Positions 1-31,854 of a DNA stretch of 31,854 nt are shown piece after piece. This DNA is from a virus. The stretch is taken from positions 1 through 31,854 of the IMG/VR virus record IMGVR_UViG_3300021964_000292; one strand, 5' to 3'. The notes under the pieces are model-generated. The model had not been told where the DNA came from, searched no databases, and worked only from the letters and a program-made list of their open reading frames with translations. The translations under genes were made by a program, and so were the position numbers. Positions within the stretch are counted from its first letter, which is position 1. The number at the start of each line of letters is the position of its first letter.

Positions 1-2671
1 CTGAAAAATTAACACCGTTTGCAAATATCCACCCTTCAAAACTTTGTTCTAATGGAAATCCAGCTCCTATAGTAAATGTATATTGACCTGACTCAAATGG
101 CCAAGCTTCATAACTAACTTCTATTGGATATTGAGTTATTGCAGCTATATTCGACGTACTACGTAATATAGAACTAGATACCGGTTCTGTTTCATCTGGT
201 ATAACATTAATAATTAAGTCCAAGTCTAATGCACTAGAAGTGCTAAATTTAAATAACGAAAATTTAGTCCAGTCAGGAGAAGCTTGGTCTGATGGCATTG
301 ATCCAGTAACAAAAAATACACCTTGAGTATACATTTGGCCTGCAGGCACTTCTATTAAATGATAAGATGCCGTTGAATACTGTTTACCTGTAATATTGAA
401 GCTTTCTGTAACCGTTAATGCACTCGCAGATAAATGACCTACTTTAAGAGTATTTTGAGCTGCATTATATGCAAGTCCCGAATCATCTCGTTGTAGCAAC
501 TTATATCCATTCGATTCTGTACTAGGGTCTATTGTTACTATGTTTGCATATGAGTCGAAATTAGCATTATTAACGAATATTCGATCTGCAGCGGATGATG
601 TTGCAGCTATAATAGAAGATGTCGGAACGGGAGTTGGAACTCCATCGCTATTACCAACCCATGTATACCCGGCCGGTATGTTAGGCACGTCGTTTGATCT
701 ACCAGCGCCTAAAATAAAGCCAGATCCATTTGTAGCGTCTACTTTGTCTACTATACCTAAGTTTTGGATTAAATTGGATCCTGTTGGCTTAACATTTGTG
801 TAACCACCATCCGCTGCTACATAAACAGTATCACCTTCAGTAAAGCCAATGGTGTTAACTCCATTAATATATCCAACAGCAATTGCTAATCCCTCAGCCT
901 CATCTGCTAAAGTTTCATTTAGAATAAAGTGAGCAGGCATTGTAGCTGCATTTGAAGCGGATGCTGCTATAACTTCACTAGTGTTACCTGCGGTACCAGT
1001 AACGTGGACTGGGTATCCTTTTAATAATTCTCCTCCAGAGACGTTTTTAACATTGGCATATACTGTTGTTCTAGTAAATGATAAATTACCGGCACCATCT
1101 GTTATTAATACGTCACCATTATCACCGTCGGTTGTTGGGTAATTTAACCCTGAGGCGGTAAGTTCATTAGTGATTATAGCACCACTTGCACTTATATTAC
1201 CTGAGGCTGTAATATTTGTAGATACTCTTAAGTCACCAAATATATCTAAGGAAGCTGTTGGGATTCCATTTGATCCTATTATAATTTTGCTATTATCACT
1301 TACTTTAAAAAAAGTATTATTAGAACTATCTGTGATTCTAAAACTGTGTCTCTCGGGAAGAGTTCCAGAAGATTTAATAACTAATCTTTCAAATGAAGAA
1401 ATACTACTAGGGGTTCCTATTCCAGTAGGTTGTTTTAAATTTAAAACATTAGAACTTAAAGAAAGATTAATTATTTCACCTAAAGTGTTAGACTTAAAAG
1501 CAACATTATGAGTACTACTTTGACCTAAATAAAGATAATGGTCGCCGGTGGAATCATAATATTTAAATGTTCCGTTTTCTATTACAAACTTATCGGTTTC
1601 TTGTTCTGAAATTAAACTACCTGTTATATTAACACTACCAGTAAATTGGTGAGTATCGTCTAATGTATCTCCAAAAATTGTTGATCCACTAGAGAACGAC
1701 TGTGTCATATAAGTGACTGAAGATGAAACTATATAGTTTTGTGCTATAATATCACCTTCAACTGTAAGATCTCCTAAGAATGAACCATTATTAGCGGTAA
1801 GGTTAGATACTCTTAATGCATCAGTCTTAATAATCGATGCAGATACTTGCTGTGCATCAACGAATCCCGTAAATGTTGCAGTACTAGTCTTGTAATTATC
1901 TATATATAACCCGCTTCCGCTAATCGTACCTGATATAAATAAAGATGCTGAATTTAAATAATGCGGATGTTCGTTTTGTGTATGGAAGTAGAAACTACTG
2001 GATGCGTCGCGTACTTCAAACAATGTTTGATTACGCGCATTTTGAATATCACCTGCTTGGAGTAAATAATAGTCACCTTCTTTTAACGAAATAAATGATC
2101 TACCTAGATCCGTTGTTTGAAGTATACCACCATTAAGAGATAATGTCGTGCCATTAAATGATAAATTTTGTTCAGCATTTAAAGTTCCATTGCCTTTGGC
2201 TGTAATGATTCTATCATTAGCATCATTATCAATTGTTATGCTAGCATTGCCGCCATACGATCCGGTATAGAAAAACTGACCTGTTGCAGTATTATAAACA
2301 ACTGTATTATAGTTACTAGAATCTTCTGTTAAGTTTGCATATAAATTACCACTCGCACTTATATCAGCCGAAGCCGTAATACTGCCAGCCGATATATTTG
2401 ATATATTAAATCGGTTTTTAAAAGGGTTGAATCTAAACGTTGTCGGACTTTTATATAAATTACCATTGTCGTCGCTAAATGGTATATACAAAAGTCCATC
2501 AGTGCTGTCATTATTTGTAAGTACAACTCGTTTGGATATTGTTGCATATGAAGCAGTACCCACAAAGTTAGGAGCATATATATCGCCAGAAGACAATATG
2601 CCAGAACTTGCCGTTACACTATTTAATATTGCATCCGAACCGGATACAATGACCTTTTTCCAATTTGGCAT
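1..2671 (-). CDS. Large tail-fibre/structural protein, 3'-truncated by window edge
   Basis: The frame is open without a stop from the ATG at 2671 to base 1, giving at least 890 residues; the C-terminus lies outside the window. TTAGGAAAAAG precedes the start. The N-terminus MPNWKKVIVSGSDA matches the N-terminus of the 873-aa fibre protein at 4582-7203 (TTWRKIIVSGSNA), so both probably share one attachment module. The body is Ser/Thr/Gly/Asn-rich, with GTASYA and repeated ITASGNISASG-type segments typical of beta-rich phage fibres. Around residues 550-635 there is a block with GYPVHVTG, GDTVYVAADGG and YTNVKPTG, a motif set common in phage tail or fibre proteins. It probably forms a distal receptor-binding or baseplate-associated fibre. 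CpG density changes along the gene, which suggests mosaic assembly. The structural role is confident; the exact fibre type is not. Confidence 0.85.
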   Translation of the reverse strand, partial: MPNWKKVIVSGSDAILNSVTASSGILSSGDIYAPNFVGTASYATISKRVVLTNNDSTDGLLYIPFSDDNGNLYKSPTTFRFNPFKNRFNISNISAGSITASADISASGNLYANLTEDSSNYNTVVYNTATGQFFYTGSYGGNASITIDNDANDRIITAKGNGTLNAEQNLSFNGTTLSLNGGILQTTDLGRSFISLKEGDYYLLQAGDIQNARNQTLFEVRDASSSFYFHTQNEHPHYLNSASLFISGTISGSGLYIDNYKTSTATFTGFVDAQQVSASIIKTDALRVSNLTANNGSFLGDLTVEGDIIAQNYIVSSSVTYMTQSFSSGSTIFGDTLDDTHQFTGSVNITGSLISEQETDKFVIENGTFKYYDSTGDHYLYLGQSSTHNVAFKSNTLGEIINLSLSSNVLNLKQPTGIGTPSSISSFERLVIKSSGTLPERHSFRITDSSNNTFFKVSDNSKIIIGSNGIPTASLDIFGDLRVSTNITASGNISASGAIITNELTASGLNYPTTDGDNGDVLITDGAGNLSFTRTTVYANVKNVSGGELLKGYPVHVTGTAGNTSEVIAASASNAATMPAHFILNETLADEAEGLAIAVGYINGVNTIGFTEGDTVYVAADGGYTNVKPTGSNLIQNLGIVDKVDATNGSGFILGAGRSNDVPNIPAGYTWVGNSDGVPTPVPTSSIIAATSSAADRIFVNNANFDSYANIVTIDPSTESNGYKLLQRDDSGLAYNAAQNTLKVGHLSASALTVTESFNITGKQYSTASYHLIEVPAGQMYTQGVFFVTGSMPSDQASPDWTKFSLFKFSTSSALDLDLIINVIPDETEPVSSSILRSTSNIAAITQYPIEVSYEAWPFESGQYTFTIGAGFPLEQSFEGWIFANGVNFS

Positions 2672-2715
2672 CTTTCTTTTTCCTAACTACGGTTGGTTAC
2701 TATAAAAGCCCACTT

Positions 2716-2729
2716 CCGACTCGCGTCGG
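2716..2729 (-). other. GNRA-loop hairpin between fibre genes
   Basis: In the 80-base gap before the fibre gene, the minus strand reads CCGAC-GCGA-GTCGG, a 5-bp stem with a GNRA tetraloop. A T-run does not follow directly (GGGCTTTTAT comes several bases later), so it is at best a weak terminator or a leader hairpin. Confidence 0.35.
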
Positions 2730-2751
2730 CCAATAATTAGATCAATCAGAA

Positions 2752-2958
2752 TTATTTGTTCGTCATGTCTTCTTTTTGTTTTACTGCTTCATACTCCTGT
2801 TGTAATTTATAAGTTATTGTTATTACGTTATTTAACATATATCCTTTAAAATCCATATCTGCTAATATCCGTAATAAAAATTCTATTTCTTCCGATGTTA
2901 ATGGATGGTGGTGTTCCGTACCTCCTATACGAAAATTGCCGTTAACTTTGAGACCCAT
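2752..2958 (-). CDS. Small conserved-looking hypothetical protein (68 aa)
   Basis: It encodes 68 residues with no family I recognise. The N-terminal part contains GGTEHHHPLTSEEIEFLL, a His cluster followed by a predicted helix; the rest is helical and ends in a charged tail (KQKEDMTNK). It sits alone between two fibre genes, 14 bases after the 529-aa fibre stop, with TTAGG upstream of the ATG. Its place suggests a fibre-associated accessory such as a chaperone or small structural subunit. That is inference from position only. Confidence 0.65.
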   Translation of the reverse strand: MGLKVNGNFRIGGTEHHHPLTSEEIEFLLRILADMDFKGYMLNNVITITYKLQQEYEAVKQKEDMTNK

Positions 2959-2972
2959 TGTTCATAACCTAA

Positions 2973-4562
2973 TTAGTCTTGAGTTGTTCTTATGTAAATA
3001 TCACCATTAGTACTATTAATATAAATTTCTCCATATCCATACTTTACATCTGCATCATCCGGTGCTCCGGCAGCGGCTGCGGTCGTTACAACATATGATC
3101 TAGTTATATTTGAGTTGGCAGATAGATCAGCGTCACCTTGTGCCATATGTTTTGCAACCGCCCAACGTTGATCACCTTTATCATGATATAATGCTGAGCC
3201 TGAACTATCTGCAGAACCAGATTGGACAAATATACCAGCATCGACATTAGCAGTTGTTGACCCCGATGCTAAATATATAAATGCATCTTTAACATCTAAA
3301 TTAGTTGTACTAATGGATGTCAAATCTCCATTAACGGTTAAATCACCATCAACGGTTAAATTACCGGTAACATCAATGTTTGCAAATTCAACATCCGAAT
3401 CGGTATTTACTGCCTGACCGACATTACCTTCTAATGTTGTTACTCTAGTACTAAATGAACCTGAATCCGTTTGGAGGCTTGATATGTCAGATTGATTAGT
3501 ACTAATATTTGATTCGTTAGTAGTAACACGTGTACTAAACGAAGCAGAATCTGTCTGAAGATTTGTAATATCCGTCTCATTAGTAGTTACTCTAGTACTA
3601 AATGATGCAGAATCTGATTGAAGATTGGATATATCGGTTTGATTAGTACTAATATCAGTTTCATTGGCAGTTACTCTAGTACTAAACGAACCTGAATCAG
3701 TTTGAAGATTTGAAATATCGGTTTGATTAGTACTAATATTTGATTCGTTAGTAGTTACTCTAGTACTAAATGAGCCTGAAGCGCTTTCTAGATCGGTTGC
3801 TCTCGTTGCAATAGATGATGAAAACTCAGCACTAGTCTGCCCATTTCCGTAATCAACCGAACCGCCTAATGTTCCATCGGCGATTTGACTTCCTAATGTA
3901 CGTCCTATGTATTGGTAGACCGATGCATATACCCAACGGCCGGCCGTTCTGGCTGTGTTAAATGCAACTACACCTGTCTTATAATCAAATACGTAATCAG
4001 CCGATGATATTTCGTCGCCGCCTGATAATGATGCTGGGTCGGAATTTGTCGACTCAAATAATCGCACAACATATCCCGGGGCGCCGGCCTGACTACCTTC
4101 CGCATCATTAATTGAATCTGATGCATTTTCTGCACTAATATATTTAGGAGAAACAAAATTTGTTAACTGATCACTGACAATTAATGAAGTTCCGCCGGTT
4201 GTATCGGTATCCGTATCGGTTGGTTCAGATGTAGTAAAAAAGTATGTATCTCGTCCAGTGCCGGTATTTGCCGGTTTTAATTTATGACGATACCAATACT
4301 TTAAAATAGGAAGATCATCAGCACTACCAGGCGTTATTGACGTATCTAAATTACTAGCAGAAACAATAAGTCCGGATTGCGATGAACCAGAAAATGGTAT
4401 GCCGGCCGATGAGGTCGGTATATATCTAACATCTGAAAAGACTTCATTTGCATTGACATCAAGTACGCTAGTATATGCTTCTTGAGTATCTGTTACTTTA
4501 TCAGTTGTATATCTTCTGTTTTGAAGTTTTCTATTTGAAAATGATGAGCTTACAAATGCCAT
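2973..4562 (-). CDS. Tail-fibre-like protein with heptad-repeat stalk (529 aa)
   Basis: The N-terminal half is beta-type sequence without recognisable motifs. At roughly residues 262-385 (bases about 3410-3780) there are tandem repeats of the form TNESNISTNQTDISNLQ then SFSTRVT. The spacing is 28, 28, 21 and 28 residues, that is 4/4/3/4 heptads, as expected for a trimeric coiled-coil stalk. This is followed by a repetitive LTVDGDLTVNGDL beta segment and a C-terminal domain (GDQRWAVAKH). This order of stalk, beta-roll and tip is characteristic of phage fibres. The start has AGAGGATTAATAA before the ATG, 19 bases after the preceding gene. It is a virion structural protein; whether it is a long or short fibre cannot be told. 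Confidence 0.8.
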   Translation of the reverse strand: MAFVSSSFSNRKLQNRRYTTDKVTDTQEAYTSVLDVNANEVFSDVRYIPTSSAGIPFSGSSQSGLIVSASNLDTSITPGSADDLPILKYWYRHKLKPANTGTGRDTYFFTTSEPTDTDTDTTGGTSLIVSDQLTNFVSPKYISAENASDSINDAEGSQAGAPGYVVRLFESTNSDPASLSGGDEISSADYVFDYKTGVVAFNTARTAGRWVYASVYQYIGRTLGSQIADGTLGGSVDYGNGQTSAEFSSSIATRATDLESASGSFSTRVTTNESNISTNQTDISNLQTDSGSFSTRVTANETDISTNQTDISNLQSDSASFSTRVTTNETDITNLQTDSASFSTRVTTNESNISTNQSDISSLQTDSGSFSTRVTTLEGNVGQAVNTDSDVEFANIDVTGNLTVDGDLTVNGDLTSISTTNLDVKDAFIYLASGSTTANVDAGIFVQSGSADSSGSALYHDKGDQRWAVAKHMAQGDADLSANSNITRSYVVTTAAAAGAPDDADVKYGYGEIYINSTNGDIYIRTTQD

Positions 4563-4581
4563 TTATTAATCCTCTTGTATA

Positions 4582-7203
4582 TTATGATCCAGATACCGAA
4601 ATTTGTCGCAATGTATCATTTGGTGCGCCTTTGTATCTAACTACAATGTATATTTCTGAATAATCCGTTCCACTATTACTAATTACTTGGCCTGCAGGAG
4701 CATTAAGTGCTAATGTAATTGTATTTGTACCTGTTGACCTACTCGACCATAACTTTTTAATATCTACTGTTTCATTAAACGGATTAATGCCGGCGGTGCC
4801 GGCACCTTGGTTATCTAATGATGGGTCAAAAGTTCCAGTACCAGATACGTCGAATATTCTAGGGTTGCCGGCATCATCTAATTGTTTACTAAATATCACG
4901 CCGATCGAATACTTGTTAGTAGTTGTACTATCCCATGCAACTAAATCACCAAAATCACTATCGCCATTTGTAGTAATAGTCAAGCTACTATAGCTTGCGC
5001 CGGAGCCTAAACCAAAATCAAACTTTTGCATTGCCCATTTGTAATGGCCATTGCTATAACTACCGGTAGGATACCAATATCCATAACCACCATCGGTATT
5101 AACACCTGTCGATCCGGCACCATGTTCTGGATTGACAAGCCATCCATATGTATCACCAGCTTTATATTGTAAATCACCGTCAGCACCTAACGTTAATCTA
5201 TCTTCCGGATCCCATGTTGATGCAACTGCTTGATCAATCGTATTTCCTTGAATCTGTAAACGATTTGTTTCGGCCCTAAATCTAGTAGCGGTTTCCGATT
5301 CACCTTGGCTAATTCCCGGTGTTGAATTATATATCCAATACAACAATGAGCCCGATGCGGCTGGTTGACCGAATGTTCCGGCGGTATGGAACAATCTATC
5401 GAGTGTATATGCATTAGTCGCATTACCGGTATTCCATGGGAGGTATCGGCCACGAACTGTAAAGTATGTATATGCATCAGTCGGGTACCGTTCGACGGCA
5501 TTTGTATGATCAACGTTGTACGTAACATCGTTATTTAACGTGCCGATGGCATACGTATCATTAGTACCAATTGAAGCTGTATACTGAACATCTGGTACTA
5601 GTGGTAAACTACCTTGGCCGAGGGCAGAGCCTAAACTTGTCACGACCTGGCTACCTACTTGTAGTTGCCCGCTGTTTACAATAACTTTATACCCGGCATC
5701 CGATGATGATATTGCAAAGGGCGCACTCTTTGTTGTATCTACATATGCCAACGTAGTATCAGATGTAGTCGAATAAAATAATGGAGCAAATATATGGGGT
5801 ATTCGTATAGCACCACCGTTAAGGTAACTCGCGCCGTTTAAATATGGAGCACCTGATAAACTACGAGATTCAGCTGCCGTTTGAGTGGCTATAAGTAACT
5901 CATTAGTTGCTGTGCCGGTGGCGTTTTGCGATTGAATTGATGTAATATCTGCTACAGTTAATGGTGTATAAAATCTAGTGCTTGTTGCAAATCCTGTTTG
6001 GAGCGACCCACCAATTAATTCAGATTCTGTAGCATTTGACTTGGATGCAAATCCAAGCTTATAATCGTACCAACGATAATATCCGCTGGATGATATTGCA
6101 TTGTTATTAGATGCAACGCTAATACCAGAGTAATTAGTACCATCTGTCCATTTACGAGCATCTAACGATGTTATTTGTCCATATTTAGCTTCTTGATACT
6201 GTGCCGGTATAACGGTCGGTGTTCCAGTTGCAATATTTCTTACATATAACGGGGCAGTGTCGGCTGTAGAAGTAGCATATACATAAGAGTGAGTCGTATA
6301 TGTTCCGGTCGACTCATTTGGGTCTGTTACAGACTGGTTATCGCTAAAGCTTTGCGTTGCCTTGCCTATAAATGTAACACCTTCTCCTGCGCCGCCGGCA
6401 TCAAAATAATCTGACGGATCTGATACCCATAACGGCCTTCGTGTAAATGTAGTTTTTTGATATACAGTAGTCACTTCATCAAATAAAGGATTACCTTCGC
6501 CAGAACAAAACCCTTTGGCGAGTAAATAATTTACTGGTGCAATTCTTGGAAATGTAATTGAGGCGGCTGTTGCCGGCACATATGCATTAGTCCAATCCGA
6601 TGTATCATCTGCCGCGCTGTCATTTAGATATGAGACTGTTGTCGTACTCCATGGCGTTGCATTTGGTGACGGTGATGTAACTAATGCGTTCAACTCATTG
6701 GACGCACTAATCACACCGACAATCGTACGAAGAATTTGAGATACATCTGTATTAGAATCGTAAGAATTAAATATAGTATTATCTAAATTAGATTGCCATG
6801 ATAATGAATTTGGGTGGCCGACGTTATGATTTGCAAAATATGCAGATTCGCTTACTATAAATGCATACTTAGAATTTGCATTTGATGCCGGTAGTTGTTT
6901 TAGTGCATTATCCGTTGGCGATGTCTTTAAAGACGATCCGGATACTACTAATGTCTCATCCGCTGCATAATAGTCGCCGCCGTCTTTACTTACAAATATT
7001 CCTCCGCCGCCGCCGGCGCCTGATGATGTTATAAAAAGTCGTTTACTATTTTCATCATAAATAACTACTTTTGCAGTGCCACTGCTATCCTCAGTTAACT
7101 CAGCATATAATGAACCGGTTACCGATAATTTGCCCGATACACTTAAATCCGCTAATTCGGCATTTGATCCTGAAACAATTATTTTACGCCATGTAGTTGC
7201 CAT
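4582..7203 (-). CDS. Large tail-fibre/structural protein (873 aa)
   Basis: It encodes 873 residues, Ser/Thr/Gly/Asn/Tyr-rich, with no enzyme motif. The N-terminus TTWRKIIVSGSNAELADL is shared with the partial fibre gene at 1-2671, and part of it (ELADL) recurs in the neighbouring 163-aa protein. A Gly-rich hinge GAGGGGG lies near residue 65. The C-terminal 170 residues (SLTITTNGDSDFGDLVAWD onward) look like a beta-sandwich ending in EIYIVVRYKGAPND. GAGAGGAAC precedes the ATG, with an ATATTTATA box 29 bases upstream. It is probably a fibre or a baseplate-attached adhesin. The gene is CpG-rich (GCCGGC is frequent), unlike the beta-helix gene at 28897-30555, so these adhesins come from different sequence pools. 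Confidence 0.8.
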   Translation of the reverse strand: MATTWRKIIVSGSNAELADLSVSGKLSVTGSLYAELTEDSSGTAKVVIYDENSKRLFITSSGAGGGGGIFVSKDGGDYYAADETLVVSGSSLKTSPTDNALKQLPASNANSKYAFIVSESAYFANHNVGHPNSLSWQSNLDNTIFNSYDSNTDVSQILRTIVGVISASNELNALVTSPSPNATPWSTTTVSYLNDSAADDTSDWTNAYVPATAASITFPRIAPVNYLLAKGFCSGEGNPLFDEVTTVYQKTTFTRRPLWVSDPSDYFDAGGAGEGVTFIGKATQSFSDNQSVTDPNESTGTYTTHSYVYATSTADTAPLYVRNIATGTPTVIPAQYQEAKYGQITSLDARKWTDGTNYSGISVASNNNAISSSGYYRWYDYKLGFASKSNATESELIGGSLQTGFATSTRFYTPLTVADITSIQSQNATGTATNELLIATQTAAESRSLSGAPYLNGASYLNGGAIRIPHIFAPLFYSTTSDTTLAYVDTTKSAPFAISSSDAGYKVIVNSGQLQVGSQVVTSLGSALGQGSLPLVPDVQYTASIGTNDTYAIGTLNNDVTYNVDHTNAVERYPTDAYTYFTVRGRYLPWNTGNATNAYTLDRLFHTAGTFGQPAASGSLLYWIYNSTPGISQGESETATRFRAETNRLQIQGNTIDQAVASTWDPEDRLTLGADGDLQYKAGDTYGWLVNPEHGAGSTGVNTDGGYGYWYPTGSYSNGHYKWAMQKFDFGLGSGASYSSLTITTNGDSDFGDLVAWDSTTTNKYSIGVIFSKQLDDAGNPRIFDVSGTGTFDPSLDNQGAGTAGINPFNETVDIKKLWSSRSTGTNTITLALNAPAGQVISNSGTDYSEIYIVVRYKGAPNDTLRQISVSGS

Positions 7204-7232
7204 ATGGGTTCCTCTCTATCAGTTTTATTTCT

Positions 7233-7242
7233 TATAAATATG
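7233..7242 (-). promoter_or_regulatory. ATATTTATA box upstream of the 873-aa fibre gene
   Basis: The minus strand reads CATATTTATA in the short gap before the ATG at 7203. It is one copy of the recurring box proposed to be the late promoter. Confidence 0.55.
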
Positions 7243-7734
7243 TTAACTCGTTTGTTTACTTACATAATACTCATCATCGGTGTTGTTATAATATAAACCA
7301 CCGTCTACCGGTAATGGAACGGAATTAAATTTTCCAAGTTGTAGTACACCCTCGCCATTAACACGTAATGCTGCAAAACTCTCTGATCTAATTAAAAAGA
7401 AATCATTCGTTGTACGAGAACCGGAGTTTATAAATACACCCTTTGCATACACATAGTCACTTGAACTTATTGCCTGGCTAGCTGTTATAGAGCCGGATGC
7501 ATATAAATCGGCTAACTCAACAGATCCAGATGCAGAAAACGTTCCTGTCTCACCTTGAGGTCCGACTGGACCTACTGGTCCTTGAGGTCCGAATGTAGTA
7601 ACTTCGACTACATTAGTAGTCTGTTGAGTAACAATTATCGTCTCGCCATCACTAGTAGCAATGTTAATACTCGGGGACGATTCATTTATTGTAACTTGGG
7701 ATTCATCTGGGTTTACATATACATTCTGAGACAT
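7243..7734 (-). CDS. Collagen-like short structural protein (163 aa)
   Basis: It encodes 163 residues. A collagen-like Gly-X-Y run, GPQGPVGPVGPQGETG, sits near residues 49-64 between a Thr/Val-rich N-terminal beta segment and a C-terminal part (SVELADLYASGSITAS, then GGLYYNNTDDEYYVS). Short Gly-X-Y tracts are frequent in phage fibre stalks, where they trimerise. Its ATG overlaps the stop of the 131-aa gene (TAATG), so the two are translationally coupled and probably co-assembled. It shares ELADL and SGSITAS with the fibre proteins. It is likely a small fibre or connector; the specific role is not assigned. Confidence 0.75.
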   Translation of the reverse strand: MSQNVYVNPDESQVTINESSPSINIATSDGETIIVTQQTTNVVEVTTFGPQGPVGPVGPQGETGTFSASGSVELADLYASGSITASQAISSSDYVYAKGVFINSGSRTTNDFFLIRSESFAALRVNGEGVLQLGKFNSVPLPVDGGLYYNNTDDEYYVSKQTS

Positions 7735-8129
7735 TAGCTACTTGTGGTTACTTCTTTTGAAAGTTTTACTCTACCCTCTAATAATCGTGTTACATAAGGA
7801 TATGTACTACCTGAAACTAATTCTATATCATAATAACCCTCGGAAAATGTTAATTGAGATGATGAATAAGCAGAAATAAACACGCCAATGGAACCACTTG
7901 AGGGCGGATTCGTACCGGACGAGCCGCTCATATTTAATCCAGTACCGTCATTGGCTAATGTACTAGATAATGATATATATGTTTGGTTGCCGCCTTTAGC
8001 ATTTTTAATCTGCATTCTAGCTGTGTATTTTGTTAAATCGACAACATCGCCGTTAGAATCTTTATACGTTAGTTCAAAATCTACCGTAGCGCCTTGTTCA
8101 ATAGTAAAATTATACCAGCCTGCAGCCAT
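7734..8129 (-). CDS. Small virion structural protein, beta-rich (131 aa)
   Basis: It encodes 131 residues with an Ig-like or beta-sandwich pattern. It opens with WYNFTIEQGATVDFELTY and ends with YDIELVSGSTYPYVTRLLEG, then RVKLSKEVT. The closing pattern (YDIEL..., RLLEG...KLSKEVT) is one I associate with phage baseplate or fibre-attachment proteins, but no exact family is claimed. It follows phoH closely, has AAAAAGGAAAAG before the ATG and its own ATATTTATT box. It is coupled to the collagen-like protein downstream. Confidence 0.7.
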   Translation of the reverse strand: MAAGWYNFTIEQGATVDFELTYKDSNGDVVDLTKYTARMQIKNAKGGNQTYISLSSTLANDGTGLNMSGSSGTNPPSSGSIGVFISAYSSSQLTFSEGYYDIELVSGSTYPYVTRLLEGRVKLSKEVTTSS

Positions 8130-8143
8130 CTCTTTTCCTTTTT

Positions 8144-8153
8144 AATAAATATG
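8144..8153 (-). promoter_or_regulatory. ATATTTATT box upstream of the 131-aa structural gene
   Basis: The minus strand reads CATATTTATT, 14 bases before the ATG at 8129, directly after the phoH stop. It is a copy of the recurring box. Confidence 0.5.
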
Positions 8154-8157
8154 ACGT

Positions 8158-8823
8158 TTAGTTATATCCATTAAGTAAATCTAACAATTCGTCTATTGCT
8201 TCATGGCGGTGATTATCTTTAAGAACTATTTTCGATACATAATCAGAATCTTTAATTTTTGCTAAATCATGTACGGCTGAGTAATTTTTATCACGCAAAT
8301 CTATTTGTTGCGAATCGCCCGTAAATATCATTTTCGAGTCTTTTCCGATTCGTCCAATTGCCATGGCTAATTGTGATTTAGTTAAATTTTGAAATTCGTC
8401 GACTATTACAACAGCATTGTCAAATGTTCTACCTCTAAAATGAGCTAATGACACTAATTCAATCGCTTCTGATTGCTCTAATTTTTCTAGAATATCTGGC
8501 TTATTATAAACCTTTCTCATATTAGAACGAATTGGTACTAACCATGGTTCCATTTTTTCTCGTTCTGATCCGGGTAAGAATCCGTTATCTTCGGTAGATA
8601 CTGTAGGCCTTGTTATTATAATTTTATTACACTGACGTTTAAAGTACATGTCCAATGCTACTTGAACAGCTAATAATGTTTTTCCCGAACCTGCCTTGCC
8701 TAATATAAAATTATATGGACATTCTAAAATTTCTGCTTTAGCAGCTTTCTGCTCTTCTGATAATACTATAGAAAACCTAACTGGACCTTTTGGCGGGGCT
8801 TTCTCGATATTTTGCTTTGCCAT
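8158..8823 (-). CDS. phoH: PhoH-like P-loop ATPase
   Basis: It encodes 221 residues forming one PhoH domain. Walker A is GKAGSGKT at residues 42-49, Walker B is VIVDEFQN near 139-146, and the conserved ITRPTV, GFLPG and FTGD.QQIDL segments are all present in order. PhoH proteins are RNA/nucleotide-associated ATPases found in many phages, especially marine T4-like ones; their role in infection is unsettled. TAGGAG before the ATG is a good ribosome binding site. It is separated from the capsid gene by a strong terminator and preceded by its own ATATTTATA box, so it begins a new transcription unit leading into the fibre genes. Confidence 0.93.
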   Translation of the reverse strand: MAKQNIEKAPPKGPVRFSIVLSEEQKAAKAEILECPYNFILGKAGSGKTLLAVQVALDMYFKRQCNKIIITRPTVSTEDNGFLPGSEREKMEPWLVPIRSNMRKVYNKPDILEKLEQSEAIELVSLAHFRGRTFDNAVVIVDEFQNLTKSQLAMAIGRIGKDSKMIFTGDSQQIDLRDKNYSAVHDLAKIKDSDYVSKIVLKDNHRHEAIDELLDLLNGYN

Positions 8824-8838
8824 GTAACTCCTATTTTA

Positions 8839-8848
8839 TATAAATATG
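8839..8848 (-). promoter_or_regulatory. ATATTTATA box between capsid terminator and phoH
   Basis: The minus strand reads CATATTTATA, immediately after the terminator T-run and 15 bases before the phoH ATG. Because the terminator should isolate phoH from upstream transcription, a promoter is needed exactly here. This is the best-supported copy of the box. Confidence 0.65.
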
Positions 8849-8849
8849 T

Positions 8850-8876
8850 AAAAAAGGGAGACCGAAGCCTCCCTTT
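8850..8876 (-). terminator. Rho-independent terminator after the major capsid gene
   Basis: The minus strand reads AAAGGGAGGC-TTCG-GTCTCCCTTT followed by more T. This is a 10-bp stem (one G-U pair), a UUCG tetraloop and a T6 tract, 26 bases past the capsid stop. Confidence 0.9.
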
Positions 8877-8901
8877 CCTAGTTATATTCTAATTCTATAA
8901 A

Positions 8902-10614
8902 TTAGACTACGTTCAAGTGACCGACGTAGACCTTACCATAGAATTCAGGACGTACCATCTTCTTGGCATAACGAGTCATCACACCCTTTCTTGGAGTGAA
9001 GTTAGATGGATCGTATACCAATGGCGTCATGATAAGCGGAATGTATGGAGCATAAACAGCACCAGTTTCGAGGAACTGTGATCCTCTGTAACCCATTAAG
9101 ATTGTATTTTCAGTCATATATGGGTTCTTGTAAACTTGGAATCTGCTGTTGATAGCACCTACTTTCTGCACGCCCATTGCAAATTGCGTCTTATTACCGT
9201 CGGTATCAGCAGCATATCCAGGAATAGATTCGAGGATAGTTGCAACAGCCGGAGAACATACTAAGAAGTTTGCTCCGCCTCTCAACGTCAATTGGTGAAT
9301 CTTATTGCTTACCTTTTGGATCTTAGTTCCTAAAGTTTGGAACCAAGTACCTTGGTTGTAAGCTTGAGCAGTTGCATTACCTTGAGTAAAGGTGTTGGTA
9401 GTAGTATCAAACTCATATCCAACTTTTGCAGACCAACGCTCAGTTGTTTGAGCATTCTGAATCAACATGTCTAAAAGTTCCAAGTCAATTTCTTGAGAAA
9501 CGTACTCAGACAACATGCTAGTCAACTCAGCCTCAGCGTCAATGCTGTGGTAAGCGTTCAAGTCTTGAGCAAACTCAGGAGACCAAACAGCTTTCAACTT
9601 ACGAGTCTTAGCAACAATTGCCTCACTTCTCATTTCCAAATTGATTTCTGGAATATCGAGGATCGTTGAATCAGTTAAGTTACCGCCAGTTGTATCTTCA
9701 AAATCGCCTCTAGAATTGTCTGCAGGCTGCTTGTGATAAGCAACGACAACTGCATCCGCACCTGTTACAACAGGAGTTGAAGCAGTTTGAGCTAAGAAGT
9801 AGATGTGCGTTGAATCTTGACGAGTAAATTCAGGAACGATATTAGTAATACCAGAACCTGACAAGTTAAATGCTCTAATACCATTAGTATCTGGAGCAGT
9901 TAAATCTGCCTTGGTAACACGAACAACTTGGTATGCTCTAGTATTAGCAGCTGCACTAGCAGAAAACTCTGCATTAAAGTTAGTGAACTTGTCTAATTGC
10001 AATCCAGTCAATGCAGCACCGCCTTCAGTAAAGGTAGCAGTAAATGGATCATATGAACCAGTGCTTACTGCAACAATTTCAGTAGCATCATTGATTGTAT
10101 ATCCAAATCGACCTGCACCATATAAACCTTCAGAAGGAGCAGCTCCTCCAGCAGCAGATGTACCTAAGTCACCTGCATCGGTAATACCAAATACAGAATC
10201 GGCTTGAGATGTTCTACCTTGGCTAGTTAAGAAGTCATTACCTGTTGAGCCATTGAAACCGTTAGTTCCTTGAGCAGTACCATACTTGAAGTCCAAGTAG
10301 AATACGAGTCCGGAAGGAAGGTTCATAGGTTGAACTGATACGAAATCTTTTGCAGCAATTTCAGCAAAAATTCTACGTACTAATGGAAGAGCAACACCCG
10401 CCCATTGTTCATCGCTTGCACCAGTACCAGTATTGTTAACTTCTGATACGAGTTGCTTGGCCTGGTTTTCTAAAAGGACGGCCATTCCTTTTCTGTCTAC
10501 CTCAGAAGCAATACCTTCCAAAAGACCGGTCTTTTCCCACTTCTTTTCTAATTGAAGTGAAGCCGCATTTTGGTTAGCCATTGCATCGGTAGGTAATAAT
10601 GAGCTTACGTTCAT
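8902..10614 (-). CDS. 23: Major capsid protein (T4 gp23-like)
   Basis: It encodes 570 residues (T4 gp23 has about 520). The N-terminal stretch KKWEKTGLLEG (residues 24-34), then VLLENQAKQLVSE (46-58), parallels the T4 gp23 propeptide. The conserved gp23 signatures ALPLVRRIFAE (75-85) and FVSVQPMNLPSGLVFYLD (91-108) follow, with the C-terminal TPLVYDP/FTPRKG region. A prohead-protease cut after VSE58 or LLE33 is plausible by analogy with T4 maturation. ACGGAGATTATTAAA precedes the ATG. It forms the capsid shell on the gp22 core and is cotranscribed with gp22, 17 bases apart. Identification is firm; the exact processing site is inferred. Confidence 0.95.
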   Translation of the reverse strand: MNVSSLLPTDAMANQNAASLQLEKKWEKTGLLEGIASEVDRKGMAVLLENQAKQLVSEVNNTGTGASDEQWAGVALPLVRRIFAEIAAKDFVSVQPMNLPSGLVFYLDFKYGTAQGTNGFNGSTGNDFLTSQGRTSQADSVFGITDAGDLGTSAAGGAAPSEGLYGAGRFGYTINDATEIVAVSTGSYDPFTATFTEGGAALTGLQLDKFTNFNAEFSASAAANTRAYQVVRVTKADLTAPDTNGIRAFNLSGSGITNIVPEFTRQDSTHIYFLAQTASTPVVTGADAVVVAYHKQPADNSRGDFEDTTGGNLTDSTILDIPEINLEMRSEAIVAKTRKLKAVWSPEFAQDLNAYHSIDAEAELTSMLSEYVSQEIDLELLDMLIQNAQTTERWSAKVGYEFDTTTNTFTQGNATAQAYNQGTWFQTLGTKIQKVSNKIHQLTLRGGANFLVCSPAVATILESIPGYAADTDGNKTQFAMGVQKVGAINSRFQVYKNPYMTENTILMGYRGSQFLETGAVYAPYIPLIMTPLVYDPSNFTPRKGVMTRYAKKMVRPEFYGKVYVGHLNVV

Positions 10615-10631
10615 TTTAATAATCTCCGTGA

Positions 10632-11525
10632 TTAAATGTTAGCTAATTTTTTCCAGCGAGCAGCTAAATCATTACCTTCATTGATCACCTGCTTAGATGG
10701 TCTTGTAGAAGGCGTTGGCTTAGATGCATAGCTTTCTTTAATTTGTCTTTTAGCTTTAGTCGTAATAAACGATTCAGCTAATGTGCTGTAAACTAACTTT
10801 ACTTCACGCAACGTACGTGCGCGATCGAAATTTTCAATAACTTTAACCTTTTGGTTTTCGTTCAATGAATAATTTCTAAACAACTTGTTAGAGAACAACA
10901 ACTTTGCATTAAGAAGATTTACTTCGTTAATTTTAGACTTTAAGAATTTGATGACTTGATAAGCTTCTTCCAATTCTTCGGCCTTATCTTCAGCTTCCGC
11001 TACTGGCTCCTCTTCCTCTCCGTCCTCTTCACGCAATGCTTTGATAATTTCGTCGATTGAAACTTCTTCATCATCACCTTCGGATACAGTCTCTTCTTCT
11101 TCACCTTCGCCTTCAGAAACAGGCTCATCGTCTTCACCCTCGCCTTCGGCAACAGGTTCTTCGTCAGCTTCCATTTCTCCTTCAAGCTCTCTGATGATTT
11201 CTTCTAAGTCCATATCATCTTCTTCCTCGAGGTCCATATCTTCCTCTTCTTCCATAGTGTCTTCATACTCGCCTTCATCCATAGGTATATCCTCTTCTTC
11301 CTCAACCGGAGCTTCGGGAGCAGGTTCAGCGACTGGCTCTGCAGCTGGCTCAGCAACTACATCGTCGTCCTCTTCTTCTAACTCTTCTTCTTCGGCTAAT
11401 TTAGCAGATAACATGCTTTGGAGTCTGGGAGTGAAGGCCTCTTCTAATGCAATTTTTGCATTTGCCATTGCAGTTTCACGCACAGCTTTTGCGTCGGCAA
11501 TGGCCTCCTTTAAAAGGTCATTCAT
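10632..11525 (-). CDS. 22: Prohead core scaffold protein (T4 gp22-like)
   Basis: It encodes 297 residues. An N-terminal helix (about 1-45) is followed by a very acidic low-complexity tract (about 46-180) of Glu/Asp with repeated EPVAE and EPVSEGEGE units. A conserved C-terminal helical region then contains VNLLNAKLLFSNKLF and KVKVIENFDRARTLREVK, the signature I recognise from T4-type prohead core proteins. The extreme acidity fits an internal scaffold that is degraded by the protease. INE|G near the C-terminus and LRE/LEE sites are possible cleavage points. TTAGGAGACAAAA gives a strong ribosome binding site. It lies directly before gp23, as in T4. High expression is implied by its insulated position behind a terminator and a structured leader. 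Confidence 0.9.
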   Translation of the reverse strand: MNDLLKEAIADAKAVRETAMANAKIALEEAFTPRLQSMLSAKLAEEEELEEEDDDVVAEPAAEPVAEPAPEAPVEEEEDIPMDEGEYEDTMEEEEDMDLEEEDDMDLEEIIRELEGEMEADEEPVAEGEGEDDEPVSEGEGEEEETVSEGDDEEVSIDEIIKALREEDGEEEEPVAEAEDKAEELEEAYQVIKFLKSKINEVNLLNAKLLFSNKLFRNYSLNENQKVKVIENFDRARTLREVKLVYSTLAESFITTKAKRQIKESYASKPTPSTRPSKQVINEGNDLAARWKKLANI

Positions 11526-11674
11526 TTTTGTCTCCTAATATTTGATTGGGGAACTGAGATTATTTTTAATCTCAATATTAAAGTAATTAATATTTCAGGG
11601 ACTACGTTTTCATACGTAGTATCAATTGTCAATTATAATTATACACAATGCAAGAAAACCACTCATTTATATAG
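11526..11674 (-). promoter_or_regulatory. Structured leader of the scaffold-capsid unit
   Basis: This non-coding leader lies between a terminator and gp22. On the minus strand it starts with TATAAATG (11664-11671), one base off the T4 late promoter TATAAATA. Three tandem perfect hairpins follow: ACTACGT/ACGTAGT (11601-11620), AATATTAA/TTAATATT (11574-11594) and TGAGATTA/TAATCTCA (11555-11574). The gp22 ribosome binding site comes about 20 bases after the last. The second and third hairpins touch at 11574. This is the longest intergenic region in the window and probably sets expression or stability of the most abundant late mRNA. Confidence 0.6.
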
Positions 11675-11698
11675 TAAAAAAGACGCCCGAAGGCGCCT
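11675..11698 (-). terminator. Rho-independent terminator upstream of gp22
   Basis: The minus strand reads AGGCGCC-TTCG-GGCGTCT then TTTTT. This is a 7-bp stem with one G-U pair, a UUCG tetraloop and a T6 run. The G-U pair becomes A-C on the other strand, so it works in the minus direction. It ends the unit that finishes with the 81-aa membrane protein. Confidence 0.88.
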
Positions 11699-11721
11699 TT
11701 CTTATTTTTATCGTAATATGA

Positions 11722-11967
11722 TTATTTACGTTTACGACTTACTTTTGCTTTAACCTCATCAACTTTTTCTTTGACATTTTCTACAACATCTTCGACGGCT
11801 TCAACAGTCTTTTTATCGATCACAGACCATACACCACCAACTAATGTCATAATTGCACCAAATAATTCAGTGTACAATGATTCGTCGATAACTCCTTGAG
11901 TTATTAACACACCACCTAAGAATGTCAAGGTGTGTCTAAGAATGCCCATTACTTTTGCTTGGTTCAT
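11722..11967 (-). CDS. Small membrane protein, Pam3-gp28-type putative holin
   Basis: It encodes 81 residues. Two hydrophobic segments (about 8-26 and 33-50) are separated by GVIDESLYTE, and a highly charged helical tail (VKEKVDEVKAKVSRKRK) follows. The pattern RHTLTFLGGVLITQGVID...GAIMTLVGGVW resembles the small phage family annotated as Pam3-gp28 putative holin, recognised from memory rather than a search. AAAGGAG precedes the ATG and the gene follows bS21 by 13 bases. If it is a holin it is the second in the window, the first being at 16235-16651. It could instead be an antiholin or an unrelated membrane protein. The terminator lies directly downstream. Confidence 0.7.
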   Translation of the reverse strand: MNQAKVMGILRHTLTFLGGVLITQGVIDESLYTELFGAIMTLVGGVWSVIDKKTVEAVEDVVENVKEKVDEVKAKVSRKRK

Positions 11968-11980
11968 ATCTATTTCTCCT

Positions 11981-12232
11981 TTAATTTTGTTCTGATTGAA
12001 TTTTTGCTATATATCTAGCTTTCTTTTTAGCAATACGTCTAGTCACTGATGGCTTTTCGTATTGCATTCTATTTTTTAATGCCGTTATTATGCCGGCATC
12101 TTTAACTTGCTTTTTCCAGTCTCGCAGTGCACGTTCAATATTTGATTTGCGATCTTTTCCGGAAGTTAACCGGACGCCGATGCCGGCGCCAGGTAAAATA
12201 GCTTGATGCTTCTTGTACTGTTTTGAATTCAT
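11981..12232 (-). CDS. rpsU: Phage-encoded ribosomal protein bS21
   Basis: It encodes 83 residues. Residues 31-80 follow the bS21 pattern closely: NIERALRDWKKQVKDAGII, then LKNRMQYEKPSVTRRIAKKK, with the diagnostic YEKPS and the basic C-terminal helix. A 29-residue N-terminal extension (MNSKQYKKHQAILPGAGIG...) makes it longer than usual cellular bS21 (about 65-71). bS21 sits on the 30S platform next to the anti-Shine-Dalgarno end of 16S rRNA and affects initiation; phage copies are known in other aquatic phages. The gene has its own ATATTTATA box and lies just before the capsid unit, suggesting late expression and reprogramming of host ribosomes for late mRNAs. Confidence 0.88.
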   Translation of the reverse strand: MNSKQYKKHQAILPGAGIGVRLTSGKDRKSNIERALRDWKKQVKDAGIITALKNRMQYEKPSVTRRIAKKKARYIAKIQSEQN

Positions 12233-12254
12233 TTATAACTAGTTTAGTTTATAC

Positions 12255-12264
12255 TATAAATATA
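12255..12264 (-). promoter_or_regulatory. ATATTTATA box upstream of bS21
   Basis: The minus strand reads TATATTTATA, 22 bases before the bS21 ATG, in a 66-base gap that also holds a T8 run without a stem. Confidence 0.5.
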
Positions 12265-12298
12265 ATAACGTTTTTTCAAAGTACAAAAAAAATGTTTA

Positions 12299-12844
12299 TT
12301 ATTTAATGCGGTTTGATTTTGTAGCCGTCATATGATCATGAAAGCCAGGACCTTGATCATTTACACCTGCTGTATATTGGTCTTCTTGTAATGCATCGCC
12401 AGCCTCGCCATCATCTACACCGGCAGTATACTGATCTTCACTAATTGCACTATTCATGTCATAATAACGATTTAAAATTGAACCCATATCTTCATATGCA
12501 GATTCTAATCGCTGCTGTAAGCCTGACATTTCTTTTGCAGTCTTTTCAAAGACTTTATATGCCTCATTCATCTGCTTCATATGTCGTGACACCGTTACAT
12601 TATCAAACCAATGTTCTGACTCATCTAATGTTAATTTTTCAGCTTGCTCAACGATGCCGCCTAATGTCTTAGACAATTCAACTAATGTATTTTCTCTATA
12701 CACTTGTTTGCCAAGATCTTGATAGTTTGAAACTGTTTCTAGAAACGACTTACGTTCGTTTTTAGACATTTTTTGGTCTTCTTCTTCGCCCAAATACTTT
12801 TCATTAAGAATATGTTTTAAAAGTTGTGATTCCCACTTGCTCAT
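12299..12844 (-). CDS. Hypothetical helical protein with duplicated C-terminal motif (181 aa)
   Basis: It encodes 181 residues, unrecognised and predicted largely helical through residue 130. The C-terminal part contains an imperfect direct repeat, SEDQYTAGVDD (135-145) and QEDQYTAGVND (153-163), 18 residues apart. It ends in a basic tail, ATKSNRIK. The N-terminus WESQLLKHILNE resembles short helices at the start of several neighbours that end in (L/I)xE, a possible prohead-protease recognition site. ATGA overlap couples it to the 107-aa gene. The context is between a nuclease and bS21, upstream of the capsid unit. It may be an internal or core virion protein; this is inference. Confidence 0.65.
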   Translation of the reverse strand: MSKWESQLLKHILNEKYLGEEEDQKMSKNERKSFLETVSNYQDLGKQVYRENTLVELSKTLGGIVEQAEKLTLDESEHWFDNVTVSRHMKQMNEAYKVFEKTAKEMSGLQQRLESAYEDMGSILNRYYDMNSAISEDQYTAGVDDGEAGDALQEDQYTAGVNDQGPGFHDHMTATKSNRIK

Positions 12845-13164
12845 AACGATCCTTTTATTCCTTTAATCGGCCGCTCTATTCGTTTTAAATTTTTTAATGC
12901 GGCTGATAAATAACGGCTTAATACTGCTTTAGCTGTACGGTATTCTATACTACCGGTTGTTTCTTCGGCATCGGTCAATGCATTCATTAATTCATCATCG
13001 ATAGCTTCTAACTCTTGAACAATATTGGATATACGGTTAAGTATGTCTTCTTTATCAATGATACCAGTTGGCTCAGCGGCTGGATCAGTTGATGGATTCA
13101 TTGGAATGTCATCCACTTCAGTTAGACGGCGATGTTGTTTAACTAAACCAATTAGCTTAATCAT
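12841..13164 (-). CDS. Hypothetical small helical protein (107 aa)
   Basis: It encodes 107 residues and is not recognised. The N-terminus MIKLIGLVKQHRRLTEVDD is a basic amphipathic helix ending in LTE|V, followed by a Pro/Ala linker (PSTDPAAEPTG) and an acidic helix pair (about 36-85), then a basic tail (KNLKRIERPIKGIKG). Both ends overlap neighbours (TAATG upstream, ATGA downstream), so it is translated as part of a coupled chain. The layout of basic leader, linker and helical body would fit a packaged internal protein with a removable leader, but this is unproven. Confidence 0.65.
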   Translation of the reverse strand: MIKLIGLVKQHRRLTEVDDIPMNPSTDPAAEPTGIIDKEDILNRISNIVQELEAIDDELMNALTDAEETTGSIEYRTAKAVLSRYLSAALKNLKRIERPIKGIKGSL

Positions 13165-13343
13165 TAGACCGCATCCTCATATCTGTTAGGCTGCTTACCA
13201 TACTGTACAGGTCCGTATTTACTAGCGACACCAACATTACCAGCACCTGTTTCGAATGCAAGTAAATCTACCAATTCACCCGTTCCACGTTTTCCGATTG
13301 GATTCGTTGGCCCGTACTTAGATGTTTTATCTACTAATGCCAT
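13164..13343 (-). CDS. Small protein with repeated SKYGP motif (59 aa)
   Basis: The ATG at 13343 has AAAAAGGAATTTATA upstream and an ATATTTATT box just before that. An in-frame ATG at 13388 would overlap the nuclease gene and add an unconvincing 15-residue leader, so I use 13343. The 59-residue product carries two SKYGP motifs (about residues 8-12 and 41-45) and Gly-rich linkers (GKRGTGEL, GAGNVGV). No family is recognised. The 1-base TAATG overlap couples it to the 107-aa gene. It may be a small structural protein. Confidence 0.65.
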   Translation of the reverse strand: MALVDKTSKYGPTNPIGKRGTGELVDLLAFETGAGNVGVASKYGPVQYGKQPNRYEDAV

Positions 13344-13358
13344 TATAAATTCCTTTTT

Positions 13359-13368
13359 AATAAATATG
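13359..13368 (-). promoter_or_regulatory. ATATTTATT box upstream of the 59-aa gene
   Basis: The minus strand reads CATATTTATT, 15 bases before the ATG at 13343. It lies in the first gap after an uninterrupted chain of coupled genes that starts at the prohead protease. Confidence 0.5.
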
Positions 13369-13374
13369 AAGCAT

Positions 13375-13755
13375 TTATCGTTTACCACCGTGATATTCTA
13401 CAGCATGGCCCTCTTCAATCAATTGTTTATTTACGTTAATTAATGTCAATGACGAAGGACCGTCAATCGGCGATAATGAGGTGACAAAGACAGAAGCTAA
13501 CGCCCTTCCAAATTTACCTATACCAGATACCTTCAGCACACACTTGTTATTGTTTAAATTAAGTATTTCTTCTAAACGAGCCGCGGCAGCTTTTCCTCTA
13601 GCCTTTTCTTCTAAATCACGTGTTCTAGATTCCGGTGTATTAATTCCTTCCATCCTTACGCGTATTTTTTTCCATGTACGAAAGCCTAAATCTATCGTAC
13701 AATCAATAGTATCACCGTCGATGACTCTATCAACTATTGCATTATATTCATACAT
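13375..13755 (-). CDS. Staphylococcal-nuclease-like (thermonuclease) protein
   Basis: It encodes 126 residues from the ATG at 13755, whose A is also the last base of the upstream TGA (TGATG); a GTG one codon earlier is less likely. The SNase core is clear: VIDGDTIDC (11-19), IRVRMEGINTPESR (31-44), GKFGRALASVF, and NKQLIEEGHAVEYHGG. Against S. aureus nuclease, Arg34 matches R35 and Glu42 matches E43, but Asn39 replaces the metal ligand D40; some homologues tolerate this. There is no signal peptide, so it acts in the cytoplasm or is packaged. Possible roles are host nucleic-acid degradation or DNA trimming. It closes the overlapping chain that includes the histidine kinase. Confidence 0.85.
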   Translation of the reverse strand: MYEYNAIVDRVIDGDTIDCTIDLGFRTWKKIRVRMEGINTPESRTRDLEEKARGKAAAARLEEILNLNNNKCVLKVSGIGKFGRALASVFVTSLSPIDGPSSLTLINVNKQLIEEGHAVEYHGGKR

Positions 13756-14351
13756 CACTTTTCCTTATCTGTAGCATACTTGACTCCCATAATAGTACCT
13801 ACAATACTAAATGAATTTGTCAAAAGTATACCAAATAAATTAGACCATGTCGATTCTATGATTTTAGAATCAAAACCTTGCGACATTACATAAACATATA
13901 ATGCCGTTGTTAATAACCCAACGCCAATAATAACATATAATGCACTACGTACAATCGTTCCTATTAACTCAAACTGTGTACGTTTTTGCAAAATATCTAA
14001 ATCATTTACTGCTTGGTCTCGCAATTGTTCTGCTTGACGTCGTAACTCATTCGCTTCTTCTTCAGATCGTTTTGTCTCGTCTAATGCCGATTGCAGTTCA
14101 GTCATTAAATTTGAATTCTTCTTTGCAGCTGCTTCAAGCTCTTTATTTTGTTGCTGCACTTCTTTTGCAACTTCCATTCGTTTTCTACGAGCTGCAACAT
14201 CTTTTTCTTTACATAATGTAAGGTAGTCTTCGAACTCTGTATCACCTTTTGGTGCTTTTAAAATTTTTAAGAAACTTCCTTCTACGTAGATTTTTTTCTT
14301 TTTAGCAACCTCGAGTAGAACATTCCTAGTATGTTCTGTTATTTCAATCAT
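13755..14351 (-). CDS. Coiled-coil membrane protein, candidate output of the phage two-component system
   Basis: It encodes 198 residues. A globular or charged N-terminus (1-45) is followed by a long Glu/Lys/Ala/Gln-rich coiled coil (about 46-122) and then two transmembrane segments (about 130-154 and 170-192) joined by a short loop (SQGFDSKIIEST). The C-terminus is short and basic. This predicts a hairpin in the inner membrane with a large cytoplasmic coiled coil. The ATG overlaps the response-regulator stop (TAATG) and its own stop overlaps the nuclease start. Since the regulator has no output domain, this directly coupled protein is the most attractive partner. No family is recognised, and a holin-like or scaffold role is possible. 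Confidence 0.75.
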   Translation of the reverse strand: MIEITEHTRNVLLEVAKKKKIYVEGSFLKILKAPKGDTEFEDYLTLCKEKDVAARRKRMEVAKEVQQQNKELEAAAKKNSNLMTELQSALDETKRSEEEANELRRQAEQLRDQAVNDLDILQKRTQFELIGTIVRSALYVIIGVGLLTTALYVYVMSQGFDSKIIESTWSNLFGILLTNSFSIVGTIMGVKYATDKEK

Positions 14352-14788
14352 TATCTATATACTTTAAATGGAGCTGTTTTATTAACATATCCATTATAAT
14401 CTTCCATAAACGACTCTAACCTAGGTTCTATATCATCGGACTTAATAATCCAAAATTGAGCTCCTACTGCTTTTGCTTTGGCAATTTCTTCTTCGTCTTC
14501 AGATGATGAAATAATACCAATTACACAACCATTACCATAGTCAGTATTTATTTTTCTAATAGTTTCGATTCCGTCCATAGAAGAACCAATAATATTTAAG
14601 TCTACAAACACACATTCGGGTCGTTCGTGATTCGGATCGTCCGGAAACCATTCTTTGAATTTTTTATCTGCTTCATCCGAGCTATCTAATGCTTCTATCG
14701 ACAATGCCATATCTAACAATGAACATGCATCCTCAAAGACAAGATGAAATAAATTTTCATCATCTATTAACATTAATGTATTAATCAT
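14351..14788 (-). CDS. Stand-alone response-regulator receiver protein
   Basis: It encodes 145 residues, a single CheY-like receiver domain. It has the acidic pair Asp9-Asp10 (MLIDDE), the phospho-acceptor Asp63 (VFVDLN), a Ser at the Thr/Ser switch position (IISSSE, about residue 94-95) and the invariant Lys116 (WIIKSDD). The segment MDGIETIRKI matches the usual receiver MDGxExxRxI. There is no DNA-binding or enzymatic output domain, so signalling must be by protein contact. The gene overlaps the histidine kinase by ATGA and the coiled-coil membrane protein by TAATG, which makes a cognate pair very likely. All phosphotransfer residues are intact. Confidence 0.92.
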   Translation of the reverse strand: MINTLMLIDDENLFHLVFEDACSLLDMALSIEALDSSDEADKKFKEWFPDDPNHERPECVFVDLNIIGSSMDGIETIRKINTDYGNGCVIGIISSSEDEEEIAKAKAVGAQFWIIKSDDIEPRLESFMEDYNGYVNKTAPFKVYR

Positions 14789-16050
14789 ATTTTTACCGTT
14801 ATCTTAGTTCCAACATCTAATTTATTTGAAATAATTTCAAAACCATGCTCCTTTAAGATTTCAATACATATGTTTAACCCTAAACCCGTACCTTCTTCTT
14901 TCTGGCCTTCTTTTCTCTGATATGGCTTAGACAGTACCTCAAACTCTTCTTGAGACATGCCGCGGCCATTATCTTCTATACATAAATATTGTTGACCTTG
15001 TTTAAACTCTGAATATATTTTTACGTACTTTGTTTTAGAATCATTATACTTTAACCCATTTCGTATTAGATTATCTAATGCCGTACAAAACAAAGCTTCA
15101 TTGACATGCAAATCTTTAGGCAGATTATCATCTAATATTACTTGATTCTTATACGCCGTTAAACGTAAATAGTCTTCTAATATAAATTTTATATCACATG
15201 CTTGTTTAGACATTTGGGCGTTATGCTTAACTAGATTAGTAAACTCATACACGCCAGCGTATACTTTTTGAGCATGATGTAATCCATCTTGAATTAATTG
15301 TAATGGTGCTTGTATACGTAACTTTTTAATTTGTTCATCATTCAATCTACGTTTTAATGATTTAATGCCCCGGGGTAAATACGTATTAATACCAGAATGC
15401 ATATCATGTCTAATAATCTTTGCGGCATGTTCTAAATAAACATCTTTTTGTTTAATAGCTTCTAATGTATTAACTAGTTCAGTTACATCTTGCCGGACAG
15501 ATGTAAACCCTCTAAGCTTATCCTTTTCATCGAAATGAGCTATGATCCAAGAATTAACGATATAATGTTTGCCATGTTTATCGACGTTAGTAACAAACTT
15601 ATTCCAGATTTGTTTATCTCGCAAGACAGTTTTGTACATATCTACCCAAAACTGTTTATCTTGTACACCTGAGTTTAATAGAACGTGATCTTGTCCTATT
15701 AACTCTTCACGTGAATACTTTGATATTTCAACAAATTTATCATTTACATATGTAATTTTGCCTCGCGCATCTGCTTTAGATACTAAACAAGATTCATTTA
15801 ATAATGATTCTAAATCAGCTTTAACGGCTACTTCTTTTTTAGCTTTTGAAAGAAATTCAGAAACGACGGTAAAAAAAGGTGGCATAAATAAAATAACTGA
15901 CAAATATTCATACCAATTTGTAAATTCTGAATAATCAAACACTTCCATCAATAATAATGTCTTAACTACAAAGAAGCTAAGCATTATTAGCGTAGCGCAC
16001 ACTAAACAAATTTTAGAGCGTAATGATATGTTTAAAAAATTTAATGACAT
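14785..16050 (-). CDS. Membrane-bound PAS-domain sensor histidine kinase
   Basis: It encodes 421 residues. Two transmembrane segments (about 13-35 and 45-66) are followed by a PAS domain (about 80-192) with ITYVNDKFVEISKYSREELI, then HVLLNSG and a closing VRQDVTEL. The dimerisation helix carries KIIRHDMHS with candidate phospho-His215. The HATPase domain has the N box DNLIRNGLKYN (326-336), G1 EDNGRGM (359-365) and G2 EGTGLGLN (386-393). All catalytic motifs look intact. The very short periplasmic loop and the PAS domain suggest sensing of an intracellular or membrane state (redox, energy, small ligand) rather than an external ligand. It starts with TAATG on the DUF2892-like gene and overlaps the regulator. 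Complete sensor kinases are rare in phages. Confidence 0.93.
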   Translation of the reverse strand: MSLNFLNISLRSKICLVCATLIMLSFFVVKTLLLMEVFDYSEFTNWYEYLSVILFMPPFFTVVSEFLSKAKKEVAVKADLESLLNESCLVSKADARGKITYVNDKFVEISKYSREELIGQDHVLLNSGVQDKQFWVDMYKTVLRDKQIWNKFVTNVDKHGKHYIVNSWIIAHFDEKDKLRGFTSVRQDVTELVNTLEAIKQKDVYLEHAAKIIRHDMHSGINTYLPRGIKSLKRRLNDEQIKKLRIQAPLQLIQDGLHHAQKVYAGVYEFTNLVKHNAQMSKQACDIKFILEDYLRLTAYKNQVILDDNLPKDLHVNEALFCTALDNLIRNGLKYNDSKTKYVKIYSEFKQGQQYLCIEDNGRGMSQEEFEVLSKPYQRKEGQKEEGTGLGLNICIEILKEHGFEIISNKLDVGTKITVKI

Positions 16051-16238
16051 TAAAGTTTGCTCTTCTGCAGGCCTATTTTTTCAAATAACCATTTAGAAGG
16101 GCAAAACTTAGTCCATACTCCAACTTGAAGCATTGTTATTACAAATAATACTATCCACCAATTTTTTAAACTAAAGCCAATTAATAACACAATTGACATG
16201 AGCAAATATACTGCTCTAACCGAAGTCCAATTTTTCAT
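16050..16238 (-). CDS. Small DUF2892-like inner-membrane protein (62 aa)
   Basis: It encodes 62 residues with two hydrophobic segments (about 9-25 and 27-44), then WTKFCPSKWLFEKIGL. The CP motif after the second segment, followed by a short helix, resembles the DUF2892 (YgaP membrane-tail) family; recognition is by pattern only. It overlaps the holin gene by ATGA and the kinase by TAATG, so its expression is tied to both. It could modulate the holin (antiholin-like) or form part of the kinase's membrane sensor. The lone Cys46 at the membrane edge is worth noting for redox ideas. Function is unknown. Confidence 0.7.
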   Translation of the reverse strand: MKNWTSVRAVYLLMSIVLLIGFSLKNWWIVLFVITMLQVGVWTKFCPSKWLFEKIGLQKSKL

Positions 16239-16651
16239 TTTCTAATACCTTTATGATTGTCAATTTTATCTAAGATTTGATTTAACAAATCCATTTTAAT
16301 AAAACCAGCCATTGAGGCATTTTTAAGAGCGCTTATAATTTGAAATAGTAAAAATGGAATTATAATAGTTTCTGATAACCATCCGGCACCTACAAATCCT
16401 TGTTCTACCGCTAGAATAGCTCCTAAGATAATCCACCATACTGCTAATGTTCGAAGTACACTAAGGGCTTTAAAAGTTTTAAATCCTTCTCTTTTTGTAC
16501 CAGCAATAATTCCAAAAAAGCCATCTAATAAAACGACACATGCTATACCTAAAAACTGTTCAACATTATCTAATGTCAAGTTTAAAAAATATGAACATAA
16601 AAAACTTAATGTCGATGTAAGGCCTATTATAATAGTTGTAGATTTAGTCAT
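16235..16651 (-). CDS. Phage holin, toxin-secretion/phage-lysis type (phage_holin_4-like)
   Basis: It encodes 138 residues from the ATG at 16651; the preceding codon is GTG and overlaps an upstream stop, so ATG is preferred (TGATG). Four hydrophobic segments lie at about 7-23, 31-51, 66-84 and 92-107. The core pattern, VVLLDGFFGIIAGTKREGFKT followed by SVLRTLAVWWIILG (shown here in two parts), is typical of the holin family with the D..xGI.A..K signature. Holins open the inner membrane at a programmed time. It sits between a spanin-like pair and a histidine kinase and overlaps the DUF2892-like gene. No endolysin is recognisable in the window, so that partner must lie elsewhere. Confidence 0.8.
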   Translation of the reverse strand: MTKSTTIIIGLTSTLSFLCSYFLNLTLDNVEQFLGIACVVLLDGFFGIIAGTKREGFKTFKALSVLRTLAVWWIILGAILAVEQGFVGAGWLSETIIIPFLLFQIISALKNASMAGFIKMDLLNQILDKIDNHKGIRK

Positions 16652-16767
16652 CACATATAAGAGTTAAAAGTAAAAAATGCTACCTTTAATCTAATCCAAA
16701 ATCTTTTATACCATGGTAGTACTTTAAATTCTGGTAAATCAAAAAGATCTTCCGGTAGTAGGTTCAT
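16651..16767 (-). CDS. Short ORF coupled to the holin (38 aa)
   Basis: An ATG at 16767 opens a 38-codon frame that fills the gap between the spanin-like lipoprotein and the holin. Its TGA shares its last base with the holin ATG (TGATG), and its start overlaps the lipoprotein gene by 29 bases. The product begins MNLLPEDLFDLPEF and continues as a Trp/Phe/Arg/Lys-rich amphipathic stretch (PWYKRFWIRLKVAFF). Coupling at both ends matches the habit of the whole region and supports a real gene. An antiholin or lysis regulator would be possible. It could also be only a re-initiation leader. Confidence 0.55.
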   Translation of the reverse strand: MNLLPEDLFDLPEFKVLPWYKRFWIRLKVAFFTFNSYM

Positions 16768-17296
16768 AGATTTTTCTCGTTTTTCTGTTATCTAATAATA
16801 ACGAATCCATTATTTCGATTTGACTCTGTAACTCTTGTATATAATTTAATAATTGTTTATTTTCATTTTTTAATTGGAATATTGTAGGTGTACATTCTGT
16901 AGTACATATATGTTGCCTATGTTGCAATTCTTCACGTAAATTTACTATACTCGCATGTTGCGTTTTTTGTATAGAACCTAATTGATTTATTAAACTATCA
17001 CGAAAACTTATTGAAGACCGCAATGAATCTATTATAGCCTCTTCGCTAGTCACAGTAGTACGTAATCTAATTATAGTATTTTGTGTACGGCGTTCTTCTT
17101 CCATCTGTTTAGCCATTACCTCGTCTGCCATAGCTAATGTAGCATCTATACTAGACAATCCTTCCCATTGGTTTTTAGTTTGGATCGAATCAACTATCTC
17201 TGGCTCCGTGCTGAAATATTGAGGCGATTCGAGTTGCTCACTACATCCTATTAATATAAGTGCACTAGCTATTATTAATTGTCTTGTCCTAAACAT
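16739..17296 (-). CDS. Outer-membrane lipoprotein, candidate o-spanin
   Basis: It encodes 185 residues. A lipoprotein signal peptide is evident: basic MFRTRQ, a hydrophobic core and the lipobox LIGC with Cys18, then Ser19 (no Asp at +2, so sorting to the outer membrane). The mature part is mostly helical coiled coil (about 55-170) with a CTTEC pair near residue 130-136. The start lies inside the upstream gene for a membrane-anchored coiled-coil protein (22-base overlap). This is the nested or overlapping layout common for spanin pairs, which fuse inner and outer membranes at the end of lysis. It is longer than typical o-spanins. A holin follows at once, supporting a lysis cassette. Confidence 0.65.
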   Translation of the reverse strand: MFRTRQLIIASALILIGCSEQLESPQYFSTEPEIVDSIQTKNQWEGLSSIDATLAMADEVMAKQMEEERRTQNTIIRLRTTVTSEEAIIDSLRSSISFRDSLINQLGSIQKTQHASIVNLREELQHRQHICTTECTPTIFQLKNENKQLLNYIQELQSQIEIMDSLLLDNRKTRKIYEPTTGRSF

Positions 17297-17541
17297 TTGA
17301 GTAACTTATCATTTATTTGGTCTAACTTATCCTCATAACGGACTACTGTTTCTTCTAATGACTCAATTCGCTCTTTATGGTCATTAATGCGCTGTGTACA
17401 TGTTCGGTCTAAGTTAGTTAACTGTGCTTCATGTACTTTAATCATATCGACATACAAATACCCTATAACGCCTAAAGCAACAAATGCAATTGCCGAGACA
17501 GGATTTTTTGTAAATTGATCAAACGATATTGGTAATTTCAT
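17275..17541 (-). CDS. Type II membrane protein with coiled coil, candidate i-spanin
   Basis: It encodes 88 residues from the ATG at 17541 (an upstream TTG codon at 17544 is less likely). A short basic or neutral N-terminus is followed by one transmembrane segment (about 15-33, VSAIAFVALGVIGYLYV) and a periplasmic coiled coil (about 38-84, e.g. RIESLEETVVRYEDKLDQIN). This is the classic i-spanin layout of N-in anchor plus periplasmic coiled coil. Its ATG shares a base with the stop of the prohead protease (TGATG), and its 3' end overlaps the lipoprotein gene. It would bridge to the lipoprotein across the periplasm. Spanins are too diverse for sequence proof; the assignment rests on architecture and context. 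Confidence 0.65.
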   Translation of the reverse strand: MKLPISFDQFTKNPVSAIAFVALGVIGYLYVDMIKVHEAQLTNLDRTCTQRINDHKERIESLEETVVRYEDKLDQINDKLLKCLGQDN

Positions 17542-18146
17542 CAAAACTCTCTAATGATATCAGTAATTATACGATCAACTGTTCCATACATATTGTTCGT
17601 AACTTTATTTACTGATTCATTAACCGGCGACAAAAATGCGCCATGAGTAGATGGATTTGATACAAAATCAAAAGCAATTAATTCAAAGTCAGGTTGCACT
17701 TCTAATGTATTTTCGCCCTCTTTCATTACTTCTTTAACAGACCCCATACCGCGAGATGAAATGCCTAAACGAATACCAGACTTAAATAACTCTTTAAGAA
17801 TATTTCCTGAAGGCGTCGATAATACCTCAACCTTTCCTACAAGGTCATTTCCTGCCCACGCCATTTCTAAAACATTATGAGAAACATTATTAAGATTAAC
17901 AACGGATGAATCGGGATGATCTAATTCTCCTAATGCACGCTTTTCTGCAATAAATGAGTCAGAATATTTTTTTGCTTCACGTACTAATGTTTCTCTAGGA
18001 TAAATACGTCCATTCTGATTCTTAGCCTCAGCCCGTTGCAATACGCCAGATACAATTAAACGGCCATTGTTTTGAGTCATTGACTCATTTATTTGCTGAG
18101 GTGATACTTCAAATAATGTATAATCGACTAATAATGTTTTAGACAT
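17541..18146 (-). CDS. 21: Prohead maturation protease (T4 gp21-like)
   Basis: It encodes 201 residues, close to T4 gp21 (212). The herpesvirus-type protease core is visible: NGRIYPRETL (45-54), catalytic His77 in GELDHPDSS, the Ser nucleophile in GISSRGMGS (Ser130 or Ser131) and Asp160 in LIAFDFVSNPS as the probable third residue. It cleaves the scaffold, capsid propeptide and internal proteins after (L/I)xE-type sites in T4; its own N-terminus contains INE21|S22, a possible self-cleavage site. In T4 it is adjacent to gp22; here about 6 kb of other genes intervene. The stop is coupled to the i-spanin-like gene. Confidence 0.92.
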   Translation of the reverse strand: MSKTLLVDYTLFEVSPQQINESMTQNNGRLIVSGVLQRAEAKNQNGRIYPRETLVREAKKYSDSFIAEKRALGELDHPDSSVVNLNNVSHNVLEMAWAGNDLVGKVEVLSTPSGNILKELFKSGIRLGISSRGMGSVKEVMKEGENTLEVQPDFELIAFDFVSNPSTHGAFLSPVNESVNKVTNNMYGTVDRIITDIIREF

Positions 18147-18156
18147 TGTTTATTCC

Positions 18157-18951
18157 TTATTTTCTGGGCAATGTTGAATAAGGCGCAACCGCTCCATCAA
18201 ATACCTGCATACCTTGCGCATAATAATATGTATCTAAACCATTAACGGGCGTTGCTACAGATGCAGTATCTGATAAGTTAGTTGCATTAGTGCCGGCTGT
18301 TAATGATATATCCGGAACACCTGCATTATATTCTCTTGTAATAGTTAATACATTATCTGTTACCGAACCTGATATTATATCTGATGGCGCAAATGTATTT
18401 GTAAAGCCAGCTACGACTGCGGATGCACCTTGATTATTTATTGCATCTCTAAACGATTCTAATATTGAACCCGTAACAATACCACTCACGCCATCAACAG
18501 ATGCGGTAATGACGCATGCTGCGCCGCCGGTATTTGAAAATGTTTCTGCAGACCCTGTCGTTATAAAACATCTAATTTGTTTAACACTATCAGCATGATC
18601 TAATGAATAATCTACAGTGTTATTATATGCATATACATCAAAGAATGTCCCATGGATTGCATCTTCAAATCCGTCTGTCAATCCATCTGCTAACGTAAAC
18701 GTAGACGTTTCTTTAGAATATCCTGTAATAAATTGAGTAGAACTGCCATCACTATTAATTGAGTTATTAACGGATTGACCAGGTTCCATTGTTTCATTTA
18801 TTTGATTTGGATAATTCCATTGCATATAATTTACTTCACGCATATACTGTTGACGCACATATTCTATACCTTTCGATTCAATTAAAGATTGAATTTCGGG
18901 GCGACGCGAATAGTCTGTCCACGTCTGATAATATCTCATTACTTTGTTCAT
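18157..18951 (-). CDS. Prohead-region hypothetical structural protein (264 aa)
   Basis: It encodes 264 residues, unrecognised. The first 55 residues are helical and aromatic (MNKVMRYYQTWTDYSRRPEI, then YVRQQYMREVNYMQW), followed by INETMEPGQS, which contains an INE|T site. The rest is beta-rich, with Ser/Thr/Gly/Val patterns such as ITASVDGVSGIVTGSILESF, and ends in PYSTLPRK. It overlaps the 252-aa gene by ATGA and precedes the protease by 10 bases. Position between portal and protease corresponds to the T4 gp67/gp68 core genes, but the sequence does not resemble them. It is possibly a capsid-associated or decoration protein with a helical leader. Confidence 0.65.
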   Translation of the reverse strand: MNKVMRYYQTWTDYSRRPEIQSLIESKGIEYVRQQYMREVNYMQWNYPNQINETMEPGQSVNNSINSDGSSTQFITGYSKETSTFTLADGLTDGFEDAIHGTFFDVYAYNNTVDYSLDHADSVKQIRCFITTGSAETFSNTGGAACVITASVDGVSGIVTGSILESFRDAINNQGASAVVAGFTNTFAPSDIISGSVTDNVLTITREYNAGVPDISLTAGTNATNLSDTASVATPVNGLDTYYYAQGMQVFDGAVAPYSTLPRK

Positions 18952-19706
18952 TTTGACAATTCTCTTAATCTATTTGATATACGCGTCATGCGTTCATTTA
19001 TTTTTGCAAATCGGCTACCGGTAGTTTTCCAAAAGTGAGATGAATCAACGCCCATTTCTTGCTTCAACCGTAAGTTGTTATTAACAATTTTTTCCATTTC
19101 TGCTAACATACGGTTTACTTCGGCAATGCCTCTATTTACTTTTTGTTGCGGCGTTGATTTAGGATCTTTTTTAAAGTCCGAATATGTTACTGCCTCATCA
19201 ATTGATTTAATCCCATATACATCACGCATCATACGCTTATAAGCACTTTCCTGTACTTTTTTATAACCAACAACTTCAGCATTATCCTTTTCATCCTCTT
19301 TCTTACCAAATGCATATGGCGTTTTAATATCGCCAGGCACGGCCGCTGTCGTTGACATTTCTGTCATTTCATCGCGTAATAATCCTAATGGACCTAATAC
19401 TGCACGAATTTCTTCGTCATCATATCGACGTCTCAATTGAGTTATTAACGCTCGAGCTTCATTATCTGATAACTTATCGGATAACATACGCATAAAATCG
19501 CTATGAAGCTGTTCAATATCATCTGCTTCGTTAACGTTTTTAGCAACATTGCCTAATTTGTTATGAAGATATGAATCGGTATCATCTACATCGCCGTCAT
19601 TATCAATATCTTTATCATCTAAAGAATCAAAATCTTGTGCTGCTTCTTTATCAGAAATTTTATCCAATGCTTCAAAGTATAAGTCTAATTGATCTATCAA
19701 TTTCAT
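18948..19706 (-). CDS. Prohead-region protein with EF-hand/dockerin-like calcium loop (252 aa)
   Basis: It encodes 252 residues. Residues 33-44 (DIDNDGDVDDTD) give acidic side chains at loop positions 1, 3, 5, 7 and 12 with Gly at 6, an EF-hand or dockerin-type Ca-binding loop, followed by SYLHNKLGNVAK. The rest is helical and charged, with a long coiled-coil-like C-terminus (VNRMLAEMEKIVNNNLRLK). IDE|A near residue 170 fits a prohead-protease site. It lies between portal and protease, where T4 has its small core proteins, and overlaps both neighbours (TAATG, ATGA). The Ca-loop call is sequence-based; the assembly role is inferred from position. Confidence 0.7.
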   Translation of the reverse strand: MKLIDQLDLYFEALDKISDKEAAQDFDSLDDKDIDNDGDVDDTDSYLHNKLGNVAKNVNEADDIEQLHSDFMRMLSDKLSDNEARALITQLRRRYDDEEIRAVLGPLGLLRDEMTEMSTTAAVPGDIKTPYAFGKKEDEKDNAEVVGYKKVQESAYKRMMRDVYGIKSIDEAVTYSDFKKDPKSTPQQKVNRGIAEVNRMLAEMEKIVNNNLRLKQEMGVDSSHFWKTTGSRFAKINERMTRISNRLRELSK

Positions 19707-20011
19707 TATTGCTGTCTCTTAAATAAATAAATTTTAGCGCCAGTCCCGCCAGTTATTTTTGCTACAGACAAATTGTAAATATCTTTAGCAGTTAAATCAG
19801 AAGCTAATGAACTTGTGCCGCCGGCATAATGCAACGTAGCGCTACCGTGAGTTACTACCATAACCGCGCCGTAACCGTAATTAGAACCAGTTAAATCAAT
19901 TTGTCCAGATGTATATGCCAATGGCGAATGATATTCGCCCGGAAATCCTTGAGTCTCAAACTGATTGATTTGAGATCCGCTAGGTGCTAAATAAACTTGT
20001 CCACGTGCCAT
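19706..20011 (-). CDS. Small beta-rich structural protein (101 aa)
   Basis: It encodes 101 residues, Gly/Ser/Tyr-rich with alternating hydrophobic residues (YGAVMVVTHGSATLHYAGG, KIYLFKRQQ), predicting a compact beta-sandwich. No catalytic motif, membrane segment or signal peptide is visible. It is coupled by TAATG to the 280-aa gene upstream and to the EF-hand gene downstream. A capsid decoration or head-vertex role is possible given its place in the prohead block, but I do not recognise the family. Confidence 0.65.
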   Translation of the reverse strand: MARGQVYLAPSGSQINQFETQGFPGEYHSPLAYTSGQIDLTGSNYGYGAVMVVTHGSATLHYAGGTSSLASDLTAKDIYNLSVAKITGGTGAKIYLFKRQQ

Positions 20012-20853
20012 TAGTTAGACTCCTTAGCTTTTTTTAATTCTTCAACTAATTCGTAATAACGTAACATGGTAACAATATCTTTATCTTGAATTACATGCTT
20101 CTGACGAAGCTGGCTTAACAATGATGAAACTTCATTTAATTTAATACGCGTCACCTTACTAACAACTTGACGCTTTAGCGATTGAATTTCAGATTCAATT
20201 TTAGTTGTTTCTGTAATTACATATGCTTTGAGTTTTGAAGAATTAGTAACGTTATTAATATACTCTCTTAACATTCTTTTTTGTGGTGCACTTAATGTAG
20301 AATATTTTTCATTAAACTTATCTACAACCATTTTAGATGCTAAGATTCGTATATCTTTGTCTTCAGATACTAATGATACCTTTTCTTCTGCTTTTGTCTG
20401 AGTCTGTATATGTTCTACTAATGACGATCTGTTATCGACATAGCTACGAGGGTCATCAGACTCTGTAAATTCAAACAATTTATAAATCGCAGCATGCTGT
20501 TTATAAGATGTTATACGAGCATTAAAGAATTCTGTTGTATCTAATACGGTATTAATTTCTTTAACTAAATTATATTTTTCTCTACGTAGTTGAGATTCGT
20601 TCAACTGCCGTCTGGATTTCAGTACTGCATCAAGAAAAAGCTCCGCCTTCCGCTCATTAGTAAATTTTTCTTCGTGTAAAGACCTGTACAGTTTTAATTC
20701 TTTCGAAAGTTCTGCATTTTTAGAAAAATGACGTTTTAATATATGTAACGCTTTTGAGTCTCTATTATGCATCGTATCCGATGCAACTTGGCGGACGAGA
20801 AGTTCAAAGATTAGTCCTGTATTCTTATACTTGGAATGTTTCATTCGTTTCAT
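20011..20853 (-). CDS. Conserved-looking helical protein next to the portal (280 aa)
   Basis: It encodes 280 residues, rich in Lys, Glu, Leu and Arg and predicted almost fully helical. The N-terminus KHSKYKNTGLIFELLVRQV looks like the signature of a protein found beside portal genes in T4-like marine phages, though I cannot name its function. LNE|S (near residue 84) and LNE|V (near 240) are possible prohead-protease sites. The ATG at 20853 is used; an in-frame ATG at 20844 is equally possible. An ATATTTATA box lies in the 66-base gap after the portal gene. It is a candidate prohead core or portal-assembly protein. Confidence 0.7.
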   Translation of the reverse strand: MKRMKHSKYKNTGLIFELLVRQVASDTMHNRDSKALHILKRHFSKNAELSKELKLYRSLHEEKFTNERKAELFLDAVLKSRRQLNESQLRREKYNLVKEINTVLDTTEFFNARITSYKQHAAIYKLFEFTESDDPRSYVDNRSSLVEHIQTQTKAEEKVSLVSEDKDIRILASKMVVDKFNEKYSTLSAPQKRMLREYINNVTNSSKLKAYVITETTKIESEIQSLKRQVVSKVTRIKLNEVSSLLSQLRQKHVIQDKDIVTMLRYYELVEELKKAKESN

Positions 20854-20885
20854 GAAGTAATCGCCCTGTTATGATCATACTTTTT

Positions 20886-20895
20886 TATAAATATG
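20886..20895 (-). promoter_or_regulatory. ATATTTATA box between portal and the prohead-block genes
   Basis: The minus strand reads CATATTTATA, 32 bases before the ATG at 20853. It heads a run of overlapping genes that contains no further box until 13359-13368, apart from a degenerate AATTTATTTATT near 19721. Confidence 0.55.
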
Positions 20896-20919
20896 GCGTT
20901 AATACTAAATACCTTCACA

Positions 20920-22806
20920 TCATTCCTCTATCAACTGCGTTTCGTCTAAAATAGTACCAGAATCCGATTTATTATCTTTATTATTTAATGATTCATGAAG
21001 CATATCAGGTGTCTTAAATGCTGATTTTAATGAGCCTAATAATGCTTCTACATTTTTACTTTCTATACTTAATGGAGATGAGTTGCGATAATTATGTTGC
21101 AAAGGTGACTTGTCCGTATTAAATGACGTATCTAATGACTTAATCCCGATTGGATCTCTGCCATGCGGAGAATCATGTGAACCCCATGTGCCTGGCTCTT
21201 TTGGTCTACCGGGGCCTGCGACATGTTTTTGTTCCTGGCCGGGCAATAATTCCCCATTTCTATTAGAAACGTGCATTGATGCTATATCATGCGGCGTACC
21301 AAAACTCATATTAGTCTTCTTTGGATCATTACCTTCTGATTTTATTTGCTCTTTTCTAAAATCTGATTTTAAATCTTCTATAACTTGATCTTGTTCCGAG
21401 CGCCATTCATCTTGGCTTAATCCAAATATATTTTCATAAATCCAACGTTCAGAAAATAATGTAGATTCTTTTAACGATGTTGCCAGGGTTATTTTTTCAT
21501 TTAATGTTTCTATTTTTTGCTTTTCATAGATTAATGAAGGATTTGTTAATGATATAGTAAAATCGACTAAGTCTTCATCCTTAAATCCTTGAGAAAACAA
21601 ATGTACAATTGCAATTTTTGTTAATTCAGAAACAAATATTTTTTGTAGCCGTTCAATTGTTCTAGCAAATCTTACATCTTCTGCGGCTAATGTTGCCTTT
21701 CCTTCAACGCCTTCGTCATAACCTAAGAATGCTTTTGGTATCTTAAGCGCGGCATGCATTTTATTGCGTAGGTAGTCAATATCTTCAATTTGTCCATCAT
21801 TAGATAAGCCCGGTAGAGATTCTACAGCTGTTCCAGATTCACCTCCTCGAACTGGCAAGAAGTAATCTTCCATCATATTTTCCATATTGAACTTGAGATT
21901 ATACTCTCCCGTTCGTTCATCTATATATGGAATTTTTTTCATATTACCGATGATGTTCTTCATATGAGCATCAACTTCAGCCGGCGGAATGTTTCCTACA
22001 TCTACTTTAAATATTCTGCGTTCTGGTGCGCGCATTATTCTATGAATTAACATCGCATCTTCCATCAACATAAGTTGTTTGAAAACTTTACGTGCTGGTT
22101 CGATCATAGATTTGCCGTACGGTAAAAAGTTTGTATCTGATAATAATCTAAAATGAGCTATTTCAAAATTTTGGAACTCTCTTTGATTTTGATTAGATCG
22201 GGCAGATGCATATGCTGTATGAGTACCTTCCCATACAAATTTGTATGCATACGGATTTGCTGGATCAAATCCTTCTTCTCGGCGTACTTCATAGCCACTT
22301 AACGGTGTTACATTAACAATACCAATTTCATCTTCAATATCTAAATGTAAAAAAAAGTCACCATATTTACATGCATTACGAATCCATGGCCAGAGATTAT
22401 AATCAACATTAAGTACGTCATAAAATAAATTATGTAATACTTTTTTAATTTCATCGTTCTGCGAATTGATAGTTAGAGTGTCACCGTCAGCATCTTTAAC
22501 TGTACATTCATCTGAATAAACATCTAATGCCGATGCAATAATCGGATCCATGTCCATTGCTTCATAATCAGAATACAGTTCTAATTTAGATGTAAAGAAT
22601 GTGTAATTTTGATTATATGTTGCAAATCCAGATTGAGCTTTATGCATTCCAGAAAAACGATCTATATATCTGTTATTCGAAAGCGACCCCATCGATTGCA
22701 ATCGATTTGTATCAACTACCTTAAGCCTATTTTTTGCTATACGACGTACAACTACATTCGTCGAAAATAGTCTAGATAGTCTTGATCTTAATGATGTATC
22801 TGCCAT
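20920..22806 (-). CDS. 20: Portal protein (T4 gp20-like)
   Basis: It encodes 628 residues (T4 gp20 has 524, so about 100 longer, mostly at the C-terminus). T4-portal signatures include FFTSKLELYSDYEAMDMDPI, ASALDVYSDECT, NVTPLSGYEVRREEGFD and MIEPARKVFKQLMLMEDAML, followed by VYRIMRAPERR-like HRIMRAPERRIF and IEDIDYLRNKMHAALKIPKA. It forms the dodecameric ring at the head vertex for DNA entry and the docking site of the terminase encoded immediately upstream. The extended C-terminus (after about residue 500) is hydrophilic, with GPGRPKEPGTWGSHDSPHG. GTTATAAATATC on the plus strand marks the box in front of it. Identification is firm. Confidence 0.94.
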   Translation of the reverse strand: MADTSLRSRLSRLFSTNVVVRRIAKNRLKVVDTNRLQSMGSLSNNRYIDRFSGMHKAQSGFATYNQNYTFFTSKLELYSDYEAMDMDPIIASALDVYSDECTVKDADGDTLTINSQNDEIKKVLHNLFYDVLNVDYNLWPWIRNACKYGDFFLHLDIEDEIGIVNVTPLSGYEVRREEGFDPANPYAYKFVWEGTHTAYASARSNQNQREFQNFEIAHFRLLSDTNFLPYGKSMIEPARKVFKQLMLMEDAMLIHRIMRAPERRIFKVDVGNIPPAEVDAHMKNIIGNMKKIPYIDERTGEYNLKFNMENMMEDYFLPVRGGESGTAVESLPGLSNDGQIEDIDYLRNKMHAALKIPKAFLGYDEGVEGKATLAAEDVRFARTIERLQKIFVSELTKIAIVHLFSQGFKDEDLVDFTISLTNPSLIYEKQKIETLNEKITLATSLKESTLFSERWIYENIFGLSQDEWRSEQDQVIEDLKSDFRKEQIKSEGNDPKKTNMSFGTPHDIASMHVSNRNGELLPGQEQKHVAGPGRPKEPGTWGSHDSPHGRDPIGIKSLDTSFNTDKSPLQHNYRNSSPLSIESKNVEALLGSLKSAFKTPDMLHESLNNKDNKSDSGTILDETQLIEE

Positions 22807-22822
22807 AATCAGTTTCTTTTGT

Positions 22823-22832
22823 TATAAATATC
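22823..22832 (-). promoter_or_regulatory. ATATTTATA box upstream of the portal gene
   Basis: The minus strand reads GATATTTATA, 16 bases before the portal ATG, overlapping the last codons of the terminase gene. Confidence 0.5.
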
Positions 22833-24408
22833 ATATTAGCCAGGTTAGATCATCTTTTCCATAGCCATTACGCCATTCCCATGCACCATTAGAATTTTTA
22901 TTAGTATATACACTAGTATCATGTTGTACTTTACCAAAGTATCCTAAAGATTTTTTAGATAATTCTAAACCTTGCTGCCGTAGCCGAAGTGCAGTATCTC
23001 GTATCCATAATGCAATACCAAATGCCATTACCAGGTCATCATTATAACCAGATTGTGCTTCAGCCTTACTACCATTCCATATAAATACAAATAATTCATC
23101 TATAAGTCGTTTACTGTGAACGATTGGCGACTTTTCTCTAAAATAAGTTTCTAGTTTTGAAATAACCAATGGCCTGGTTTTTGATGTAGTAGAAAATCCC
23201 GGAACTTTTTGTGCTTTGTTTTTTAGATCGTAACCTTTTGATAAGTGTATATCTTCATCTACATATGCATCTTGCCGATATGAGTAATATAAATTATTAT
23301 AGTTTTTATCTATTACAACTTGAATAGCCGCCCATCCTATATTTGCATTTTCAATAACTAATAATGCATTGTTCCATTCTGTTGCAACAGATACCAGCAT
23401 ATTACCATATTCTGTAGTACCTATCTTCCCTTTGTATTCAGCAACTTGAACCATGTTTTCAATTTCAATAACATGGAATGCAGAGTAGTCGCCTCCATCG
23501 CCGCGTGCAACGTCTGCTACAACAACATAGTCTTTTCCGTAATCTGGATATTCCCACATCCAGTAGTTTGAATCAAATCCGCGGCGCTCAATTGGATCTT
23601 TAACGTATGTTTGTTCATACCATTGTAATATAGGACCGTCGACTACCGTATGACCGGATGTTATAAAATCGCAGTCACATTCTTGTGCAGCCATCTTTTC
23701 GCCTAATAGTCCGGTTTGTTCATCACGCCATGATTGGTCACGTTCGGGATGTACTGTCCAGTGCAATTCAGTTGGCACGAATTGGCCTCCGGCTTCTGCA
23801 TCAACCCATGTTTTATGAAACCAGTTACCGGTGCCGTTAGGCGTTGAAAGTGCAACACAACCTCCACCAGTAGCCAATGTTTGTTGAGCAGACGCCCATA
23901 TCTCTTCAATATTTTTAATAAATGCAGCCTCATCAATAACTAATAATGACAATGCCTCAGAACGGCCGGCGGTTCCTGCACTCGATACAGCTTTTACCTG
24001 CGACCCATTCTTAAATCGCAATGAAAGTTTGTTATCTTCAATAGTACGGCCTTTTAGCCATGATGGTAAATTTTCATGCATGACTCTGATTTTGGTGACC
24101 AAGTTTTTAGCTACTTCTTGTGTTGTGGCGATGACAAGAACATTGTAGTCATCTTTAAATAACATGTTCCATAATACAAACCCGGCCGAAAGTGTTGAAA
24201 TACCTAACTGTCTAGATTTAAGGATTACGTTATAACGATTATGCTGTAATGTTGTTAACGTAGCAGCCTGAAAAGGATATAAATTAAAATACATCTTACC
24301 TTTAGTAGGATGTTGAATAATACAATATTTGCGCATAAAGTGCACAGGATCTTGTGCACATCTTTTATATTCTTCGCGAATTACTTCTTTGATATTACGT
24401 TGCGCCAT
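22831..24408 (-). CDS. 17: Terminase large subunit (T4 gp17-like)
   Basis: It encodes 525 residues. The ATPase half has the adenine-binding region NLYPFQ (42-47), a Walker A-like SRQLGIST (65-72), Walker B LLVIDEAAF (155-163) and the coupling motif STPNGTG. The nuclease half has VADVARGDGGDYSAF with Asp299, VIENANIG with Glu353 and YNDDLVMAF with Asp457/458. It pumps DNA into the prohead through the portal and cuts the concatemer. The usual Walker A Lys (SRQLGKT in T4) is replaced here by Ile-Ser, a variant that leaves the arginine of SRQ. A degenerate box (TATATTTAG) lies 6 bases before the ATG. No inteins or frameshifts are seen. Confidence 0.95.
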   Translation of the reverse strand: MAQRNIKEVIREEYKRCAQDPVHFMRKYCIIQHPTKGKMYFNLYPFQAATLTTLQHNRYNVILKSRQLGISTLSAGFVLWNMLFKDDYNVLVIATTQEVAKNLVTKIRVMHENLPSWLKGRTIEDNKLSLRFKNGSQVKAVSSAGTAGRSEALSLLVIDEAAFIKNIEEIWASAQQTLATGGGCVALSTPNGTGNWFHKTWVDAEAGGQFVPTELHWTVHPERDQSWRDEQTGLLGEKMAAQECDCDFITSGHTVVDGPILQWYEQTYVKDPIERRGFDSNYWMWEYPDYGKDYVVVADVARGDGGDYSAFHVIEIENMVQVAEYKGKIGTTEYGNMLVSVATEWNNALLVIENANIGWAAIQVVIDKNYNNLYYSYRQDAYVDEDIHLSKGYDLKNKAQKVPGFSTTSKTRPLVISKLETYFREKSPIVHSKRLIDELFVFIWNGSKAEAQSGYNDDLVMAFGIALWIRDTALRLRQQGLELSKKSLGYFGKVQHDTSVYTNKNSNGAWEWRNGYGKDDLTWLI

Positions 24409-24414
24409 TATAAC

Positions 24415-24423
24415 CTAAATATA
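24415..24423 (-). promoter_or_regulatory. Degenerate ATATTTAG box before the terminase gene
   Basis: The minus strand reads TATATTTAG only 6 bases before the ATG at 24408. One core base differs from the other copies, and it is too close to leave a normal leader. Confidence 0.25.
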
Positions 24424-24447
24424 AGAAATTTTTGCCAGAACGGCAAA

Positions 24448-25092
24448 TTATGCAAATGCTTTAATTGCCTTAACAATAATTGGATTCTTAAGATTAGCCA
24501 TTACTTCATCAGACTTAGCTAATACTTTAAGACCTTTTACTCCGCCGCTGAACCATTCCGCATCTTTAAGAGACTGAATTGCCTCTGTTCCATATCCTAC
24601 TGCCAATGATGCGACTAATATAGCATACATTATATTGACAACCGATTTTCTCGTTTGCGCATCTTTAACAAACAATTTTAATACTACATCCAACGGCTTT
24701 TTAAATCCAGCTTCGACCTCATGTACATAATGCAAAATCTTTTCAGCAAAATCTTCACCTTTTTGCCAATTTAATTTTTTTGAAAGAAACTTTACGCCTT
24801 TTGTAATTAATCCTATGATAGCATTAACTGTCATAATCTTTAATAAGATTGCTGTAATCGTCTCTATAACAATTTCATTAAGCTGATTCTTATCAGCTCC
24901 TTCATCAATTGCCCGTTGGTATTTTTCTTCCAATTCAGATACGTCGATATCAGCTTTCTTAATTGCTGCGGCTAATTCAGTTCCTACTTTAGACAATTCC
25001 TTTTCTAAGTCTTGGCCTTCGTCTGCTTCTGAAAGTACTTCATTAACTAGACGTTTTATTTCAGCTCTTAATATTTGTTCTTTATTGTTCAT
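24448..25092 (-). CDS. Hypothetical helical protein with hydrophobic segments, upstream of terminase
   Basis: The ATG at 25092 has TTGGAACAATCG before it and overlaps the previous gene by 11 bases; an in-frame ATG at 25119 (38-base overlap, no ribosome site) would add nine residues. The product of about 214 residues opens with a charged helix (KEQILRAEIKRLVNEVLSEA) containing LSE|A, a good match to a T4-type prohead-protease site. An acidic coiled coil and hydrophobic stretches (IVIETITAILLKIMTVNAII, IMYAILVASLAVGYG) follow. It may be an internal head protein with a removable leader, or a membrane-interacting protein delivered with DNA. The family is unknown. Confidence 0.65.
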   Translation of the reverse strand: MNNKEQILRAEIKRLVNEVLSEADEGQDLEKELSKVGTELAAAIKKADIDVSELEEKYQRAIDEGADKNQLNEIVIETITAILLKIMTVNAIIGLITKGVKFLSKKLNWQKGEDFAEKILHYVHEVEAGFKKPLDVVLKLFVKDAQTRKSVVNIMYAILVASLAVGYGTEAIQSLKDAEWFSGGVKGLKVLAKSDEVMANLKNPIIVKAIKAFA

Positions 25093-25696
25093 CGATTGTT
25101 CCAAATTGTTTACGGACATTTGATTTTAATTCTTTATAATCATTTTCAATTTTTTCTATAACCGATGAAATATCAACTTGACCATTTTCTCCGTCCGCAT
25201 TTTGCCAATATGTCTCTTTTATTTGTGTTTTTATTAATTCAACTTCAGCATCAGTATCTTTAAACCATGACTCTGCATTTTCGGACATTATACGTTGTTC
25301 ATATTCTTGCCATGCATTATAACCTTGGTTACGAATTTCTTGTTCTTCTTTTATAACACAACCAAAACATTTTTTTCGTTTAAACCAAAACTTAAAGTTT
25401 AATCGCTTTTCTTCGTTACGCATTTTAGTCCCACATGACGGACACTGTTCCGGTACTTTAAGTAAATCTTTAATTTTTGACTTAACACTATTTTTAGGCT
25501 TTCTAGTACGAAATCCTTTGTTTTGTGTAACTATATATACCGTACCATTTGGCATTACTTCTTCCCAAACGTCGCCGACTTCGCGCCGTTCATGTTTAGA
25601 ATCTTTATTGAATCCTACTGTTGTACGAGTCTGAGATTTATGTGTGCCATCTAGCAGCTGCTGTACAGCTTTAATATTTTGTAACTTATTGCTCAT
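25082..25696 (-). CDS. Zinc-ribbon-like protein upstream of terminase (204 aa)
   Basis: It encodes 204 residues. Two Cys pairs, CPSCGTK (near residue 89) and CFGC (near 112), frame a basic stretch (LNFKFWFKRKK) and form a probable four-Cys zinc ribbon. The N-terminus (KLQNIKAVQQLLDGTHKSQT) and the segment VWEEVMPNGTVYIVTQNKGFR look like a conserved phage domain that I cannot name. The C-terminal 70 residues are an acidic coiled coil (IEKIENDYKELKSNVRKQFG). Its place two genes before gp17, together with a nucleic-acid-binding look, makes it one candidate for the small terminase role, but this is weak. It overlaps the next gene. Confidence 0.7.
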   Translation of the reverse strand: MSNKLQNIKAVQQLLDGTHKSQTRTTVGFNKDSKHERREVGDVWEEVMPNGTVYIVTQNKGFRTRKPKNSVKSKIKDLLKVPEQCPSCGTKMRNEEKRLNFKFWFKRKKCFGCVIKEEQEIRNQGYNAWQEYEQRIMSENAESWFKDTDAEVELIKTQIKETYWQNADGENGQVDISSVIEKIENDYKELKSNVRKQFGTIDEQ

Positions 25697-25698
25697 GA

Positions 25699-26202
25699 TT
25701 AAAGAAATTGACGAATTTTCATTTTTAAACGACGCTTGCCGGCATCATCTAAAGGCAACTTACTGAGGAAGTCAATTGCAAAATCTACTTGTTGTGCTGT
25801 TGGCTTTGCTTCAACTGCCTTCATTAACATTTTAAATGCTTGAGTTTTTTCAAGTTTTTCGCCACGTGATGCTAATGCGCCACTTAAGTTTGATCCTTCA
25901 GCTTCGTTCACTGACTCACCGACTCCTAAATTACGCTGTACTCTTGATTTGATTGATGCAAAATCTTGTTGAGAAATGCCAAACTTTTGAATTAATGCAA
26001 CTACTAAATCAACTTTTTGGACTCGAGGCAATCTAGTTAATCTGTTAGTGTCAATAGTTGCTAAAATTCTATCTAACATTTGTCTACGACTTCCAAGCTT
26101 TGCACGAACAGATCCGCCTACTTGTTTTAAAAATGAATCATTTTCTTTTAATGATTCTTTTATCTGTCTACGGATCATTGACCTTAATTCAGATTCTTTC
26201 AT
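25699..26202 (-). CDS. Hypothetical helical protein with basic leader (167 aa)
   Basis: It encodes 167 residues, unrecognised and helical. The leader MKESELRSMIRRQIKESLKEND is a basic amphipathic helix ending in IKE16|S and LKE20|N (leader described here up to residue 20). The body has repeated basic helices (VGGSVRAKLGSRRQMLDRIL, RLPRVQKVDLVVALIQKFG) and ends PLDDAGKRRLKMKIRQFL. AATAGGAATAAACT precedes the ATG, with a box upstream. The leader resembles that of the 24448-25092 protein, suggesting a common targeting signal. It may be a DNA-associated internal protein; only position and charge support this. Confidence 0.65.
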   Translation of the reverse strand: MKESELRSMIRRQIKESLKENDSFLKQVGGSVRAKLGSRRQMLDRILATIDTNRLTRLPRVQKVDLVVALIQKFGISQQDFASIKSRVQRNLGVGESVNEAEGSNLSGALASRGEKLEKTQAFKMLMKAVEAKPTAQQVDFAIDFLSKLPLDDAGKRRLKMKIRQFL

Positions 26203-26222
26203 AGTTTATTCCTATTCTTTTA

Positions 26223-26232
26223 AATAAATATG
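26223..26232 (-). promoter_or_regulatory. ATATTTATT box upstream of the 167-aa gene
   Basis: The minus strand reads CATATTTATT, 20 bases before the ATG at 26202, in the gap after the 773-aa gene. Confidence 0.5.
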
Positions 26233-26235
26233 TAG

Positions 26236-28557
26236 TTAACGACTATACCTAGATAATCCTAACAATTGATTAACAGGTGCAAAAAGACCGGTAAGTTTAT
26301 ACAAATTACCTTTATACATAAACACTAAACCTTCGGATGGAACAATCTTATCAAATCCACCTATAGATTCAATTCTTTTAAGTTCATATTTGACCTTATC
26401 AAGTGAGCCGATATCCTTTGCCTTCTGTAACTCTTTGATTGTTTGGGCGATATCTCTTTTTAGTTCTTGTGCACTTTCATTTGGCGAGGCAGCTAAAAAT
26501 TCTTTTACGTTTGATAACACCTCGGCTCCTAGCTTTAGAAAAATTTCTTCGAATCGAGCTACATTTGCTTTGTTCTGCTTAGCAAAGTCTTGTTTATCGT
26601 ACGCTTTAATCTTATTAAGCATATCAACATCCGGTACTGATTTTCCATTTAACCTAAACGATTTATCATTATATGCCCATCGCTGTAACAAGCCTTCCTT
26701 TACTTCCGTAGTAGCGGACGGAAAATCTAAATCTATTTTACGTCGCCACCATTCTTCATGATATTTCATAACTTCGTCAGAGTCTTTTAATCCAAACTCT
26801 TTTTGAAGTTTATTGACACGAGCAATAAATTCAGGCTCTAATTTTTCGAAATCAATACTACGTTGAATCATTAATTTTTTTGGCGGAATAATTTTAAAAT
26901 GTTTTTGAACATCAGCATTCACATCTGCTATCAATGACTGCAATAGTGGTCCATACTCTGGATAAGTATCTGTTTTAGTTGCAGATTCTAAATCAAATTC
27001 GTTTAGTCCATGAAACTGCAGATATGCCGACGTACCGTAATTGATGACATTTTTCGTGCCTGGATATATAATTTCTAAGTTTAGAAATCTAGTTCCATTT
27101 TGGAATACTTCTTCTCGCTTATCTTGCGGTAGTGCTAATATAGCTTGTTCTAAATCGCGCATTGCATACGAAAATGCTTTCGTCAATTCACCTCTATCTG
27201 CGAACTTACGTTCAATGGCTTGCACATCTAATGGATTACGTATCGTAGCTTTATTTCTAGCAGCGCCTACTTTACCATCTTTAAATGTTACATTGAGATT
27301 TTGCCCATCTGTCTTTTCTGTCACATCGGCTTCTAAATCCAATCGTCCTTCCAACGATAAACGAATAATTTCTTTCATTTCTGCGAAAGTCAAATCTCGA
27401 TCATCAAATGGATGTGACATATGACCTGATGCGCCGCCTTCTGTTATAAGAGACTCTTTTATAATAGTCTTCCACCAGTTTGCAGTAAATAATGATTCTT
27501 TTATTGGCACTGGCGTCGTTGGTTCGTTTTTAGAGCTAGCAATTGCTTCGCCGGCTCCTAGAAAGTTTAAAAACTTATATCCTACTTGTTGTGCTACTTT
27601 ACTTATATGTTTAGACCATTCTTGGTACGCGGGATTTCCGCGCATATCTTTTATATAATTAGTACCTGCATAATTCGAACCAGCCACACCACTAGGAAAG
27701 TATGATACACCCATAGGTGGTCCATCTGGATATTCTGTTGAATGCACTTCTATAGGGCTATCTTTGATAATGTAATTAAGAACTGAAAATCCTAACTTTT
27801 CTGCCATTTGTTTGTTTTTAGCACGATAAGTAGCTTGATTACCATAAAAATATCTTGGGCCATCGTCTACCATAGATTTACCCAACGGTAGATTACTACT
27901 ATTTTCAACTATAAACCGTTCAATGTTTTCTATCGCTAGCTTCGAGAATTTTTTTTTGAGAAGATTATAAATTGTAGGATCAAAGAATCCCATGATTGAC
28001 TTAAAATCTGCAGGCGTTGCATTTGCCAATGCCTGACGTAATATTGTTCCTGACATTTCTCCATATCCAGGAACATTTAATGATACATGTGGCGCAACGT
28101 ATAAGTACCCATGTTTAGTATATGGTAATAAATTATCTTTATTATCATCATAATATTGAAAATATGATGGCTCACCGTTCTTTTTAAATCCTACTTTAAA
28201 TCTAGGATCTTCCATCATATCTTTTTTACCAACCGCAAATAAGACAGCTGTCGTTTCTGGATCATACTTGCTAGTTATTTCTGCGGACTGATATGGGTTT
28301 TTTACTTGAATGACGTTTGTAATGCCGTGTTTATTAATAACACGTTTCTTTTCATTAAAGGTCAATGGGGACTTTGGTAACGCCACTTTATCAGATGTTG
28401 CAATGTATGTGTTCGATTTACCAAATCTAGAAGCTAATTTTTTATATACTTCGGCATGATGTTTACCCATTGGCTGAAAACGGCCGGGGTATATTACAAC
28501 GACTGTCTTAATTTGACTTTCGTTAAGTAGTTGATTAGCTAACCATTCTCCTAACAT
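26236..28557 (-). CDS. Fusion: NMN-adenylyltransferase-like domain plus RNA/DNA-ligase-like nucleotidyltransferase
   Basis: It encodes 773 residues. Domain 1 (about 17-205) is a cytidylyltransferase/NMNAT fold: VVVIYPGRFQPMGKHH (19-34) and the MSGTILR (168-174) version of the SxTxxR motif. The HxGH motif is altered to GKHH. A middle region (about 220-345, YFYGNQATYRAKNKQM...) is unassigned. Domain 2 (about 385-773) is a covalent nucleotidyltransferase: motif I EKTDGQN with Lys415, ARNKATIRNP, motif III-like LNLEIIYPG with Glu495, motif IV EGLVF (742-746) and motif V-like YKLTG with Lys754. It may act in RNA or DNA end repair, ligation or NAD metabolism. ITE373|G374 at the domain junction and LNE13|S14 before domain 1 fit prohead-protease sites. 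AAAGGATTCGT precedes the ATG. Confidence 0.8.
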   Translation of the reverse strand: MLGEWLANQLLNESQIKTVVVIYPGRFQPMGKHHAEVYKKLASRFGKSNTYIATSDKVALPKSPLTFNEKKRVINKHGITNVIQVKNPYQSAEITSKYDPETTAVLFAVGKKDMMEDPRFKVGFKKNGEPSYFQYYDDNKDNLLPYTKHGYLYVAPHVSLNVPGYGEMSGTILRQALANATPADFKSIMGFFDPTIYNLLKKKFSKLAIENIERFIVENSSNLPLGKSMVDDGPRYFYGNQATYRAKNKQMAEKLGFSVLNYIIKDSPIEVHSTEYPDGPPMGVSYFPSGVAGSNYAGTNYIKDMRGNPAYQEWSKHISKVAQQVGYKFLNFLGAGEAIASSKNEPTTPVPIKESLFTANWWKTIIKESLITEGGASGHMSHPFDDRDLTFAEMKEIIRLSLEGRLDLEADVTEKTDGQNLNVTFKDGKVGAARNKATIRNPLDVQAIERKFADRGELTKAFSYAMRDLEQAILALPQDKREEVFQNGTRFLNLEIIYPGTKNVINYGTSAYLQFHGLNEFDLESATKTDTYPEYGPLLQSLIADVNADVQKHFKIIPPKKLMIQRSIDFEKLEPEFIARVNKLQKEFGLKDSDEVMKYHEEWWRRKIDLDFPSATTEVKEGLLQRWAYNDKSFRLNGKSVPDVDMLNKIKAYDKQDFAKQNKANVARFEEIFLKLGAEVLSNVKEFLAASPNESAQELKRDIAQTIKELQKAKDIGSLDKVKYELKRIESIGGFDKIVPSEGLVFMYKGNLYKLTGLFAPVNQLLGLSRYSR

Positions 28558-28570
28558 ACGAATCCTTTGT

Positions 28571-28580
28571 TATAAATATC
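28571..28580 (-). promoter_or_regulatory. ATATTTATA box upstream of the 773-aa fusion gene
   Basis: The minus strand reads GATATTTATA, 13 bases before the ATG at 28557 and directly after an 18-base palindrome. Confidence 0.55.
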
Positions 28581-28582
28581 AC

Positions 28583-28600
28583 AAAAGTTATATAACTTTT
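28583..28600 (-). other. 18-base perfect palindrome in front of the promoter box
   Basis: AAAAGTTATATAACTTTT is fully self-complementary and sits two bases upstream of the box in the 95-base gap between the CpG-poor fibre island and the 773-aa gene. It could be a hairpin ending upstream transcripts or an operator; nothing decides between these. Confidence 0.4.
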
Positions 28601-28652
28601 TAAAATTTTAAATGTTTAGATATACGTATGTAATAAAGTTAAAAGAACCAAA

Positions 28653-28904
28653 TTAACTCCAATTAATTCCATCAATAGATGCAATTTGAGCTGCAGAAAC
28701 TCCAGAAAAAGATGATATATTAGCTTTAAGTATACCATCAATAGAACTAATTGACACCCCTGATGGAGGAGGAGGTGGGGGTGATTCAACAGCTGATAGC
28801 GTTTTTACAGGGGCTGTAACGAACGGTATACTACCATATATTAACTGAGGAGTAGTAGTATATAAGTAAGGTACGGTACCATATATTAATTTTACTTTAC
28901 CCAT
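28653..28904 (-). CDS. Small fibre-associated protein with polyproline linker (83 aa)
   Basis: It encodes 83 residues in three parts. The first is an N-terminal double repeat, KLIYGTVPYLY and QLIYGSIPFVT. The second is a PPPPPP linker near residues 42-47. The third is a C-terminal SISSIDGILKANISSFSG, ending IASIDGINWS, a Ser-Ile-Asp-Gly repeat often seen at the end of phage structural proteins. It overlaps the beta-helix gene by 8 bases. It shares that gene's low CpG content and probably entered with it. It may be a tip, connector or assembly factor of the beta-helix adhesin; no family is claimed. Confidence 0.65.
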   Translation of the reverse strand: MGKVKLIYGTVPYLYTTTPQLIYGSIPFVTAPVKTLSAVESPPPPPPSGVSISSIDGILKANISSFSGVSAAQIASIDGINWS

Positions 28905-30555
28905 TTAAATCAAAATTAGAGAAGTGTACATATGAAGCATCATCAGTATCAACATTAACCAACACAACATCAATAGGATTAGCAGCAGTTGTATTAACTG
29001 TTAGGGTCTGCCAAGTTCCTGTTTGGTCCCCGGTTCCACTAGCAGATGCCGAAACTATTTGTCCATTAACTAATTTATCTACTAGAATTAATTTTGGAGG
29101 ATCAGAAGTAACATTGTATTTTACAGAAACAGAAGCAGTTAGTGAACCACTAATATTAGCTGCTAAAGCAAATCCCCCATAACCTAAAGCTTTAATTCCA
29201 AAATTGCTTCCTGTTACATAAGTATTGTCTATTACAGGTGAATCGGGGAATTGGTATCCTGGGAATGCTCCTTGGAATTTGTTAGTATCTGTAAATCCCT
29301 CACCTCCTGCTTTAATATTACCCATAGGGACTCCTATAGTATCATAGGATCCGGGAGGGGCATATGTGTCTTTTAACCAGTTAGAAGCATATCTAATACC
29401 TGCTCCGGAAACAAATGCTTCTAAAGCTTCACCTTGAGTACCTGCTGAACCTGTTATTTGGGTCACATAAAAAGGTAATCCTGTGCTTCCTGAGTAAAAA
29501 TAATCAGTCCCAGGGAGAGGACGGTTTCTAAGCATATGTTGTAGATCATTACAAATCCCTACATATCCAGTATAAAGCATACCCTTAGCTTCTGTTGGAG
29601 TAAAGTTGACATCATCAACAGACTGGTTAATTGAGGAACCATATCCTGAGTAATAAACTGAGGATAATTCTGAACCTGAGTTTATGTTGGGGTAAATTCC
29701 TGCTGCTATAGTATCCCCATTTTGATAAGCATAATAACCAGCTATTGAAAGGAAACCTATCATGTTATAGTTTCCGGAATCTAGCCCGGCGGTTGCTGAT
29801 CCTACAGCTACATTATTTTGCCCCCCACTATTAGAAAAACCTATGTTACAAGCTATAGCATTGCTATTATAAACAGCACCATAATCACTACCTAAAGTAC
29901 CATATTCATCTATAGAACAATTGTAAAAGCCATTAGATGATCCTATAGCTAAACACCCATAAACATAAGCATACCCAAAACCACTAAAACCCCCTATAGC
30001 AACACAATTAACACTATTACAACCATAAAAACCAAATCTACCTCCTATAGAACTACAATTGTAAGCAGTAACATCATGTGTTGTGAAAGAACTGTTTTGG
30101 ATAGCAAAGCTACAATTAGAAAAATGACAATTTTCTATAAAAACCCCATAACTAGTAGAACAAAATATTCCCCTTCCCGTTGTTCCTGTATAACCTACAA
30201 ATGTTAGATTTTTAATATGCCAATAATCATCCCCAATAAAACTAAGACCACTAAAATTCCGTACGGGTATTAAAGTAGCTGAGTCCATGGCTGTTAAAAT
30301 AACTTCCCCCGGGGTATCGCTTGTTAAGTATTCAGCTTGAGTGTCTCCTATGATTTTTTTAGGGTTATCTATAGTCCCATCACCATTTATACTATTAGTA
30401 GTGGTGTGATAATAAACCCCAGGTCCTATATATAAAATATCTCCAGCAGCAGACATAAGAGCTAAACCTGCTGCTACTGTTTTTTTAGCTGCTCCAGCAG
30501 ATGTACCTGCGTTTGCATCACTACCATTTTGATCTGAAACGTAATAAGTGGCCAT
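28897..30555 (-). CDS. Right-handed parallel beta-helix tail/adhesin protein (552 aa)
   Basis: It encodes 552 residues. The N-terminus ATYYVSDQNGSDANAGTS with KTVAAGLALM and GDILYIGPGVYY is the start typical of DUF1565/pectate-lyase-like beta-helix proteins. Short Asn/Cys/Gly/Phe-rich coils follow at about 100-290 (NCHFSNCSFAIQNSS, YNCSSIGGRFGFYGCNSVN, SSNGFYNCSIDEYG), matching beta-helix rungs with Asn and Cys ladders. A jelly-roll-like C-terminal domain (about 430-552, GSNFGIKALGYGGFALAANI) could bind sugar. It may be a depolymerase or receptor-binding spike; no catalytic site is identified. The gene is notably poor in CpG, unlike the 873-aa fibre gene, suggesting recent acquisition. It starts with TAATG on the 121-aa gene. 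Confidence 0.8.
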   Translation of the reverse strand: MATYYVSDQNGSDANAGTSAGAAKKTVAAGLALMSAAGDILYIGPGVYYHTTTNSINGDGTIDNPKKIIGDTQAEYLTSDTPGEVILTAMDSATLIPVRNFSGLSFIGDDYWHIKNLTFVGYTGTTGRGIFCSTSYGVFIENCHFSNCSFAIQNSSFTTHDVTAYNCSSIGGRFGFYGCNSVNCVAIGGFSGFGYAYVYGCLAIGSSNGFYNCSIDEYGTLGSDYGAVYNSNAIACNIGFSNSGGQNNVAVGSATAGLDSGNYNMIGFLSIAGYYAYQNGDTIAAGIYPNINSGSELSSVYYSGYGSSINQSVDDVNFTPTEAKGMLYTGYVGICNDLQHMLRNRPLPGTDYFYSGSTGLPFYVTQITGSAGTQGEALEAFVSGAGIRYASNWLKDTYAPPGSYDTIGVPMGNIKAGGEGFTDTNKFQGAFPGYQFPDSPVIDNTYVTGSNFGIKALGYGGFALAANISGSLTASVSVKYNVTSDPPKLILVDKLVNGQIVSASASGTGDQTGTWQTLTVNTTAANPIDVVLVNVDTDDASYVHFSNFDLNG

Positions 30556-30920
30556 TATTCTCTTATATTAATTGTTGTTATGTTAGGGGTTTTAAGTAGG
30601 GCACTACCTGTAGTTTCTACCCCAAATTGTTGAAAATGAGTTAATACTCCATTAGTATACCTACGCTCATAAATATATTCGTGACAATACCCTAAATCTA
30701 ATGTTGGGTTAACATAATGATCGTATAAAGGATAATTAAAACCTGTGCTATCATCATATGGGTTGGTTCGGATAGTATCTGGGTGAGGTTTTAATTGGTT
30801 ATAAACGTATATGGGGGAATTCAAATATTCTTCTTCTGCTTGTTGAAGTTGAAGTTCTGATATTTGTTCTTGTAATAAACTTTGACTTAACATTAAGTCA
30901 TTTAAATTATGATGCGTCAT
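30555..30920 (-). CDS. Hypothetical protein coupled to the beta-helix gene (121 aa)
   Basis: It encodes 121 residues. An N-terminal Gln/Leu/Glu-rich helix (LMLSQSLLQEQISELQLQQA) is followed by Tyr/Pro/Asn-rich sequence (YDDSTGFNYPLYDHYVNPT) and the C-terminal part GALLKTPNITTINIRE-like end. Its stop shares a base with the next ATG (TAATG). A box lies only 3 bases before the ATG at 30920 and there is no clear ribosome site, so the true start may be the ATG at 30893. It belongs to the CpG-poor island. A helical trimerising base of the spike would fit, but function is unknown. Confidence 0.6.
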   Translation of the reverse strand: MTHHNLNDLMLSQSLLQEQISELQLQQAEEEYLNSPIYVYNQLKPHPDTIRTNPYDDSTGFNYPLYDHYVNPTLDLGYCHEYIYERRYTNGVLTHFQQFGVETTGSALLKTPNITTINIRE

Positions 30921-30923
30921 GAT

Positions 30924-30933
30924 TATAAATATA
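30924..30933 (-). promoter_or_regulatory. ATATTTATA box at the head of the CpG-poor fibre island
   Basis: The minus strand reads TATATTTATA directly upstream (3 bases) of the ATG at 30920. The spacing leaves no leader, so either the start is further downstream or transcripts are leaderless. Confidence 0.35.
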
Positions 30934-30943
30934 TTTAAGCATA

Positions 30944-31854
30944 TTATGCAATTTCAATCCAGTTATTAGATGGGTGAAAATAAACTAAGTCAGTTCCATA
31001 TGCATGGCCAACCACTCGAACAATTTCTCCCGTTTGTTGTGACGGTAAACCGCTAAATCTGCCGGCAGATGCACTAGCAACATATACTGGAGCTCCGATG
31101 CCTGCATCAGATAAACCGAATGGATTAACAAAGCCGCGCAATAACATACCATCCGTTGTTGAATTAGTTCCTAACGCAACGGCTAATGAACCTGTCGACG
31201 TTCCTCCAGCATTGGCTTGAGCTAAAGTCCATCCACCACTACTATTTAAATAATATAATCCGCCGGCGGTTGTTGTAGTACCTCCGAATTTAACTACATC
31301 GCCTAATGCGCCACCATCACTAGCTAATGCTGATGAACCTGTATTGAATATACGATTAGTATTAGCAATTACAGAGCTTACAGATTGTACATACAGCTCA
31401 TTTGTCGGAGATGGATTGGGAACAGCTGTATATCCAGCTATATACTCAATCGTAGTTTCGCTAGCTACATTGAATAATCTTCCTGCTACTTGTAAATCTG
31501 CATCAGAAATCAAAACGGATGCCGATGTAACTGTCATTTTTGCCGCATCAATACCTTTTGTATAAATTTTAAAGTCATCGCCAGTATGTTCAAATAATTT
31601 ATTTGGGCCGTCGCCAAATAGATTAACAGGCTCACTTCCAGATGCTACTAAAAACGAATCAACATTATGTATTAAAAAGACATTCGGGCTAACTACTGAA
31701 TTAATATCGACCATTTCAACATCGCCGATTTTTAACATAGGATAGTTGTTCGCCGGCAGACCAGTCTCTCGTATAACTAATCCAGATCCTGTTATTGGAA
31801 ATGATGCGAGCTGTTCATAACCAATTGGATATGATGTTATTTCAATAGCCGCAG
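30944..31854 (-). CDS. Tail/fibre structural protein, 5'-truncated by window edge
   Basis: The reading frame stays open from the stop at 30944 to the window end. The ATG at 31738 is internal: 38 further in-frame codons upstream read AAIEITSYPIGYEQLASF, then GLVIRETGLPANNYP, convincing protein sequence, so the true start lies outside. At least 302 residues are visible. The part GSSALASDGGALGDVVKFGG and the C-terminus GAPVYVASASAGRFSGLPS, ending VYFHPSNNWIEIA, are typical of phage tail or fibre domains. This end resembles in style the PVHV...DTVYVAADGG domain of the partial fibre gene at 1-2671. It is probably a distal virion structural protein. Confidence 0.8.
   Translation of the reverse strand, partial: AAIEITSYPIGYEQLASFPITGSGLVIRETGLPANNYPMLKIGDVEMVDINSVVSPNVFLIHNVDSFLVASGSEPVNLFGDGPNKLFEHTGDDFKIYTKGIDAAKMTVTSASVLISDADLQVAGRLFNVASETTIEYIAGYTAVPNPSPTNELYVQSVSSVIANTNRIFNTGSSALASDGGALGDVVKFGGTTTTAGGLYYLNSSGGWTLAQANAGGTSTGSLAVALGTNSTTDGMLLRGFVNPFGLSDAGIGAPVYVASASAGRFSGLPSQQTGEIVRVVGHAYGTDLVYFHPSNNWIEIA

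Follow-up and report, generated by a model that had tools for sequence, protein, structure and literature searches.

An NMNAT-like adenylyltransferase-ligase fusion of a T4-type phage as a candidate head-packaged enzyme precursor

The window, the whole 31,854-nucleotide stretch analyzed here (IMG/VR record IMGVR_UViG_3300021964_000292, positions 1 to 31,854), encodes on its minus strand a 773-residue protein that joins an NMNAT-like adenylyltransferase, a middle module, and a ligase-type nucleotidyltransferase (26236..28557; ATG start, single uninterrupted ORF). Catalytic residues are conserved in both enzyme domains, site-like peptides lie at three boundaries, and the gene is found in a late/head synteny together with a gene for the cognate protease. 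We propose, with a probability of roughly 55%, that the fusion is a head-packaged precursor whose enzymes are separated by the gp21-type prohead protease and injected with the DNA for early repair or counter-defence. The NMNAT-ligase architecture, the assignment of DUF6267 to the ligases, and the repetition of targeting- or cleavage-like peptides between enzymes are new. An earlier note, made from the letters of this DNA, had described one polypeptide with an NMNAT-like and a ligase-type domain, and the intact ORF bears this out, with the motifs it named in their places. That note missed the middle module (about residues 219-373), the targeting- and cleavage-like peptides, and the occurrence of both domains in far larger polyproteins.

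An independent contig (L002) carries the fusion ORF without any change, and further contigs carry it at 95-70% identity. An AF2 model of the 773 residues has a mean pLDDT of 79.8. Residues 17-210 and 379-773 are of high confidence, with both enzyme domains mostly above 85-90, and residues 211-378 are mostly below 50-65. The first domain (residues 17-210; 27928..28509, minus strand) carries GRFQP (residues 25-29), GKHH, and SGTILR (169-174). In a 50-sequence homologue alignment, which underlies the conservation counts of fusion residues, G25, R26, H34, T171, and R174 are invariant, and F27, Q28, and S169 are conserved in at least 90%. Motifs, Foldseek, and VIA-align concur on a HIGH-superfamily Rossmann fold with SGTxxR. 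The best PDB match in Foldseek is the NadM-Nudix protein 2r5w (E 5e-4), and VIA-align gives Z 11-12 against PPAT, NadD, and NadM over residues 16-208, the first domain dominating the matches when the whole fusion model is searched. In profile searches, the nearest sequence relative is the archaeal NMNAT MJ0541 (E 1.1e-6). The Pfam CTP_transf_like match is under its cut-off (E 0.015), and the NadM-specific models are unmatched (NF003787, 19.5 bits vs 449; TIGR01527, 14.5 vs 181). "NMNAT" here names the closest sequence relative and a putative substrate. At the HxGH position, GxHH occurs in 52 of 74 relatives, including the window protein (GKHH), and HxGH in 22; with GxHH, activity may be changed or lost.

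The ligase-type domain (residues 374-773; 26239..27438, minus strand) contains EKTDG, NLEIIYP, LQFHG, EGLVF, and YKLTG in the order of the covalent nucleotidyltransferase motifs, with EKTDGQN at 414-420, EGLVF at 742-746, and YKLTG at 753-757. K415, D417, and G418 of motif I are invariant in the 50 sequences, as are E495 (III), F515/H516 (IIIa), E742-G743 (IV), and K754 (V), together with T756. Motif V has a single Lys (YKLTG), not KxK. Foldseek matches this half to T4 RNA ligase 2 with modest E-values (2hvr/2hvq, E 4-6e-3, prob 0.93-0.98; 2hvq itself prob 0.98, E 5.6e-3) and to the archaeal RNA ligase of P. pacificus. In the AF2 model, a helical insert of about 200 residues sits between motifs IIIa and IV. 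The assignment rests on motifs and fold because a sequence profile of this half found no ligase among PDB sequences, and the Pfam RNA ligase model PF09414 scores 13.9 bits against a cut-off of 27. No C-terminal domain follows motif V, since YKLTG ends at residue 757 and 16 of the 773 residues remain. As modelled, the covalent nucleotidyltransferase (polynucleotide ligase) superfamily is the right class for this domain, and ligation itself is predicted. The structural comparison that the earlier note had called for thus returns NadM and T4 RNA ligase 2, and its condition that active-site residues be conserved agrees with the alignment; its likeness to T4 Rnl1/Rnl2 holds for the superfamily but not for the family, given the low PF09414 score and the lack of anything beyond motif V.

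That the enzyme folds were co-opted as non-catalytic core or scaffold proteins is very improbable. The prevalence of GxHH in place of HxGH and the location among head genes would fit such a role, but a purely structural protein should not demand the invariance, across 50 sequences, of the ligase KxDG, the Glu of motif III, the EG of motif IV, and the Lys of motif V, nor of GTxxR in the adenylyltransferase.

Between the two enzymes lies a middle module of about 155 residues (219-373; 27439..27903, minus strand; VDDGP..YFPSG..), delimited by the alignment and of low pLDDT. In the alignment it is missing from L009 and from Microcystis phage Mel-JY01, and Pfam and further family-profile searches gave no family match. 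An alignment-based scan of viral contigs recovered at least 581 relatives of the fusion, and nearly all of the best 80 of these loci retain adenylyltransferase, middle module, and ligase. Close relatives are rare in cultured phages, the example being Mel-JY01, to which two huge metagenomic phages can be added. The family is apparently restricted to phages. A cellular origin was considered and rejected, as just 9 relatives occur in 84,980 genomes, every one on a phage-like MAG contig. Many chains carry further modules: an AAA_33/zeta-like P-loop kinase (L064, L067, L072, L083, L085), HD (L072, by motif only, and L086), Nudix (L080, L082), or ParB (L012). The longest, of 1592 residues (L072 4676-9451), combines kinase, HD, NMNAT-like, DDGP, and ligase modules. 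The family shares with polyvalent proteins the combination of unlike enzyme domains in one phage polypeptide. In L010, L101, and L102, the ligase is exchanged for DUF6267, and in L013 and in cyanophages the adenylyltransferase and ligase-type domains are encoded by separate genes. The pairing of NMNAT-like and ligase-like proteins therefore recurs as fusions and as neighbours, a widespread phage theme of which the window fusion is one form; the earlier note had asked how often the domains are fused or adjacent, and the association is found in hundreds of phages.

The same note had suggested that NAD or dinucleotide chemistry is coupled to polynucleotide ends. A cytoplasmic bifunctional enzyme of this kind, with the domains cooperating chemically in the infected cell (NMN recycling, end capping, or NAD+ feeding the ligase), would account for two conserved active sites, for activities that remain fused or neighbouring in many phages, and for NadM-like Nudix and kinase modules in relatives. 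It is nonetheless quite unlikely: a disordered stretch of about 165 residues separates the domains, the partners are interchangeable (DUF6267 for the ligase), and the targeting-like N-terminus, the head-cluster location, and the detection of relatives in virions point elsewhere. Direct coupling finds no support in a disordered linker, varied partner modules, separate genes, and protease-like boundary sites, and the mature enzymes are probably separate for these reasons. Joint loading into the head is a likelier link between the two domains than a common reaction.

DUF6267 extends this pairing to cyanophages. The exchange form in L010 matches the family model (PF19782, E 9.7e-98), which the window ligase does not match, and hhalign of the window ligase half against DUF6267 gives a probability of 3%, so that homology is not demonstrated. 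Both have an H-x-x-H start and KxDG, and the DUF6267 order KWDGAP, QGD, HTTY, EGYV, KLVDR is that of ligase motifs I, III, IIIa, IV, and V. Foldseek with a DUF6267 model is weak (best ligase match E 0.26). With VIA-align, the top Z is 8.1, and all 50 of the 50 matches listed are RNA, tRNA, or DNA ligases. The DUF6267 profile found no ligase among PDB sequences, and matches to Pfam RNA_ligase are under the cut-off. Judging from motif order and the modelled fold, DUF6267 likely belongs to the same ligase superfamily, a likely enzyme class; in the literature searched it is not described as a ligase. DUF6267 occurs in 469 phage records, mostly cyanophages, and in the T4-like cyanophage genomes examined the "cytidylyltransferase" gene is its direct or close neighbour. 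In S-PM2, the two are fused. There, DUF6267 extends over two annotated ORFs (S-PM2p141/142; L094 5947-7726), the second half in frame with the cytidylyltransferase, and the split may reflect a frameshift or an error in the sequence.

The window is a T4-type head module. It encodes, all on the minus strand, a T4 gp21-family prohead protease predicted to carry out the processing (17541..18146; Peptidase_S77 PF03420, E 5.8e-27; phrog_207, E 9e-55), a T4-type major capsid protein (8902..10614; phrog_138, E 3e-72), a T4-type gp20 portal (20920..22806; PF07230, E 2.6e-81), and a terminase large subunit (22831..24408; PF03237, E 2.7e-9; phrog_2, E 3e-46). An acidic protein in the protease-capsid interval (10632..11525) is scaffold- or core-like by position and composition, and profile searches gave it no family match. 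The fusion gene lies upstream of the terminase, and a terminase motif is found downstream in 47 of the 55 loci with more than 4 kb of sequence.

Other genes of the window can be recorded here. A phage-encoded two-component pair lies within the head-gene block, made up of a 421-residue sensor kinase with PAS and HATPase domains and, directly after it, a 145-residue response-regulator receiver protein (14351-16050, minus strand). A 204-residue CxxC...CxxC protein (25082-25696, minus strand) has counterparts after the fusion gene in Mel-JY01 (L011 9867-10505) and LR756508 (L012 8503-9147); by pattern search, such a protein is downstream of the fusion gene in just 3 of 73 other loci. Near the fusion gene, a 552-residue right-handed beta-helix-like protein (28897-30555, minus strand), which has no Pfam family match, is probably a fibre or adhesin.

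In T4, internal proteins reach the prohead core by means of a capsid-targeting sequence that gp21 then cuts off (PMC5694885; PMC3012670). The T4 record gives MKTYQEFIAE/A, the slash marking the cleavage position here and below, as the N-terminus of both IPII and IPIII. The window fusion has three peptides of this type, all candidates and all on the minus strand: an N-terminal one, MLGEWLANQLLNE/S (residues 1-13, ..LLNE/S; 28519..28557), a possible T4-like capsid-targeting and protease site; FIVE/N at the boundary of adenylyltransferase and middle module (residues 215-218; 27904..27915), distinguished by the conservation of E218; and KTIIKESLITE/GGA at the ligase junction, with E373 as P1 (27439..27465). 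At the N-terminus of relatives, LGxWLAxQILxE is conserved, and residues 2-11 are helical in the AF2 model.

Sites were scored with a matrix trained solely on the N-termini of standalone DUF6267 proteins (for example MKFTEYLTE/S, MYSFKQYLNE/A, and MKSFQTFLNE/A), peptides that had been chosen to have Glu as P1 and a hydrophobic residue as P3. Applied to 230 T4 N-termini, the matrix ranks IPIII, IPII, and gp22 (a gp21 substrate) first to third, and it misses IPI and Alt (ranks 80 and 73). Among 78,166 T4 10-mers, GSFLTE/AE, after Glu65, which we take to be the gp23 site, is fourth. Among the 8,999 10-mers of the window, the fusion N-terminus is first and the fusion ligase junction fifth. In 23 fusion homologues less than 70% identical, 41 of the 69 best sites fall inside three boundary windows (N-terminus, post-adenylyltransferase linker, and ligase junction), against 4.8 expected and a maximum of 13 in 2,000 shifts. 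Because these windows are Glu-rich, the matrix columns were shuffled as an extra control; shuffled matrices place a mean of 12 sites at the boundaries, and none of 300 reaches 41.

The same peptides recur where modules join. Fused DUF6267 (L101, L102, L010) has L-x-E/A before KANTHL or SANTHL at the junction, matching the position of the N-terminal peptide in standalone copies. Free forms of the kinase start ..HLSE/GLYDPGIFKA, and fused forms read ..PFLNE/GARDPGIFKA or ..NINE/GVNDPGIFKA. Many cyanophage DUF6267 proteins and some adenylyltransferases (Syn1) have no targeting-like peptide.

The main rival holds that the fusion is packaged and injected but loses only its N-terminal peptide, acting as an intact "polyvalent" multi-enzyme whose internal LxE motifs are relics of ancestral N-termini. 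In its favour, the internal sites lie where standalone homologues begin, an outcome that domain fusion alone would produce, Met or Cys replaces the junction Glu in 11 of 50 homologues, and polyvalent proteins such as N4 vRNAP can be packaged unprocessed (PMC5512222). We consider this reading unlikely, if the least so among the alternatives, given that Glu218 is retained in 46 of 47 ungapped sequences within a disordered linker and the junction residue is Glu in 39 of 50, in a region that is otherwise disordered and variable and where a relic should decay; moreover, the gp21 protease occupies the same prohead. Since the junction Glu is Met in 10 of the 50 homologues, mostly in longer polyproteins, cleavage there is not universal. 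The LLLMGG subfamily rules out universal cleavage at the ligase junction and, by its sequence, is probably uncut at that position.

Targeting-like N-termini are also found on neighbours of these genes. Two small proteins beside the fusion gene (24448-25119 and 25699-26202, minus strand) have N-terminal helices ending VLSE/A and SLKE/N and may be packaged as well. In L176 (2517-4991), a Pol-beta nucleotidyltransferase fused to an NMNAT-like domain, reminiscent of RNA-ligase-associated Pol-beta enzymes, has a strong targeting-like N-terminus (MRFKDFIKE/S). HAD-like proteins (GGLTIFDIDDTL) near DUF6267 genes have targeting-like N-termini and a weak Pfam match (L165 2765-3490, L174 5480-6196, L125 5785-6534). 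A conserved DUF6267 neighbour with TPKTDF..ISLK..QLMSG (L122 1375-2436, L096 4878-5936, L098 4836-5921) has a PD-(D/E)XK nuclease-like core, no convincing Pfam match, and targeting-like N-termini (MKTFKQHLTE/A, MQGFKTFLSE/A).

Relatives of the first domain have been found in particles. The cyanophage "cytidylyltransferase" was detected by MS in purified virions of S-SM1 (PMC3037559), S-CREM2 (PMC10665884), S-SZBM1 (PMC9146016), and S-SCSM1 (PMC9602691); the authors of two of these studies caution about possible carry-over (PMC10665884; PMC9602691). All three virion-detected adenylyltransferases that were checked begin with such a peptide (MKKFSAFLNE/A, MKNFSSFLTE/A, and MRFRQFIIE/A), with matrix scores of 15-18, and a score above 10 is reached by 5% of 413 other ORFs at DUF6267 loci. 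In S-SZBM1, the DUF6267 protein adjoining the cytidylyltransferase has no peptide, and the 30 virion proteins published for this phage do not include it (PMC9146016).

We infer the packaging, cleavage, substrates, and role of the window fusion from these features. With the T4 capsid-targeting sequence as a model, the N-terminal amphipathic peptide ending LLNE would target the late-made fusion to the prohead core, where the gp21-type protease would cut after Glu13, Glu218, and Glu373. These cuts would take off the peptide and free the NMNAT-like adenylyltransferase, the middle module, and the ligase. The freed enzymes would be ejected with the DNA and be active in the first minutes of infection, before phage gene expression. 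Their likeliest role would be to restore NAD+ and to repair nucleic-acid ends damaged by host defence. Near these genes lie a P-loop kinase, a HAD-like phosphatase, HD, a Pol-beta nucleotidyltransferase, a ligase, and Nudix; this is the toolkit that heals and seals nucleic-acid ends and salvages NAD, and early repair or counter-defence is for that reason suggested as the likeliest purpose.

A wider reading, to which we give slightly less than an even chance, is that T4-type phages load their heads with polyproteins whose interchangeable enzymes are set apart by repeated capsid-targeting and prohead-protease peptides. The maturation protease would cut this cargo as well as the shell, and a fixed-ratio NAD and nucleic-acid repair kit would accompany the genome into the host. 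Its modules would be the adenylyltransferase, the ligase or DUF6267 ligase, kinase, HD, Nudix, and ParB, alongside neighbouring HAD phosphatase and Pol-beta. The peptides provide a sequence-level rule for predicting the injected proteins of a T4-type phage, a rule checked on T4 and three published cyanophage virion proteomes. If cleavage occurs, the maturation of cargo polyproteins in phage heads would resemble that of polyproteins in eukaryotic viruses, and these abundant aquatic phages would start infection with repair or counter-defence enzymes made beforehand.

Among known systems, the T4 internal head proteins (IPI-III, Alt) share with the fusion a short N-terminal peptide ending hydrophobic-x-Glu, late head-cluster expression, a genome that also encodes a gp21-family protease, and the delivery, predicted here, of enzymes or anti-defence proteins with the DNA. 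Unlike them, the fusion has several enzymes per chain with site-like peptides between them too, and none of the T4 proteins is NMNAT-like or a ligase. The polyvalent proteins of Iyer et al. (2017; PMC5512222) also combine many unrelated enzyme domains per chain and are predicted to be injected early, and ParB and zeta-like kinase modules are common to both. They are built around zincin peptidase or ArdC hubs with proposed self-processing, whereas the fusion would be cut in trans by the prohead protease; Pfam scans, which could miss divergent domains, detected no zincin peptidase or ArdC-N hub, and the NMNAT-ligase architecture does not appear in the passages of PMC5512222 searched. PMC9503650 and PMC7824862 review the NMNAT-Nudix (NadM) and NMNAT-kinase (NadR) proteins of phages along with phage RNA ligases, and their relevant passages do not describe an NMNAT-ligase chain. 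NadM and NadR are the nearest sequence relatives of the first domain, and Nudix (L080) and P-loop kinase modules occur in the fusion family. Unlike them, the fusion has a ligase partner, GxHH, and a head-targeting-like peptide, and it is under the NadM family cut-offs. T4 RNA ligase 2/PF09414, fungal Trl1, and Naegleria RNA ligases have the same KxDG..EG..K motifs and predicted nucleotidyltransferase fold; the window ligase differs in its sub-threshold Pfam score, its insert between motifs IIIa and IV, and its lack of a post-motif V domain. A further parallel is the cyanophage pair of T4-GC190, the "cytidylyltransferase" (phrog_395) found in virions, and T4-GC71, which is DUF6267 (PF19782): the same two functions are encoded there by separate neighbouring genes, unfused in most phages, whereas the window phage joins them in one chain.
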